Both the position numbers and the translations under genes were made by a program. The notes below the pieces were generated by a model, which made no database searches, was not told where the DNA came from, and saw only the letters and a list, made by a program, of their open reading frames with translations. Shown here one piece after another: positions 1 to 64,000 of a stretch of DNA of 64,000 bases (its first letter is position 1; every line of letters begins with the position of its first letter). The DNA lies in contig NZ_CP055153.1 in the NCBI RefSeq assembly GCF_014075995.1, positions 1,116,001 through 1,180,000 on the forward strand, given 5' to 3'. Source of the DNA: Adhaeribacter radiodurans (lineage in GTDB: Bacteria; Bacteroidota; Bacteroidia; Cytophagales; Hymenobacteraceae).

Positions 1-2
1 AG

Positions 3-1667
3 GCTAGTGCTCTGGTTTTGAGTATCACCGATGCCGTACCTCAGAAAGGGATTGATGTGATAAATAAACTACTCCAAGTTTATAATAAAGAAGAAGTTGA
101 TGACAAAAACATAATTGCGTCCAGAACAATCAGTTTTATTGACGAACGTCTAAAATATTTAACCGCAGAGTTGTCTAATGTAGAAAAGGATGTGGAAAAA
201 TATAAACGACAAAATGATTTAACTAATGTAAGCTCGCAAGCGGAGCAGTACCTTGTAGAAGCTAGTGATTATAATAAGCAGGTGGCAGAATTAGCTATTG
301 AGCAAGATGTACTAGAATCTATAGAAAATTACCTGAATCAACAAAATGAGAAGTACCAATTAGTACCTAGCTCCTTAACTATTCAGGATCCTACTTTGGT
401 TGGATTGATTACACGGTTTAATGAGTTGCAAATAGAACGCGAGCAGTTAATACGTATTAATCGTTCGGACAATCCCCTTATTCAGAATATAAATAATCAG
501 TTAGCCAATTTGCGTGTAAATATTCTGGAAAATTTAAAGAACATTAAAAAATCCAAAGCTATAACACACCGCAATCTTCAATTAAAGTCCGGACAGTTTA
601 GTGCCAAAATCCAGCAAGTTCCTGTAGTTGAACGCCAATTAATAGAAATAACGCGGCAACAGGAGATAAAACAAGCCATTTATTTGTACCTGTTACAAAA
701 AAGAGAAGAATCTGCTTTATCGTTGGCAGCTACTGTTTCAAATGGCCGAATTGTAGATCCGCCAAAATTCTCAGGTCCAGTTTCTCCTAATGCAACTACT
801 ACTTACTTATATTATTTATTGTTAGGTCTAATTTTACCCTTTTTAGGAGTTTATATAAAAAATGTTTTAAATAATAAAGTACAAAAATTACAGGAAGTTC
901 AAGTATTAACTTCTGTGCCTATTCTTGGTGAAATTGCCCATAACAAAGGTGGTAATTCAATTGTGGTAAAAGAAAAAAGCAGAACTCCGATTGCAGAAAT
1001 GTTCAGGCTTATTCTTGCCAATTTGCAATTCTCTAATTTTGGTAAAGAAAGTAAAGTACTGCTGGTAACTTCTAGTATGAGCGGGGAAGGTAAAACTTTT
1101 TTTAGTATTAATTTAGGAATTAGTTTAGCTAGTACAGCTAAAAAGATTATAATTTTAAGTTTTGATTTACGTAAACCAAGTTTGTTCCCAAACTTAGGGC
1201 TTTCAGAAGGTAAAGGACTAAGTAACTATTTAATCTCTGATACTCTCCTTATTGATGATATAATACAACCTACAGTAATAATGCCGAACTTATTTGTAAT
1301 AGGTTCCGGAACAATCCCACCAAACCCGTATGAACTCATGTTAAGCTCGCGCATGGGACATTTGTTTCAGGTATTGAAAGCTAATTTCGATTACATTATT
1401 GTAGACACTCCTCCTGTTGGCCAGGTAGCAGATGCTTATAATCTTGCTCCTTTTATAGATTCTACTATTTATCTAATTCGCTATAATTATACTTTTAAAG
1501 AACAAATAAATATTATTAACGATATTTATTTAAATAAAAAGCTTAACCAACCTATGCTGGTGTTAAATGATGCTAAAGTTGGTGATACTTATGGTTATGG
1601 GTATGCCTATACTGAACAAAAACGGCAACATTCCTTTTTAAATAGAATTAGAAATATTTATTCATAG
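3..1667 (+). CDS. wzc: Wzc-type polysaccharide co-polymerase / tyrosine autokinase (5' truncated by window)
   Basis: This inner-membrane bacterial tyrosine kinase controls chain length and export of capsule or exopolysaccharide, normally working with an outer-membrane Wza channel that is not in this window. The frame is open to the window edge, so the N-terminus is missing; an internal TTG at 18 is not a credible start. Numbering from that TTG, a long coiled-coil periplasmic part is followed by one membrane segment (about residues 255-280). The kinase domain has Walker A SMSGEGKT (353-360), Walker A' SFDLRKP (381-387) and Walker B IIVDTPP (Asp about 463). The C-terminus has alternating tyrosines at 525, 527, 529 and 531, plus Tyr548, the typical autophosphorylation cluster. 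It heads the + strand polysaccharide block. Family assignment is firm; the polymer it serves is unknown. Confidence 0.93.
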   Translation, partial: ASALVLSITDAVPQKGIDVINKLLQVYNKEEVDDKNIIASRTISFIDERLKYLTAELSNVEKDVEKYKRQNDLTNVSSQAEQYLVEASDYNKQVAELAIEQDVLESIENYLNQQNEKYQLVPSSLTIQDPTLVGLITRFNELQIEREQLIRINRSDNPLIQNINNQLANLRVNILENLKNIKKSKAITHRNLQLKSGQFSAKIQQVPVVERQLIEITRQQEIKQAIYLYLLQKREESALSLAATVSNGRIVDPPKFSGPVSPNATTTYLYYLLLGLILPFLGVYIKNVLNNKVQKLQEVQVLTSVPILGEIAHNKGGNSIVVKEKSRTPIAEMFRLILANLQFSNFGKESKVLLVTSSMSGEGKTFFSINLGISLASTAKKIIILSFDLRKPSLFPNLGLSEGKGLSNYLISDTLLIDDIIQPTVIMPNLFVIGSGTIPPNPYELMLSSRMGHLFQVLKANFDYIIVDTPPVGQVADAYNLAPFIDSTIYLIRYNYTFKEQINIINDIYLNKKLNQPMLVLNDAKVGDTYGYGYAYTEQKRQHSFLNRIRNIYS

Positions 1668-1868
1668 TCTTCATTATTCCTTATTATATTTTAATCCTTA
1701 ATACTAATAAGAATCTCATGAAAATCTTGTTAAAGAAGGATTGCCATAAGATCAATAGAAACTAATTAGAATTAGCTTACGCAATTAATAATTTTAAAGC
1801 TAATTAAAAGTTGTTGTTTAAATTAAACATAATAGCATCTTTGATTTTGGTTTTTCTCTTATATAGAT

Positions 1869-3266
1869 GTGTTAAAATATATTAAAAGAAATCTATTCTT
1901 AAACTTTTCAAGCCCATCTGAGTGGCCTATTATGTTTCTAAATCAACTTCTTAGTTTACGTTCTGCATATTCGGTCCTTATTCTTAAAAAAGATTTATTA
2001 AGGCAATTGTACAGAGCTGCTGGTTTACAAGCTTTACAAATGGCCATTGGTGCAACAATTGGATTTTTAATTATTCGTAACCTTTCAAAGGAAGATTATG
2101 CTATTTTTAACCTACTCAATACGGGTAGTGCGACTTTAATAGTTTGGGCAGGATTTAGCGTAAGTTCCATTTTTATACCTTTTGCTAACCGTATTGGACT
2201 TTCACCAAGTCAGATAAGAACAACTACAGCTATATTTCGCAAGTTAAATTTGCCACTGTTATTAATTGCTGTTTTTGTTGCAATAGCTTTTTGGTTTATT
2301 TCGGCTTATAATAATAGATGGTTAAATGAAACTTTTGTTGTAGGAACCATATTGGCATTGCTAGTGGCAATATGCCAATACCATTTTGGATTTTTTGAAA
2401 GTGCTTTTAAAGTATCTGGTAATCCACTTTTTGCATTTAGGATTTCTCTAAAAGAAGGATTGATTCGGTTAATTCTTGTAATTATAATAATATCATTTGT
2501 AATACCAGTACTATCTTATTCCAGAAAAGCTCCCATTTTACTTATAGGTGCATTAGTTATAAGTACTTCTTGGGGCCTTTATTCCATAACTCAGCATTTT
2601 CGATCTTATGAGTTACACTCGCTCTCAATTACAAAGGAGCATCGACAGCAATTTTGGACTTTGTTAACGCCAATTCTTTTTCCCTATTACTTCTTTTATC
2701 TTTCTATATTCTTTCGTGGATCGCTAATTTACTTAATCAGTGGTACAGCCGTAATTGCTGAAGCGGCAGCTCTGGGGCGCTTAATGGCACTTTTTGCCAT
2801 GATGGATAAGGCTGTAGAATTAGTTGTTTTACCTAGGTTAGGAGCCATTACAGACAACCTACGATTTATTAGACGGCTTTTACTTAGCTTTATAGGTGTT
2901 TTAACAATATGCTCGGGTTTATTGCTTTCTGCTTGGGTTGTGCCTGATATGTGGTTATGGATTTTAGGGAAAAAATATTCCAATATTGGGAATGCTCTAC
3001 TTTGGGCCGTAGCCGCTTCAGGAGTTGAACGTCTTTCTGGGTTAGTTTTATCGGCTCAATTAGCCCGGGGAGAGACCAAAAATCAATGGTGGGTACCTTT
3101 AATTGCTACAGGCGTTTATTTTGGCTATGTGGCAATAATTGGATTGCAAACTGTAGAAAAAGCTACTATTGGTCTTTTTTTATCAGCACTTACTAATCTA
3201 TTGGCTCAAATTATCATTCTATACTTACGATTAAGTAGAACAAAATATATTGCTAACAGATATTAA
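1869..3266 (+). CDS. Wzx-like oligosaccharide flippase (MATE/MOP superfamily)
   Basis: The protein is an integral membrane protein of about 440-465 residues made almost wholly of hydrophobic helices separated by short basic loops, as in the polysaccharide-specific transport (Wzx/RfbX) family. That family flips undecaprenyl-diphosphate-linked repeat units across the inner membrane. No catalytic motifs are expected or seen. The GTG at 1869 is the longest start. An in-frame ATG at 1932 is a credible alternative, and the first TM helix lies well after both. It follows wzc by about 200 bases and precedes glycosyltransferases, which supports a Wzx role in a Wzx/Wzy pathway. The exact substrate cannot be read from the sequence. 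Confidence 0.8.
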   Translation: MLKYIKRNLFLNFSSPSEWPIMFLNQLLSLRSAYSVLILKKDLLRQLYRAAGLQALQMAIGATIGFLIIRNLSKEDYAIFNLLNTGSATLIVWAGFSVSSIFIPFANRIGLSPSQIRTTTAIFRKLNLPLLLIAVFVAIAFWFISAYNNRWLNETFVVGTILALLVAICQYHFGFFESAFKVSGNPLFAFRISLKEGLIRLILVIIIISFVIPVLSYSRKAPILLIGALVISTSWGLYSITQHFRSYELHSLSITKEHRQQFWTLLTPILFPYYFFYLSIFFRGSLIYLISGTAVIAEAAALGRLMALFAMMDKAVELVVLPRLGAITDNLRFIRRLLLSFIGVLTICSGLLLSAWVVPDMWLWILGKKYSNIGNALLWAVAASGVERLSGLVLSAQLARGETKNQWWVPLIATGVYFGYVAIIGLQTVEKATIGLFLSALTNLLAQIIILYLRLSRTKYIANRY

Positions 3267-3329
3267 GACTCAATAATATAAACAATTTTATTAAAGTTAA
3301 TTGAAACTAGATACGAGCAATATACTAGG

Positions 3330-4382
3330 ATGAAAACAGAAATTATAAATAACCAAATATTTTCACGGGAAGGTTTCCTTCTTACGGGACTTGAAAGTGA
3401 AGAGATTTCTTATTTGCAAGCAAATGCAGATCTAGTGGGGCCAAATCGTGAAATGAACAAACGATTACGCTCTAAAGCTACCTCAATGGAAAATTGGAAG
3501 CACACAATTTCCAAAACAGATTTTAATGCCATATCTATAACACAAATTGAAAATATTACTCTGCCTGAAAATTGTATTGAAGTATTTCGAAAAATATCTG
3601 TACCAAATATTGACATTGCTAAATTGATTTGGAAGTGGCATTATATTAATCAAGTATTTGATTTACCAAATGATAGCCGGGTACTTTGTATAGGAGCAAA
3701 TCCAGGGTTGGAGTGTTTAGTAGCTCAGAATTTGTTTCCAAATTGGCGTATTACGGGAGTAGACTTTTCATTATCAGATAAAATATTGTTTGGAAATTTA
3801 TTAGAAATGAACATTGCAGATATTGGCGAAGTTTTTTCACCTGATTCATTTGATCTATGCTTTTCAAACCATGTACTCGAACATTTAGGTCCAGTTCGAG
3901 AGCGTGTTTTAAAAAGTGTCTCTAAAGTGTTGTGCAAAGATGGTTACTTTGCAAGTGCGATGCCATGTGATGCTAATCCTAAAAACCCACCTATAAATAA
4001 TTTCTTAAAAATTATTGAAAATGGTAATCCTAAACAAATGCATTTAATGAACCCAGCCCATATGTGGAAAACTGATATTTTTGATATTTACGATGTCTTG
4101 TCCATAAATGGGTTTAAAGAAATTAAATTTTTCCACTTCAAAGGAAGCGGTGCAGATAACCATCGGGAAATCTATAAACAGGTACCTAAGGAATTAGTAA
4201 TGCAAGAAAATACTGTGAAACCATCTATTCCAAATAAGTTGATGAGTGTGTTTAATCATTTTAATAAGTTGCCTGACCTTTCAGATTTAGCATTGCGTTT
4301 ACATTATATTAGTTTACGAAGGAATTTTGAAGACCATAATTTAATACCCGAAATACTATTTTGTTGCCGTTCGGGGAAATAG
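3330..4382 (+). CDS. Class I SAM-dependent methyltransferase
   Basis: A Rossmann-fold methyltransferase domain occupies roughly residues 110-220. Motif I is VLCIGANPGLE, followed by an acidic end of strand 2 (GVDFS), and FDLCFSNHVLEHLGP is the motif IV/post-motif segment typical of the Methyltransf_11 group. The N-terminal 100 residues and C-terminal 100 residues have no motif I recognise. Its position between a flippase and glycosyltransferases suggests it methylates a sugar of the polymer or its precursor, but the acceptor is unknown. The motif I glycine pattern (GANPG) differs a little from the common GxGxG, but the SAM site looks intact. Confidence 0.75.
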   Translation: MKTEIINNQIFSREGFLLTGLESEEISYLQANADLVGPNREMNKRLRSKATSMENWKHTISKTDFNAISITQIENITLPENCIEVFRKISVPNIDIAKLIWKWHYINQVFDLPNDSRVLCIGANPGLECLVAQNLFPNWRITGVDFSLSDKILFGNLLEMNIADIGEVFSPDSFDLCFSNHVLEHLGPVRERVLKSVSKVLCKDGYFASAMPCDANPKNPPINNFLKIIENGNPKQMHLMNPAHMWKTDIFDIYDVLSINGFKEIKFFHFKGSGADNHREIYKQVPKELVMQENTVKPSIPNKLMSVFNHFNKLPDLSDLALRLHYISLRRNFEDHNLIPEILFCCRSGK

Positions 4383-4614
4383 AAATCGATTCTAAATAAA
4401 GGATATATTAAGGCATCTATTATAAAATATACCAAGCATTTATTGTCTACATACTTAATTGTTTTTAATTTTAAAAGCATTCATTAAAATATTTTGGCCT
4501 TGTAGTTAATGTTACTTTTAAATAACAAAATTTTTGATAATTTACATGGATTTGATATTTAATTATACATTAAATAACTTTCTTCATACAATTGAATTTA
4601 ATAGTTGATTGACA

Positions 4615-5499
4615 ATGAAAATGAATCAGTTAAAGATTACTTGTTCAATTCTGTGTTATAACTACGGACGATTTTTAGCACAAGCTATTGATAGCTGTTT
4701 AAATCAAACAATTGATTCTTCTCTTTATGAAGTGCTCATTATTGATGATGGGTCCACTGATGAAACACCAGAAGTTTGTGCCAGATATGGTGATTTAATC
4801 AGAGTTTCTCGGTCAGAAAATTTGGGTTTTGCTACTAGCCTTGCACGTGGTGTTAAAGAAGCTAGAGGTGAATACGTAGCCTACTTGGATGCAGATGATT
4901 GGTGGAAGCCTAATAAGCTTGAAAATTTATTGATGTTTATAAACCTTGGGGCATTGGTTGTAATGCATCCAATGATAGAAGTTAATGAAAAAGGTCAGTC
5001 GCTAGGTAGAGTTGGAGCTTGTGGTAACACAAGTTCAGTTTGTGTACACCGAGAGGCTGCACTTACCTTACTACCAGCCACATCTGAAATTTTTTGTAGA
5101 CCTTTGCTAGATTCCAAGAGAGGTATGATTATAAAGCAGACATTGGGTTATTATAGAATTCATGATAAAGCGATGACAGACCGTTCTCCACAAAGTAACC
5201 ACACTGAGTTCTTTGCAAACACAAGTTACGTTACTGCTGATCGACTATCACAATTAGCTGAATTACCTCCATTTTGGGCTAATTCGTCATCAGAAATTTC
5301 AAAATTGGCACTATGGTATCGCGCTGAGGGAGTTATTAAAGATTTTGAGAGAACTACAGAACTTCGACATAAAGATATTTATTTAAGTCAATGGATTAAA
5401 ATGATTGTTGCTATGATAAGGGGCGGCCGGTGGTTAACAATTCGGGAGTTAAGATTAACGTTGCGAGCACTAAAACATTACATTAATATAAAAAGTTAG
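4615..5499 (+). CDS. Glycosyltransferase family 2
   Basis: This is a GT-A fold cytoplasmic enzyme that transfers a sugar from a nucleotide donor to a growing lipid-linked oligosaccharide. The N-terminus reads ITCSILCYNYGRFLAQAID, followed by the UDP-binding LIIDDGSTDET. The metal-binding DxD is in AYLDADDWW, near residue 90. I place the start at the ATG at 4615, two codons after an in-frame TTG at 4609, because no sequence upstream resembles the family. The C-terminal 190 residues are less conserved and carry no membrane helix. It is separated from the next glycosyltransferase by only 33 bases, so the two are probably co-transcribed. Sugar specificity cannot be inferred. Confidence 0.85.
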   Translation: MKMNQLKITCSILCYNYGRFLAQAIDSCLNQTIDSSLYEVLIIDDGSTDETPEVCARYGDLIRVSRSENLGFATSLARGVKEARGEYVAYLDADDWWKPNKLENLLMFINLGALVVMHPMIEVNEKGQSLGRVGACGNTSSVCVHREAALTLLPATSEIFCRPLLDSKRGMIIKQTLGYYRIHDKAMTDRSPQSNHTEFFANTSYVTADRLSQLAELPPFWANSSSEISKLALWYRAEGVIKDFERTTELRHKDIYLSQWIKMIVAMIRGGRWLTIRELRLTLRALKHYINIKS

Positions 5500-5532
5500 T
5501 TATCATATATAAGCTAGTAAAAAGTAGTATAC

Positions 5533-6717
5533 ATGCGAATTGTTCAATCAACCTGGGTACGCTATCATCATTTTGATCTCGCTAGAGAATTGTACCTCAT
5601 GGGGCATCTTGAACGGATATTTACAAGTCTTCCTTGGTGGAAAGCTGAAAAGGAATCGAGAGAACAAAATATACCTCGAGAACGCATTTCTTGTAATTTC
5701 CTCGGTCAGGGAATAAGGCACGTCGGAAATAAATTACCGTTTTATAATGATAAAATTGACTCTAAGTTATCAGTTCTTCAAACTAAACTTTTCTCAAAAT
5801 GGGTGGCAAATATACTGCCACAATGTGATGCATATATTGGTATTTCGGGATCAGGATTACATGCAGGGAGAGTAGCAAAAAGCAGAGGTGCTGCATATAT
5901 AATGGATAGGGGCTCGTCTCATATTCGATATGCTAATGCTATTCTTCAGGAGGAATACCTTCGCTGGAAAATACTTAGGTTTCCCATCAACCCTTGGTTA
6001 ATAGAAAACGAAGAATCTGAAATAGAAGAAGCAAATCTTATTACTGTGCCGTCTCATTTTGTTGAAAAAACGTTTTTAGATCAAGGTGTTAACCCATTAA
6101 AGATGCGCGTAGTGCCTTATGGTATTTCTTTGGAAGAATTCTACCCAGTTGATAACCCACCAACTGATTGCTTTCGTCTGGTTTTTGTGGGGCAATTTTC
6201 ATTACGTAAAGGAGTGCCGTATTTGCTCGAAGCTTTTAGAGCATTTAAACACCCAAATAAACAATTAATAGTGGTAGGGAGTGTAGATGAAAAAATAAGT
6301 TCTCTCATTAAAGCCTTGGTTGATAATACGGTTCATTTCATTGGTATTGTTACTCGGGCAGAAGTAAAAAAGTATTTATCCACCGCACATGCCTTAGTAT
6401 TGCCAAGTATTGAAGAAGGTTTAGCCTTGGTGCAAGCACAGGCGATGGCTTGTGGTTGTCCTATAATTGCCACTCCAAATACAGGTTCTGAAACGCTATT
6501 CAAGCACGAGAGAGAGGGTTTAATTGTAGAAGCTCAAAACTCTAAAGCATTAACCGCAGCTTTCACCCGGCTTGCTGATGAGCCTAATTTAAGGAATAGA
6601 ATGAGTATTGCTTGTCTTGAACGAGCAAAAGAAATTGGGGGTTGGAAGGTGTATGCTGAAGAAATAGTAAAAGTTTGTAGAGAAGCAAACAAGGTTTCTT
6701 TAATGGAGTTAATTTAA
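5533..6717 (+). CDS. Glycosyltransferase family 4 (GT-B fold)
   Basis: A two-domain GT-B enzyme of 394 residues. The N-terminal acceptor domain contains a conserved-looking DRGSSH segment. The C-terminal donor domain starts near LVFVGQFSLRKGVPYLLEAF and includes HFIGIV and the segment LPSIEEGLALVQAQAMACG. In this last motif the second Glu of the usual EX7E signature is a Gln, a variation to keep in mind when judging activity, although the rest of the fold is complete. It is likely co-transcribed with the GT2 gene 33 bases upstream. It would add one sugar to the repeat unit in the cytoplasm; donor and acceptor are unknown. Confidence 0.86.
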   Translation: MRIVQSTWVRYHHFDLARELYLMGHLERIFTSLPWWKAEKESREQNIPRERISCNFLGQGIRHVGNKLPFYNDKIDSKLSVLQTKLFSKWVANILPQCDAYIGISGSGLHAGRVAKSRGAAYIMDRGSSHIRYANAILQEEYLRWKILRFPINPWLIENEESEIEEANLITVPSHFVEKTFLDQGVNPLKMRVVPYGISLEEFYPVDNPPTDCFRLVFVGQFSLRKGVPYLLEAFRAFKHPNKQLIVVGSVDEKISSLIKALVDNTVHFIGIVTRAEVKKYLSTAHALVLPSIEEGLALVQAQAMACGCPIIATPNTGSETLFKHEREGLIVEAQNSKALTAAFTRLADEPNLRNRMSIACLERAKEIGGWKVYAEEIVKVCREANKVSLMELI

Positions 6718-6963
6718 CTTAATATTCCGTAGGTATAGATCTAAATGTACTTTTTTAGAATTATTTATGTGATTTTCATTAATTATTATGTAGTACAATT
6801 TAGTTTGATTAAGCATCTAGGCAACATTTCGATTTGAAATAAAGCTACTATTATTTAGTAATTAGCCTAAAGGAAATAAATATTATTACCAATTTAAATG
6901 AAAACCTTTATAAATATTGGAACTCTCTTAAAAAGGGAAAATTTGAATACAGAAAGGCTAGTA

Positions 6964-8116
6964 ATGAAACGCATTATAGGAATAGATCAATTAAGATATA
7001 TTTTTGCCTTGTGGGTTTTTTTTACACATAATGGTGCCCCACCATTTTTTAATGGACATGCTAATATAGAATCATATAATTTTATTGATAAATTGTATGG
7101 TTGGTGTATTAATGGGCAAGACGCTGTTATTGGCTTTTTTATTATTTCAGGCCTTTGTATTCATTTCCCAAATATTGAACGCAAATCACTTGACTTAAGG
7201 TCATTTTATATTGCTCGACTATTGCGGCTTGTTCTTCCCCTTATAGCTTGTTTGGGATTAGCTAAGATTATAAATTATCAGAATAATTCTGGATTTATTT
7301 ATGCGGGTCCTTTTTGGACGCTTCTTTGTGAGGGTTTGTATTACATTGTTTATCCTGTGGTGTGGTGGTTAGCCAAAAAAAACCTACTTAAAAAGGTTAT
7401 TATTTTTATGAGCTCATTTTCTGTAATTCTTATCATTATTTGGACACCTGATAGAAGTATGTATTTTCATGAGATTGGTGGCGGTGGATTTTTATTTTGG
7501 AAAGCTGCCGTGTTAGCTTTTCCTTGCTGGTTATGCGGGTGTCTTATAGCTGAGAATGTTTCTACTTCCTCATCATTATACAAGGCTAAAGTAAACACAC
7601 AAAGTCTCTGGAAATGGCGCTTGGGAGCAATTTTTTTGTCTATGATTTCCTTTCCCTTATATAGACTTGGTCTTTATTTTAATTTAATTAATAAGCCACT
7701 TATAGGTTTAGTATTCAGTTCACAATTTACTATATTATTATTTGGCTTCTATTGTTTTCTTTGGATTGAGAAGGAAGTTATCCTAAACAACTTTGGTGCT
7801 GTTTCACCATCCCGAACATTGGAACGGTTTGGATTAGCATCTTATTCATTATATCTTATCCACAATATTGTTATTTGGTCTTTTAATCAAATCCCTTTAA
7901 TGTATTTCCCCGGACACCTAAATTTTTTGGATAGGACTATTAGTAGCCGTACATGCTGCAATGTTTGTTTTCTATAAAGTATTTGAGAAGCCCTCACATC
8001 GTATATCAAAATTTTGCGCCTATTCAGTTATGAAAAAGCAGAAAAAAATAGATGAGGATATTAATACAAATAAATTAAGTACACCAATTTTGGATAGTGT
8101 GCTCCTTAAACAGTAA
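6964..8116 (+). pseudogene. Acyltransferase family 3 (OafA/ExoZ-like), frameshifted near the 3' end
   Basis: Members of this family are membrane proteins with about ten helices that O-acetylate or O-succinylate surface glycans. The protein starts best at the ATG at 6964 (MKRIIGIDQLRYIFALWVFF), the normal family start; an upstream ATG at 6898 would add 22 unrelated residues. Conserved features are the early Arg-Tyr and His (LWVFFTHNG) and the SYSLYLIHN segment. The reading frame is lost in a run of six T at 7923-7928, giving a stop at 7977. Shifting by one base restores family-like sequence (WIGLLVAVHAAMFVFYKVFE) and a hydrophilic tail to the stop at 8114-8116. With five T the gene would be intact. 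It could be a true lesion, a phase-variable tract or a sequencing error. Confidence 0.82.
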
Positions 8117-8139
8117 AAAGGAATTTTTTTGTTGGGTCA

Positions 8140-9264
8140 ATGGAATCATTAAATAAGGTTATAATTTTTTATCCCCACATTGGTGAGTACGGCGGGATTG
8201 AACGAAATATTATTGCATTAGCTGAAGAAGCTTCTCGTATGAAAATATCTCCGGTTTTAATTTGCTACTATGATAATATCGGAATATCTCAATACCATAA
8301 CAATTTAGAAACCATTTTACTTGGTGATCATTGGAACCCATTTATTAAAGGTTTAAGATTGTATAATTGGTTTAATAAAAATCGAAAGTTAATAAAAGGG
8401 CTACCGCTTTTTTTTGGAGGTAAAGCTGGTTTCTATGCCACCATTGCACGAATGAAAGAATATGCTCTTCATTACACCGATCCACCAAGTTTACTTAGTA
8501 CAGATAAAAGTTATGCTTTTATTAAAAGTCGTTTTTTATTATATAGGTCACGGATTTCTGATTGGTTTACAAAAGAAGGTGTACGGCGGGCTCGGGTTTG
8601 CTTAACTATGACCCAGTGGAATGCCAACGAATTGGAGAGTATTTATAAATATCCTTTTAAGGTGGTTTACCAAGGGGGACTGCCCCCAGCAGGGGTAATT
8701 AATAGCCTACCACGTTGCTCCGGACCTGTTTTCCGAATATTTTCCATTTGCCGGATCAATTCCTCAAAAAACCTTAAATGGATTCTTGATGTAGTCCGTT
8801 ATTTTCAAACTTCAGATCCCTTTATAAATTTATATCAAAAATTGGAAGTTATAATTGCAGGTAAAGGTCCTGATACCGATAACCTAAAAAAGATAACCTC
8901 GGAAATGGAATTGGATAGCATTATTCAGTTTCCTGGTTTCTTGTCAGCAGACCAAGTGGAAGAGGAGTATCGGAATGCTGATTTATTTTTGGTACCTGGT
9001 CGGCAAGGGTTTGGTTTACCTGTTCTGGAAGCTCTTTATAGGCACGTACCTGTAGTTTTGAATAAAGAATCTCGTATTTCCGAAATTTTAATGTCAAATT
9101 CTTGGGTAGCCATATCGGAGAACAATAGTAATTCCTTTACAAGAGAAGTTGCACAACACGTTTTACGTATCCGGCAAAGTTATCCGGAGGAAACCCTGCT
9201 TAAGGATCTTCCTTCAGAGCAAGGGTGGGCTAACGAAATTGGAAAGCATTGTAATTGGTGGTAA
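8140..9264 (+). CDS. Glycosyltransferase family 4 (GT-B fold)
   Basis: A predicted cytoplasmic sugar transferase of 374 residues. The N-terminus has the glycine-rich loop HIGEYGGIERNI that GT4 enzymes use for acceptor binding. The donor-binding domain contains FSICRINSSKN, IIAGKGP, QFPGFLS and LVPGRQGFGLPVLEALYRHVPVVL. In the EX7E signature the first Glu is replaced by Gln (RQGFGLPVLEA), while the second is kept. It starts 23 bases after the restored end of the acyltransferase gene, and 31 bases separate it from the next gene, so the genes are probably one transcript. Substrate unknown. Confidence 0.85.
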   Translation: MESLNKVIIFYPHIGEYGGIERNIIALAEEASRMKISPVLICYYDNIGISQYHNNLETILLGDHWNPFIKGLRLYNWFNKNRKLIKGLPLFFGGKAGFYATIARMKEYALHYTDPPSLLSTDKSYAFIKSRFLLYRSRISDWFTKEGVRRARVCLTMTQWNANELESIYKYPFKVVYQGGLPPAGVINSLPRCSGPVFRIFSICRINSSKNLKWILDVVRYFQTSDPFINLYQKLEVIIAGKGPDTDNLKKITSEMELDSIIQFPGFLSADQVEEEYRNADLFLVPGRQGFGLPVLEALYRHVPVVLNKESRISEILMSNSWVAISENNSNSFTREVAQHVLRIRQSYPEETLLKDLPSEQGWANEIGKHCNWW

Positions 9265-9295
9265 AAATAAAAAGAGTAATTATTTATTAGTTTTT

Positions 9296-10342
9296 ATGAA
9301 AGTTATTTTTCTTGCCAGTCTTCGTTCCTCTAGTGCTTCAGGTCGTCAAAGATTGTGGGCTTTACAGCAATGCGGGGTTAACGTTTCTATAATTGATAAG
9401 GATAATTACTCATCTAAACTGGGGAGGTTGGCTGGGTATTTAGGGAAATTATGCCAATCTCCCAAACTTTTATATAATACAAGTAAACTTCAACAAGATT
9501 TAATAAATTTTACTATGCAAATTAAACCAGATGTAATCTGGTTGGAGTGGGCTAAAGAATTGCAACCTGCTGTGTTAATGCAATTGCAGAAGTTAAGGCC
9601 ACGACCCTTTTTAATATCGTTTCAAGATGACAACCCTTGGGGTGATCGGCGGACAGATAGTTGGATGTGGCGGGATTATTTTAGGGTAATTCCTAACTTT
9701 GATATGCATTTGGTAAAGCGGCCGATTGATATTAAAAATCTAAATCTATTGGGTGCTAAAAGTTGCCGTATATGGCGTCATGGACTTTATAAACTACTTT
9801 TTTACCCGCCCTCAATCAACATAAATAAAATATATCCGGTAAGTTTTGTAGGAACTTGTATGGATCAGCGGGTTGAATTAATTAAGTACTTACTAGAACA
9901 TAAATTACCAGTACATGTTTTTGGCAATAGATGGGATCAACGAAGCGATTTGCCAATGCGTTTTCCGGCGAATTTCCATCCAGCCGTTGAGGGGGAACAA
10001 TATGCAGAAGTGATCCGGAAATCGCAGATTTGCCTTGGTTTAGTTTCTCATTCAAATCATGATGAATGGACAATGAGAACCTATGAAGTTCCTGGGTGCG
10101 CTGGGCTTCTATTAGCAGAACGTACACCTACCCATGAAGAACTATTTTTAGAAGGGAAGGAAGCCGTTTTTTTTTCTACTCCTCAGGAGTGCGCTAGTAA
10201 GCTCTTGGATTTGCTAAAGGAACCAGAACTATGTCGTAGCATAGGAGAAGCAGCATATCAAAAATGTCTCCTAAATAATTGGACATTAGAAGGCCAGATG
10301 CAAGAATTACTTTATGACTTGCAAAAGCGGGTTGATATTTAA
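9296..10342 (+). CDS. CgeB-like glycosyltransferase (Glyco_trans_1_2 domain)
   Basis: The protein resembles the spore-coat CgeB/YkvP group of GT-B glycosyltransferases. The diagnostic C-terminal segment is MRTYEVPGCAGLLLAERTPT followed by HEELFLEGKEAVFF, near residues 260-300. The start chosen is the ATG at 9296 (MKVIFLASLRSSSASGRQR), which lies after the previous gene. A longer frame from 9149 would overlap that gene and add unrelated residues. No membrane helices or signal peptide are visible. In this setting it is expected to add a sugar to the polysaccharide repeat. Neighbours on both sides are close, consistent with one operon. Confidence 0.78.
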   Translation: MKVIFLASLRSSSASGRQRLWALQQCGVNVSIIDKDNYSSKLGRLAGYLGKLCQSPKLLYNTSKLQQDLINFTMQIKPDVIWLEWAKELQPAVLMQLQKLRPRPFLISFQDDNPWGDRRTDSWMWRDYFRVIPNFDMHLVKRPIDIKNLNLLGAKSCRIWRHGLYKLLFYPPSININKIYPVSFVGTCMDQRVELIKYLLEHKLPVHVFGNRWDQRSDLPMRFPANFHPAVEGEQYAEVIRKSQICLGLVSHSNHDEWTMRTYEVPGCAGLLLAERTPTHEELFLEGKEAVFFSTPQECASKLLDLLKEPELCRSIGEAAYQKCLLNNWTLEGQMQELLYDLQKRVDI

Positions 10343-10367
10343 GTGCAATGTAGAATCAATTTTATAC

Positions 10368-12038
10368 ATGAATTTTATAAATCAAAATCAACAAAGCTTG
10401 TTATTAGTACGCAAAGCCTTGCTAATCCTGGCTGCTTTTACATTTGCTGCTCAGTTATTAGTAGATGCTAGTGAAGAAAATTTGTTCTCTAACCTTTTTG
10501 CATTAGGAGCTTTCGTTCTTACCTGCTTTCTGATTTTTCATCCGAGAAACAGCCAAATGGGTACCGCATTTACAAGTACAACCGTGTTTTTTATTATTAC
10601 GGCAAACAGCTTAGCACCCATGCTGGGTACTTTGTTGGAAGGGCATCCATTAACCCATACCTTGCTTCAACCCAAAGAAACCTATTTTCACCGCTTCATT
10701 TTTGCTCTCGTTTTGCTTGTCGCTCAAGCATTGGCCGGGTTAAAATTTTTTTTGCCAATGCGATATGGAATGAGCCAGTTAGGATCAGTTTTTAAATCCC
10801 GAACATTTCTGCCTCCAGCAGGAGTTTGGGGTCTCGGAGCCATTGGCTTTCTAGCTTACCTGGTCAAATATTTGCATCTTCCTAATGTGATCATTAAGCT
10901 GCTGGATGGCTTTGGATTTCTTTTGTGGGCTCCTTTCTTACTGTTGTTATCACCTTATTCAGCATATTTTAGTAAACCTTCAGTAAAGTGGAAAATATTT
11001 ATTTATTATATTCTGCAAGTAGGAGTATCCTTAGCTGGCAATAGCAGGATGGGAATGGTGGGGCCGGTAGCTATGGTAGGGGCAGCTTGGGTAGTAACAT
11101 TGTTATTAGGGAGGATAAAGGTAAATAAAAAATTAATAATGCGGGGAATAACTCTGGGAGTAACTGGTCTTTTTTTAGCTGGTCAATTTGCGGATTTATC
11201 CACTGCAATACTTATCGAACGAGCGCAGCGCTCAACGCGGGGAAAAAGTGAGCAGTTAGCAGCTACTTGGGAGCGTTTTTTGGATAAGGAGGCATTAGTT
11301 AATTACCGTAATGAATACTTGCTTTTACTCAGTGAAGGCAAAGCTGATGAAGAATGGCAAGAAAATTATGTTGTAAATGATTTTATAGGCCGGTTTATTC
11401 AAATAAAGTATGACGATAATTGCTTTAACCGAATATTAGGCTTTGATGATGCTGATATTGGAACTTTAAAAGAAACTAGTAAAAATTTAATTATTGCCAC
11501 TTTACCGGAGCCATTTCTGCAGCCACTGGGTTTTAATATCGATAAAGAGTTTTTAAATTCTTTTTCTACCGGCGATCTTATAGAAGCAATTAGTGGGCGG
11601 GGTGATTTAGGAGGCTTTCGTGTTGGGTCTATTCCGGCTCATGCATATGCATTATTTGGGTGGTTATATCCGCTAATATTGGTTTTAATTTATTGTATCA
11701 TTTTTATTTTGTTCCAAGGTCTTTTCTCCTTTTATGGTAGTAGACTAAAAACATGGTATGGAGTGTCTACGTTAGGCCTTTTAATTGTATTTACAATTTT
11801 TGTAAATATTTCAACTGATGGGATTTCCACCCCAATTGGTATGATCTTGCGAGCTTCTTGGCAAATAATGATAATTTATCATTTGGCACTATGGTTTGTA
11901 AGTAGAATTGGGAAAGTTCCAATTGATAGTTCAGATAAGCAATTCCCTAGTAAAACGGATCATAATAATCTCTCTATCCCTTCTTCAGTAATTAGTTCAA
12001 ATAGGAATATTGCTCAAAATCATACCCCGAAGTTTTAA
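10368..12038 (+). CDS. Wzy-like O-antigen/EPS polymerase
   Basis: This 556-residue integral membrane protein has around ten hydrophobic helices and one large hydrophilic loop (about residues 285-410) rich in Arg and acidic residues (ERAQRSTRGKSEQLAATWER). That topology fits Wzy-type oligosaccharide polymerases, which join lipid-linked repeat units in the periplasm. A late segment with FRVGSIPAHAYALFG and several C-terminal helices resembles O-antigen polymerases as well. The family is poorly conserved, so this call leans on topology and on being in the same block as wzc and a flippase. The start at 10368 avoids overlap with the preceding gene; a frame from 10314 is possible. The hydrophilic C-terminal tail is Ser/Asn-rich. 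Confidence 0.7.
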   Translation: MNFINQNQQSLLLVRKALLILAAFTFAAQLLVDASEENLFSNLFALGAFVLTCFLIFHPRNSQMGTAFTSTTVFFIITANSLAPMLGTLLEGHPLTHTLLQPKETYFHRFIFALVLLVAQALAGLKFFLPMRYGMSQLGSVFKSRTFLPPAGVWGLGAIGFLAYLVKYLHLPNVIIKLLDGFGFLLWAPFLLLLSPYSAYFSKPSVKWKIFIYYILQVGVSLAGNSRMGMVGPVAMVGAAWVVTLLLGRIKVNKKLIMRGITLGVTGLFLAGQFADLSTAILIERAQRSTRGKSEQLAATWERFLDKEALVNYRNEYLLLLSEGKADEEWQENYVVNDFIGRFIQIKYDDNCFNRILGFDDADIGTLKETSKNLIIATLPEPFLQPLGFNIDKEFLNSFSTGDLIEAISGRGDLGGFRVGSIPAHAYALFGWLYPLILVLIYCIIFILFQGLFSFYGSRLKTWYGVSTLGLLIVFTIFVNISTDGISTPIGMILRASWQIMIIYHLALWFVSRIGKVPIDSSDKQFPSKTDHNNLSIPSSVISSNRNIAQNHTPKF

Positions 12039-12114
12039 GGCAGATAATGTTGTTTTGTAGGGGTGTATATATATGTCTTTTTACCGCTTTTGTTTTTAGA
12101 ACAATCAATTTTAA

Positions 12115-13287
12115 ATGCATAATCTAAAACTTTTAGTATTTGATTCACACCCAGTTCAATACCGGGTACCTATTTGGCAAATGATGGAGGCGGCGATGCC
12201 TGGTAGTGTGCATGTAGTATATGCTTCTGACTGTTCTGTACGCGGGCATGCCGATGAGGAGTTTGGCCGTACCGTCTCCTGGGATGAGCCTATGCTAACC
12301 GGGTACGCCCACACCATACTGAATTGTGAAAAAGGAAAACCTCTTTCGGATTGGGGCTCCTTAACGGGTAAAGGTGTAAAGCAAATAATAGAAGATTTAA
12401 AGCCTAAAGCAATCTTGCTCACAGGTCTAAACTATCGCTACGATCTGGTAGCCTATGTGCAGGCAATTCGTAAAGGTATTCCATTATGGTTGCGTTGTGA
12501 AACCCAGGATAAAGCGGCACCCCGTTCAAAAGCTAAATCAATTTTCCGTGCTTTAATATATCGAATTATTTATAAGAGGTTTGGTACTATATTCTACATT
12601 GGAGAACTTAACCATCAGCATTACTTAATGCATGGAGTGCCTTCTTTTAAACTTAAATCTGCCCGGTACGGAACTGTTGATCGTTTTGCTTTAATGACAA
12701 ACCACCAAAAGGTACAATTGCGTAACCAAACACGTGAAAGTGCAGGCATTTTATTCTCCGATTTTGTTGTAGGGTTTTCAGGGAAATTTATTACAAAAAA
12801 AAATCCCGAAATACTATTTCAAATGCTGGAATACCTGCCTGAAGATTTAAGACTAAAGTTATGTTTGTATTTTATAGGTAGCGGGCCACTCGAAATAGCT
12901 TTAAAAAGATTATCAGAAAATGCTTTACAAAAATTTGGCGTACGAAGTTTCTTTGCTGGTTTTGTTAATCAAACTCAATTAGCGGGACATTATCTTGGAA
13001 TGGATATTTTAGTTTTGCCTTCCCGACAGATGGGTGAGACCTGGGGACTTGTTGCTAATGAGGCTATGCAAGCTGGGTGTGGAGTTATTGTGAGTGATAT
13101 GGTAGGTAGTAGTGCTGATTTTAGCTCATGGGAACGGTTCAAAGTTTTTAAGGATGATAATGCTTTAGAACTTGCAACCTATGTAACAGAATTTGCTAAA
13201 TATCCCCGAAGCTTTGAATGGGCAACTCAAAAATTAATACCTTACTCTATTAAGGCCACAGCGGATGCTTTTTTAAATAATATATAA
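12115..13287 (+). CDS. Glycosyltransferase family 4 (GT-B fold)
   Basis: This GT-B enzyme of 390 residues starts with LLVFDSHPVQYRVPIWQMM, the typical beginning of a subgroup in exopolysaccharide clusters that reads 'HPVQYR'. The donor domain begins near VGFSGKFITKKNPE, with YFIGSGPLE, FFAGFVNQTQL and LPSRQMGETWGLVANEAMQAG. The EX7E signature is complete (E-TWGLVAN-E). No membrane segment is visible. It follows the polymerase gene by 76 bases and precedes another GT4 by about 65 bases. It is expected to build the repeat unit; the sugar is unknown. Confidence 0.86.
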   Translation: MHNLKLLVFDSHPVQYRVPIWQMMEAAMPGSVHVVYASDCSVRGHADEEFGRTVSWDEPMLTGYAHTILNCEKGKPLSDWGSLTGKGVKQIIEDLKPKAILLTGLNYRYDLVAYVQAIRKGIPLWLRCETQDKAAPRSKAKSIFRALIYRIIYKRFGTIFYIGELNHQHYLMHGVPSFKLKSARYGTVDRFALMTNHQKVQLRNQTRESAGILFSDFVVGFSGKFITKKNPEILFQMLEYLPEDLRLKLCLYFIGSGPLEIALKRLSENALQKFGVRSFFAGFVNQTQLAGHYLGMDILVLPSRQMGETWGLVANEAMQAGCGVIVSDMVGSSADFSSWERFKVFKDDNALELATYVTEFAKYPRSFEWATQKLIPYSIKATADAFLNNI

Positions 13288-13354
13288 TGGATATTTAATT
13301 ATTGGTTATTAATTTGGCTATTACTATTGTTTATAAATAGAATACTACTTTTTG

Positions 13355-14527
13355 ATGAATATAGTTTTCTTTGCTCATCCTGATTTTCTTGGGCACCAGA
13401 GTATGCCTCGTTTTGCAAATGTGTTAGCGGAAGGTATGAACCAACGTGGGCATAAAGTAGCTATATGGTCCCCACAACCTCTATTCTTTCAGATGCCTTT
13501 GCCTAAATTATTTAAAAAGTGGATGGGCTATATTGATCAATATGTAATATTTCCCCAAAAGGTGCGCAGCCGTTTAAAAAAATGTCCCTCAAATACTCTT
13601 TTTGTTTTTACTGATAATGGTTTAGGGATTTGGGTGCCACTGGTAATGAATAGGCCTCATGTAATCCATTGCCACGATTTTCTTGCCCAACGCTCTGCTT
13701 TAGGTGAAATAGAGGAAAACCAAATTACCTGGACTGGCCGCCAATATCAGAAACTCATACGTCACGGATTTAGGCAGGGAAAACATTTTATTCCTACTTC
13801 TCAAAAAACAAAAGAAGACCTGCACCGGTTTTTAGCAGGAAAACCTTTTAGTTCTAAATTAGTTTACAATTTTTTAAACCAACCTTTTTCACCAATTGAC
13901 GCCTCCATTGCAAAGGATTTGCTTGCAGCCCAAGTTAAGATTGACTTGAAATCAGGTTACTTACTTCATGTAGGAGGAAATCAATGGTATAAAAACCGGA
14001 AAGGTGTTATTGAAATATACGATGCTTGGCGGTCAACTGTTGGTTCGAAATTGCCTCTCATATTGATAGGGGAACCTCCCTCTCCGGAAATAATGCAAGT
14101 ACATGCTCAATCCTTGTATAAGTCTGAGATTTATTTTCTAAGTGGAATAGAGGATAGTCTCGTCCGTTTAGCTTATTCAGGGGCTTCCGTTTTTATTTTT
14201 CCATCGTTAGCCGAAGGATTTGGATGGCCCATAGCGGAAGCAATGGCTTCCGGATGCCCGGTTATTACAACTGATGAAGCTCCTATGACAGAAGTTGCTG
14301 GCAATGCCGGCTTTTTTATTCCTCGGCGACCTAACCATGCTAGAGCGATTTCTTGGGCAACTGATGCTGCTAAAGTTGTGAGTAATGTTCTAGGGCTTTC
14401 TCCAGAAAACCGCCAATCAGTTTTGGAAAAAGGTCTTTTAAATGTGCAGCGTTTTAAGGCCTCTCTAATTATAGATGAGTTAGAGGTTAATTATAAAAGC
14501 ATACTTCAATCAAACAAAATGGCATGA
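13355..14527 (+). CDS. Glycosyltransferase family 4 (GT-B fold)
   Basis: A GT4 enzyme of 390 residues. The acceptor domain begins MNIVFFAHPDFLGHQSMPRF. The donor domain includes LLHVGGNQWYKNRKGVIEIY, the IFPSLAEGFGWPIAEAMASG signature with an intact EX7E, and VITTDEAPMTEVAG. The ATG at 13355 is preferred over the in-frame TTG three bases earlier. The stop overlaps the next start by four bases (ATGA at 14524-14527), so the two genes are translationally coupled. Specificity unknown. Confidence 0.87.
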   Translation: MNIVFFAHPDFLGHQSMPRFANVLAEGMNQRGHKVAIWSPQPLFFQMPLPKLFKKWMGYIDQYVIFPQKVRSRLKKCPSNTLFVFTDNGLGIWVPLVMNRPHVIHCHDFLAQRSALGEIEENQITWTGRQYQKLIRHGFRQGKHFIPTSQKTKEDLHRFLAGKPFSSKLVYNFLNQPFSPIDASIAKDLLAAQVKIDLKSGYLLHVGGNQWYKNRKGVIEIYDAWRSTVGSKLPLILIGEPPSPEIMQVHAQSLYKSEIYFLSGIEDSLVRLAYSGASVFIFPSLAEGFGWPIAEAMASGCPVITTDEAPMTEVAGNAGFFIPRRPNHARAISWATDAAKVVSNVLGLSPENRQSVLEKGLLNVQRFKASLIIDELEVNYKSILQSNKMA

Positions 14528-15798
14528 AGTTACTACATGTGATAGGTAGTATGAATCCAATAATGGGAGGAGTGTGCCAGGCTGTACGAACAATGATTGC
14601 GGGTCTTGAAGAATTTGGCATTCACAACGAGGTAACTAGTTTAGATGCACCTGATTCTCGTTTTTCTACGGAAGATTCATTTCAAATTCATGCTCTAGGG
14701 CCAGGTAAAAGTTCTTGGGGGTATAGTCCTTTGCTTTTTAGCTGGCTTACAGAAAATTTGGTTCGGTTTGATGTAGTGATCTGTCACGGCTTATGGCTTT
14801 ACCCTGGATTTGCATTAACTAAAGCTTTGTATATTTCAAATAAGAGGCATTTTATAGGTAAGCAGGAAATAAACAATTTGCCAAAACTTTTTATTATGCC
14901 TCACGGCATGTTAGATCCCTATTTTCAGAAAGCTCCCGGAAGGAAGCTAAAAGCTTTGCGTAATTGGGCGTATTGGAAATTAATAGAAGGTAGGAACGTG
15001 AACGAGGCTGATGGAATACTTTATACTTGTAGAGAGGAACATGTTTTAGCTGCTCAATCATTTCGGCCTTACAGCCCAAAGCGGGAAATTATTGTTGGTT
15101 TGGGAGTCGAAGAGCCTCCTCCTTATACCACCTTAATGCAAGATGCATTCCTGGAAAAATGTCCTGAGGTAAAGGATAGTCCCTATATTCTTTTCATCAG
15201 CCGAATTCATGAAAAAAAAGGTATCAATTTGTTGTTAAATGCTTTTAAAATATTAGTAAACAAAAGGTCTGAAGATGAAAATGAGTCTACATGTGTAAAA
15301 CTTTTAACAAGTGAGATGATACAAAAAAAATCTATATATACTAAAATACCTAAGTTGATAATAGCTGGACCAGGTCTGGAAACTACCTATGGGAAATATC
15401 TACAACAAATAGTTTCTGAATCTCCGGAACTGCACGATTTAGTTTTTTTTCCAGGCATGCTATTAGGTAATGAAAAATGGGGCGCATTTTATGGCAGTGA
15501 GGCCTTTATACTACCAAGTCATCAGGAAAATTTTGGTATAGCTGTAGTAGAGGCTTTAGCTTGCAGTAAGCCAGTATTAATATCTAATCAAGTTAATATC
15601 TGGAGGGAAATCCAGTCATCAGGTGGTGGCATAATTGGTGATAATTCAATTAAAGGAACCTCAAAATTATTGGAAAGTTGGTTGCTTTTGTCCTTTGAAG
15701 AAAGACAAAGAATGGCTAGATCTGCTAGAAGATGCTTTAATACACATTTTTCTATATATCAAGCTACAGTAAAGTTGTTAAATGCTTTGAAAAACTAA
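14524..15798 (+). CDS. Glycosyltransferase family 4 with an internal hydrophilic insert
   Basis: A GT4 protein of 424 residues, longer than its neighbours. The N-terminus LLHVIGSMNPIMGGVCQAVR is a canonical acceptor-binding glycine loop. The donor domain starts ILFISRIHEKKGINLLLNAF and ends with ILPSHQENFGIAVVEALACS, where EX7E is intact. Between these, about residues 243-278 form a charged stretch (NKRSEDENESTCVKLLTSEM) that separates the first donor-domain helix from PKLIIAGPG. This insert accounts for the extra length. The gene starts in a four-base overlap with the preceding GT4. Together they resemble consecutive sugar additions in a repeat unit, but the sugars cannot be named. Confidence 0.86.
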   Translation: MKLLHVIGSMNPIMGGVCQAVRTMIAGLEEFGIHNEVTSLDAPDSRFSTEDSFQIHALGPGKSSWGYSPLLFSWLTENLVRFDVVICHGLWLYPGFALTKALYISNKRHFIGKQEINNLPKLFIMPHGMLDPYFQKAPGRKLKALRNWAYWKLIEGRNVNEADGILYTCREEHVLAAQSFRPYSPKREIIVGLGVEEPPPYTTLMQDAFLEKCPEVKDSPYILFISRIHEKKGINLLLNAFKILVNKRSEDENESTCVKLLTSEMIQKKSIYTKIPKLIIAGPGLETTYGKYLQQIVSESPELHDLVFFPGMLLGNEKWGAFYGSEAFILPSHQENFGIAVVEALACSKPVLISNQVNIWREIQSSGGGIIGDNSIKGTSKLLESWLLLSFEERQRMARSARRCFNTHFSIYQATVKLLNALKN

Positions 15799-15843
15799 AA
15801 GATAATAGCAATTCTCCTTCACTTAAAAATTAGTATTTAAATA

Positions 15844-16431
15844 ATGCATAATCATAACACGCATATTGGGCCTTCTTTTTCTATAGGTAATCGTCTTGCC
15901 CGTGTTGTTTGGAATTTAGTAGCAATCTTGTTCTTTCGTTTTTCTCCACGAACATTTCACTGGTGGCGATCTTTTCTTCTCCGTACATTTGGTGCAAAAA
16001 TAGGCAAAGGAGTTCATGTTTATCCAAAGGTCAAAATTTGGGCTCCATGGAATTTAGAACTTGGTAGTGAATGTGGCATTGCAAATGGAGTAATTCTTTA
16101 CTCCCAAGGTAAAATAACCATTGGTACCCGGGCAGTCCTGTCACAAGGTGCCCACCTTATAACAGGAACTCACGATTATACCAAAATTGGATTTCCACTT
16201 ATTACTAAACCTATAAATGTAGGTAATTACGTATGGATTGCTGCCGAAGCATTTGTGCATCCAGGTGTAACCATTGGTGATGGATGTGTTATAGGCGCAC
16301 GATCAGTTGTAACCAAAGATATGCCAATTTGGATGGTGTGCTCCGGATTTCCTTGCAAACCAATCAAAGAAAGAATATCCGAAGAGCTAAAATTAGAATT
16401 TCCCTTATTAACTGGAGCGCAAAACAAATAA
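15844..16431 (+). CDS. WcaF-like hexapeptide-repeat O-acetyltransferase
   Basis: A left-handed beta-helix acetyltransferase of the WcaF/NodL/LacA type, 195 residues. Hexapeptide repeats run through IGKGVHVYPKVKIWAPWNLE, IANGVILYSQGKITIGTRAV and VWIAAEAFVHPGVTIGDGCV. The likely catalytic His is in GTHDYTKIGFPL. The C-terminal WMVCSGFPCKPIKERI matches the CoA-side end of this family (usually 'AGNPAK'). It probably uses acetyl-CoA to O-acetylate a sugar of the repeat unit. It sits 45 bases after the GT4 gene and 56 bases before a GT2 gene in the same direction. Confidence 0.87.
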   Translation: MHNHNTHIGPSFSIGNRLARVVWNLVAILFFRFSPRTFHWWRSFLLRTFGAKIGKGVHVYPKVKIWAPWNLELGSECGIANGVILYSQGKITIGTRAVLSQGAHLITGTHDYTKIGFPLITKPINVGNYVWIAAEAFVHPGVTIGDGCVIGARSVVTKDMPIWMVCSGFPCKPIKERISEELKLEFPLLTGAQNK

Positions 16432-16487
16432 ACAATGACTTATACATTAACATGTAAAATTCATTCATCATCCATTTAAAATCAAAA

Positions 16488-17330
16488 ATGTCCTTAAAAC
16501 TCGATTTAACTGTTGCCATTCCCGTTAAAAATGAAGAAAGGAACTTGCCTGGTTGTTTAGCTGCCATTGGTAGTACTTTAGCCCAAGAGATCATCGTACT
16601 TGATTCAGGTAGTACAGACAGAACTAAGGAAATTGCCAAAGAATTTGGAGCAAAGGTATTAGATTTTACTTGGGATGGGAAGTTTCCTAAAAAGAGAAAT
16701 TGGTTCTTAAGAACTTATAAACCAATAACTAAATGGGTTTTGTTTTTGGATGCCGATGAATATCTCACAAATGATTTTAAATTAGAACTACGTGAAAAGC
16801 TTAAATTTGATGACAAGGTAGGTTATTGGTTAAATTACACAGTCAACTTTTTAGGTAAACAGTTAAAAGGAGGTTATCCATTACGGAAACTAGCTCTATT
16901 TCGGGTAGGGTTTGGTGAATATGAGCAAATAGATGAGGACCAATGGAGCAAGTTGGATATGGAAGTGCATGAGCATCCAGTTCTTACAGGTGATATAGGA
17001 GTGATTCAAAGTAAAATTGACCACAAAGATTTTCAAGGAATCTCTCATTATATTATAAAACACAATGAGTATGCAAGTTGGGAAGCAGCACGTTTTCTGA
17101 AAGCATCAAAAATAGATAGAAATTTAAAAAAATGGACTTGGAAACAACGGTTGAAATACCAACTTATGCAAAATGTTTTTATTGGTCCAATATATTTTTT
17201 TGGTAGCTTTTTTCTGTTAGGAGGATTTAGAGATGGGGCTAGAGGTTGGGCATTTGCAATCCTCAAAATGTCGTACTTTACACAAGTTTATTGCAAAATT
17301 CAAGAATACAAAACATTAAGTAATAAGTAA
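16488..17330 (+). CDS. Glycosyltransferase family 2, WaaE/KdtX-like
   Basis: A GT2 enzyme of 280 residues of the compact type found in lipopolysaccharide-core and EPS clusters. The start LTVAIPVKNEERNLPGCLAA is followed by IIVLDSGSTDRTKEIAKEFG and the DxD in WVLFLDADEYL (about residue 90). The segment WDGKFPKKRNWFL is characteristic of the WaaE/KdtX-like subgroup. Two weak hydrophobic stretches near the C-terminus (FIGPIYFFGSFFLLGGF) may attach it to the membrane. It lies between a WcaF-like acetyltransferase and an acyltransferase-3 gene. Its acceptor could be the lipid-linked repeat unit; the donor is unknown. Confidence 0.86.
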   Translation: MSLKLDLTVAIPVKNEERNLPGCLAAIGSTLAQEIIVLDSGSTDRTKEIAKEFGAKVLDFTWDGKFPKKRNWFLRTYKPITKWVLFLDADEYLTNDFKLELREKLKFDDKVGYWLNYTVNFLGKQLKGGYPLRKLALFRVGFGEYEQIDEDQWSKLDMEVHEHPVLTGDIGVIQSKIDHKDFQGISHYIIKHNEYASWEAARFLKASKIDRNLKKWTWKQRLKYQLMQNVFIGPIYFFGSFFLLGGFRDGARGWAFAILKMSYFTQVYCKIQEYKTLSNK

Positions 17331-17429
17331 CTAATTGTAGATGTAAAATGTAAATTAAATTCAAATTAACGATTAATCTTTAATAAATTATTTTCAATTT
17401 TATACTGTTGAATATAATAATACAATGAA

Positions 17430-18416
17430 ATGCAAAATCGTGATGCTTCTGCTGATATCCTTAAATGCATTTCAATATTTGGTGTAGTTTTTATTCATGG
17501 AAATGGATTATTAAGTGGGGATACTCAATTTGGGAAGTGTTTTGAATCACTATTTCGGTTTTGCGTTCCAGTATTTATTGTTTTTTGGTCCTTTTTTTTT
17601 GAAGTTTCACTTCAAAAAGGAAAGTCATTATACCCTTATTCTAAAGCTAAACTCACTCATTTATTTATTGTCTTTTTTATTTGGTCAGCGGTTTATTTTT
17701 TTCTTACAGAAGATTGGTTTAAAATAACTTTTGTAAAAGCAATTACGAAATATTGGTTAGGTTATGGTTGGGCAGGACAGTATTTCTTTATTATACTATT
17801 TCAGCTTATAGTTTTCTTCTTTGTATTACGAAAAATATATGACCATAAGCACTTGTTATATCTAACTATTACATGTTCAATAATTATTTTTGTTATTTAT
17901 GGTTATTGGTATCATGTAATGCCAACGTTTATTAAATCTCTTGGAGATCGACCAGTTGTTTTCTGGATAGTATTTGCAATTTTGGGAATTCATTTAGCCC
18001 GTAATCCAAATTTTAAGGGTCATTGGGTTTGTTGCCTTGGTGTTATACTTATACCTTTAGAGTTTTGGTTTTTAAATGCAAATCGATTTGAACATTCAGC
18101 TTACATTACACCTGCTGTACTTATTAGTTCTTCTTTGCTGATTTATGGTTTTGTTAGATTGCCCATTAGATTAGATGCAAATTCATTTTATGGTCGTTCT
18201 GTCAAATACGTTGGGCAAAATACAATGACTATATTCGTGATGAATCCTTTAGTAATAACTTTGTTAGAACCTTTTACTAAACCATTACGAATTATTAAAG
18301 GAACGGAATTCTTTGAGCTTTCGTTAGCATTTGTTTCTGCAATTTTAGTATGTTTTATCTGTCTTGTAGCTTCCTTTTTAATTAATCATTCAAAGCTTAA
18401 AGGAATTATAAATTAA
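17430..18416 (+). CDS. Acyltransferase family 3 (WecH/OafA-like membrane O-acetyltransferase)
   Basis: A multi-helix membrane protein of 328 residues that begins MQNRDASADILKCISIFGVV. The conserved His lies in FIHGNG, as in the WecH/OafA family that moves acetyl groups to surface glycans. Around ten hydrophobic helices fill the rest, with the usual basic residues between helices. Unlike the acyltransferase-3 gene at 6964, this one is uninterrupted. It follows the WaaE-like GT2 gene by 99 bases. It is expected to acetylate the polymer or repeat unit on the periplasmic side. Confidence 0.82.
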   Translation: MQNRDASADILKCISIFGVVFIHGNGLLSGDTQFGKCFESLFRFCVPVFIVFWSFFFEVSLQKGKSLYPYSKAKLTHLFIVFFIWSAVYFFLTEDWFKITFVKAITKYWLGYGWAGQYFFIILFQLIVFFFVLRKIYDHKHLLYLTITCSIIIFVIYGYWYHVMPTFIKSLGDRPVVFWIVFAILGIHLARNPNFKGHWVCCLGVILIPLEFWFLNANRFEHSAYITPAVLISSSLLIYGFVRLPIRLDANSFYGRSVKYVGQNTMTIFVMNPLVITLLEPFTKPLRIIKGTEFFELSLAFVSAILVCFICLVASFLINHSKLKGIIN

Positions 18417-18697
18417 TACTTATTAAAAGGTTGTTTTTATTGTTAATAAATGTTATCAAATTTCAGAATTGAAAAAAGTGAATCTGTTATTCTGTTACTT
18501 TTTATCATTTCTTTTTTGATCATTATTCTGGAAAGTTTAAGTTATTTTAAGTACGAAAACCTTCAAGTATTAACGTAATTATTGCGGATTTAATAGTAAA
18601 AGTTATTTTTATATAAGTGAAAATTCAGCGAAACTAATTTTATAAAATTAAAGGAATTCTATTCTGTCGCTTAAATCTAAATATAGTAAAGTTAAGT

Positions 18698-19111
18698 ATT
18701 TATGAAATTCGGTTAATCTTGCCTCCTGTACTTGCTTTAGTTGGCATTTGGTTTATTTTATGAGTTAGTAGCCACACCCAAATTTAAGTAGAGTATGGTT
18801 TATTCCTAAATGGCTGCCAGAATGGGCTGATGTAAGTAGTAATAATGCAATATGCATTGGAGTTCATGTATATTTTTGTGTATTTTACCTGATTAGGCCT
18901 TAATGTAAGAAATTATCCATGATTCAATTGGTTTAAGGCATTGTTTGTTCTTACCATATTTGTATTAATTGCAGAAGCGGGTCAGTTATTTATTCCTTAT
19001 AGATCTTTTGATTGGTTGGATGTAATTTGGGGAAGTATGGGTTCGCTTTTTGGTTTAGTTATACCTATAACCAGAACAATCATTTTGGAACAATTTGATA
19101 TTGATATATGA
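18698..19111 (+). pseudogene. Decayed VanZ-like membrane protein
   Basis: Three consecutive frames carry pieces of one small membrane protein. An N-terminal hydrophobic piece (LILPPVLALVGIWFIL) ends in stops. A middle piece (VWFIPKWLPEWADVSSNN) lies in another frame. The C-terminal piece, from about 18935 to the stop at 19109-19111, contains AEAGQLFIPYRSFDWLDVIW and a glycine-containing helix. That E..Q-R-D.xD pattern is the VanZ family hallmark. At least two frameshifts and internal stops make it non-functional. VanZ-like genes are common beside polysaccharide clusters in Bacteroidota; function is poorly defined. The region 18420-18697 upstream holds nothing else I can identify. Confidence 0.6.
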
Positions 19112-19244
19112 GTTACAATATGCTCAAAATAAGAATTCATTAGAATTTAAAGCAATTAAAAAAGTGGTATTATTAATATATGAATTCAAAAGCTTGAATA
19201 ACTTTGTTTGTCAACTTAATTAAAGCGTAAACAAGTTTCTTTGA

Positions 19245-20492
19245 ATGGGAAAGCGGATTCTGCTTCTTGGATACAATTTTCATCCAGAGCCTACTGGTAT
19301 TGGGAAATATAGTGGAGAAATGATTTATTGGCTTGCGAATCAAGGTTATCATTGTACAGTAATTACTACTTATCCTTATTATCCTTTTTGGAAAGTACAA
19401 GAACCTTATTACAAGAATAGATATTGGTATAAAATTGAGGAACAAATATTTGAATCTGGAGGTAAAATAGTAGTTCATCGTTGCCCCATGTATGTTCCGT
19501 CCAATCCATCAGGTTTAAAAAGAGTTCTGTTAGATTTTTCATTTTTAATAACCGCATTTTTTAAATTGATTCAGCTAATACCTGGTAAAAAATATAACTG
19601 GGTATTTACTGTAGTTCCCTCTTTTCAGTTTGGCTTGTTGGGAATTTTATATAAAAAAGTGCGTAGTGCAAAGCTGTTTTACCATATTCAGGATATGCAG
19701 ATTGAGGTAGCCAGAGACCTGCAGATTATTAAATCTGACAAAATTATAAAAAGCTTATTTAGGTTAGAGAACTATATTTTTAACCAAAGTGATGTTATTA
19801 GTAGTATCTCCGAAGGAATGGTTCAAAAAATTAGGGAGAAAGCAAAAAAAGAAATTTTTTTATTACCGAACTGGACAGACAATAATCTGTTTTTCCCAAT
19901 TAAAGATCGAAATGCTTTAAAAGAAATGTTCGGTTTTAAAGCTAATGATCAAATAATTTTATATTCGGGAGCTATTGGCGAAAAACAAGGTTTAGAATCA
20001 ATCTTGTACGCAGCCAACCAAGCTAAGCATATTGAAGAGTGGAAGTTTGTGATTTGTGGATCAGGTCCATATAGAGGAAAACTGCAAAGCTTAGCCAAAG
20101 AGCTACATTTACGAAATGTAATTTTTCTACCTTTACAGCCTTTTGAATTATTTAACAGGTTTCTAAACGTAGCTGATCTGCACTTAGTTATTCAGAAAGC
20201 CAATGCCAGCGATTTGGTAATGCCTTCTAAATTAACCACTATTTTAGCTGTAGGTGGATTGGCCCTGATAACAGCCAACATAGGGTCTGGCCTACATACA
20301 TTAATAGATAAATATAAAATGGGAATGTTAGTACAGGCAGAAAATCAAGAAGCATTGAATCAAGGAATACGGAAAGCATTACATTGTGAAAATAAAGAAG
20401 CTATTACTGCTAATGCTCGGTCTTATGCGGAAAGGTATCTGTCTATCGATAATATAATGAAATCACTTGAAGATTGCGTCTTAAAGTATTAA
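19245..20492 (+). CDS. WcaI-like glycosyltransferase (GT4)
   Basis: A GT-B enzyme of 415 residues matching the WcaI group of colanic-acid-type transferases. It opens with ILLLGYNFHPEPTGIGKYSG and then TTYPYYPFWKVQEPYY, both typical of WcaI. The mid-protein WVFTVVPSFQFGLLG and IQDMQIEVARDL follow. The donor domain has ILYSGAIGEKQGLES, FVICGSGPYR and LVMPSKLTTILAVGG; as in other WcaI proteins there is no classic EX7E. In colanic acid WcaI adds fucose to the lipid-linked glucose. Because gmd and fcl for GDP-fucose lie at 34-36 kb, a fucosyltransferase role is possible here, but this is inference. It ends the first + strand block. Confidence 0.84.
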   Translation: MGKRILLLGYNFHPEPTGIGKYSGEMIYWLANQGYHCTVITTYPYYPFWKVQEPYYKNRYWYKIEEQIFESGGKIVVHRCPMYVPSNPSGLKRVLLDFSFLITAFFKLIQLIPGKKYNWVFTVVPSFQFGLLGILYKKVRSAKLFYHIQDMQIEVARDLQIIKSDKIIKSLFRLENYIFNQSDVISSISEGMVQKIREKAKKEIFLLPNWTDNNLFFPIKDRNALKEMFGFKANDQIILYSGAIGEKQGLESILYAANQAKHIEEWKFVICGSGPYRGKLQSLAKELHLRNVIFLPLQPFELFNRFLNVADLHLVIQKANASDLVMPSKLTTILAVGGLALITANIGSGLHTLIDKYKMGMLVQAENQEALNQGIRKALHCENKEAITANARSYAERYLSIDNIMKSLEDCVLKY

Positions 20493-20597
20493 TATTTAAG
20501 GAGAATGCTTGATGCAACTGATTGGTGACTTATAATAATAATTTTATCATAAAATATGTTTGAAATGCTTTCATCCTGTTTATAAAGCTTTCTATTT

Positions 20598-21832
20598 AAA
20601 TTATCATTTCTTCTTCTTGGCTTATCTTAGTTTGGTCAAATTAATTCTAATTTTTCTCAGTTTAGAAAGGTATTAATAGGGAATAATTTAGTTGAAAGAA
20701 ATCGAGGCCAAAATCCTTCTCTGCATTTTAAAAGTGAAATATTACCAAAAAATTCTTTAAAAATTAGTTTTGGTCTAAAATTAGGATTAAATTAGGTAGT
20801 ATACTTAAAATAAGGATGGTTTAGTTGCCAACTTTTCAAGATTGAGATTAACCAGGAGAAAATGCAGGGCAAGATAATGATGGTGCTAGGATTTAGAGAA
20901 AGACAGCGTTTTCCGGATTAATCTACTACAGCTCTACTACAGCGTTGGCGTATGGTATTGTTCAACCTTTCGATTGGGATGGTCTGCGGCTTTCCTTCAG
21001 CTTGGTGTTGCCCTGTTTCTAAGACAGCCGCATAAGCGGCTAAATCATGGGCTCTTGTTCCCATATATGCTGGATACGAGGCATCAGCCAGCCTAAGCTT
21101 ACTTGCAATATGCGCGCAATTGCCCGCAGGGACAACCTTTCTAAGAGTAACCGCTTCAGCAGGGTTTCTGGCTTTAAGCCGGCTTCTATTTTTCTTTCCA
21201 CGGCTTGTCTTTCGCAAAAATGACATTTATAATTCTGCTTGCCGTACAGGTTTTCCCATTTTTAACTATTTTTATACTGTGGCAATGAGGACAATGGTTC
21301 ATAAGCTAGAGGTTTGGCAATTTCTAGTTTACGTTACTTTGTTCTCATTTCTTTTTTCTCAATTATTCATCCTTATTTTTAGCACACTACCTTAAGTTTT
21401 ATAAAAATGAATTTTAATAAATGTTATCCTCAACCTTCCGTTCCGATAACACCCTCTTGGCGGATGGACTTTTTAGTTGGTTTGATTTTAGGAGTACTTA
21501 TATATTACAAATTGTATTTTCAAAAACAGTATTTATATTCTCAAGTTGGCGGAGAAAATAAAAGTATAGGAACAGGTTATAAGCATAATTGTTTTTCACT
21601 GCCAGTGCTTTTTAAATACAAGCTATTACCAAAAATTAGTTTTGTAGCAGGTCCTCAATTTGATTTATTAATAAAAGCTAAAGAAAAGATTAATGACGGA
21701 ATTACTGACACCACCCACGAAACAGAAGAGCGTAATATTGGTACTACTACTGGTGTAGGTTTCAAATTAGGGAATGATTTAAGTTTAAATGCAAGATTTA
21801 TGCATTGTCTTAATCATATAGGAATTACTTAA
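20598..21832 (+). pseudogene. PorT-like outer-membrane beta-barrel gene split by an IS1-family element
   Basis: The first piece, about 20598-20794, has a signal-peptide-like start (KLSFLLLGLS, then a stop, then FGQINSNFS) and runs into LKISFGLKLGLN, the first strand of the PorT/outer-membrane beta-barrel family. The IS1-like element at 20795-21391 interrupts it exactly there. The second piece resumes at about 21392 as LSFIKMNFNK and continues with YLYSQVGGENKSIG, LPVLFKYKLLPKISFVAGPQ and LSLNARFMHCLNHIG, again barrel strands of this family. It ends early at 21832, where other IS sequence begins, so the last strands are also missing. No start codon survives. The intact gene would have encoded a periplasm-exported barrel of roughly 200 residues. 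Confidence 0.7.
20795..21391 (-). mobile_element. IS1-family element relic with recognisable terminal inverted repeats
   Basis: The ends form 24-bp terminal inverted repeats, at 20795-20818 and 21368-21391, identical at 21 of 24 positions. Both begin GGTAGT when read inward. Flanking bases share TTA, and 8-bp flanks match at 6 of 8 positions, consistent with an aged target duplication. On the - strand a transposase starts at 21302 with a zinc ribbon (CPHCHS...YKCHFCERQAVERK). A helix-turn-helix part follows (LLLERLSLRAIARILQVSLG), then IERLNNTIRQR, then RKTLSFSKS near the C-terminus. Several frameshifts and a missing central DDE part make it dead. At about 600 bp it is shorter than a normal IS1 element. 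Confidence 0.78.
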
Positions 21833-21838
21833 AGGGTA

Positions 21839-22434
21839 AGTATTTAAGAAGAAGCTGTTTAGATTTTTAAACTTCCAAAGGAGGAAGAAGTAAAAGTGTT
21901 TGCGAAGTCCTCTTACTTTAATCTTACTCCAATGGAACTCATCAGTAAAGATAACATAAACAAGTGGATTGTTCCTTTTCTAAGTGTTGGAAATAGAGGA
22001 AAAAAGCCCAAGGTTGAACAGGTAGCTATCCTAAGGGCGATCCTGTATAAGCTAAAAACAGGTTGTCAGTGGCGGCAATTGCCGACTGGAGTATTCTTTG
22101 GTAAACAACTACTTTGCTGGCAGGGTGTCTATTATCATTTTAGAAAGTGGGTTAAGGACGGTAGCTTTCGAAAAGTGTGGGTAGAACATTTAAAGAGTCA
22201 ACGCAAACTCTTTGATTTACCAGAGTGTGCAGTTACATGGTAGTCAAACTATATGCAAGAACGGCGGTGATTACATCGGCTATTAAACTAGAAAAGCGGC
22301 AAAGAGTTGTAATAGCTTGTTTTTAGCCGATAGCCAAGGTTTAATGTTAGCTTGTTCTTCTCCTCAAGCTGGTCAGCACCACGATGTATTACAGATAAAG
22401 CAGGTTTTTGAAGAACTTAGGGTATTGTTAAAGG
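21839..22434 (+). pseudogene. IS5-family transposase, truncated relic
   Basis: The first piece (reading from about 21896; natural start probably the ATG at 21932, MELISKDNINKWIVPFL) has the N-terminal domain of IS5-type transposases, with ILRAILYKLKTGCQWRQLPT and VYYHFRKWVKDGSF. The frame stops at 22243. Downstream, out of frame, come LQGSQTICKNGGDYIGY and SLFLADSQGLMLACSSPQ, then GQHHDVLQIKQVFEEL, the first part of the DDE domain. The match ends near 22434, where the IS701-like relic on the opposite strand begins. The remaining DDE domain is absent on both sides of that relic, so part of this element was deleted. Confidence 0.75.
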
Positions 22435-23010
22435 AAGCAGCCACCTGCTCGTAGCGGCCGGGCTGACCAGAGACAAGGCGGTTGGCTTTCAATCCGGCCA
22501 AAAATCCTACTTCCTGTTTTCTAAGGAACTTTAGGTTCTGAAGGGAAGCATACCAGCTATCAGCGCTTTCACAATCTGGGCGCAGCCCCCAGGTAAAGCA
22601 CTTGGTGAGCATTTGCTGAAAGTAATCATGCTTACTTTTACCATCACTAAAACGATTTGCCCGGAAATTTACTAGAAATCGCAAGCCAGATGGATCGGTG
22701 TAAAACAGGCAATCAGGTTAATGCCCTTGACCTTTTTATGATGTCTGCCCGACCAGAAAAAGCCAACTAGCTCTGTTGTTTCTAAATCAGTAAAGGGTTT
22801 ATCCGGCACCGAATCATCCGCCGATAAAGTACCACCCTGCAGACATATCCCGGACTTTACTGCTTCAAATAGTTCTTTGCCTGTAAAATCATTTTTCAAC
22901 AGAAAACGGTTGACCTCATCATATAAAACTGCTAACACTTCACTGGCCTTAACACAACTTATTTTACGAAGCTCGCTTAAAAGATAGGCAATATAAGAGG
23001 CTGCTTCCAT
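22435..23010 (-). pseudogene. IS701-like DDE transposase, frameshifted and 3' truncated
   Basis: On the - strand the protein starts at 23010 (MEAASYIAYLLSELRKISCV) and shows LSADDSVPDKPFTDLETTEL and FFWSGRHHKKVKGINLIACF. A one-base loss near 22680, in a short T run, shifts the frame. The sequence then resumes as YTDPSGLRFLVNFRANRF, ESADSWYASLQNLKFLRK and VGFLAGLKANRLVSGQPGRY. ADD and the later DSWY would hold the first two catalytic acidic residues. The C-terminus, with the last catalytic residue, is missing where the element abuts the IS5-like relic at about 22435. The family name is from memory of similar Bacteroidota transposases and could be IS4-type instead. Confidence 0.68.
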
Positions 23011-23441
23011 GGCTTTTTACATGCTTTTATAAATTGAAGCCTTTGTGGGAACTTCTATTTCTGTTTTAATTACATTAAAACTTCAGAATATGTTGACATG
23101 ATTGTTATATTGATTAACCAATAAAAATTTGATATATGCCATGAATGGCTCACTTATTTTTATTTGCGCTATATGACCAAAGTTGTGTTAATTTAATCTT
23201 ATTGATTTTATTTTGAACTTTTCTTATAGCCAAGTAGTTGAAACTCCATATAATTGGAATAAATTGTTTTACAAAATAGATTTATATCTTTATTTAAAGT
23301 GGAGATTAATTTTCACATATTCTTTATATCAATTATTAATAATATTTTATATTATTAATAATTGATATAAACTTTTTTATAATTATAAATTTATATATTA
23401 AAATCCTAAGTTTTAAGGTTATTTACAATTATTTAATTTAA
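23011..23441. other. AT-rich spacer without genes, containing a long inverted repeat
   Basis: No coding frame is supported here. The stretch lies between the IS701-like relic and a GT2 gene. It becomes extremely AT-rich toward the GT2 gene and holds the perfect inverted repeat described separately. The promoter of the second + strand block probably lies here, but I could not fix a -33/-7 pair with confidence. Confidence 0.6.
23323..23371. repeat. Perfect 23-bp inverted repeat with a 3-base loop
   Basis: Arms at 23323-23345 and 23349-23371 are perfectly complementary and enclose TTT. The arms contain almost only A and T (one C in the left arm, one G in the right). It lies about 70 bases before the GT2 start codon at 23442. 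There is no GC-rich stem, so it is not a standard terminator. A cruciform, a protein-binding palindrome or an RNA hairpin in the 5' leader are all possible. Confidence 0.9.
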
Positions 23442-24404
23442 ATGGATCGTATTCCATCTTCGCCGCCTACGATTTTGCCTCTTCCAGTATGTGAAAAGCG
23501 TCCTTTATGGTCAGTTATGATTCCGGTTTATAACTGTTCCAATTATCTGCCTATTGTGCTAGAAAGTGTACTGTCCCAAGATTTAGGAGAATTGAATATG
23601 CAAATTGAAGTTGTAGATGATGCCAGCACCGATGCGAATGTTGAAGAGATCGTGAAAAGTCTTGGAAAAGGCCGAGTACAGTATTATCGACAACCTATAA
23701 ATGTTGGGAGTCTGCGTAATTTTGAAACATGCATTAACCGGTCAAAGGGCAAACTAGTTCATCTGCTGCACGGAGATGACCGGGTTAAAGTAGGTTTCTA
23801 TGAGAAACTAACTTGGCTTTTCGAAAGATATCCAGAAGTGGGAGCTGCCTTTTGTAATTATAGTTTTATAGATGAATTCGGTGAAAAGTACCATGACCAG
23901 GCTCCAGAAGAAAAAGAAGATGGAATATTAAAAAACTGGTTTTTAAGAATTTCAAAAATTCAACGCATCCAATTTGTAGCTATGGCTGTTCGGCGGGAGG
24001 TTTATGAAAAATTAGGAAGCTTTTATGGGACGATTTATGGAGAAGATTGGGAAATGTGGGTAAGAATTGCAAAAAATTACTCTGTTGCATATACACCAGA
24101 AATCTTTGCTGAATACCGAAGACATGAAAATTCTATTTCATCAGGGCAGATAGCCAATGATTATGCAAGAGCTATATACTATGTGCAACAATATTTACCA
24201 GAAGATAAGAAAAAACTTACAGCTAAAGCACAAAAGGAATGTGCACTTATTAGTCTAAGCCGGGCAAATGTTATTTGGGGGGAAACCCGCAATAAGAAGC
24301 TGGCATTCTCCCAGGTAAAACTAGCTTTAAGTTTAAATAAGTCCCCGGAACTTTATTATCATATACTTAAATTATACATTAAGTTTATTTTGAAAGTATA
24401 TTAA
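23442..24404 (+). CDS. Glycosyltransferase family 2
   Basis: A GT-A enzyme of 320 residues that opens the second + strand block. After a proline-rich start, the fold begins WSVMIPVYNCSNYLPIVLES, followed by IEVVDDASTDANVEEIV. The metal-binding motif takes the form LHGDDRV rather than DxDD. A second conserved acidic region is GEDWEMWVRIA, where ED would be the catalytic pair. The last 90 residues are helical and charged. It stands alone, more than 600 bases before the ABC exporter genes, and directly downstream of the large inverted repeat. The donor and acceptor are unknown. Confidence 0.86.
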   Translation: MDRIPSSPPTILPLPVCEKRPLWSVMIPVYNCSNYLPIVLESVLSQDLGELNMQIEVVDDASTDANVEEIVKSLGKGRVQYYRQPINVGSLRNFETCINRSKGKLVHLLHGDDRVKVGFYEKLTWLFERYPEVGAAFCNYSFIDEFGEKYHDQAPEEKEDGILKNWFLRISKIQRIQFVAMAVRREVYEKLGSFYGTIYGEDWEMWVRIAKNYSVAYTPEIFAEYRRHENSISSGQIANDYARAIYYVQQYLPEDKKKLTAKAQKECALISLSRANVIWGETRNKKLAFSQVKLALSLNKSPELYYHILKLYIKFILKVY

Positions 24405-25029
24405 ATTTTATACAAAAGAATAACTAATTTAATAACTTGTTCTTTTGTATAACTGAAAGCTCAAATACACGAAAAATTTATTTATTATAAAGCTTTACGG
24501 CTTCATCAAGGACCTGTCTTGCTTATGAGGACACTTTGCCAATCAAAATTTTCAATGGTTAGACAATCTTTCTATTTTTGATTGCTTATTTATTTCCAAA
24601 GACAATAAACATTGCCGAGGATAATAAGCTAACAATTATGATAATAGAAGCACTCTATTTGCCAAGGCGAAGTAAATTTACCATCGTACCACTTGAGTAC
24701 TATCTTTAATTTTTTTATTTCTGATTTTACTTATAATGTACCTTTTATATAGATGAAATGAATATAGAAAATTATAATCCATTACTATTAACACCTTTTT
24801 AATTGAGGTTAATAATATTTTCGTTTGATAGATATCTTTTTATAAATTAAAGGTTTTTAAACTAGTACAATTAAGAAATTAAAGCTTTTTAGGTCGAATT
24901 GGAAGACCTCTCCTAAGTGGTTAGATGTGGTTTTTGTACATTGAATTTTTTATTGTAGATTGAGATAAATAGATATTTTTCATTTTAATCTAATAACATT
25001 TAATATAATCAGGATAACACATTTTTAAA
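24405..25029. other. Intergenic region with a possible glycosyltransferase 3' remnant
   Basis: About 625 bases without an intact gene. On the - strand near 24480-24575, LTIENFDWQSVLISK and, one frame over, RQVLDEAVKLYNK before a stop resemble the C-terminal helices of a GT4 enzyme. The match is short and needs one frameshift, so it is weak. The rest is AT-rich and shows nothing recognisable. The promoter for the ABC exporter genes is probably in the last 100 bases. Confidence 0.3.
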
Positions 25030-25899
25030 ATGCACCACCAGTCCCAGTTAGTTGAATCCGAAAATTGGTCACTAATTATAAAATCAAAGACTTCCTGGTT
25101 CAATCTTCACCTATATGACCTTTGGAGATATCGTGATTTAATATTTATGTTTGTAAAGCGCGATTTTGTCTCTTTATATAAACAGACAATTTTAGGTCCA
25201 TTGTGGTTTATTATCCAGCCTATACTCACCACTTTTATGTTTGTGATTATATTTAATAAAATAGCCGGAATTTCTACCAATGGGATTCCTTCTGCGCTAT
25301 TCTATTTATCGGGTTTAGTTATCTGGAATTACTTTTCTACTTGCCTTACTACTACTGCTAACACCTTTACCGCTAATGCGGGTATTTTTGGTAAAGTATA
25401 TTTTCCAAGGTTAATTGTTCCTTTATCTAGTGTTTTATCCGCGCTTATTAGCTTTTGTATTCAATTGGGAATTTTACTCGTTTTAATTGGCTACTATTAT
25501 TTTATATTAGATGTAAATATTAAGTTTAATCCTTACGTGCTTTTTATACCCTTTTTGCTTCTTGTTATTGCTTTGTTAGGACTTGGCTTGGGTATAATTA
25601 TTTCATCAGTAACTACTAAATACCGTGACCTGGTTTTTCTTGTAACTTTTGGTATACAATTGTTAATGTATGCTACACCTATTATTTATCCGCTCTCTTT
25701 CTTGAGCGGAAAGTATAAGGCGTTTATTCTGGCAAATCCTATAACACCTATTGTTGAAATATTCAGGTATTCTTTATTAGGTGTAGGGGAAGTTAATATA
25801 TGGTATATCGCTTACAGCATTACATTTACTTTGGTTACTCTTTTTATTGGGGTTCTAATTTTTAATAAAGTTGAAAAAAGCTTTATGGATGTAATATAA
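25030..25899 (+). CDS. wzm: ABC-2 type polysaccharide exporter permease (Wzm-like)
   Basis: The membrane subunit of an ABC exporter that moves finished, lipid-linked polysaccharide across the inner membrane. The 289 residues contain six hydrophobic helices after an N-terminal amphipathic part with YRDLIFMFVKRDFVSLYKQT and LGPLWFIIQPILTTFMFVII, the hallmark of Wzm/RfbD/KpsM-type permeases. The C-terminal region has TPIIYPLSFL and NPITPIVEIFRYSLLG, also conserved. It is followed after 11 bases by the ATPase gene, so the two form one transcription unit and one transporter. The presence of a Wzx/Wzy-type set in the same island makes the polymer assignment open. Confidence 0.92.
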   Translation: MHHQSQLVESENWSLIIKSKTSWFNLHLYDLWRYRDLIFMFVKRDFVSLYKQTILGPLWFIIQPILTTFMFVIIFNKIAGISTNGIPSALFYLSGLVIWNYFSTCLTTTANTFTANAGIFGKVYFPRLIVPLSSVLSALISFCIQLGILLVLIGYYYFILDVNIKFNPYVLFIPFLLLVIALLGLGLGIIISSVTTKYRDLVFLVTFGIQLLMYATPIIYPLSFLSGKYKAFILANPITPIVEIFRYSLLGVGEVNIWYIAYSITFTLVTLFIGVLIFNKVEKSFMDVI

Positions 25900-25910
25900 A
25901 TCATTAGGTT

Positions 25911-27233
25911 ATGACAAAGGTAGTTATTCGGGTTGACGGGTTGAGTAAAAAGTATAGATTAGGGAATATAGGAACCGGCACGCTAAGCCGAGACTTAAAT
26001 CAATGGTGGGCCAGATTCCGGGGAAAAGAAGATCCATATTCTAGATTAGATAATGCTGGTACTAATTATTTCAGGAAAGATGATTTCTGGGCTTTGCAAG
26101 ATATTAATTTTGAAATAAAACAAGGAGAAGCAGTAGGGATTATTGGTAAAAACGGGGCAGGAAAATCTACCTTGTTGAAGATTTTATCCAGGATAACTTC
26201 ACCTACTTTCGGTGAGATAAAAATAAAAGGTCGGGTGGCAAGTTTGCTGGAAGTTGGTACTGGCTTTCATCCGGAGCTAACTGGCCGGGAAAACGTTTTT
26301 CTAAACGGCGCTATTTTGGGCATGACAAAACGTGAGATCAGAAGTAAGCTGGACGAAATAATTGCCTTTTCAGGGGTAGAAAGGCATATTGATACTCCGG
26401 TAAAGCGTTATAGTAGCGGGATGCACGTTCGTTTGGCTTTTGCGGTTGCCGCGCATTTAGAACCTGAAATTTTAATAGTGGATGAAGTTTTAGCCGTAGG
26501 AGATGCGGAGTTTCAGAAAAAATGCATTGGTAAAATGAAGGAGGTAACTGGAGAAGGTAGAACTATTCTATTTGTGAGTCATAATATGGTAGCTGTAAAA
26601 AAATTGTGCAGTCGAGGTATTTTACTAAGATCTGGAAGAGTATTATTAGACAGCTCCATTGAGGAAGCAGTAGAAGCATACCTTGATTTTTCTTCAAAAC
26701 ACGAAAAATCCGAGATTACTTGGCAGCTTGCAAAGGAGCCATTATCCGGAGTTCAAATAGTTGCACTCCGACTTTTGCGGGATGATGAAACAATCGGTAG
26801 TAATTTTTATATGAACGAAGATTTTTATGTCGAAGTTGAATTCATCAATCATAAAGAAGGAAACCTCCTTTCCAGTTACTTTGAACTTCGGAGTTTAACT
26901 GAAGTAGGGGTGCTATCTTCGGCTAATTGGTCTTCTGCCACTGCCAATGTAGATCCTTACTCCAACCTTGCGTATTCAAGTGGCCGTTACAAATCCAGAA
27001 TGAAAATTCCCGGCAATTTCTTAAATGAAGGTTCCTATATTATTAATGCTTGGATTCTGGAAAATGTATCTGCCACTGCGGCCGAAGTAAAAGAATCGCT
27101 TATGGTTACTATAGTAGATAATGGCGAAATGAGAAAAGAATATACAGGTGAATGGTTCGGATTAGTTCGTCCCAAGTTGGAATGGCACACAACGGCTCTC
27201 AATACAAGTAAAGCTAAGAATAAAAAAGCTTGA
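25911..27233 (+). CDS. wzt: ABC polysaccharide exporter ATPase with C-terminal glycan-binding domain (Wzt-like)
   Basis: The nucleotide-binding subunit partner of the Wzm-like permease. Walker A is GKNGAGKST (79-87), the ABC signature YSSGM (167-171) and Walker B ILIVDE (187-192), followed by the H-loop in FVSHNM. A long N-terminal stretch before the core is usual for this subfamily. Residues from about 255 to 430 form an extra beta-rich domain typical of Wzt proteins that recognise the modified non-reducing end of the polymer before export (as known for the E. coli O9a system). The presence of this domain predicts that chains are capped before export. Spacing and order with the permease support one operon. 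Confidence 0.92.
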   Translation: MTKVVIRVDGLSKKYRLGNIGTGTLSRDLNQWWARFRGKEDPYSRLDNAGTNYFRKDDFWALQDINFEIKQGEAVGIIGKNGAGKSTLLKILSRITSPTFGEIKIKGRVASLLEVGTGFHPELTGRENVFLNGAILGMTKREIRSKLDEIIAFSGVERHIDTPVKRYSSGMHVRLAFAVAAHLEPEILIVDEVLAVGDAEFQKKCIGKMKEVTGEGRTILFVSHNMVAVKKLCSRGILLRSGRVLLDSSIEEAVEAYLDFSSKHEKSEITWQLAKEPLSGVQIVALRLLRDDETIGSNFYMNEDFYVEVEFINHKEGNLLSSYFELRSLTEVGVLSSANWSSATANVDPYSNLAYSSGRYKSRMKIPGNFLNEGSYIINAWILENVSATAAEVKESLMVTIVDNGEMRKEYTGEWFGLVRPKLEWHTTALNTSKAKNKKA

Positions 27234-27344
27234 TACTTGTTTTTCAAAAATACTAATTGATTAAGGTTATTACCTAAACTTTTACGGATGCCTTTTAATT
27301 ATTTATTAAAGTTGAAATTTTTTCTACATTATTAATCCCTTGTA

Positions 27345-28205
27345 ATGGTTTCAACTATTCGATGTTTTAACACTGATCTTTTCTGCCCAATTTGTAAGGG
27401 AAATATTCTTTATAAAGAGGATTTGATTATCTGTCATTCTTGCAGTACTAAATTTTTACAAGAGACCCAGGAATACATTAATTTGTTGCCCCAAAACGCC
27501 ATAATTAAAGAAGAAAGTAAGTGGGAAGAAAGACAGGAGGATATGGAGCTATGGTACAAAAATTTAATAACAGATACTATTTCAGCAGTATCTGTTTTTG
27601 AACATGATTATACTCCTTTAAAGTTATATTTTGCTCAATTAACTGGTAATATTTTAGATTTAGGTGGTGGCGTTGGTGTAGTTAGACATTATCTCTCTGA
27701 TAAAAGCAACTATATAGTAGTTGACCCTTCCGCTGATTGGCTTAGCTCGGATTGGAAATTGCTCTCCAACGCGTACCCTTGCCTAAATACCAAACCTAAT
27801 TTTGTCATGGGGGTAGGTGAATTCTTAATGTTTGCTGATAATACTTTTGATTCAGTTCTTTCTTTGTGGAGCATTAATCATGTAAGTAATCCCGCAAAAG
27901 TTTTTCATGAGGTACAAAGAGTTCTAAAAAGAGGTGGTCGATTCTTTATAGTTTTTGAAGATATGGAGCCCTTGTGGAGGGATTTTCTTGATAAATCCCT
28001 GCTTAAATACTTTGGTCTAAATGGTTTGACGAGAATGCTTAAATCTAAAATAAGGACTGCATTATTCAACCAAAAATGGCCTGTTCAATCTGATCATATT
28101 TTTATCACAGATAAGGACATACAACAATGGAGTAATTCACGCTTTAACCAAATACAAAGAAAGTGGATAGGTACCTATTTAACTTATGAATTTGTAAAGA
28201 AATAG
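27345..28205 (+). CDS. SAM-dependent methyltransferase with N-terminal zinc ribbon
   Basis: The N-terminus has a four-cysteine zinc ribbon (FCPICKGNILYKEDLIICHS, with CPIC and CHSC) like that of Trm112-type and related methyltransferases. The Rossmann domain then shows ILDLGGGVGVVRHYL (motif I), IVVDPS (strand 2 acid) and FDSVLSLWSINHVSNPAKVF. The order ribbon plus class I methyltransferase is common in polysaccharide loci. The gene lies 111 bases after wzt, so it could methylate the sugar chain recognised by the Wzt C-terminal domain; this is inference. The catalytic residues outside the SAM site cannot be judged. Confidence 0.78.
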   Translation: MVSTIRCFNTDLFCPICKGNILYKEDLIICHSCSTKFLQETQEYINLLPQNAIIKEESKWEERQEDMELWYKNLITDTISAVSVFEHDYTPLKLYFAQLTGNILDLGGGVGVVRHYLSDKSNYIVVDPSADWLSSDWKLLSNAYPCLNTKPNFVMGVGEFLMFADNTFDSVLSLWSINHVSNPAKVFHEVQRVLKRGGRFFIVFEDMEPLWRDFLDKSLLKYFGLNGLTRMLKSKIRTALFNQKWPVQSDHIFITDKDIQQWSNSRFNQIQRKWIGTYLTYEFVKK

Positions 28206-28439
28206 GTATTTCTTTTTACACTTCAAAAATGTTAATTGAATGTGTAGGAATAGAGAAAAAATTATTATGCCATATATGCTATAAATGTTTCTAGATAATG
28301 CAATAGAATAGTAATATTTTCCGAAACATATAAGTACACTGGTTTCAGGTTAAGTAAGTTTTAAGATTTACTTTTAAACATTAGACTGTAAAGCAATAAT
28401 TTTTCTTGAAGTTAAAAATAGTTATACGTTCTTATTTCT

Positions 28440-30089
28440 ATGTTGCCTTTGGAACCTTTTTTAGTTTCAGTTATTATCCCCTGTTATAATCATGGTCTTT
28501 ATTTGCACGAAGCAATTGAAAGTGTTCAAAAGCAATCGTACCAAAACATTGAAATAATAGTGGTGGATGATGGTTCTACTGATGATACAAAACTAATTGC
28601 AGCTAATTATCCTCAAGTAAATTATATCTACCAAAAAAATCAAGGTCTTTCGGCGGCCAGAAATACCGGCATTAAAGCTGCTATCGGAAGTTTCTTGGTA
28701 TTTCTGGATGCTGACGACTTATTGTATGAAGATGCTATTGCCTATAATGTCAAGATTTTACAACAGAACCCCGAAACAGCTTTTATATCCGGGGCCCACG
28801 ACTTGATTACTTCGGATAAAAAAAAATTTGATAAAGGTGATATTGAAATATCATCAGATCACTATGCGCATTTGTTGAGGGGTAATTACATTGCAATGCA
28901 TGGTACCGTTATGTATAGACGGTGGGTATTTGATGAATTCCAGTATGATGAGAATTTAAAGGCTTGTGAAGATTACGATTTGTACTTGAAAGTGGCCCGA
29001 AAACATCCTATTTTGCATCATACGGTTAAATTAACGGCTTACCGGTTTCATGGTGCCAATATGTCGGATAACATTCCATTGATGTTAACGCAAGCTTTAA
29101 CGGTACTTAAGCGCCAAGAGTTTCAATTAGATTCAAAGTTGGAGAGAAAGGCCTATCGTGAGGGATTAAGGAATTTCAAAGAATATTACTGCAGTGTACT
29201 TTATGCTAGCCTTAAAATTGGTAAAACAAGTCCTTCCAAAAATGCCTTGCATGTTCTTTGGAAATTTAAGCCAAAATTTTATATTCGTTACTTGTTAACA
29301 CAATTTTTAGTGAGAAATGCAACAATAAAAAAAAGAGCCCCTGCCTTTAGTTTACGTTTATTACATCGGCTTGGTCTATTTCAAAATTACAAACCGAAAG
29401 TGGGGAAAGTAGAACCAGGCGATTTTAAAAGCTTAACTCCTTTCAGTGAATATTTTGGCTACGACCGCGGTGGGCCAATAGACCGCTATTACATAGAAAA
29501 TTTTCTTCAAAAAGAAGCTGCCAGCATCAGAGGACGCGTTTTGGAGATTGGTGATAATGAGTATACTTTACGATTTGGCAATAAAAATGGTCTGCAAAGC
29601 GAAATTCTGCACGTAAATGATAGTAATCCTGCTGCTACCATTATTGGTGACTTAAGCAATGCTCCTCATATCCCTGATAACAGTTTCGAATGTATAATTC
29701 TTACTCAAACATTGCATTTAGTTTACGATTATAAAGCTGTAATCCGTACTTGTTTTCGAATTTTAAAACCAGGCGGTACTTTGTTGCTTACTGTTCCTGG
29801 CATAACACCAATAGATCACGGTGAATGGGGGAAAACTTGGTTATGGTCCTTTACCGGTCGGGTTATGGAAAGAATAATAACGGATGTTTTTCCGTCTATT
29901 AATGTAGAAATAAAAACCTTTGGAAATGTTTTTGTGGCTACTGCTTTTCTGTATGGAATGGGTTTGCCAGAATTAAAAAAAGAAGAATTAGATTTTGAGG
30001 ATTCACATTTCCAAGTGATAGTTACTGCTAAAGCTACAAAGCCGGTATCGCATGAAAATATATCATTGGCTGAAGAAAAAAGTATATAA
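28440..30089 (+). CDS. Bifunctional GT2 glycosyltransferase - SAM methyltransferase fusion
   Basis: A 549-residue fusion. Residues 1-310 form a GT-A fold with VSVIIPCYNHGLYLHEAIES, IIVVDDGSTDDT and the DxD motif DADD (90-93). Residues from about 330 to 535 form a class I methyltransferase with GRVLEIGDNEY (from 365), a second acidic turn and FECIILTQTLHLVYDYKAVI, then LKPGGTLLLTVPG. The two halves are joined by a basic linker. Such an enzyme could add a sugar and then methylate it, a logical chain-ending step. Its 3' end overlaps the start of the deacetylase gene by 38 bases, in a different frame. Assignment of both domains is clear; substrates are not. Confidence 0.87.
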   Translation: MLPLEPFLVSVIIPCYNHGLYLHEAIESVQKQSYQNIEIIVVDDGSTDDTKLIAANYPQVNYIYQKNQGLSAARNTGIKAAIGSFLVFLDADDLLYEDAIAYNVKILQQNPETAFISGAHDLITSDKKKFDKGDIEISSDHYAHLLRGNYIAMHGTVMYRRWVFDEFQYDENLKACEDYDLYLKVARKHPILHHTVKLTAYRFHGANMSDNIPLMLTQALTVLKRQEFQLDSKLERKAYREGLRNFKEYYCSVLYASLKIGKTSPSKNALHVLWKFKPKFYIRYLLTQFLVRNATIKKRAPAFSLRLLHRLGLFQNYKPKVGKVEPGDFKSLTPFSEYFGYDRGGPIDRYYIENFLQKEAASIRGRVLEIGDNEYTLRFGNKNGLQSEILHVNDSNPAATIIGDLSNAPHIPDNSFECIILTQTLHLVYDYKAVIRTCFRILKPGGTLLLTVPGITPIDHGEWGKTWLWSFTGRVMERIITDVFPSINVEIKTFGNVFVATAFLYGMGLPELKKEELDFEDSHFQVIVTAKATKPVSHENISLAEEKSI

Positions 30090-31065
30090 AATATATGAAC
30101 AACCTACTCTGGTTTTAATGTACCATAGAGTGGGTCAACCGGAGGTTGACCCATGGAAATTATCTGTAAGCCCGTTAAACTTTGAACAACAACTTCAAGT
30201 TTTAAAAAAAACCGGGTTAGTAGCTCCCTCCTCGCAACTTATAGAGCAAGTAAATGCTAAAAATGTAAAAAGATCCCGTGTTGTTCTTACTTTTGATGAT
30301 GGATATGCTGATAATTTTGAAGTAGCTAAACCCATTCTTGAAAAATATGAATTACCTGCTACGTTTTTTATAAGTACCAAACACATAGACCAATACAAGG
30401 AATTTTGGTGGGATGAATTAGCGCGTATTTTACTACAAACTTCATCTCTTCCTCGGCACCTGAATTTGAATCTAAACGGAACTAGGTTTTATTTTGACTT
30501 ACAAACGGAAGAAACATTAACCGAAGTAACAGAACAAAAAATTAAACTTTGGAATGCTTACTTAGAGCCTACTACTCTCCGTGCTCAACTTTATATTAAA
30601 CTATGGAAGCTCTTAAGCCCTTTACCTTATGCAGAACAGCAAGAAGTATTATCTAATGTGAGAGACTGGGGCAAAATTCCAAATCAACCTTGCATTAGCA
30701 ATTTCTCAATGACCTTGGAGCAACTGCGTGAATTAAGCCGTAATAAGTTATTTGAAATTGGGTCTCATACTGTTTCTCATCCAGCACTTGCATGTTATTG
30801 CGAGGAAGAACAACGAGTAGAAATCGCTGAGTCCAAGCGGTTTTTAGAGTTTCATACAAACTCTATCATTCAATCTTTTGCTTATCCATCTGGAAATTAT
30901 AACGAGACAACATTACAAATTTTAAAGCAACTAAGTTTTCAGATTGCTTTTACTACTCATGATGTATTAGTAAATAAACACACAGATCCTTATCAAATTG
31001 GCCGGTTTCAGGTTAATAATTGGACTAAGGATGAAATGAAGAAGAATTTGTACTCATTGTTTTAA
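30052..31065 (+). CDS. Polysaccharide deacetylase (NodB homology, carbohydrate esterase 4)
   Basis: A CE4 domain protein of 337 residues, probably removing N-acetyl groups from sugars of the polymer. The first motif is VVLTFDDGYADNFE (Asp82-Asp83, where the first Asp is catalytic and the second binds metal). His239 and His243 are in SHTVSHP, and a later motif is FAYPSGNYNE. The central part between residues 120 and 225 is larger than the minimal NodB domain. There is no signal peptide; the start at 30052 lies inside the preceding fusion gene, and the overlap of 38 bases suggests coupled translation. The catalytic set is complete. Confidence 0.9.
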   Translation: MKIYHWLKKKVYKIYEQPTLVLMYHRVGQPEVDPWKLSVSPLNFEQQLQVLKKTGLVAPSSQLIEQVNAKNVKRSRVVLTFDDGYADNFEVAKPILEKYELPATFFISTKHIDQYKEFWWDELARILLQTSSLPRHLNLNLNGTRFYFDLQTEETLTEVTEQKIKLWNAYLEPTTLRAQLYIKLWKLLSPLPYAEQQEVLSNVRDWGKIPNQPCISNFSMTLEQLRELSRNKLFEIGSHTVSHPALACYCEEEQRVEIAESKRFLEFHTNSIIQSFAYPSGNYNETTLQILKQLSFQIAFTTHDVLVNKHTDPYQIGRFQVNNWTKDEMKKNLYSLF

Positions 31066-31077
31066 TTTTCCTCTTTT

Positions 31078-31992
31078 ATGTTTGCTAATCCGTTGATTTC
31101 CGTAATCACATGTTTTCTAAATGAAGAACTTTATTTAGAAGGTACAATTGAAAGCGTTCTTCGCCAGAATTACCAACATTGGGAATTACTTTTAATTAAT
31201 GATGGGTCTACTGACCAAAGCCCAGCGATAGCTCAGAAATACGTTCAAAAATATCCTGATAAAATTTTCTATTTGGAACATGAAAGTCAGGTTAACAAGG
31301 GTACGAGTGCTAGCCGTAATTTGGGAATTAAGCATTCCAAAGGGAAGTTTATTGCTTTTTTAGACGGCGATGATGTATGGATGCCCTCTTTATTGCCGAA
31401 TTTATTAAAGTTAATGCAGCAACATTCGGTTTCAATGGTTTGCGAAGCAAGTAATTATTGGTACAGTTGGAAAGAATCATCGAAATCCGATGAAATTATA
31501 CCTATTGGTGTCACTCCCAATTGCTTGTACTTACCATCTCAACTGTTGTTGTACTTATATCCTCTCGGTAAGGGGGCAGCACCTTGTATTTGCGGTATTT
31601 TAATAAAAAAGGAAATCTTAGTAAAGCATGGTGGCTTTGATGAAAATTTTAAAGGAATGTATGATGATCAAACTTTTTTGGTTAAGATTTATTTACACGA
31701 ACCAGTGTATATTTCAGATGATTGCAACAATAAATACCGGCAACATTTTGATTCATTAGTATCTTCTTCCCACTCTAGCGGACGGTACAGTCAAGAGCGA
31801 AAGTTATTTCTGGAATGGTTAAAACTCTATTTTAAAAGCATTCATCTGAGCAATGCAGAAATAAAAGGCCTTTTGAATAAGGCATTATTTCCGTACCGTT
31901 ATCCTTTGTTCTATAATTTGTATAAACTACTTCAAGCCATTCATATGGAGATAATTTCTTTCTTGCAAATACTTCAGCGTAGAATTCTTTGA
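31078..31992 (+). CDS. Glycosyltransferase family 2
   Basis: A GT-A enzyme of 304 residues: ISVITCFLNEELYLEGTIES, LLLINDGSTDQSPAIAQKY, the DxD motif in IAFLDGDDVWMP and a later acidic pair in MYDDQTFLVKIYL. The C-terminal part is helical. It begins 13 bases after the deacetylase stop and ends five bases before the next GT2, so the three are most likely co-transcribed. Sugar unknown. Confidence 0.88.
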   Translation: MFANPLISVITCFLNEELYLEGTIESVLRQNYQHWELLLINDGSTDQSPAIAQKYVQKYPDKIFYLEHESQVNKGTSASRNLGIKHSKGKFIAFLDGDDVWMPSLLPNLLKLMQQHSVSMVCEASNYWYSWKESSKSDEIIPIGVTPNCLYLPSQLLLYLYPLGKGAAPCICGILIKKEILVKHGGFDENFKGMYDDQTFLVKIYLHEPVYISDDCNNKYRQHFDSLVSSSHSSGRYSQERKLFLEWLKLYFKSIHLSNAEIKGLLNKALFPYRYPLFYNLYKLLQAIHMEIISFLQILQRRIL

Positions 31993-31996
31993 ACTT

Positions 31997-33013
31997 ATGG
32001 TAAGACCTAAAATTTCGGTTCTAATGCCGGTTTATAACGCGGCTGCATATTTGGAGGAGTCGATAGGAAGCATTTTAAATCAAACTTTTACCGAATTTGA
32101 GTTTTTGATTTTAGATGATGGATCAACAGACGGTAGTTTAAACATTATCCAATCCTTCTCAGATCCTAGAATCCGTTTCTATAAAAATAAAAAAAATGTT
32201 GGAATTTCTGCCACTTTAAACAAAGGTATTGAATTAGCTCGCACGGACCTAATTGCCCGCATGGATGCGGATGATGTTTCTTACCCTAATAGGCTTCAAA
32301 AGCAATATGATTTTATTCAGGCGCACCCGGAGGGAGTTATATTTACGTGTTGGGCAGCCGAAGTTAACGAAAACAGAAAATTGATAAAAATTGAGCATTT
32401 TAATCCTGAATACTATTATTTTAATATGACTTTCTCTAATTGGATTTATCATCCTACAATGGTATATCGACGGGAGGCAGTTTTAACTGTAGGCAAATAC
32501 AGTGTACCCTATTCTGAAGATTATGAGTTAGTTTGGCAACTTATGCGCAAATATAAAGCTTTTCATCAACCGGAAGTTCTTTTAGATTACAGGATTAACG
32601 AACAGAGTCTGAGTAATCATGCAAAAAAGAACGAGTATAAAGCTGCCTTTCTACAGCAAGTTCGTAGAAACATACAATTCTACCTGGATGATACTCCTAT
32701 AAACGTAGAAGATTGGCAGTTGGAGTATCTAAGCAATGATTTTGTAGCTACTTTGAAGGAAAAAAACATACAGAGTGTCATATATTGTATAGAATTATTA
32801 GATTCTATTACAAAAAAAATATTTGAAAAGGAAAATATAAACCGGGTTCCAGCAAATATTAAACCTGCTGCTAAAATTAAAAGGGATTATTTAATTTTTC
32901 AATTCTATATTATAAGTGGTTTTTACAAAGGAATAGTTATGTTATGGAAGACTAGTAGTTGGGGTTTAATGAAAAAAATTTTTTTTTTAAAGTTGAAAAA
33001 ATGCATTCCCTAG
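31997..33013 (+). CDS. Glycosyltransferase family 2
   Basis: The last gene of the second + strand block, a GT-A enzyme of 338 residues. Motifs are ISVLMPVYNAAAYLEESIGS, FLILDDGSTDGSLNIIQSF, the DxD motif in IARMDADDVSYPN and a later YSEDYELVWQLM (acidic pair). It is very similar in layout to the preceding gene, though not a recent duplicate. A weakly hydrophobic region near the C-terminus (FYIISGFYKGIVMLW) may touch the membrane. IS relics begin about 320 bases downstream. Confidence 0.88.
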   Translation: MVRPKISVLMPVYNAAAYLEESIGSILNQTFTEFEFLILDDGSTDGSLNIIQSFSDPRIRFYKNKKNVGISATLNKGIELARTDLIARMDADDVSYPNRLQKQYDFIQAHPEGVIFTCWAAEVNENRKLIKIEHFNPEYYYFNMTFSNWIYHPTMVYRREAVLTVGKYSVPYSEDYELVWQLMRKYKAFHQPEVLLDYRINEQSLSNHAKKNEYKAAFLQQVRRNIQFYLDDTPINVEDWQLEYLSNDFVATLKEKNIQSVIYCIELLDSITKKIFEKENINRVPANIKPAAKIKRDYLIFQFYIISGFYKGIVMLWKTSSWGLMKKIFFLKLKKCIP

Positions 33014-33336
33014 GAATCAATGACCACATTATTAATTCAAATTATAGACTAATATGGCAATCTAACAAGTTAGACTTTGATTAAATCGAAATCTTTCTCA
33101 ATGGATACAGTATAATCGTGCATTCATTGAATGAAAGGTTACGTGAATCAAATGCAATACCTCCTTTATAAGTTAATCTAATTTATCTTTAAAGTGGGTA
33201 TGTTTATTAACACATCATGTTAAACACAATTGCGGGAGCAAAATTCACCATTTGTTGTTTTTATTTATAAATCAGGTATGGATAAGTATATAAAAAATTA
33301 TACTAAACGGCGTAGTGTATTGTGCGTTGAAATTTG
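33014..33336. other. Intergenic region before IS relics
   Basis: About 320 bases. No coding frame, RNA structure or terminator is evident. The sequence is AT-rich and does not resemble either transposase relic that follows. Confidence 0.4.
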
Positions 33337-33501
33337 CTGAAAGATATTTTGCTACTTAGTTTTTGTGCGGTGATGAATGGAGCAGAGAATGATGATAAGA
33401 TAGCTACTTATGGCGAGCAGAAGGAAGTGTTCCTACATACTTTTCTGACCTTACCCGGTGGCATACCCTCGCACGATATTATCTTGTTGATGATCAACTA
33501 G
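33337..33501 (+). pseudogene. ISAs1-family transposase N-terminal fragment
   Basis: A fragment of 54 codons, with LKDILLLSFCAVMNGAENDD, YGEQKEVFLHTFLTLPGG and IPSHDIILLM before a stop at 33499-33501. This is the N-terminal DDE_Tnp_1-associated domain typical of ISAs1-type transposases (usual pattern GIPSHDT). The catalytic DDE domain is absent. It abuts an IS982 relic, so it is the remains of an element cut by another insertion or by deletion. Confidence 0.72.
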
Positions 33502-33507
33502 AGAGCG

Positions 33508-34090
33508 ACTCAGACGCAAGGAATAACCTTCAATGACTCTATTGCCTTAGCTGTCTGTGAGAACACGCGCATCCCAGTCCACCAAATGTTTGCCGGTGCA
33601 GCCAAGCGAGGCAAGACCAGAATAAGTTGGTTCTTTGGCTTCAAGCTCCACTTAGTAATGAATCATCAAGGAGAGATGCTCTCTTTCTGCCTCACCCCGG
33701 GCAATGTAGATAATCACAAGCCTGTCGAACAACTTACCCGAAAACTGTGGGGCAAAGTTTTTGGGATAAAGGCTACTTCAGTAAAAGACTGCAAGCGAAA
33801 CTCAAAACTAAAGGGATAGACCTAATTACCAAACTCCGTAGCAATATGAAACAAAAGCAATTGAACTAGTTAGAACAATTCCTGCTGCGTAAAAGAGCTT
33901 TAATTGAATCGGTGCATGACTTTCTTAAGAACACCTGCCAGATACAGCACACCCGGCATCGCAGTTGAAGCAATTGGTTGGTGAATCTTATTTTAGGCTT
34001 AGTTGCTTATTCTTTCTTGCCCAAGAAACCACAACTTAAGTTTATTCCGGAGGGTATTAAGACCCTATTTAACTAGTTTAACTCGAACTC
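33508..34090 (+). pseudogene. IS982-family transposase, decayed relic
   Basis: Read on the + strand, the sequence starts inside the domain with GITFNDSIALAVCENTRIPV and MFAGAAKRGKTRISWFFGFK, then LHLVMNHQGEMLSFCLTPGN. A frameshift near 33765 turns the frame; GYFSKRLQAKLKTKGIDLIT continues in another frame. A stop interrupts near 33867, then FLLRKRALIESVHDFLKNTC, QIQHTRHRS and LVNLILGLVAYSFLPKKPQL follow to about 34078. These segments match the IS982 DDE region in order, but the first catalytic part and several codons are gone. An apparent 77-codon frame at 33586-33819 is only part of it. Confidence 0.8.
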
Positions 34091-34265
34091 ACGTTAAGAT
34101 TAGATATTCTGGGCCGTGCAAAGTTGAATAAACCGTTTGTAGTTTAAATGTAACAATGATTTGCTAATACCTAAGATATCTATAAACGATTAAGAAAGAT
34201 TTGCGGCCGCTTTTTGGGCAATAGTGGCCGCCGATGCTACCAGCTAAAATAAATATAGATAGGTA

Positions 34266-35210
34266 TTACGCATAGCTCCAATTGCAATTAAAATTTTTTG
34301 CTTCTTCGTATACCTGCCGGATGCCTTCTTCTAAAGATATATGTGCTTGCCACCCAATTGAATTTAGTTTAGAAACATCCATTAATTTACGAGGAGTACC
34401 ATCCGGTTTACTTGGGTCAGTTATGATTTTTCCTTCATATCCTACCGTTTTCTGAATAAGCTTAGCTAAATCCATAATGGAAATATCATAACCTACTCCT
34501 ATATTTATAAACCCGGCTTCGTTATAGGTTCGCATTAAAAATAAACAAGCATCGGCTAAATCGTCTACGTGCATAAATTCCCGCATTGGGGTTCCGCTCC
34601 CCCAAATAGTTACCGTAGGTTCCTGTTTATTATGGGCCATAATAAACTTGCGAAGTAAAGCCGGCAATACATGTGAAGTAGTTAAATTATAATTGTCATT
34701 AGGTCCATATAAATTAGTTGGCATGACAGAAATAAAGTTACATCCGTATTGAATACGATAAGAATCGCATAATTTAATACCAGTGATTTTTGCTATTGCA
34801 TACGCTTCATTGGTAGGTTCTAATTCACCGGTTAATAAGTATTCTTCTTTTAATGGTTGGGGAGCAAATTTAGGATAAATACAAGATGAGCCTAGAAATA
34901 ACAACTTTGTTATTTTGTTCATATAAGCCGCATGAATTACATTACTTTGAATCAAAAGATTATCGTAAAGGAATTCTGCAGGATAAGAGTTATTAGCAAC
35001 TATGCCTCCCACTTTTGCCGCGGCTAAAAACACATAATCTGGCTTTTCTGTGGCAAAAAAATTATTAACTTCTTGCTGATTTCGTAAGTCCAGTTCTTTA
35101 GTGGTACGATAAATTATATTAGTATATCCTTCTTTTACTAATTTTCTAACAATAGCCGAACCAACCATGCCTCGGTGGCCGGCTACATATATCTTATCAC
35201 TTAATTTCAT
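34266..35210 (-). CDS. fcl: GDP-L-fucose synthase
   Basis: This SDR epimerase-reductase turns GDP-4-keto-6-deoxy-D-mannose into GDP-L-fucose with NADPH. The cofactor loop is GHRGMVGS (11-18), the catalytic Ser is in LGSSCIYP (about 108), and the Tyr-Lys pair is in YAIAK (137-141). The family signature [19 protein letters not shown] is present. At 314 residues it has the normal length. It starts directly after the stop of gmd, with no bases between, so the two are one operon and supply GDP-fucose to the glycosyltransferases of the island. Confidence 0.96.
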
Positions 35211-36323
35211 TTATTCAAATTGATTTTTTACGCGATACCCTGCTTCCTTTAACATCTTTTCCTGCGTGAAATACTCTAAATCTGCCTCCATCATTTCTTT
35301 TACTAAGGCAGTTAAATCATACTTTGGTTGCCAGCCTAGTTGCGTCATGGACTTGGTAGGATCACCAATAAGTAAATCTACTTCCGTTGGCCGGAAGTAA
35401 CGGGGATCTACAGCTATTACTTCTTTTCCTAGTGTTACTTGATAATCGGGATGAGCACAAGAACTAACTATTCCCTTTTCGTTTACTCCTTCTCCAATGA
35501 ATTCCAACTGAATGCCTAACTCACCAAAAGCCATTTTAACAAAGTCTCGCACAGTGGTAGTAACTCCAGTAGCAATTACATAATCTTCAGGCTTTTCCTG
35601 TTGCAAGATTAAATACATTGCTTGAACATAATCTTTCGCATGTCCCCAGTCACGACGAGCATCCAAATTTCCTAGAAAAAGTATTTCTTGCAAACCCATA
35701 GCTATTTTAGCAGCTCCGCGGGTAATTTTCCGGGTAACAAAAGTTTCGCCTCTTAAAGGGCTCTCATGGTTAAACAGAATGCCATTACAGGCATACATAT
35801 TGTAAGCTTCCCGGTAATTTACTGTAATCCAATAGGCGTATAATTTAGCTACAGCGTAAGGAGAACGAGGGTAAAAAGGAGTAGTTTCGGACTGTGGTAC
35901 CGCTTGTACCAACCCGTATAATTCGGATGTAGAGGCCTGGTAAATTTTAGTCTTTTCAGTTAAGCCAAGAAGCCGTACTGCTTCAAGAATACGGAGAGTT
36001 CCAATTCCATCAGCATTAGCGGTATATTCAGGGGTATCGAAGCTCACTTTAACGTGGCTCATAGCTCCCAAATTGTAAATTTCATCGGGCTGAACTTGCT
36101 GAATAATCCGGATAATGTTAGTGGAATCACTTAAATCTCCATAATGCAACCGAAAACGAACATTATCTTCATGGGGATCTTGGTATAAATGATCAATACG
36201 TTCTGTGTTAAATAAAGAGCTTCTGCGTTTAATGCCATGTACTTCGTATCCATTGTCTAGTAATAAATCTGCAAGGTAAGCGCCATCCTGACCCGTTATT
36301 CCCGTTATTAAGGCTTTTTTCAT
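35211..36323 (-). CDS. gmd: GDP-mannose 4,6-dehydratase
   Basis: The first enzyme of GDP-L-fucose synthesis: it converts GDP-D-mannose to GDP-4-keto-6-deoxy-D-mannose. The NADP-binding loop GITGQDGAY (8-16) is exactly the Gmd form. The catalytic set STSELYG (131-137) and YAVAK (156-160) is complete, and [14 protein letters not shown] and [16 protein letters not shown] are characteristic. At 370 residues it has the usual length. It leads the two-gene operon with fcl. GDP-mannose itself would have to come from enzymes not in this window, except perhaps the phosphohexomutase at 61 kb. Confidence 0.97.
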
Positions 36324-37251
36324 TAAGTAAATTTAATCTAGCGTGTTTATTTTAATATTCTTTTAATAATGTTATTTAAACCATTTTTATAAATGATGCT
36401 ACCTAAAACGATAGCTGTGCTTCTATTTTAGATATTACAATTAAACTGTATATACTAACTTATTTACTTTTTATCATAGCTTTAATTCAAGATTCTAGAG
36501 ATATCAGAGATAAATCTTAATGCTTAAATGATTTTAAGAAATCTAATCGTTCGTACCTTTTTTTCAGTAATTAATTAATAGTAAAATTACTCTTATAGTG
36601 TTTAGCCTACAAAAACATTTAGATTAAAACTTTAAAAAGGTTCGACATTCTTTATTTATTAGCAAGGTGCTTAAGCAAGTTGGATGTAGTTGCATTGGTA
36701 ATTTGATTGAATCAGTTATATTTCTTATTGGATCTATGTCTTACTTCTTAAAGGGTAATATAAGTAAGTGTTGGTGAAGTAGACCTCCTTATTAAATAGG
36801 GTAGCCTTACCTTTGTGAGTTAAGTTATGGATAATTGGATAGGAAAATCTCAGCTAGATTTGACAGGTTTTATTGAATACCACTAAGAGCATTTTATCAT
36901 AGAATATAGAACCAAAATGAAGCTTTAACTTTAAATATTTTATGTTTTAATTATAGATTTAAAGCTTTTTACATCTTATTTTACTGATATCAAAACGTGC
37001 TAAAAAATTTTATACCTAACTAAATTCAAAACATTATTAAAACCTAACGCTCTGCCTTCTTAATTGAAGATAAATTATTCCTTAACTTTGATTTAATAGA
37101 AAAGCCTGATAAAGTATTCTTTTTAGATAATTATCACATTTATCCTATAACCTTGATAGTATAAAAGCAAAGTAGACAAAAACCTCGGATCGTTGATTTT
37201 ATCAATGGCTCTACCTATTAACTAATAACCTAAACTCCTAAGTAAACCTTT
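36324..37251. other. Long intergenic region upstream of gmd, no gene recognised
   Basis: About 930 bases between two - strand operons. Translations in six frames give only short frames without family resemblance. A patch near 36770-36830 is slightly richer in G+C and might be an old mobile-element scar, but I cannot identify it. The gmd promoter should lie within the first 150 bases after 36323. Confidence 0.4.
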
Positions 37252-38397
37252 TCAAGTATTAAAAACTTTTGGCTCTACTATTTCCAGAAAGGATTCAACA
37301 ACATAGTTGATTTGTTCCTCACTCATAGGGATATAAAGTGGAAGTAAAATAGAGTTGTCTTGTAAATCCTCCGAAATAGGTAGCTTTGTATGCGCTTTGT
37401 AATCCTTATAAGCGGACTCCCGGTGGGTTGTCATGATACCTCTCCTGCTGGTTACGCCTTTATCCAATAAAGTTTGCATTAGAGTGTTTCTGGCTATTGA
37501 AGAAGAATTTTTTAGATAGATGCTGTAGGATTGATAATTACTAAAATAGCCATCCTCTTCTAATGGTAACCGGATAGATTTTATATTTTTAAAGGCTTTG
37601 TTATAAGTAGTAGCAATTTTTCTTCGTTCTTCAACAATCCAGTCAAGTTTCTCTAGTTGTTTAATGCCCACAGAAGCTTGTATATCTGTCATGCGGTAGT
37701 TGTAACCAACCTCTACATGGTCTTCGAAGATCACTTTATTTGCCTCATGGCGTACCCGATCGTTTACTGACATGCCATGCTGTCGTAATAACTTAAGTCT
37801 ATTATAATAATCTTCCCGATTAGTAGTAACCATACCGCCATCACCAGTTGAGATAACTTTTCTTGGGTGGAAAGAAAAGCAAACTAGCTCAGAGTGAGAA
37901 CCAATCTTTTTACCTTTATAGGCCGAACCGGCGGCACATGCAGCATCCTCTATTAATTTAAGGCTATGCTTTTTACAAATCTTTTTAAAGGCATCTATAT
38001 CTGCAGGCATTCCTATCTGGTGTACAACTAGAATTGCTTTAGTTCTATTTGTGATTCTCCTTTCTACATCAACAGGATCGAGGTTGTATGTATTAGGTTG
38101 TACCTCCGCAAACACAGGGATTGCTCCAACATATTTTATAGCATTTGCTGTGGCAATATAACTCATAGAGGGACAAATTACTTCATCTCCTTGGCCAATT
38201 CCAGCCACGATCATAGAAAGGTGTAATGCAGTTGTGCAGTTTGACACTGCTACTGCATATTTTGCCCCTGTATGAGCCGCAAATTTTTCTTCAAATTCTT
38301 GAACTTTTGGTCCTTGAGTGATCCAACCGGTTAGTATAGTATCATAAGCGGCCTGCGCTTCTTCTTCTGTTAAATAAGGTTTGGCAATAGGTATCAT
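37252..38397 (-). CDS. DegT/DnrJ/EryC1/StrS-family sugar aminotransferase
   Basis: A PLP-dependent enzyme that aminates keto sugars on a nucleotide carrier. The PLP Lys is K180 in FHPRKVISTGDGG, and the phosphate-binding region is SNCTTALHLSM with the acid of EDAACAAGS (about 150). At 381 residues it has the normal length. The FHPRK context matches the subgroup that aminates C4 or C3 ketosugars, often after an SDR enzyme. It is the last gene of the long - strand operon and overlaps the SDR gene upstream by four bases (ATGA), suggesting that the SDR product is its substrate or is made in parallel. Exact sugar unknown. Confidence 0.9.
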   Translation of the reverse strand: MIPIAKPYLTEEEAQAAYDTILTGWITQGPKVQEFEEKFAAHTGAKYAVAVSNCTTALHLSMIVAGIGQGDEVICPSMSYIATANAIKYVGAIPVFAEVQPNTYNLDPVDVERRITNRTKAILVVHQIGMPADIDAFKKICKKHSLKLIEDAACAAGSAYKGKKIGSHSELVCFSFHPRKVISTGDGGMVTTNREDYYNRLKLLRQHGMSVNDRVRHEANKVIFEDHVEVGYNYRMTDIQASVGIKQLEKLDWIVEERRKIATTYNKAFKNIKSIRLPLEEDGYFSNYQSYSIYLKNSSSIARNTLMQTLLDKGVTSRRGIMTTHRESAYKDYKAHTKLPISEDLQDNSILLPLYIPMSEEQINYVVESFLEIVEPKVFNT

Positions 38398-39377
38398 ATA
38401 CTTACTTCTGTTGCTTTTTTCTTTTTAAAGTACCATTGACTGAGTTCAGTTAACCCTTCTTCTAAGGTTACTGTTGGCTCAAAGTTTAGTAACCTTTTAG
38501 CTTTGCTGTTGTCTGCTAACCGCCTGCTTACCGGATTTACGGTATTTTCTTCTCTGAATTCTGGTATAAGTGTAGAATTATTTACTTTTAGTAGAGCATC
38601 TAATAATTGCTTCAAGCTGGTTTCTTCACAATTGCCTACGTTAAAAACTTCATCAGTCACTTCCGATAGCAATGCTGCAATATTAGCTTTGGCTACATCT
38701 CTGACATAAACAAAGTCCATAGAAGTACTGCCGTCTCCATAAATCAAAGGAGAATTGCCATTGCTTATACAATCAAGCCATCTAATCATGACCTCGGTAT
38801 ACTTCCCATCCGTGTCCATCCGGGAACCATAAACATTAAAATATCGGAGTGCTACGTAATCCAAACCGTAGGTAAATTTAAAACTGCGAAATAATTGTTC
38901 ACCCCAAAGTTTTGCTCCACCATAAAAAGTTTGGTTATCGTAAGGGTTATCTGTTTCCGGGGTAGGAAAGTGTTGGGCCAAACCATACACCGAAGCACTG
39001 GAGCTATAAATTACCTTTCTCACTTTATACTTTACGCATAATTCAGCCAGGTTAAAAGTAGATCGCAGCATTACTTCGAAACCTTCCCGGGGGTTGGCAG
39101 CACAGGCATTTATGCGCAAAGCGGCCATATGAAACACATAATCAATCCCTGCTATACAATTTTCCAGTAATGTGGTGTCCCTTACATCCCCTTCAATAAA
39201 CTTAACTAGTGGATTTTGGATAAAGGAATTCATATTCTCAAGACTGCCCCGAATGAGGTTGTCAAGAATAATAATTTTTGCAGGCTTGCTTTTAAGCAAC
39301 TCTTCTACTACATAAGAACCAATAAAACCGGCACCTCCGGTGACCAATATGCTGCTGTTTTGAATTTTATTATGCAT
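38394..39377 (-). CDS. NAD-dependent epimerase/dehydratase (extended SDR)
   Basis: A nucleotide-sugar epimerase or dehydratase of 327 residues. The NAD loop is LVTGGAGFIGSYVVEELL. The catalytic motifs are SSSASVYG (the first Ser of the triad) and YGGAKLWGEQ (the Tyr-x3-Lys). The segment RINACAANPREGFEVM and the YFNVYGSRM/GSTSMDFVYVRDVA pair resemble UDP-GlcNAc/GlcA 4-epimerase-type enzymes. It overlaps the small membrane protein gene upstream by eight bases and the aminotransferase downstream by four. It should act on a nucleotide sugar used by this operon; epimerase or dehydratase cannot be settled by eye. Confidence 0.86.
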   Translation of the reverse strand: MHNKIQNSSILVTGGAGFIGSYVVEELLKSKPAKIIILDNLIRGSLENMNSFIQNPLVKFIEGDVRDTTLLENCIAGIDYVFHMAALRINACAANPREGFEVMLRSTFNLAELCVKYKVRKVIYSSSASVYGLAQHFPTPETDNPYDNQTFYGGAKLWGEQLFRSFKFTYGLDYVALRYFNVYGSRMDTDGKYTEVMIRWLDCISNGNSPLIYGDGSTSMDFVYVRDVAKANIAALLSEVTDEVFNVGNCEETSLKQLLDALLKVNNSTLIPEFREENTVNPVSRRLADNSKAKRLLNFEPTVTLEEGLTELSQWYFKKKKATEVSI

Positions 39378-39738
39378 GAGCTTGATTATTTAAACTAAGG
39401 ACAATGATTCCGCTGATAATAAGTATAAAGCCGATAAAGGAGAGGGTAGATATCTTATCCTGAAACAAATAGTAACCAACACCAATTGTTAAAATAAAAT
39501 TTATACCTGTGGCTATAGGTATAATCATCGAAAAACTATTTGTTGACAGTGCTTTAAAAAACACCAGCGCTGAAAGAACAATTAGAAGAAAAGCAGCTAT
39601 AAACGGAAGATTAAATATAAGCATAAACCATTCATTTATAGTTTCTAATCTCTTACCTTTTAACTGCCATTTAATTAAAGCAGCTCCAGAAACGTTAAAT
39701 GCCGCATAAAGCAAAATATAAATTATTGTTTTAATCAT
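39370..39738 (-). CDS. EamA/SMR-like four-helix membrane protein (possible lipid-linked sugar flippase)
   Basis: A protein of 122 residues with four predicted helices (IIYILLYAAFNVSGAALI, FIAAFLLIVLSALVFFKAL, IIPIATGINFILTIGVGYYL and LSFIGFILIISGIIVLSL). The pattern, with a Lys after the first helix and PIATG in the third, fits the small multidrug-resistance/EamA group that includes ArnE/ArnF, which flip undecaprenyl-phosphate-aminoarabinose. It starts directly after the stop of the ArnC-like transferase and overlaps the SDR gene by eight bases. Function as a flippase for the lipid-linked sugar made by that transferase is an inference from context. Confidence 0.72.
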   Translation of the reverse strand: MIKTIIYILLYAAFNVSGAALIKWQLKGKRLETINEWFMLIFNLPFIAAFLLIVLSALVFFKALSTNSFSMIIPIATGINFILTIGVGYYLFQDKISTLSFIGFILIISGIIVLSLNNQAHA

Positions 39739-40716
39739 TTACTTGAAATCAATAAGGACTCTACTATTTTCTGGTATTACCTCCTGAACCTCTTCTACAA
39801 TTTCATCTATAACAAACACAGGTCTTTTTCTACTTGCATCAAGGGTTCTCCATAGGTATTCTGCAATAATTCCCAAGGAAATATTAGTTATGCCAAAACC
39901 AACCATCAAAATTGATAACAATGCTGGCCAGCCGCTTTCCAGGTCATCAAAAATAATTTTCCGGAATATTATATAAGCTGTCCAAATAATTCCCAAAAAG
40001 AAAAAAACGACCCCAATAAAAGAAACTAACCGGATGGGTGCAAACGAAAACGCCACAAAAGAGTCAATAAGTAGCTTTATTTTCTTTGATAAAGTCCATT
40101 TAGATTTACCTAATACTCTTTGCCGCTTATCATAATTTATTCCGGCTTGTTTAAAACCCAAACTCAGAATCTGGATAAAGACGGATGAATTATTTTCTAC
40201 GTTTGTATCTAAACATGCCTTTACCTTTTTACTAAACATCACAATATCAAACCCCTTTTTAGGAAAATTAGAAACTGCGTATTTACGCATTAAGGTGGCA
40301 TAGGCCGAAGAAAATAGTTTTTCCGTTTTAGCTACTGCTGTGGTGTTGCGGAAAGCCCAGGTGATATCGACTCTTTTATTCTCCATCTCCTCAAAAAGTT
40401 GGGTAACAAGCGTGAGGGGATCCTGGAGATCGGCATACATAAAAGTGATATAATCACCTTTGGCGGCTAGAATACCTGCCCGTAAGGCAGCATGTGAACC
40501 AAAGTTTCTGGAAAAGCTTATAATTTTATAAGTGTAGGAATGATGAGGTGCCCGCTTTAGTTTGCTCATGGTATCATCCGATGAACCATCGTTTATAAAA
40601 ATTATCTCCGTGGAATATCTCGACTCATTTTCGAAGTAAGAATTTAACTCATATATCAGGTTATCGATATTTTCTTCTTCGTTAAAGACTGGTATGATAA
40701 CGGTTACCTTTACCAT
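39739..40716 (-). CDS. Polyprenyl-phosphate glycosyltransferase (ArnC/GtrB/DPM1-like GT2)
   Basis: A GT2 enzyme of 325 residues that transfers a sugar from a nucleotide to undecaprenyl phosphate. The start is VTVIIPVFNEEENIDNLIYE, with FINDGSSDDT and YADLQDP, the DLQDP form being diagnostic of the DPM1/GtrB group. Two C-terminal helices (FIGVVFFFLGIIWTAYIIF and a second around LLSILMVGFGITNISLG) anchor it. It is followed without spacing by a four-helix membrane protein, as in arn and gtr operons. This points to a lipid-linked monosaccharide used in the periplasm for side-chain glycosylation or modification. Confidence 0.9.
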   Translation of the reverse strand: MVKVTVIIPVFNEEENIDNLIYELNSYFENESRYSTEIIFINDGSSDDTMSKLKRAPHHSYTYKIISFSRNFGSHAALRAGILAAKGDYITFMYADLQDPLTLVTQLFEEMENKRVDITWAFRNTTAVAKTEKLFSSAYATLMRKYAVSNFPKKGFDIVMFSKKVKACLDTNVENNSSVFIQILSLGFKQAGINYDKRQRVLGKSKWTLSKKIKLLIDSFVAFSFAPIRLVSFIGVVFFFLGIIWTAYIIFRKIIFDDLESGWPALLSILMVGFGITNISLGIIAEYLWRTLDASRKRPVFVIDEIVEEVQEVIPENSRVLIDFK

Positions 40717-40726
40717 AATTTACACT

Positions 40727-41389
40727 TTAAAGTATATTTTGATTGTTGTAAGCATTGAGTTTATTCAGATCATGGAGATTTCGGGCAGGATTACCCACCA
40801 TTTTTGCCTCAGTAGTAACATTTTTTATTATATTACTTCCTAAACCTATCAATGATGCATCACCTATGCTGATGTTATTTATAATGTTCGTACCACTGCC
40901 GATATAGCAACTATTTCCTATTATAGTTCCACCGGCAATTACTACGTTACTTCCAATGATCGTATAATCGTCTATAACTGCATCATGGTGAATTACAGTG
41001 TTGGGTAGGATACAAACATGATTGTTAATGCGGGCATTACTTGTAAGCACAACTCCTGCCATGATCAGGCAATTATCTCCTATTTTTACGTTTTTGCCAA
41101 TTGTGGCTCTAGGATGTATGGCTGTAATGTACCTACTCTTATCCACATTTAAAGTGCTGATTATTTCTTTTCTTCTATGGAAGGTAGCCGGGCTACCAGG
41201 AACTGCCAAAATAAAGAGTTCCTGGTATTGCTGCAGGATTTCCCGGGAATAGATATAATATTGTTCTGATTTCTTTTGTGGATCATCATCAATAAAACCA
41301 ACAAGATCATAGTCATCAAAACTAATACAGTCCAATGATTCTAATCCATTGCCATTATAAGGAAATATAACCAGCTTTTTTTTAGGCAT
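40727..41389 (-). CDS. NeuD/PglD-like sugar acetyltransferase
   Basis: An acetyltransferase of 220 residues with an N-terminal Rossmann-like part containing LVGFIDDD (the nucleotide-sugar binding half in NeuD/PglD enzymes) and a C-terminal left-handed beta-helix. Hexapeptide repeats include ATIGKNVKIGDNCLIMAGVV, VCILPNTVIHHDAVIDDYTI and IIGNSCYIGSGTNI, with the catalytic His in VIHHD. The end VGNPARNL is the usual CoA-side loop. It overlaps the preceding aminotransferase gene by eight bases, which fits acetylation of the newly made amino sugar. The N-terminal glycine loop (NGNGLE) is somewhat atypical. Confidence 0.84.
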   Translation of the reverse strand: MPKKKLVIFPYNGNGLESLDCISFDDYDLVGFIDDDPQKKSEQYYIYSREILQQYQELFILAVPGSPATFHRRKEIISTLNVDKSRYITAIHPRATIGKNVKIGDNCLIMAGVVLTSNARINNHVCILPNTVIHHDAVIDDYTIIGSNVVIAGGTIIGNSCYIGSGTNIINNISIGDASLIGLGSNIIKNVTTEAKMVGNPARNLHDLNKLNAYNNQNIL

Positions 41390-42512
41390 TTTTATAAGCG
41401 TTTAGCACCTTAATAATATGGCTAATTTCTGCATCTGTCAGTTCAGCATACATGGGCAAGGATATACAATGCTGCGCCAGGTATTCCGCATTTGGGCAAT
41501 CTCCTTCCTTATACTTCAAATGTGCGTAAGCCTTTTGCAGATGACATGGAACTGGATAGTGCAGCCCTGGAAAAATATTATTTTCGTTTAAATAATTTAT
41601 AAGCCCATCTCTATTCTCTGTTGTTAGCACAAAAAGATGGTAAACAGATTTAGCCCAATCCGGCTGATATTGTAGTTTTATATGAGTGTTTTTAATTTCC
41701 TGTTGATAACGCGTAGCTATTTCTCTTCTACGGTTATTCCATTCTGGCAAATATTTCAATTTAACGTTTAAAGAAGCCCCTTCTAAACCTCCCATCCGCA
41801 TATTAAACCCAACTTCGTCGTGATGGTAGCGCACCATGGAACCATGGTTTCTTAAGCTAAGTAGGTGCTTGTAGTATTTTTCATTTTTTGTAGTTATGCC
41901 TCCTGCTTCCCCGCAAGCTCCCAGGTTTTTACCAGGATAAAAGCTAAAACAGGCCATCTCTCCAAAGCCACCCACCGGTATATCATTGTACCTGGCACCC
42001 TGAGCCTGAGCAGCATCTTCTAGTAAGGAAAGATTATGCTTCCGGCAGATTGCCAATAATGATTCCACATCAAAAGGTTGTCCATATAAATGCACTCCTA
42101 CAATAGCTTTGGTTTTAGGAGTAATTTTCTCTTCGATTTTAGTCGCATCTATCTGCCAGGTGTCGGAGGTACAATCTACGAATACAGGTATGGCACCAGT
42201 ATAAGACACCCCCCAAGCAGTAGCAATAAAAGTATTAGCCGGAACAATTACTTCATCTCCAACTCCAATACCTAATGCAAGCATGGCCAAGTGTAAGGCT
42301 GAAGTGCCATTATTTACTCCAACTGCATATGCTGTTTGGCAAAAAACCGCAAAGTTCTTCTCAAATTCTTCTACAAATGGTCCACCTGAAAATGCTGTAC
42401 TTTCATACACCTTTTCGAAGGCATCAAAAACTTCCTTTTTAATTTGTTGGTGTTGACCTTTTAGATCGAGGCAGGGGATCTTTTCTAATATAGCTGTTTG
42501 CATATCAGGCAA
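41382..42512 (-). CDS. DegT/DnrJ/EryC1/StrS-family sugar aminotransferase (WbpE/FdtB-like)
   Basis: A PLP-dependent nucleotide-sugar aminotransferase of 376 residues. The PLP Lys is K195 in FYPGKNLGACGEAG, the form found in the WbpE/WlbC and FdtB enzymes that aminate a 3-keto sugar. Others are VNNGTSALHLAM and LEDAAQAQGARY. Its neighbours upstream, a hexapeptide acetyltransferase and a Gfo/Idh oxidoreductase, are the WbpD and WbpB partners, so a 3-acetamido sugar is likely. The gene is coupled to both flanking genes by eight-base overlaps. A start downstream of 42512 is possible but would remove the overlap. Confidence 0.9.
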   Translation of the reverse strand: MPDMQTAILEKIPCLDLKGQHQQIKKEVFDAFEKVYESTAFSGGPFVEEFEKNFAVFCQTAYAVGVNNGTSALHLAMLALGIGVGDEVIVPANTFIATAWGVSYTGAIPVFVDCTSDTWQIDATKIEEKITPKTKAIVGVHLYGQPFDVESLLAICRKHNLSLLEDAAQAQGARYNDIPVGGFGEMACFSFYPGKNLGACGEAGGITTKNEKYYKHLLSLRNHGSMVRYHHDEVGFNMRMGGLEGASLNVKLKYLPEWNNRRREIATRYQQEIKNTHIKLQYQPDWAKSVYHLFVLTTENRDGLINYLNENNIFPGLHYPVPCHLQKAYAHLKYKEGDCPNAEYLAQHCISLPMYAELTDAEISHIIKVLNAYKNA

Positions 42513-43008
42513 GTATTTGGTCAGTGTATTTGATTAATTTGGCAGGATTACCAGCTACAACAGCATTTTCCGGAACATCTTTAGTAACGACGGAACCTGC
42601 TCCAACAATGGCTCTTTTACCGACGCGAACACCACAAAGAATAGTAACACTGGAGCCTATAGATGCACCCTCTTCTATATAAGTTTCCACACAATTCCAA
42701 TCTGCCTCGGTCTGGAGAGATCCATCTTTGTTAGTTGCCCGGGGAAACTTATCATTGATGAAGGTGACGTTGTGGCCGACAAAGACATTATCAGCAATGT
42801 GTACGCCTTCACAAATAAAAGTATGACTGGAGATTTTGCAGTTTTTGCCAATGGAAGCCCCTTTTTGTATTTCTACAAAGGTACCTACCTTAGACCCATC
42901 GTCTATACTGCACCCATAAGCATTCACGAAGTTGTATATCTTCACGTTCTTACCCAATCTTACATTATGTAAGCTTTGTTTATTACTATCAACTGTAACT
43001 AAATCCAT
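42505..43008 (-). CDS. WbpD/WlbB/FdtC-like N-acetyltransferase (hexapeptide repeat)
   Basis: A compact left-handed beta-helix acetyltransferase of 167 residues. The repeats run from NVRLGKNVKIYNFVNAYGCS to TFVEIQKGASIGKNCKISSH, followed by the family signature FVGHNVTFINDKFPRATN. The catalytic-region NDKFPRA matches the WbpD/WlbB/FdtC group that N-acetylates a 3-amino sugar on UDP or dTDP. The end is VVAGNPAKLIKY. It is placed between the Gfo/Idh oxidoreductase (four bases apart) and the aminotransferase (eight-base overlap). The enzyme would complete a UDP-2,3-diacetamido or dTDP-3-acetamido sugar. Confidence 0.88.
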   Translation of the reverse strand: MDLVTVDSNKQSLHNVRLGKNVKIYNFVNAYGCSIDDGSKVGTFVEIQKGASIGKNCKISSHTFICEGVHIADNVFVGHNVTFINDKFPRATNKDGSLQTEADWNCVETYIEEGASIGSSVTILCGVRVGKRAIVGAGSVVTKDVPENAVVAGNPAKLIKYTDQILA

Positions 43009-43012
43009 AGTA

Positions 43013-44065
43013 TTAGATTAAAATCTCTTGAACATTAGGTAAGACAGGTAAATTGGCACTTTTCAACACAACTTCCTGGCCGTTATGTTTAATTGATTTG
43101 TTTGATGCTTCTAAAATTCTGACAACATCCAATCCTAAGTGACAGGAGGATTGGGGTTGCTTTTTTTCCAGAATACAGGAAATAAAATCATTTGCCATGC
43201 CGAGAAGGGCTTCGGTTGTTTCTAATTTAGGAACATGTATGTCTCCGGTTCTGTAATCAACTAGAACCCGATTCTTCTCCTCGTCATTAGAATGGCTATA
43301 TCCTGTGTCATAAACTTTTATTTTCTCGGTTGGCTCCAAATCGTTGTACAAAATCATTTTTTTATCGCCCCCTATTAACATCATTCTAACCTTTACAGGG
43401 CTTGTCCAGGAGCAATTAAAGTGAGCAATAAAACCTGAAGCATAATTAACTGTAAGGTATGCTATATTTTCAATTCCATTGTTAGTGTGTGTAATGCCAG
43501 TAGAATTTACACTATAGGGACGCTCGTTTACAATATAGTTTAGGATGGATATATCGTGTGGTGCCAGATCCCAAAGCACATTAATATCGTGCTGAAATAA
43601 GCCTAAGTTAATCCTAGTGGAATCTAAATATTTAATGTTTCCTAAATCCTGATTATCTACTAATTGTCTCATTTTCTGGACAGCACCTGTATACAGAAAG
43701 GTATGGTCCACCATAAGCAGAACGTTTTTTTGTTCTGCCAGATTAATTAAAATCTCAGCCTCTTCTATAGACGACGTCATAGGCTTTTCAAGCAATACAT
43801 GCTTTCCCTCGTCGAGTGCCTTTTTAGCCAGCTTAAAATGAGTGAAAACAGGGGTGGCAATTATTACGGCATCAATATTGGGATCATAGATAATCTCCTC
43901 TGCATTTCTAACTCCTTTAATTGAAGGAAATACTTTTTCTAATTGCTGCAATCGTTCAGGTCGCGCATCAGCTACTGATTTTACACAGCAATCTTTTGCA
44001 GCGAAAAAATTTCTTACAAGGTTTGGTCCCCAATAACCATAGCCAATGATGCCTACATTTACCAT
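43013..44065 (-). CDS. Gfo/Idh/MocA-family oxidoreductase (WbpB/WlbA-like)
   Basis: An NAD(P)-dependent dehydrogenase of 350 residues. The N-terminal Rossmann loop is VGIIGYGYWGPNLVRNF, and the conserved EKP is in HVLLEKPMTSS. The second-domain motif WDLAPHDISILNYIV carries the catalytic-type His-Asp pair. In the wbp pathway such an enzyme oxidises C3 of UDP-GlcNAcA before transamination. Its clustering with the WbpE-like and WbpD-like genes supports this role. However, no UDP-GlcNAc 6-dehydrogenase (WbpA) is in the window, so either it is elsewhere or the substrate is a different sugar. Confidence 0.85.
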   Translation of the reverse strand: MVNVGIIGYGYWGPNLVRNFFAAKDCCVKSVADARPERLQQLEKVFPSIKGVRNAEEIIYDPNIDAVIIATPVFTHFKLAKKALDEGKHVLLEKPMTSSIEEAEILINLAEQKNVLLMVDHTFLYTGAVQKMRQLVDNQDLGNIKYLDSTRINLGLFQHDINVLWDLAPHDISILNYIVNERPYSVNSTGITHTNNGIENIAYLTVNYASGFIAHFNCSWTSPVKVRMMLIGGDKKMILYNDLEPTEKIKVYDTGYSHSNDEEKNRVLVDYRTGDIHVPKLETTEALLGMANDFISCILEKKQPQSSCHLGLDVVRILEASNKSIKHNGQEVVLKSANLPVLPNVQEILI

Positions 44066-44121
44066 TACATTAAAGTTTTAGATATTTTGTTAGACGATTC
44101 TTTTTTACTAATTTCTAATGA

Positions 44122-45777
44122 TTATTTTTTGGATTCCCGTGCGAAAAGCTTATATGGACCAAATGGTTGTTTGTAAATTTTATAAAGGTTGCGTAATCTT
44201 ATGGTATTTGTTGTTATACCATCAAAAGGAAGGCGAGGTAAAGGTTTTTTATATAATTGGTAATAACCAAGATCGTACATGCCATTTTCTTTAAGTTGAT
44301 TGACTAAATTTTTCGTTAAATTTTCTTCACCTATTATAGCAAAGTCAATAAGTGGCAAAAGCCTATCGATTTCTTTTGGTGATAATTTATTTTCTCCCCA
44401 CGCAACATAGGGATAATACATCCTCCAGCCCAATGAACGACCTATATAATATAATTCATATGGAGCAAATACATTATAGTTCCCTTTACCTAACATTGAC
44501 TCACCAACTCTATAAAGCTGATCTATTTCTTGGTCCTTTACTTTTTCAAGCGATAATATTGTGCGGGCACCAATAGATAAGGTTATTGACCAAATTAGAA
44601 GAAATACAAGTACATAAGCTTGTAGGGAGGAAAAAAGGAAAGATTTGTAATCAATTGAACGGGTATGTCTAACATGGAACAAGTAAGCAGTCCCAATTAT
44701 AAAATAAGGAATTAGATAAAGGACACGATTGGGATATACCAGTGTACAAATCATAATTAAAGCGGCCGTAAGTCCAGCGACGAACAATCCCACCTTTTTT
44801 ATTCTGATTATACCGATAAAAGCAATTAATGGTAAAACAGGACTGTATTTAAAAATTTTTAAAAATCCAATTGCAGATTCAAAGAAACGCATGTAAAAAG
44901 GTTTATCAGCCTTAATATTTTCGTCTCGGAGATTAATTTGAATAGTACTTATTACATCGCTTATTTGTGTCAATAGCTTTGAATAAATAGGAATTATTAA
45001 GAAGAAGAATGCAATTAAACTTCCTAAACCAAATATAAGAATAGGTAATGCAACTTTGTTCCAACTCTTAGTTCTTGATTTAACTAGGCTTAAAAGGTAT
45101 ATAAACTCTAATAAAATTAATGGATATAAGAAAAAGGCTGATGGCCAAATAAAAATCGAAACGACAGTCATTCCCCCCGCAAGAGCTATGCGGATTTCGC
45201 AAAAGAATTTTTCAAGATGTAAATTATTCGATGTGTTTCTTAATAAAAGACATACAAATAAGCAAGAAGCTATTGTCCAGCCATCTAGCCGCCCTAATGT
45301 ATAACTTTGAACAAATAAAGGGTCTAAAAGGAAAACCAGCGAGAGAAACAAAGCTACCTTATGAGATGTTCCTATTGCCAATAACCATTTCACCATTATT
45401 GTTGCAGCAAAAAATGCACCTATTAGCGCAAAAATACCTGGACCAAAATGGCCTGTTTTCTGGTAAATGATTTCCTGGAAGACTATACCTAAATAAGAAA
45501 ATAAATATACAGGTTGCATTTGCTTGGTCATCCACGAGATTGCCCACCTTGTATCCGGCTGAAGAATGATTCTTCCTAAATCAACATTCATGTGTTCATC
45601 TACCCAAAAGTTTGGTGATTTGACTATAGTAAAGGAAAAAATAATGAATATGATTAATAGATAAATAATCCATTTACTCCAGAAATCTCTAGTAGTAATA
45701 CCGTTTTCTAGTAAAGTTGGATTGACCTTTACATTTACCTTAGTTGTGAAATTGTTGAATTTAATTTGTGATAGCAT
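44122..45777 (-). CDS. Multi-helix GT-C-like glycosyltransferase (ArnT/PMT-type)
   Basis: A protein of 551 residues with 10-12 hydrophobic helices and a first periplasmic loop that contains FWVDEHMNVDLGRI. An acidic pair (DE) in this loop is the hallmark of GT-C transferases using lipid-phosphate sugar donors, as in ArnT and the PMT/GT39 enzymes. The C-terminus is a soluble periplasmic part of about 130 residues. It lies 56 bases before the Gfo/Idh gene and is likely the first gene of the operon. With the ArnC-like GT and the SMR-like protein, it could use the lipid-linked sugar to decorate a glycan or protein. It could instead be a general membrane glycosyltransferase of unknown donor. Confidence 0.7.
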   Translation of the reverse strand: MLSQIKFNNFTTKVNVKVNPTLLENGITTRDFWSKWIIYLLIIFIIFSFTIVKSPNFWVDEHMNVDLGRIILQPDTRWAISWMTKQMQPVYLFSYLGIVFQEIIYQKTGHFGPGIFALIGAFFAATIMVKWLLAIGTSHKVALFLSLVFLLDPLFVQSYTLGRLDGWTIASCLFVCLLLRNTSNNLHLEKFFCEIRIALAGGMTVVSIFIWPSAFFLYPLILLEFIYLLSLVKSRTKSWNKVALPILIFGLGSLIAFFFLIIPIYSKLLTQISDVISTIQINLRDENIKADKPFYMRFFESAIGFLKIFKYSPVLPLIAFIGIIRIKKVGLFVAGLTAALIMICTLVYPNRVLYLIPYFIIGTAYLFHVRHTRSIDYKSFLFSSLQAYVLVFLLIWSITLSIGARTILSLEKVKDQEIDQLYRVGESMLGKGNYNVFAPYELYYIGRSLGWRMYYPYVAWGENKLSPKEIDRLLPLIDFAIIGEENLTKNLVNQLKENGMYDLGYYQLYKKPLPRLPFDGITTNTIRLRNLYKIYKQPFGPYKLFARESKK

Positions 45778-46634
45778 TACGAAAAACTTTCCTACTTATA
45801 CATGTTATTATGATTATCAGGATACACCTTTCAGTATAATTCTTAATGTGGTTATTACCTTAGTAGTTCTAAGTTCATAAGGTAAAAAAACAACTATAAG
45901 CATTGAAAGAGTTGTAAATTAAAAGATCAAATACAGATTCATCTCTCTCCAGTAGCCAAGCTATGAACCAGCGTTAGTTAAGAAGATGAATTAACCTCCG
46001 AAAGATTAAAAGTTATAGATTTATCTAAATGAAGATAAGGTGAAACATCAATGGCAGAAATGTAAATAGAAAAAAATAAAACCAGTGACAAAAACCAAAA
46101 TCTTCAGAAGTGCCAAATGATAAAATTAAAAATTGAAATTGGTGGAACTTTAATTGTGGCTTCAAAGGGAAAATAATGTTGGCTTGGTTCAGTTAAACTA
46201 AAGCTTGTAATTTTTAATTTCATATAATACCAATTAAGTATTTGATTTATAATTATCAACTAAGTATAATTTATCAAAGTAAATTTATACCTGGCTAGGA
46301 TCTGGTGTAAACTATATCTATATACTAAATATTAGATATTGAAAGTTATCGTCGAAATATATAGTCATTCAATTTTACTAGGGTAATTTTAGTTAATAAA
46401 TATTAAAAAAAAAAAGATTTTTAATTAAATTATTATATTTTGCAATTAAAATAATGGAATGGCATTTATTCTATTTAATTACTTCTTATTGTCTTTTTTA
46501 TGGAATTTTTTTTCATTTAAAAATGTGTTTACTTTTATTTATAAATTATATTTGTTAATATAAAGATTAAATTGTAATTTCTTTAGGAGAGTTGTGGGAA
46601 ATATTATAAATAAGATTTATCGGTATTAAAGTAT
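45778..46634. other. Divergent intergenic region, no gene recognised
   Basis: About 860 bases between divergent genes. The sequence is very AT-rich, particularly 46330-46560. No protein family, tRNA or terminator is visible. It must hold divergent promoters for the - strand operon (from 45777) and the sugar-phosphate transferase (from 46635). A TTTG near 46551-46554 may be part of a Bacteroidota -33 element, but the pairing is not certain. Confidence 0.4.
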
Positions 46635-48029
46635 ATGACGCACAAATACACCACCTATTTTAAATGGATAAATATAGTATTCGATTACTTAATCCTAAAT
46701 ATTTGTCTCTTTTTGGCTCTTAGTTTTGATGGGGCTCTTTCCTTGTCTGGACATTTATCTGAACTAAACAAACTGGAGCTACTGCTTTTAAATCTTATTT
46801 GGTTCTACTGTGCAAAATTATTCGGCTTATATAATAATGTTTTAGATCGGGATGCTTTGCCTACTATGAAGGCCTCTATTTTGGCTATTGTAGTATATTT
46901 TGTAGGTATTTATTTACTCTCCTTAACTTTTCCCCTTTTAGATTTCACTTTTACCTTTTTATTCGTTTTTCAGCTATCTTTATTTATTTTATTAACTTCC
47001 TGGAAGTTTTACTTCCTCGCTTTAAGGAGAGCCAAGCGAAAATTTTGGATAGATTGTACCCGTATTGTAGTTCTAGGAGCTGGCCGGGCGGGGGTAGAAG
47101 TAAGTAAATTTTTTAATTCTAACCCTCAATTAGGTTATAAAGTAGAAGGGATTTTTGATGATAGTGTTTCTGGAATGGTGGATGATCAACCTGTATTAGG
47201 TAATGTGGAGGATTGTTTTTCTTACATGAAGGCTGCGGGCATCTCAGAAGTTTATTGTGCTTTACCAAACAAAGAAGTGAGCAGAATAAAAAGCTTGGTG
47301 AAGGAGGCAGATAAACAAATGGTTCGATTTAAGATGGTGCCGGATATAAATGATTTTATTGAGCATGATGTTATTAGCGGTAAAAACGTTAAATTTTCAG
47401 TACTAACACCCCGCGTTGAGCCCTTAGAGAATAAATTTAATGAACTTCGAAAACGCTTATTTGACATTGGTTTTTCTTTGTTCGTGGTTATTTTCCTACT
47501 TAGTTGGCTTATACCCCTACTGGGTTTAATTATCAAATGGAATTCTAATGGGCCGGTATTTTTTAAACAACTACGTTCCGGAAAAGACAATAAGCCTTTT
47601 TACTGCTTTAAATTTAGAACAATGACGGTTAACTCTGATTCTGACAGTGTGCAAGCGCGGAAAGGTGATATGCGGGTAACTAAAGTGGGTGCTTTTCTTC
47701 GGAAAACCAGTATAGATGAACTACCTCAGTTTATAAATGTATTGCTCGGGGATATGTCGGTGGTTGGCCCAAGACCACATATGCTGAAACAAACTGAAGA
47801 TTATTCAGTTTTAATTGATACATATATGGTTCGTCAGTTCCTTACCCCAGGTATTACTGGGTGGGCGCAGGTAAATGGCTTTAGAGGAGAAACCAAAGAA
47901 ACCGAAGCCATGTCGAAGCGGGTGGAAGCTGATTTATGGTACCTAGAGAACTGGTCTTTATTGTTAGATATACGAATTGTGTTATTAACTATATGGCAAG
48001 CAATTAAAGGTAACGAAAATGCCTATTAA
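46635..48029 (+). CDS. Undecaprenyl-phosphate sugar phosphotransferase (WcaJ/WbaP class)
   Basis: The initiating enzyme that moves a hexose-1-phosphate to undecaprenyl phosphate. The 464 residues have four N-terminal helices, a central Rossmann-like CoA-binding_3 domain (RIVVLGAGRAGVEVSKFF) and, after a fifth helix, the bacterial sugar transferase catalytic domain. This last domain contains KRLFDIGFSLF, GPVFFKQLRSGKDNKPF, CFKFRTM, DELPQFINVLLGDMSVVGPR and ITGWAQVNGFRG. All expected conserved segments are present. It lies at the far end of the island from wzc, in divergent orientation to the - strand operon. The sugar is probably glucose or galactose but could be another hexose. Confidence 0.94.
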   Translation: MTHKYTTYFKWINIVFDYLILNICLFLALSFDGALSLSGHLSELNKLELLLLNLIWFYCAKLFGLYNNVLDRDALPTMKASILAIVVYFVGIYLLSLTFPLLDFTFTFLFVFQLSLFILLTSWKFYFLALRRAKRKFWIDCTRIVVLGAGRAGVEVSKFFNSNPQLGYKVEGIFDDSVSGMVDDQPVLGNVEDCFSYMKAAGISEVYCALPNKEVSRIKSLVKEADKQMVRFKMVPDINDFIEHDVISGKNVKFSVLTPRVEPLENKFNELRKRLFDIGFSLFVVIFLLSWLIPLLGLIIKWNSNGPVFFKQLRSGKDNKPFYCFKFRTMTVNSDSDSVQARKGDMRVTKVGAFLRKTSIDELPQFINVLLGDMSVVGPRPHMLKQTEDYSVLIDTYMVRQFLTPGITGWAQVNGFRGETKETEAMSKRVEADLWYLENWSLLLDIRIVLLTIWQAIKGNENAY

Positions 48030-48059
48030 TTGCTGAATAGGTAAGTTAATAGACAATTT

Positions 48060-48224
48060 TTATTGAGAGAAATTAGTCTGGAAGAAAAGCCTGATAGATT
48101 GTATTGCAGAAGAAAAGAAGGTTTTACCTGAAAAACCTTTAGCTACTATTTTTGTAAAAGAAGCTAGTGCCAACCCTAATAAAGCACCTATTATTCCGTA
48201 GATCAAAAATTCGATAAGAACCAT
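48060..48224 (-). CDS. Possible small membrane protein (54 residues)
   Basis: A short - strand frame that begins MVLIEFLIYGIIGALLGLAL and then has a basic, Ser/Phe-rich tail ending FFQTNFSQ. The first 25 residues look like a single membrane helix. No family is recognised, no clear ribosome-binding site is visible, and it runs opposite to the sugar transferase gene that ends 30 bases away. It could be spurious; the membrane-helix pattern is the only reason to list it. Confidence 0.3.
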   Translation of the reverse strand: MVLIEFLIYGIIGALLGLALASFTKIVAKGFSGKTFFSSAIQSIRLFFQTNFSQ

Positions 48225-48807
48225 TTTATAATATTTTATTGATACTCCTGCTTATACTTTATTTTCTTACGTAAAAACTAATATTTAAGTTATAAGAGCG
48301 ATAAACCTTAGTTAACTAAAAGAATTATTTTAAAATTATAAATGTTTCAGAAGCCCGCTTAAATAGATACTATTTATTTGTACATTTAGTGAATAGATTG
48401 AATTTAGTCTAACACTTTTCTTAATTAGATGCAATATGACAGGAAGGGCTTTGGGAGGATCTTTAACTTTAGGAAGAATCAATTATTAGAGAGGATTTTA
48501 TATCAAATTATAAGAAGCGCCCGGTTACTATAAAACATCACTAAACCTCTTCATTCTTCTCTTATCCTTAAGGCTTTTAAGAAAACCCATTTTGCACTCC
48601 TAACTGTGCTGGGAAAGTAGTCAACTCAATTGGCATTTTATAAAGATATGCTTTGTAAGCTACTAACCATTTTAACTTTACTTTCTAAAAGTACTTTCAA
48701 GTAAGCATCATTCAGGTAAAAATTACGTTTATTCGTGTTTCAGGAATAAAAACACGAACTGGTGCAGGCAAAACATAATAAAAATAGCGTACCGGTAATT
48801 TGCCTTT
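48225..48807. other. Intergenic region at the compositional boundary
   Basis: Nearly 580 bases without a supported gene. It marks the change from AT-rich polysaccharide-island sequence to the visibly GC-richer chromosome that follows. No integrase, tRNA or attachment-site repeat was found that would explain the boundary. Confidence 0.5.
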
Positions 48808-49710
48808 ATGAAAAAGAAAATCTTAATAACAGGTTCTAACGGGCTACTGGGCCAAAAACTAGTAGATTTATTATTGCCGAATTCGAACGTTGAATTAATT
48901 GCGACCTCCAGGGGAGAGAATAAATTGGCGGCTCTTTTTCCGGAGCTAAATTTTGTTTCGCTGGATGTTACGAACCCTGCTGAAGTGGAACGGGTAATCG
49001 CGGTGTACCAGCCCTCGCATATAATACATACGGCGGCCATGACCAATGTAGATGAATGCGAAATTAACCGGGAAGCGTGCTGGAAACTGAATGTAGATGC
49101 AGTAGCGAACCTGGTGAAAGCGGCAACCGAAAATAAAGCGCATTTTATTCATTTATCCACTGACTTTATCTTTGATGGCCAATCGGGACCTTACGATGAG
49201 GAGGCTGCTCCGAACCCCATAAGTTATTATGGCGAAAGTAAGTTAGCAGCCGAAGAACTGGTAAAACAAAGTACGGAACCTTGGGCAATTGTACGTACGG
49301 TGTTGGTGTACGGGATTGTGCACGATTACGGCCGCTCCAACATTGTGCTTTGGGTAAAAAACAACCTGGAAAATCAGAAACCGATTAAAGTAGTAGATGA
49401 TCAGTTCCGGTCCCCAACCCTGGCCGAAGATTTAGCAGTGGGTTGCTGGTTGATTGCGGAACAGGATGCAGAGGGGATTTTTAATATTTCGAGTAAAGAA
49501 ATTTTAACGCCTTATGCCATGGCACTGCAAGTAGCCGATTATTTTAAACTAAACACTTTTTACATTACCCGGGCCGATGCTGCCAGTTTTTCGCAGACCG
49601 CTAAACGGCCCGCCCGTACCGGATTTATTATTACTAAAGCCGAGGAACAATTGAATTTTCGGCCCCGAACTTTTTCGGAAGGAATTGCCGTTGTGGCCAA
49701 TCAGCTTTAG
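48808..49710 (+). CDS. RmlD-like SDR reductase (dTDP-4-dehydrorhamnose reductase family)
   Basis: An extended SDR enzyme of 300 residues. The NAD(P) loop is ILITGSNGLLGQKLVDLLL, the active-site Thr/Ser is in STDFIFDG and the Tyr-x3-Lys is in YYGESKLAAEE. HTAAMTNVDECEIN and the late VVDDQFRSPTLAEDLAVGCW are RmlD_sub_bind features. No rmlABC genes are adjacent, so the substrate need not be dTDP-rhamnose; several reductases of this group have other roles. Its DNA composition resembles the following chromosome genes, not the island. Confidence 0.86.
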   Translation: MKKKILITGSNGLLGQKLVDLLLPNSNVELIATSRGENKLAALFPELNFVSLDVTNPAEVERVIAVYQPSHIIHTAAMTNVDECEINREACWKLNVDAVANLVKAATENKAHFIHLSTDFIFDGQSGPYDEEAAPNPISYYGESKLAAEELVKQSTEPWAIVRTVLVYGIVHDYGRSNIVLWVKNNLENQKPIKVVDDQFRSPTLAEDLAVGCWLIAEQDAEGIFNISSKEILTPYAMALQVADYFKLNTFYITRADAASFSQTAKRPARTGFIITKAEEQLNFRPRTFSEGIAVVANQL

Positions 49711-49948
49711 GAATAAAAAAGTAAAACTTGCTTTAGTAAATCGCCAACAGTAGTTGATTACTAGTAACCTGTAATAGCGTTTCTACTGTTTATAAATAAA
49801 GTTAATTTACTCAAAAAGCAGTATTGTGGGCGAACTAAATTTATTCTTTTAGCTTTTATTCTTTATTCACAAGCTTGGCAAACAACTTTAACCTTTAGGC
49901 GAGGTTTGATGAGTGGGTAGAAAAAGTAATTATAATAATATCAGATTA

Positions 49949-50908
49949 ATGAAGAGCATAAAACGCTGGATTCGTGACTACTTTCATTTTAATCAACGCG
50001 AAACCAACGGCTTTATTCTTTTAATTCTAGCACTTGCCATAATTGCCGTTTTTCCTTTTTTGTGGAAGCCGAAAGAAGTAACTTATGATCTAACACGTGA
50101 CAGGCAAATATTAGATAGTCTGGCAGTTCAACTGGAAACCAGTCCTTATGACCTATCCCGCCCAAAGAAGGAAATAGCCGTTATTGAGCCAATTCCACCA
50201 GAACTATTACAGCCCTTTGATCCGAATAAACTTACTCAGGCCGAGTGGGAAAAATTTGGTTTGCCGTCTTATGTTGCTAAACGGCTGCTTACGTACCGTG
50301 ATAAAGCGCACGGATTTACTTATAAAGATCAAATCCAGCGTATTTACGGATTTCCGCCCGAACTGTACACGCAACTAGAACCTTATATTACTTTACCCGC
50401 TAAAAATAATAATAAGGCCTTCGCGTATTCTGAAAGAAAAAACGAACGTTCTTATCCGAATTATCCCGAAAGGACAAAACCTACGTTTACTCCTAGGCCT
50501 TTTATTCTAAGACCGTTTGATATTAATACAGCCGATACTATTCAATTAAAACAGCTCCGAGGCATTGGGTCAAAATTGGCCACCCGGATTGTAAAGTTTC
50601 GGGATAAATTAGGTGGTTTCGAGAACCTGGAACAGCTCCGCGAAGTGTATGGCCTACCCGCCGAAATGGTAGATAGCTTACGGAAGTACACTTTTGTAGA
50701 TAAAAGTTTTCAGGCGAATAAAGTAAATATTAATGCGGCTACCTTGGCGCAATTGCAGCAACATCCGTATCTGGGTTATAAACTGGGCCGGCACATTGTA
50801 GCTTATCGAACGCAACACGGACCTTTTTCGTCCCTCGACGATCTTCGCAATATTAAAACTTTAGACGAGGCTACTTACCAGAAAATTAAACCATACCTCA
50901 CTCTATAG
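49949..50908 (+). CDS. Membrane-anchored helix-hairpin-helix protein (ComEA-like repeats)
   Basis: The ATG at 49949 is preferred (MKSIKRWIRDYFHFNQRETN); a frame from a GTG at 49913 would add 12 residues. The 319-residue protein has a single membrane helix (FILLILALAIIAVFPFL), a proline-rich spacer, and three helix-hairpin-helix units. The units are recognisable around AEWEKFGLPSYVAKRLLTYR, DIKNTA-like DINTADTIQLKQLRGIGSKL and NINAATLAQLQQHPYLGYKL. Proteins with repeated HhH units of this form occur widely in Bacteroidota and are named after ComEA, but a role in DNA uptake has not been established for them. It is a single gene with no clear operon partner. Confidence 0.8.
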   Translation: MKSIKRWIRDYFHFNQRETNGFILLILALAIIAVFPFLWKPKEVTYDLTRDRQILDSLAVQLETSPYDLSRPKKEIAVIEPIPPELLQPFDPNKLTQAEWEKFGLPSYVAKRLLTYRDKAHGFTYKDQIQRIYGFPPELYTQLEPYITLPAKNNNKAFAYSERKNERSYPNYPERTKPTFTPRPFILRPFDINTADTIQLKQLRGIGSKLATRIVKFRDKLGGFENLEQLREVYGLPAEMVDSLRKYTFVDKSFQANKVNINAATLAQLQQHPYLGYKLGRHIVAYRTQHGPFSSLDDLRNIKTLDEATYQKIKPYLTL

Positions 50909-51386
50909 CTAATCCATAAAATCTTTCTGAATCATAGATAAATCTATCTCCTAAAAAATATTAAAAACTAAACTTAAACTTTAAAGGAGTAGGAGTTGCT
51001 CTAAAGTTAGAGTTTCTAATAACAAAAGTGAGGTTTAAAACATCATGAATTGTTTATTTAGAATCCAAAAGCAACTGACACCAGTTTGGCTATGGAGGGC
51101 CTTCTAAGGTTGTGGTTCTGCGCAGCAGAATTCCAACGATAAGGTCGAGGAAAGAAGAAAATAAGAATAATAGCATCTCTTACGCTGTTTTTAAGGGAGA
51201 TACCGTAGGGAGATGGACTAACCGAGACCCAAAGGCCAGGAGGCAAACTTGAATCATCATATTATTTAGTACCGTTGCATGGGGCTTGAAAAGACTTCAA
51301 GTGAAATCAATTGAAATGGGTTTAAGAAAGCTTATCGAGAAAGATAATATTCTCGTTTATTAGCTTTATAAAAATTCAAATCTTGT
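50909..51386. other. Intergenic region with an unexplained GC-richer patch
   Basis: About 480 bases. The patch 51060-51260 is richer in G+C than its surroundings and has no recognisable protein in either strand. A 62-codon - strand frame at 51058-51246 gives no family. It may be a relic or a structured RNA; I could not derive a convincing fold. Confidence 0.35.
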
Positions 51387-52250
51387 ATGCTGCTGGAAAA
51401 AGTATTTACTATTTATGTGTTTTTCCAAACCTTGTTGTGCGGCTGTTCTGCTGACCGTCGACACGCCGGATTTCTGGTGAAAGAAATGCCCTACAGCATT
51501 AAGAAAGTAGGTAAGATGGATAAGCGGGAAGTAAAAGAAAGCTCAGGCCTAGAGCTTGCTCCGGACGAAATTACCTTATGGACACACGCCGACAGTGGCA
51601 ACCCTCCCCAACTTTACCATATAAACGCAACTGGTAAATTGTTGAAAACAGTAAATATTCCGCATGCCTCTAATCTAGATTGGGAAGATTTAGCCAAAGA
51701 CAATAAGGGATATCTATATATTGGTGATTTGGGCAATAATAGTAACAGCCGGAAAAACCTGCGCATTTTTCGGGTAAAGGAAAGTAATATGTCTCAGGTA
51801 GATACTATTTCTTTTTCGTACTCCGATCAAAAAGCATTTCCACCGGTAAAAAAAGATTGGAATTTTAACTGCGAAGCATTCTTTTACTACCAGGATAGCT
51901 TATATCTTTTCTCCAAAAACCGGAATCCGCGCGAAAAAGTAAAAATGTACAAAATACCGGCGCAACCTGGCTCTTACCAGGCAAAAGTGGTAGATAGTTT
52001 AAACTTTGCTTCGCGAATTACTGCGGCTGATATTAGTCCGGATGGCCAAATGGTTGCGCTACTCGGTTACGGTAATCTTTATCTTTTTCATATGAATGGT
52101 GGCTCTACGTTCTTCTCCGGTAAAAAATACTGTCTGGCTATTCCGCAATCTGGTCAGGCCGAAGCGTTGGTTTTTCTAAATAATAAGGATTTACTACTTA
52201 GCAATGAAGGCGGTAAGATCTTTCGAGCGGTAAAGAAAAAGGAAAAGTAA
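51387..52250 (+). CDS. Beta-propeller-like putative lipoprotein
   Basis: A protein of 287 residues with an N-terminal hydrophobic segment followed by LLCGCSADR, a plausible lipobox with Cys near position 19. The mature part has repeated strand-rich units such as ELAPDEITLWTHADSGNPPQ, DNKGYLYIGDLGNNSNSRKN and AADISPDGQMVALLGYGNLY. These fit a six- or seven-bladed beta-propeller, as in SdiA-regulated/NHL-like proteins. No enzyme motif is visible. It should be an envelope protein of unknown function. The ATG at 51387 is the first in frame and gives the signal peptide. Confidence 0.65.
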   Translation: MLLEKVFTIYVFFQTLLCGCSADRRHAGFLVKEMPYSIKKVGKMDKREVKESSGLELAPDEITLWTHADSGNPPQLYHINATGKLLKTVNIPHASNLDWEDLAKDNKGYLYIGDLGNNSNSRKNLRIFRVKESNMSQVDTISFSYSDQKAFPPVKKDWNFNCEAFFYYQDSLYLFSKNRNPREKVKMYKIPAQPGSYQAKVVDSLNFASRITAADISPDGQMVALLGYGNLYLFHMNGGSTFFSGKKYCLAIPQSGQAEALVFLNNKDLLLSNEGGKIFRAVKKKEK

Positions 52251-52372
52251 TATACTGTTTAATTTGCCAACTGTTCTCTAAACTCATTTCATGGACGTAT
52301 TTTTTAATAATTTATAATGTTATTGAAACATATTTATTCTGCACTTTATAGAAAGAAGGTATAAGTTAATAG

Positions 52373-52410
52373 TTCTCTAAAATGGGTTTTTAGTAAACCA
52401 TTTCAGAGAA
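52373..52410. terminator. Imperfect hairpin downstream of the propeller gene
   Basis: The segments TTCTCTAAAATGG (from 52373) and CCATTTCAGAGAA (to 52410) form an imperfect stem with one mismatch around a T/A-rich loop. It lies about 120 bases after the stop at 52250 and 90 bases before the TonB-dependent receptor. There is no clean T tract, so a terminator role is tentative. Confidence 0.35.
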
Positions 52411-52498
52411 GACTTTAAATTATAGATCAACCTCAACACCTTGCTAAATAACTTTTCTGATCTTTCTTTTTCTCGTCTGCTGGTGCGTATAATATTTT

Positions 52499-54661
52499 AT
52501 GCAAAAAATATTTTTAGGATTGTTTCTGCTGGTAAGCAGTCTGAATGTTGAGGCGCAAAATTCATTAATCTGCCTTGTTCGGGATAGTGTTACCAATATT
52601 CCATTGCCGGGAGTTACCATTATGCTCAATCATACAACTAATGGTACAACTACTGATGCTAACGGCAAGGCTACGTTACCAAACATACCTAATGGCCCAC
52701 AAAGCATTTTATTTAGTTTTCTGGGTTATGCTAAAAAGCAAGTTAAATTTACCTTTCCATTAAATAGCTCTAACCAAACACAATCAATTTTATTAGCTCC
52801 TGTAATAGCTGCTTTAGACGAAATATATATTACCTCTACCCGAACAAATGCTCGTATTGAGGATCTGCCTATTCGGGTAGAAGTACTAGGCCAGGAAGAG
52901 ATGGACGAAGAAAGCACGATTGTTCCCGGAAATATTACTAGTATTCTAGGCGATTTAGCCATTATTACGGTGCAGCGTTCTAATCCGGTTAATGCTAATG
53001 ACGTTATCCGGATGCAAGGCTTAGATGCGCGCTATACTCAAATCTTAAGGGATGGTTTGCCGCTTTACGGCGGCTTTTCAGGTAGTTTGGGCGTATTGTC
53101 AATTCCGCCGCTCGATTTAAGACAAGTGGAAATTATTAAAGGCTCGGCTTCTACGCTTTATGGAGGCGGGGCTATTGGCGGTTTGCTTAATTTTATTTCA
53201 AAAACACCTACCGATTCAACTCAAAATATTTTTTTACTAAATGCGAGTACTTTAAAAGAATATAATGTTAACTCGTTTTTATCCAGAAAATGGAAGAAAG
53301 CGGGCTATACTATTTATGCCGGCGCTAACTACAAACAAGCTAACGACGTGAACCATGATGGTTTTGCCGAAGTACCCTTTGATGAATATAATACTATTCA
53401 CCCGCGCTGGTTTTTCTACCTAAAACCCGGAACGGATTTAACGATTGGGTATAGCGGCACTTATAATCAGCGCCAAGGTGGTGATTGGAAGGCTATCCGC
53501 AATCATCCTACCATTAATCATCCTTTTTTACAAAAGGAAAAAATTTTCCGGAACATGCTGGAAATTCAGCTCAATCATCAGGTAAATGCTCAACGTAAAT
53601 TTAACTTAAAATCTGCCGGAAACATTTTTAAACGGGAAATGCAATTACCTAATTTTGCTTTTACCGGTACTCAATATAATTCATATACCGAAGTCAATAA
53701 TTTATGGCAACTTCCTAAGCAAAGTGTAATAGTAGGTGTGAACGTAACTACGGAGGCATTTAGAAAAATTGAACCTGATTTAGTGTTATTTAAAAATTAT
53801 ACTAACATGGTGCCAGGTGTTTTTGTACAGCACGACTGGCAAGTCTGGCCAAAATTATCACTTGAAACCGGGCTGCGCTTTGATCATCATAACCGTTTCG
53901 GAAACTTTGTTTTGCCGCGACTTTCCTTTTTCTATAAGCCAATACGCAACCTATCGGGTCGGGTGGCTTTTGGTACGGGCTACAAAGCGCCCACTTTATT
54001 TGATTTTTCCGATCCTTCGCTTACATTAATTGACTTTGCTAAAAATACAAAAGCAGAGAAATCGCAGGGCATAAATGCAGACCTTAATTATAATATTCTC
54101 TTATGGGATTCACTTAGTATAAGCTTAAATCAGGCGTTTTATTATACCCATATAAACCACATAAATGTGCTGGTTTCTAATACAGCTGGTCAGCAAACAT
54201 TAATTAACACCGATTACCATGTAGTTAGTTACGGAACTGATACCTACGCACGTATCGAATATAATTCCTTAGAATTGTATGTTGGATATAATCATACGTA
54301 CGCTTACCATAAAAATACCCAGGTTAAATTTAATATGCCTTTCAATCCTAAAGATAAGTTTTCGACAACCTTGGCTTACGAAAAAGAGGGAAATTGGCGA
54401 ACCGGAATGGAGGCTAGCTACAGTGGCAATCAGTATTTATTCAATAATCAAAAAGTGAAAAATTATTGGTTTATGGCTGGTATGATAGAGAAAAAATTTG
54501 GCAGCAATAGCTTAGTAGTAAATTGCGAAAACATTTTTGATGTGCGTCAGTCTAAATATGAACCCTTAGTAGAGGGAACCATAACCACTCCGGTATTTAG
54601 GCCTCTTTGGATGCCAGTAGAAGGGCGGGTAGTAAATGTTTCTCTTAAAATTTTGTTGTGA
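52499..54661 (+). CDS. TonB-dependent outer-membrane receptor
   Basis: The protein has 720 residues. A signal peptide (MQKIFLGLFLLVSSLNVEAQ) is followed by a carboxypeptidase-like regulatory domain (about 22-100; VRDSVTNIPLPGVTIML and TTDANGKATLPNIPNG). The plug is at about 115-235 (PIRVEVLGQEEMDEEST, RMQGLDARYTQILRDGLPLY and GSASTLYGGGAIGGLLNFIS). A 22-strand barrel ends in SLKILL. This is the short, vitamin- or siderophore-type class rather than the SusC class: it lacks a SusD partner and is far below 1000 residues. The substrate is unknown; iron complexes or cobalamin are typical. It follows the propeller gene in the same direction and might be regulated by the same conditions. Confidence 0.93.
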   Translation: MQKIFLGLFLLVSSLNVEAQNSLICLVRDSVTNIPLPGVTIMLNHTTNGTTTDANGKATLPNIPNGPQSILFSFLGYAKKQVKFTFPLNSSNQTQSILLAPVIAALDEIYITSTRTNARIEDLPIRVEVLGQEEMDEESTIVPGNITSILGDLAIITVQRSNPVNANDVIRMQGLDARYTQILRDGLPLYGGFSGSLGVLSIPPLDLRQVEIIKGSASTLYGGGAIGGLLNFISKTPTDSTQNIFLLNASTLKEYNVNSFLSRKWKKAGYTIYAGANYKQANDVNHDGFAEVPFDEYNTIHPRWFFYLKPGTDLTIGYSGTYNQRQGGDWKAIRNHPTINHPFLQKEKIFRNMLEIQLNHQVNAQRKFNLKSAGNIFKREMQLPNFAFTGTQYNSYTEVNNLWQLPKQSVIVGVNVTTEAFRKIEPDLVLFKNYTNMVPGVFVQHDWQVWPKLSLETGLRFDHHNRFGNFVLPRLSFFYKPIRNLSGRVAFGTGYKAPTLFDFSDPSLTLIDFAKNTKAEKSQGINADLNYNILLWDSLSISLNQAFYYTHINHINVLVSNTAGQQTLINTDYHVVSYGTDTYARIEYNSLELYVGYNHTYAYHKNTQVKFNMPFNPKDKFSTTLAYEKEGNWRTGMEASYSGNQYLFNNQKVKNYWFMAGMIEKKFGSNSLVVNCENIFDVRQSKYEPLVEGTITTPVFRPLWMPVEGRVVNVSLKILL

Positions 54662-54746
54662 AGATTATTTATTGTGAGGGGTTACAATAGTCAACGAATC
54701 ATTCTACACCCAACATTTGCCTGCAATCTTCTATCCGTATTTGAAT

Positions 54747-54780
54747 TTTCCGGTAAAAAAATATAGCATCCTACCGGAAA
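54747..54780. promoter_or_regulatory. Perfect 9-bp inverted repeat before leuB
   Basis: TTTCCGGTA at 54747-54755 and TACCGGAAA at 54772-54780 are perfectly complementary with a 16-base AT-rich loop. The repeat lies between the TonB-receptor stop (54661) and the leuB start at 54820. It may end the upstream transcript or be a binding site or leader hairpin for leuB; no T tract follows it on either strand. Confidence 0.55.
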
Positions 54781-54819
54781 CTGCTTACTTTTGGCCTCCA
54801 TCAGAAAAACAGCTTGTTC

Positions 54820-55875
54820 ATGAATAAGAAAATAGCCGTTCTGCCTGGCGACGGGATTGGGCCCGAAGTAACCGCCGTAGCCGTAAATGTTCTGCAGAAA
54901 GTAGCCGAAAAATTTAATCATCAGTTTACCTTTGAAGAAGGATTAGTGGGTGCCTGTGCCATCGACGCTACGGGCAATCCCTTTCCGGAAAAAACCTGGC
55001 AATTATGCCAATCAGCCGACGCCATTTTATTCGGGGCAATTGGTCACCCGAAGTACGATAACGACCCCTCAGCTCCCGTGCGGCCCGAGCAAGGTTTATT
55101 AGCGATGCGTAAAGCACTAGGTTTATTTGCCAACATCCGGCCGGTAAATACTTTTAAAACGTTAGCCGATGCCTCGCCGCTTAAGCGCGAAATAGTAGAA
55201 GATGTTGATTTTGTAGTGTTCCGGGAATTAACTGGGGGCTCTTATTTTGGGGCCAAAGGCCGCTCCGACGACCGTAACAGTGCATATGATACTTGCACGT
55301 ATACCAAAGACGAAATTTTACGGATAACAAAACTGGCTTTTGAAGCAGCCGGGAAACGCCGCAAAAAAGTAACCCTTGTTGATAAAGCCAACGTAATGGA
55401 AACTTCCCGGCTCTGGCGCGAAGTAGTACAGCAATACGCCAGCGATTTTCCGGAGATAGAATTAGAGCTTATGTTTGTGGATAATGCCGCTATGGCACTC
55501 ATTCAGAATCCGCGCCGCTTTGATGTAATTTTAACCGAAAACATGTTTGGCGATATTTTAACGGATGAAGCATCCGTGATTACGGGTTCTTTGGGTATGT
55601 TACCTTCGGCTTCGGTGGGTAGCCAGGTAGCTTTGTACGAACCTATCCACGGTTCGTATCCGCAGGCAGCCGGAAAAAACATTGCCAACCCCATGGCCGC
55701 AGTTTTATCGGCGGCAACTTTGCTCGAAACTTCTTTTAATTTAATGGAAGAAGGTAAAGCCGTTCGTCAAGCCGTAGAAGAAGCTTTAAATAATGGTTTT
55801 GTAACGGTAGATATTAACCCGACTAATCATTTGGGTACCCGTGAAGTGGGCGAGAAAATTTGTAGCTTTATTTAG
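54820..55875 (+). CDS. leuB: 3-isopropylmalate dehydrogenase
   Basis: An enzyme of leucine synthesis that oxidatively decarboxylates 3-isopropylmalate with NAD. The 351-residue protein starts MNKKIAVLPGDGIGPEV; the TTG at 54814 is disregarded. Family motifs are ILFGAIGHPKYDNDPSA (LeuB-specific), VVFRELTGGSYFG, DKANVMETSRLWREV and FGDILTDEASVITGSLGMLP. The last of these holds metal-binding Asp residues. It sits alone; leuA, leuC and leuD are not in the window. Confidence 0.96.
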   Translation: MNKKIAVLPGDGIGPEVTAVAVNVLQKVAEKFNHQFTFEEGLVGACAIDATGNPFPEKTWQLCQSADAILFGAIGHPKYDNDPSAPVRPEQGLLAMRKALGLFANIRPVNTFKTLADASPLKREIVEDVDFVVFRELTGGSYFGAKGRSDDRNSAYDTCTYTKDEILRITKLAFEAAGKRRKKVTLVDKANVMETSRLWREVVQQYASDFPEIELELMFVDNAAMALIQNPRRFDVILTENMFGDILTDEASVITGSLGMLPSASVGSQVALYEPIHGSYPQAAGKNIANPMAAVLSAATLLETSFNLMEEGKAVRQAVEEALNNGFVTVDINPTNHLGTREVGEKICSFI

Positions 55876-55900
55876 AAGTAGCTTTTGCTTTATTATTTTA

Positions 55901-55950
55901 TTTTCCGGCGAATGATTGTAGCGCCAGCGTTACATTCGTCCGCCGGAAAA
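55901..55950. terminator. Structured hairpin after leuB
   Basis: TTTTCCGGCG (55901-55910) pairs with CGCCGGAAAA (55941-55950). Within it, GTAGCG and the CGTTAC segment form a second stem (with one G-T pair) around CCAG. The whole 50-base element lies 25 bases after the leuB stop. Its GC content is much higher than its surroundings. A terminator for leuB or a small dispersed repeat are both possible; followed by AATGTTT, it has only a weak T stretch. Confidence 0.5.
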
Positions 55951-56149
55951 ATGTTTAACCTGAGTTTTTTCCTTGCTGCATTCCCGCTCAATACCCGTCT
56001 TTTTATTGGTTGTTTTTGTATTTGGTAAATAGAGGACTAAAGCAAAGTTATTTTCTTATTTTTTTGCTCTAGATTATTACTTCTCTTTTATTTTTTCGTA
56101 CATACAATGCTACCAATCTTATCTTTCAGGATTTATCCTCTAAACTATC

Positions 56150-56359
56150 ATGCAGTACATTAATACCACTTGCGGTAAAGAATTTGACCTCGACAGTACC
56201 GAAAAAGTTATTGAAAAATCAAACAGTTTATTCTCCTACAACATTCATAAACTAAAAACGGGAGAATACATCATCGCAGAAAAATTTTACGCCAACCCAT
56301 ACAACAACCGTTACATTTTATTAAACGACGAACAAATTGAAGCGCTAAAGGAAAGTTAA
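56150..56359 (+). CDS. Small protein of unknown function (69 residues)
   Basis: The protein reads MQYINTTCGKEFDLDSTEKV at its start and ends LLNDEQIEALKES. It is soluble, with balanced charge, no signal peptide and no motif that I recognise. Codon use is like that of the neighbouring chromosome genes and the frame is free of rare features, which supports a real gene. It stands alone between leuB and kup, and the intergenic spaces on both sides are more than 270 bases. Confidence 0.55.
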   Translation: MQYINTTCGKEFDLDSTEKVIEKSNSLFSYNIHKLKTGEYIIAEKFYANPYNNRYILLNDEQIEALKES

Positions 56360-56772
56360 TTTTTACTGGCAATTATTTCTTATTTGCTCCGGCAGGCACC
56401 TCTGGATTGTCTAACAAGATTGTCCAGAATCTTTGTAAAGACTCAGTTTTAATTACTTTTTTGCTGCTATTCCAGGAGGATTTAACCGATTAAGGGCTAC
56501 CTCATGTAAAACAGCCTATTGGCTATTTTACTAATGAGCGGCTTACTATTACTAAATTTTATAAATTAACTTCCATAGAGCTACGGCTTAAACCCGGTAG
56601 GTTTGCATACCTATCAGGTTGGCTTCTTTTTGAAATACATTAATGGTATTTAGTAAATTTTACTTGGTATTAGTAGTATAAACAGCTTCAATTATATCTT
56701 TTCTGCCTGTTAAATTTTAGTAAAACTAGCACCAAGGTTAGTATTAAAGCAGAAATACATATTGATTAAAGA
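56360..56772. other. Intergenic region with a terminator-like hairpin
   Basis: About 410 bases between convergent genes. It contains the hairpin at 56591-56620, listed separately. No coding frame is supported. Confidence 0.5.
56591..56627 (+). terminator. Terminator-like hairpin
   Basis: AACCCGGTAGGT (56591-56602) can pair with ACCTATCAGGTT (56609-56620), with one mismatch and one G-T pair, around a TTGCAT loop. It is followed by GGCTTCTTTTT. This could end transcription of the small gene at 56150 on the + strand, although 230 bases separate them. Confidence 0.4.
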
Positions 56773-58722
56773 CTAAACTACGCGGGTTAACTCAACGTTG
56801 TGAATGGGGTTAATAACTAAAGGTACTTTTTCAATTTTAACTGAACTCATATCTAAGCCAAACCACTTGTCTTCAGAGGCAATAACTTCTTTTATGTAGT
56901 AATAAGCCTGCATAATTAATTTTTCATCCCAAGGTAAATCATTTTCTAAGGATAAATATTTTTCTAATACCACAAACCGAAAATCGCCGATAACATTTTG
57001 CCGGCTTAAGGATTCGTAACGGCTGGTAATATCTACTTCTTTATTCTGCACCAGGTTTTCTACTACTTTCCGGAAATATAGATTTATGCGTTGTTCTACC
57101 CGGAAACCTAAGTTAAAATCAACCCGGATAATATCATTATCTAAAAGATGATGTACTTTATATTCCATGGTATATGGGTCGTCGGTGGTATTTACGTGCA
57201 GAAACCAATAAATATCGGCTCGCTTTGGGCGCTTCTGGAAAATGGAATATATAATTTTAGATTCGATGTAGTTTTTGCGTTCGGCACTGGTCATGTAAAT
57301 GAGGTGCGTGGTATATTTAGGAATAGATTCGTCCTCGCTCAACTGCCTTAAAGCATCGGTGTATTTTTCTAGATGTACCTCGTCGGTTAACCGGCGTTTG
57401 ATGTAGAAAGAACGCAGCCACACATACATTACTAATACTAATATAGAGCCTATTACTACGGTTACCCAACCACCATGCGGAAGTTTTAATAAGTTGGCTA
57501 CCAAAAACGAAAGTTCGATAGCCAGATAAACTCCTAAAAACAAACCAACAATTATTTTAGAGAACTTCCGCAGGTACAGGTAATAGCTCATTAATATGGT
57601 AGTAGCCAACATAGTTATGGTAATGGCTAATCCATAGGCAGCTTCCATGTTGCTGGACTCCCGGAAATACAACACAATACCAATACAGCCCGCCCAAAGC
57701 AATTTATTTACACTAGGTACAAATAGCTGGCCTTTTACGTTGGTGGGATAACGTAAACGCACCCTGGGCCATAAGTTAAGGCGAATGGCTTCGCCAATTA
57801 AGGTAAAAGAACCGGTAATTAAAGCCTGGCTGGCAATAATGGTGGCTAAAGTAGCAATAGCAATACCAATGAGCAAAAACCAATCGGGCATAACGCCATA
57901 AAAAGGATTATCGCGCTCTTGCAACGATTGGCCAATATGCTGGGTAAGCCAGGCCGCCTGACCAAAGTAATTTAATACCAGGCATAGTTTAACAAAAATC
58001 CAGCTAATGCGAATATTATCCCGGCCGCAATGGCCCAGATCAGAATATAAAGCTTCGGCTCCGGTGGTACACAAAAATACCGAACCTAAAAGCCAATAAC
58101 CACCAGGGTAGAGCACCAGTAAACGGTAAGCGTAATAGGGATTTAGCGCTTTAATTACTTCCGGATGAATTAAAATATTACTTATTCCTAATACCGCCAG
58201 CATGGTAAACCACACGAACATAATAGGGCCAAATGCTTTTCCTACTATCTGAGTACCAAAACTCTGGGCAATAAACAAGAGCGTTAAAATGGCAATTACA
58301 ATAGGAATGGTAGGAATATGCGGGTAGATAATCTGCAAACCTTCAATAGCTGAAGATACTGAAATAGGAGGCGTTATAATGCCATCGGCCAGCAACGAAC
58401 TCCCTCCAATAATAGCCGGAATAACCAGCCATTTGGCTTTGCGGCGTACCAGGGTGTATAACGAAAAAATGCCACCTTCCCCGTTGTTATCGGCTTGTAA
58501 GGTTAATAGAACATATTTAATAGTGGTTTGTAAGGTAATTGTCCAGAACACACACGACACACCGCCGTAGATGAGTTCCTGGTTTATTACGTTGCCGCCG
58601 CTTAAAATAATGGCTTTCATTACGTACAAAGGAGAAGTACCAATATCGCCGTAGATGATGCCTAAAGCTATTAATAATCCCCCCGTGGAAAGCCGGTTGT
58701 TAGAATTATGTTGATTTGACAT
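56773..58722 (-). CDS. kup: Kup-type potassium uptake transporter
   Basis: A low-affinity K+ uptake protein of 649 residues with 12 membrane helices and a C-terminal cytoplasmic domain of about 190 residues. The first helix region GGLLIALGIIYGDIGTSPLY is the unmistakable Kup signature. Other conserved parts are DNNGEGGIFSLYTLVRR, GAEALYSDLGHCGRDNIRIS and a cluster around LITGSFTLIGEAIRLNLWPR. It is transcribed on the - strand, convergent with the small gene. The first 270 bases upstream contain no gene and should hold its promoter. Confidence 0.97.
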   Translation of the reverse strand: MSNQHNSNNRLSTGGLLIALGIIYGDIGTSPLYVMKAIILSGGNVINQELIYGGVSCVFWTITLQTTIKYVLLTLQADNNGEGGIFSLYTLVRRKAKWLVIPAIIGGSSLLADGIITPPISVSSAIEGLQIIYPHIPTIPIVIAILTLLFIAQSFGTQIVGKAFGPIMFVWFTMLAVLGISNILIHPEVIKALNPYYAYRLLVLYPGGYWLLGSVFLCTTGAEALYSDLGHCGRDNIRISWIFVKLCLVLNYFGQAAWLTQHIGQSLQERDNPFYGVMPDWFLLIGIAIATLATIIASQALITGSFTLIGEAIRLNLWPRVRLRYPTNVKGQLFVPSVNKLLWAGCIGIVLYFRESSNMEAAYGLAITITMLATTILMSYYLYLRKFSKIIVGLFLGVYLAIELSFLVANLLKLPHGGWVTVVIGSILVLVMYVWLRSFYIKRRLTDEVHLEKYTDALRQLSEDESIPKYTTHLIYMTSAERKNYIESKIIYSIFQKRPKRADIYWFLHVNTTDDPYTMEYKVHHLLDNDIIRVDFNLGFRVEQRINLYFRKVVENLVQNKEVDITSRYESLSRQNVIGDFRFVVLEKYLSLENDLPWDEKLIMQAYYYIKEVIASEDKWFGLDMSSVKIEKVPLVINPIHNVELTRVV

Positions 58723-58995
58723 GGTTGTTGCTAAATGCAGGGTAGTAGCTAGAAGTGGTTCTGAAAAAAGGTTAAATAGTGCTTCTACTTAATTTTCGCG
58801 CAAAGAAACGTAATTTTTATTGAATTTCTTCTAATCTGATGCGTAATCCTGTTTTCAAATAAAAAGGAGTGAAATTTACCGCTTAAAACATAAAAAAATT
58901 TGCTAAATGGGTACCAGATAGCCAAAGCAAATTAAACTATTTGTTAAAGTCTTTTTAAAGTATAGAATTAAAAATAAGTGGTTTTGCTTTTTTAA

Positions 58996-60765
58996 CTATA
59001 TAACTAAACGTACCCCGCCCAACTCCTGTAAGCCATAATGAAACCGCTGGCCAGGCGAGCCGATAAACATAAAGTTTTTAGGTATATTCCACTTTTGAGA
59101 TAGCTCATTAATTAATTGGGGACCAAAATGACCTTTGATAACAATAAAATCTACGTCTAAATCCGGGTACGCCCGGTCTAGTACATCTACTTCGTGGATT
59201 AATTTTTTGGGTGGGTGTTCGTTCTCTCCGAGCACGTTCACAATCTTTATTTTATTGGTGTGTTCGTTATCTTCAATGTAGCGCATTACCTGGTTAATGT
59301 TGGCAATATTATCGCCCCGGGTAAAAAAAACAAATTGCTGCGAGTTAATTTCGGTAATTAACCGTTTAAGCCGGTACGAGGTAAAAGGTAAAAATTTGGA
59401 AAACGTACCTTCCGATATCTTCACTAAATAAGTAAATAGCCGGAGTAAGGTAGTACGATACAACATAAAAAATACAATAGATACCGTGGGAATAAAATAT
59501 TTAAAAAATACTAAGAGATACGGCGGATTTAAAATGGCATTGCCTATCAGGGCGGCAATAACAGCACCAATAGCAATAAACAAGGCAAGCCCGGAAGCGC
59601 GTTCCGGCCGTGGTAATTGGCTGCGGCGGAGTTTAAGCAAGATATTTCCTACTCCAAATAAAGTCATTACCGAGAGAAACGAAATAGTATATACCCCAGC
59701 TAAAGCGCCTAAGTCGCCTTTGGTAATGAGTAATATAGAAACACAAAGCAGAAAAAAGGCTACCATTATTAAATAAGCGGTGCCTCTTTTATTGGTAATA
59801 AGTAAAAATTGGGGCAAGCACCGATCCAAAGTCATGCGGTGCACCAAACCGGTTACTCCTACAAAGGACGTTAAAACCGCTCCGCTGAGTACCAGGGCAG
59901 CATCTATGGAAATAAGGGTAGCCAACCATTTGCCACCCGCTACATCCCCGATATAAGCTAGTAAAGCGGCTTGATGTTCGGGAACCTCGCTCATGGGAAT
60001 AATGCCAATGATTAAAAAAGCAATAACCGGATTAAAAATAGTAACCGCCATCCACATGTTGCGCAACGTTTTCGGGAAAACTCCCCGGGCCTGTTCTTCC
60101 ACGAAATTAGCCGAACTCTCAAAACCCGAAATACCTAACATAGCCGCAGAAAAGCCAAAAAATAAAGCCCGCCAAATACTGCCACCCGGTAAAGGCTGCG
60201 AAAAGTTAAACTCGAAGGTACCTAATCCGTGGCCGAATAAAAATATACAACCTACTACAATAAGCAGCGTGAGGGTAACAATGTGCGTGAGGAAAATTAG
60301 GATTGCTACAATAGATGATTCTCCAATTCCCAAAATGGTTAAACCCATAAAAAATGCCAGTAAACCAACCGTAGCATACATAATAGGCAAGCCTTCCCAA
60401 AGATGATGCACATAATGCATAGCTTCGCTAGCCGAAATAACGGCAGTAGCCATGTATGAGAGTAAGGTGAGGCAGGCAGCCAGTGAGGCGGTACGTTTAC
60501 TGGTAGTGTTCAGCAAAGCATTATAAGCGCCACCATTTAAAGGCAAAGCTCCTACTACTTCGCCGTAAATTTTCCGGAATAAGAATAAGATAATGCCAAC
60601 CATTAAAAGAGCTAGCCAGGCAAATTGGCCGGCATAAATAACGGCCAAAGCCGAAACATATAAACAAGAAGAAGTTATATCGTTACCGCAAATAGCGGTA
60701 GCAGGAAGCTCACCTAATTTAGGTGCATGCGATGGCGCAATTGCATGGGTTAAGTCTTTTTCCAT
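58996..60765 (-). CDS. APC-superfamily amino acid permease with C-terminal soluble domain
   Basis: A membrane transporter of 589 residues. About 12 helices fill residues 25-445, starting with ELPATAICGNDITSSCLYVS, a short motif like that of the APC family (G[ND]xI..). Further parts are LPLNGGAYNALLNTTSKRTA (the TM3 region) and ISGFESSANFVEEQARGVFP (TM6 region), both typical of APC permeases. The C-terminal 130 residues form a soluble alpha/beta domain (DFIVIKGHFGPQLINEL) that may be regulatory. Substrate unknown: an amino acid or polyamine is most likely. The gene is probably monocistronic; kup, also on the - strand, is 273 bases downstream. Confidence 0.85.
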   Translation of the reverse strand: MEKDLTHAIAPSHAPKLGELPATAICGNDITSSCLYVSALAVIYAGQFAWLALLMVGIILFLFRKIYGEVVGALPLNGGAYNALLNTTSKRTASLAACLTLLSYMATAVISASEAMHYVHHLWEGLPIMYATVGLLAFFMGLTILGIGESSIVAILIFLTHIVTLTLLIVVGCIFLFGHGLGTFEFNFSQPLPGGSIWRALFFGFSAAMLGISGFESSANFVEEQARGVFPKTLRNMWMAVTIFNPVIAFLIIGIIPMSEVPEHQAALLAYIGDVAGGKWLATLISIDAALVLSGAVLTSFVGVTGLVHRMTLDRCLPQFLLITNKRGTAYLIMVAFFLLCVSILLITKGDLGALAGVYTISFLSVMTLFGVGNILLKLRRSQLPRPERASGLALFIAIGAVIAALIGNAILNPPYLLVFFKYFIPTVSIVFFMLYRTTLLRLFTYLVKISEGTFSKFLPFTSYRLKRLITEINSQQFVFFTRGDNIANINQVMRYIEDNEHTNKIKIVNVLGENEHPPKKLIHEVDVLDRAYPDLDVDFIVIKGHFGPQLINELSQKWNIPKNFMFIGSPGQRFHYGLQELGGVRLVI

Positions 60766-60990
60766 TTAAGTCTTTAAAAAGGAGTAAAGCATGAAATTAT
60801 ATATCTTCTGTCTTGTTTAATTAATTACCAGCATTAGTTACGTACTGATTAAAGGAGTTGTTTTAATCCTTGGCTTAAGCTTTTTAAGAAGAAAATTTGT
60901 TTAATAAAAAAGCGGATTTGACCAAGGTATTTTAGAATTTTTAAACTTCTTAATTGATTGCAGGGCTTTAAATTTTATAACATTAGTCAC

Positions 60991-61028
60991 ATAAAAAAAT
61001 CCTGACACGGATTCCGGTATCAGGATTT
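60991..61028 (-). terminator. Rho-independent terminator of the phosphohexomutase gene
   Basis: On the - strand AAATCCTGA (61028-61020) pairs perfectly with TCAGGATTT (61005-60997) around a 14-base loop, and a run of seven T follows directly. It begins about 33 bases after the stop of the gene at 61061. It is the clearest intrinsic terminator in the window. Confidence 0.88.
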
Positions 61029-61060
61029 AAAACTTTGTCTATTTCACGATAGAAACTAAC

Positions 61061-62794
61061 CTAGCGTAATTTCATATCGGCAATAATCTCGTGAATGCGG
61101 CGGGTAAGCTGGGCATCTACCCGGTCGAAGTCAGCTTCGGAAGGTAGTTTTTGCTGCACGCTAAAGTAAAATTTAATTTTTGGTTCAGTTCCGGATGGAC
61201 GAGCGGAGATTTTAGAACCATCGGCGGTAATAAACTGCAATACGTTAGAGCGCTCCATGTCTATGGTATGTTCGGTACCAGTCTCCAGATTTTTAATTAC
61301 TCCGGTTTTATAATCCCGTATTTCGTGAACCCGGGCACCATTAATTACCTGCGGCGGGTTATCACGCAAGGCCTGCATCATTTCAGCAATTTCTTGTTGT
61401 CCGCGCTGCCCTTTTTTAGTTAAGGAAATTAAATCTTCTTTGTAAAATTTAAATTCTTCGTACATGCTAATCATAAGCTGGTACAAAGTTTTTCCCTGGT
61501 CTTTGGCTACAGCCGCCATTTCGGCAATCATGGCGCAGGAAGCAATAGCATCTTTATCGCGCACAAAATCCCCGATTAAATAACCATAACTTTCTTCGCC
61601 GCCGCCAATAAAAGTTTCTTTGCCTTCTAATCCCCGGATTACTTCGGCAATGTATTTAAAGCCGGTAAGCGTTTGATACGATTTTACCCCGTATTTGTCG
61701 GCTACCCGGTTCATGAGCTCCGTAGTAACAATGGTGTTGGCGATAAATTCTTTACCGGTTAGTTTTCCCGCATCGTTCCAGGCTTTTACTAAATAATAAA
61801 TAAGTAAACTACCGGTTTGGTTACCGTTGAGCAGCACAAATTCGCCGTGGATATTTTTTACTCCAATGCCTACCCGGTCCGCATCTGGATCAGTGGCCAG
61901 TACCAGGTCGGCGTCTATTTCCTGGGCTTTTTGCAAAGCCAAACTCATGGCCTCTTTTTCTTCGGGGTTCGGATAAACTACCGTTGGGAAATTGCCATCT
62001 GGGGTTGCTTGTTCTTCTACGATAGTAACATTGGTAAAGCCCATTTTAGCCAGAATGCTAGGCACTAAAGTAATGCCCGTACCGTGCAAAGGCGTATACA
62101 CAATTTTTAAATCGTGCTGCCGATGAATAGCTTCGTGCGAAATAGATAAACCAGCTACGCGTTCCAGGTAAGCTTCGTCAACCTCTTCGCCAATTAACTG
62201 GATGTTTTCTGCCTTAGGCTCAAATTTTATGTCTTCAATCGATTTAATGGCATTTACTTCGTTGATGATATTTTTATCGTGCGGCGCTACCACCTGACCA
62301 CCATCGTTCCAGTAAGCTTTGTAGCCATTGTATTCTTTGGGGTTGTGCGAGGCGGTTAAAACTACGCCGCTGTGACACCCTAAGTGCCGGATAGCAAAAG
62401 AAAGTTCGGGCGTAGGACGCAGCTCTTTAAAGAAATATACTTTAATATCGTTGGCGCTAAAAACATCGGCCACAATGCGGGCAAACTCCGGGCTGTTGTT
62501 ACGGCTATCATGGGCAATGGCTACTTTTACTTGTTCATCCGGGAAAGATTTTTTTAAATAATTACTTAAACCTTGCGTGGCAGCACCCAGAGTATAACGG
62601 TTCATGCGGTTACTACCTACGCCCATTAAGCCGCGCAGGCCGCCGGTGCCAAATTCTAAATCGCGGTAAAACGCATCTGTTAACGATTCGTTTTGGGTAC
62701 CGTTCATTAATTCCCGAATCTGGGCTTTGGTTACGTCGTCGTAAGGACCGTTCAACCAGGAGTCAATTTTACTTTGGATAGCTGGGTCAATCAT
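61061..62794 (-). CDS. Phosphoglucomutase/phosphomannomutase (alpha-D-phosphohexomutase)
   Basis: A protein of 577 residues of the long PGM2/PgcA-type subgroup, which interconverts hexose 1- and 6-phosphates via a phosphoserine. The catalytic Ser149 is in TASHNPKEYNGYKAYW, and the Mg loop is DPDADRVG. The substrate-binding GGGEESYGYLIGD and the phosphate-binding RPSGTEPKIKFYF are complete. The N-terminal FGTGGLRGLMGVG is also typical. It could provide glucose-1-phosphate or mannose-1-phosphate for nucleotide sugars used by the polysaccharide island, though it lies outside it. It is a single gene with its own terminator. Confidence 0.95.
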   Translation of the reverse strand: MIDPAIQSKIDSWLNGPYDDVTKAQIRELMNGTQNESLTDAFYRDLEFGTGGLRGLMGVGSNRMNRYTLGAATQGLSNYLKKSFPDEQVKVAIAHDSRNNSPEFARIVADVFSANDIKVYFFKELRPTPELSFAIRHLGCHSGVVLTASHNPKEYNGYKAYWNDGGQVVAPHDKNIINEVNAIKSIEDIKFEPKAENIQLIGEEVDEAYLERVAGLSISHEAIHRQHDLKIVYTPLHGTGITLVPSILAKMGFTNVTIVEEQATPDGNFPTVVYPNPEEKEAMSLALQKAQEIDADLVLATDPDADRVGIGVKNIHGEFVLLNGNQTGSLLIYYLVKAWNDAGKLTGKEFIANTIVTTELMNRVADKYGVKSYQTLTGFKYIAEVIRGLEGKETFIGGGEESYGYLIGDFVRDKDAIASCAMIAEMAAVAKDQGKTLYQLMISMYEEFKFYKEDLISLTKKGQRGQQEIAEMMQALRDNPPQVINGARVHEIRDYKTGVIKNLETGTEHTIDMERSNVLQFITADGSKISARPSGTEPKIKFYFSVQQKLPSEADFDRVDAQLTRRIHEIIADMKLR

Positions 62795-63135
62795 AGTTTT
62801 GTCGGAAAATTTATTTCGTGATTATAAATTAAAACTTTTAAAATTAGTATACGGAGAGTTTATAAATATAATTTCCCCTAATTGCAAAATTGTATGCTAT
62901 ACAAGCAGTATGGTTTATTTAATGAAAATTTATTGCTAACTACTTTTAAAATAAAGAGACATAATTATCTAGCTATTAGAAATTAAACATAATTAAACAA
63001 TATTCTTGCTTAATCAGTAAAACCAATACCCGTTTTAGGCAAATAGTCTTTCAGTTACTTATAATTCAAGTATGATTTCTTCCTAAACCTAATCTAGAGA
63101 AGAAAACATATTTAGAAGGCACTTAGATTTACTTA
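62795..63135. other. Intergenic region, nothing recognised
   Basis: About 340 AT-rich bases between two - strand genes. No frame, hairpin or repeat is notable. The promoter of the phosphohexomutase gene should lie in the first 100 bases. Confidence 0.45.
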
Positions 63136-64000
63136 CTACAAATTTCCGCGCCGGGCTTGTTCGCGTTCAATGGCTTCGAACAAAGCTTTAAAATTTCCTT
63201 TTCCGAAAGATTTAGCACCTTTCCGTTGAATTATCTCGTAAAATACGGTAGGCCTATCTTCTACGGGTTTAGTAAAAATTTGAAGCAAATAACCTTCCTC
63301 GTCTCGGTCTACCAATAAATTTAAATCTTTAATGGCATTTATTTCTTCGTCAATAGTTCCCACCCGTTCCATCAAATCCTCGTAATAAGTGGCGGGTACT
63401 TCCAAAAATTCAACACCCCGTTTTCGTAGTTCGGCCACGGTAAATAAAATGTTATCGGTAGCCAACGCAATATGTTGCACCCCCGGGCTATGATAAAAAT
63501 CTAAATACTCTTCAATCTGGGATTTCTTTTTGCCTTCGGCGGGCTCATTAATCGGGAATTTTACGTAGCCATTACCGTTCGATACTACCTTCGACATTAG
63601 GGCTGTATAATCCGTCGAAATATCGTTATCATCAAACGTAATTAATAATTTAAAGCCCATTACTTTTTCGTAAAATTCTACCCACTTATTCATTTCGCCC
63701 CAGCCAACGTTGCCTACACAATGGTCGATGTATTTTAAACCAACGGGGTTTACTGGGAGCGCACTTTTTCTTTGGATAAAGCCGGGCATAAACGGACCGT
63801 TATAATTTCGTCGTTCTACGAATGCATGAATGGTTTCGCCGTAAGTATGGATAGAAGCAGTAGTTACTTCTCCAAATTCATCCCGGATAGTTTGCGGTTC
63901 TGCGGCTGCTTTAGCACCACGCGCAATGGTTTCCCGAAAAGATTTTTCGGCATCGTCTACCCACAAAGCCAATACTTTTACCCCATCGCCGTGAAGTAGA
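63136..64000 (-). CDS. hppD: 4-hydroxyphenylpyruvate dioxygenase (5' truncated by window)
   Basis: A non-heme iron dioxygenase of tyrosine breakdown that makes homogentisate. The open frame continues to the window edge (LLHGDGVKVLALWVDDAEKS), so the N-terminal part is missing. The three iron ligands are visible: His in KYIDHCVGNV, His in GVQHIALAT and Glu in VFYEIIQRKG. The C-terminal gate helix region GKGNFKALFEAIEREQARRG is complete. The stop is at 63136. No other homogentisate-pathway gene is present, but the rest could be beyond the window. Confidence 0.95.
   Translation of the reverse strand, partial: LLHGDGVKVLALWVDDAEKSFRETIARGAKAAAEPQTIRDEFGEVTTASIHTYGETIHAFVERRNYNGPFMPGFIQRKSALPVNPVGLKYIDHCVGNVGWGEMNKWVEFYEKVMGFKLLITFDDNDISTDYTALMSKVVSNGNGYVKFPINEPAEGKKKSQIEEYLDFYHSPGVQHIALATDNILFTVAELRKRGVEFLEVPATYYEDLMERVGTIDEEINAIKDLNLLVDRDEEGYLLQIFTKPVEDRPTVFYEIIQRKGAKSFGKGNFKALFEAIEREQARRGNL

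Follow-up and report, generated by a model that had tools for sequence, protein, structure and literature searches.

A perfect AT-rich inverted repeat ahead of a polysaccharide gene block in Adhaeribacter radiodurans, with a possible template-switch origin and at most weak terminator activity

The spacer that precedes the second polysaccharide gene block in a 64,000-nucleotide stretch of the Adhaeribacter radiodurans genome (the window) contains a 49-base palindrome that is beyond chance yet unexceptional among the long perfect hairpins of this genome. We conclude that it is an ordinary member of a kind already described, the intergenic perfect inverted repeats. The likeliest single reading, which we hold tentatively, is that of an ordinary lineage-specific intergenic inverted repeat that originated by template switching and serves, at most, as a weak intrinsic terminator on the + strand. 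Behind this reading we place, in descending order, a palindrome with no function, an operator and a hairpin in the 5' untranslated leader of the second block.

The first-pass annotation had described a perfect 23-bp inverted repeat with a TTT loop, made almost only of A and T, at positions 23323-23371, and the listing of inverted repeats bore this out. The arms are 23 nt each, lie 3 nt apart and are 100% complementary, and only one of the 23 pairs is G-C (Table 1). Among the 25 longest of the 49 inverted repeats in the window, the palindrome is the sole fully complementary pair. Two copies of the 12-bp palindrome ATTATTAATAAT are nested within it, 19 bp apart from start to start. Its predicted fold has an energy of -16.3 kcal/mol as a single DNA strand and of -20.0 kcal/mol as RNA, and the predicted RNA hairpin, with 23 pairs and a loop of 3, is a stable stem-loop that is weak per pair. 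On the + strand CTTTTTT follows the stem, and 7 of the first 10 bases after the stem are T; on the - strand the corresponding count is 3 of 10.

Table 1. Features of the palindrome and its surroundings, in window coordinates.
Feature	Position	Strand	Basis
Relic of an IS701-family transposase in two broken frames, with a degraded terminal repeat near 23057	22373..23057	-	NCBIfam model, alignment
Weak promoter-like pair upstream of palindrome: TTG, 20 bases, TAGATTTA (5/6 of TAnnTTTG)	23254..23284	+	motif scan
Left arm of perfect inverted repeat	23323..23345	+	inverted-repeat listing, sequence
ATTATTAATAAT, 12-bp palindrome nested within left arm	23332..23343	.	sequence
TTT loop	23346..23348	+	inverted-repeat listing, sequence
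Right arm of perfect inverted repeat	23349..23371	+	inverted-repeat listing, sequence
ATTATTAATAAT, second copy, within right arm	23351..23362	.	sequence
Weak promoter-like pair overlapping right arm: TTG, 21 bases, TAAATTTA (5/6)	23362..23393	+	motif scan
Six-T run, one base 3' of stem, terminator-like tail	23373..23378	+	sequence
Glycosyltransferase family 2 (PF00535), first gene of second block	23442..24404	+	domain match; start supported by related loci

The spacer itself (23058-23441) is 384 bp long with a GC content of 0.18, or 82% A+T. Spacers of at least 150 bases with a GC content of 0.21 or less are rare (4 of 404), which makes the setting unusual as well. The last base of the palindrome is 23371 and an ATG follows at 23442, which agrees with the roughly 70 bases that the first-pass annotation put between the palindrome and the second block's first gene; this start codon is supported by 15 related loci, which align from query residues 1-3. 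The gene encodes a glycosyltransferase and heads a block that also includes an ABC-2 type transporter with its ATPase, and the block is described as a polysaccharide or polysaccharide export block. Directly 3' of the stop codon of the same glycosyltransferase gene lies a second AT-rich inverted repeat (24408-24452), with 22-nt arms that are 86% complementary and no T run after it. To the left of the palindrome, the nearest ORF is on the opposite strand, 313 bp off. At 1.1-1.5 kb upstream are the ends of an IS5 piece and of the remnant of an outer-membrane protein, and the last clearly intact + strand gene stops at 2.8 kb. No regulator gene adjoins the palindrome.

Positions 20918-23057 of the window hold a heap of broken elements, comprising IS5-like and IS701-like transposase pieces, a weak IS1-like match and an outer-membrane beta-barrel remnant. 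The - strand frames at 22373-23010 match the NCBIfam IS701 model as fragments, with 82.8 and 96.5 bits against a cut-off of 250 bits that is meant for whole proteins and below which fragments are expected to fall. Repeats of the TAGGAGTTACGCA type form the ends of three IS701 copies in relatives (two copies in G018, one in G007), and alignment by eye to these copies placed the matching degraded end of the window's relic near 23057. The palindrome begins approximately 265 bp beyond this end and hence lies outside the relic. The location given in the first-pass annotation, at the edge of an IS graveyard, is loose at this distance from the nearest IS relic.

We compared the palindrome with shuffled sequence, simulated sequence and the genome's own hairpins. 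Among 1000 dinucleotide shuffles of the spacer (23058-23441), none reached an arm of 23; the longest perfect hairpin had an arm of 18 in one shuffle and of at most 14 in the remainder. Perfect hairpins with arms of at least 15 and loops of at most 20 were then counted in a genome sample of 1.124 Mb, consisting of the window and 53 further stretches, with 3.37 Mb of sequence simulated at order 2 in blocks of 500 bases as the control. The longest simulated arm was 13. Neither control ever matched the palindrome, so a chance origin is rejected, as the first-pass annotation had held. The genome sample itself contained 55 perfect hairpins with arms of at least 15 (49 per Mb), of which 22 had arms of at least 20 and 14 had arms of at least 23, and samples from three genomes of the same genus were alike (10 in 140 kb, 5 in 140 kb and 5 in 120 kb). 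The rarity that the annotation implied is contradicted by these counts, and because long perfect hairpins are common in this genome, perfection does not here point to a special function. An arm GC content of 0.15 or less was found in only 5 of the 55 hairpins, and the palindrome is the most AT-rich of the five.

The positions of these hairpins were also recorded. In the first 724 kb of the sample, with ORFs called by a simple length rule and not by a gene finder, 0 of 36 hairpins lay inside a called ORF and 19 of 36 lay between convergent genes. A wider set, which allowed up to two mismatches, comprised 65 hairpins over the 1.124 Mb; 47 of these were within 100 bases 3' of a stop codon, 7 were only before a start codon, 8 were at neither and 3 were at the edge of a stretch. 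On account of these distributions, most long hairpins of the genome are terminator-like by position. The palindrome is one of the seven that precede a start codon and do not follow a stop codon. A separate class of AT-rich promoter hairpins was considered and dropped: in the first sample, the three hairpins richest in A+T lay 56-74 bp before start codons, and seven AT-rich hairpins found later (five from the same genome and two from G003) were mixed in position.

These observations fit a survey of 118,019 genomes (PMC13155455), which reports that bacterial perfect inverted repeats exceed shuffled controls, are mostly intergenic, and show peaks some 50 bp ahead of start codons and 50-80 bp past stop codons. 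The palindrome resembles the perfect bacterial repeats of that survey in its perfect arms, short loop, intergenic location and distance of about 70 bp from a start codon. It differs from them in having long arms almost without G or C, and the same survey gives AT-rich repeats as commonest in Eukaryota and not in Bacteria.

The palindrome is single copy in the genome. The matches of a 301-base query around it were the query itself, the reverse complement of the query and a single 37-base place at 84%, and a 31-base pattern with up to 3 mismatches found no place in the genome besides the palindrome. The first-pass annotation had proposed a genome search for other copies; none emerged, while the same type of search at once revealed a different hairpin family, which served as a positive control. 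This REP-like dispersed family, with arms TGTCATTCTGGAAGAATCTAA, gave 16 matches to a 21-base pattern at up to 2 mismatches and 0 in the reversed control. Both of its arms are present at five places (G000:C2:1803884, 3252200, 6302092, 6582290 and 3158250), and the loci L037 (3877-3947) and L047 (2200-2256) are among those places. Like REP-like dispersed palindromes, the palindrome forms a long hairpin between genes; unlike REP-like or MITE-like palindromes it is present once, and the genome's true dispersed family has a different sequence.

Counterparts were also sought in other genomes. Viral contigs contained no exact match to a pattern of the arm or to one of the paired central arms. In a genome-contig collection of 84,980 species the paired central-arm pattern had one match, in a Prochloron MAG, and this is not the same hairpin but a tandem repeat with a self-complementary unit. 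As judged from these sequence patterns, the exact scans yield no true counterpart of the palindrome, in collections that were scanned for exact matches only and that may omit the window's own or very near genomes. A search with the spacer against 97 relatives besides the genome itself gave matches at E ≤ 0.01 in 28 of them, at 47 places and with lengths of 22 to 111 bases, which is far more than the E-value promises, as an AT-rich query leads one to expect. The same spacer was found in none of the 97. Eighteen of the 47 places, together with one place in the genome itself, were inspected for a hairpin; of these 19 places, 10 had none, 8 had arms of 10-13 and one, L073 in the same-genus genome G002, had an 18-bp arm (spacer match with E 6.8e-4, 83% over about 40 bases). 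L073 is the one result that favours a wider family of such palindromes. It is probably a look-alike from the AT-rich background, its gene setting being different. The L073 hairpin (2501-2539) has an AT-rich 18-bp arm with one mismatch and a TTT loop, overlaps the end of a presumably ParA-like gene (stop at 2516) and is followed by a small gene; it is perhaps a partition site or a terminator.

A search for relatives of the glycosyltransferase gene gave 23 places in 58 relatives, and 19 of these loci (L008-L026) were examined upstream. Fifteen were 53-61% identical, one was 46% identical and three were 29-33% identical. Within 600 bases upstream of the 19 related genes, no hairpin arm above 11 was present; eight loci had arms of 10-11 with one mismatch, six of them within 90 bases. 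The first-pass annotation had named a lack of conservation among relatives as evidence against its view of the palindrome. Such a lack was found as far as the comparison reaches, and it weighs little, since the spacer itself turned up in none of the 97 relatives.

The origin that we favour is template switching. During replication of the very AT-rich spacer, one arm may have served as the template for a reverse-complement copy that became the other or, alternatively, template switching may have corrected an imperfect palindrome. Template switching is described as able to make a perfect stem in one event (PMC8794818) and as turning quasipalindromes perfect in Escherichia coli (PMC7202029). The first-pass annotation had taken perfection to imply selection. 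Since template switching can make or repair such arms, however, perfection requires no selection on every base, and long perfect palindromes are common here. In its perfection and short loop the palindrome is like the quasipalindromes perfected by template switching in those sources, for which no per-base selection is needed; in contrast to them, it is known from a single sequence and not from a comparison with an ancestral or sister version. Its single copy and the lack of clear relatives fit a local mutational origin.

If the palindrome is functional, RNA from the + strand would form a hairpin of 23 bp, almost all A-U, followed by one base and six U, and this would most likely act as a weak intrinsic terminator, halting stray transcription from the IS relics before the second polysaccharide block. 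A hairpin followed by six U on one strand is what an intrinsic (Rho-independent) terminator has; unlike such a terminator, the palindrome has no GC core and no gene end just upstream. Intrinsic terminators usually have a GC-rich stem, and a scan for the terminator consensus that required three G-C pairs did not list the palindrome. Termination hairpins need not be GC-rich, according to one report (PMC8355165). The predicted stem energy falls inside the range of 35 hairpins between convergent genes (-11.3 to -69 kcal/mol, median -28.2). Against a terminator, the energy per pair is -0.87 kcal/mol compared with a median of -1.44, and 11 of the 65 hairpins, the palindrome included, are as weak or weaker. 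The stable stem-loop and the U run right after the stem are thus present, and the GC-rich stem and a location directly behind a transcribed gene's stop codon are absent. The U run lacks specificity in this genome. If the 8 bases after the stem are required to include 5 or more T on either strand, 17 of 47 hairpins after stop codons qualify, versus 5 of 7 before start codons. Because T runs are not commoner after stop codons, and because the spacer is so rich in A+T, the T run is weak evidence for a terminator.

A purely neutral palindrome without function, which shares its template-switch origin with the preferred reading and overlaps with it in odds, is possible rather than probable. The single copy, the lack of a clear counterpart in relatives, the composition of almost only A and T, and the IS-littered spacer would all be expected of a neutral sequence. 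The hairpin background argues the other way, since the 47 of 65 long hairpins after stop codons and the 0 of 36 in called ORFs suggest selection on much of the class, and the tail of the palindrome suits a terminator.

An operator, corresponding to the regulator site that the first-pass annotation suggested alongside a cruciform, is possible though improbable. In this case the dyad would overlap the upstream element of the second block's promoter and be bound by a putative dimeric or tetrameric regulator. The two nested 12-bp palindromes and the position before the start codon, with no intact gene's stop codon near, are consistent with such a site, as is the TTG in the right arm, 21 bases before TAAATTTA. 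A comparable AT-rich hairpin (L052, 4389-4424) sits 74 bp before a gene that resembles a regulator gene. The L052 hairpin has perfect 16-bp arms and is followed by ACAATATTGTAG, and the start of the gene resembles what we take to be BlaI-type repressors; the hairpin is perhaps the operator of this BlaI-type-like gene. The palindrome itself is not accompanied by an adjacent regulator gene, and recurrence and conservation, which an operator should show, were not seen: elsewhere in the genome, no exact site of a 14-base arm motif is present, and none of the 19 related loci has an upstream hairpin arm above 11. With one mismatch, the arm motif has 32 sites (two of them in the palindrome) versus 18 for the reversed control, an excess that is inflated by the motif's own symmetry.

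The promoter that an operator reading relies upon is a weak match with an unfavoured spacing. The motifs TAnnTTTG and TTTG have been described as promoter motifs (PMC7366714). In the genome sample TAnnTTTG is modestly enriched before genes, at 0.99 per kb in the sense direction, 0.80 antisense and 0.46 in convergent spacers. The AT-rich spacer contains seven + strand boxes with the same score of 5/6, so the match has low specificity. Of the 93 TAnnTTTG boxes in the sample, none had a TTG at a spacing of 21, as in the right arm, and 8 had one at a spacing of 20, which is the commonest. A scan for sigma-70-type sites, some of whose hits overlap the palindrome, gave 24 where 18.4 were expected (sd 4.2), and was given no weight. 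A double operator, in which the two identical ATTATTAATAAT dyads within the 49-bp dyad serve a putative regulator, or in which the block is switched by cruciform extrusion, is very unlikely.

We consider it doubtful, and a little more so than a single operator, that a promoter upstream of the palindrome places the hairpin in the 5' untranslated region, where it would protect the mRNA of the second block or slow its transcription. The palindrome stem is the dominant structure in the predicted RNA fold of 23300-23441 (z -4.1), and the TAGATTTA box at 23277 has its TTG at the commonest spacing of the genome sample. That box, however, deviates from the motif at one of six fixed positions and the spacer has seven such boxes, the stem is 70 bases from the start codon and too distant to cover the ribosome site, and an Rfam search gave no match at the palindrome. 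One sub-threshold match to an S15 leader (24048-24128), inside the glycosyltransferase gene, was ignored. Least probable of all, and already largely refuted, is the suggestion in the first-pass annotation that the palindrome is the end of a small mobile unit, or of a neighbouring IS: IS5- and IS701-type relics and a weak IS1-type match do lie upstream, but the palindrome has no second copy, the IS701 end maps elsewhere, and two exact palindrome patterns are unmatched in viral contigs.

The palindrome thus matters little by itself. The yardstick for any long perfect palindrome found in a drifting, IS-littered spacer should be the hairpin background of the genome concerned, which is here about 49 per Mb for arms of at least 15. 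If the palindrome insulates or regulates the second block, it would bear on the separate control of the polysaccharide blocks after IS damage.
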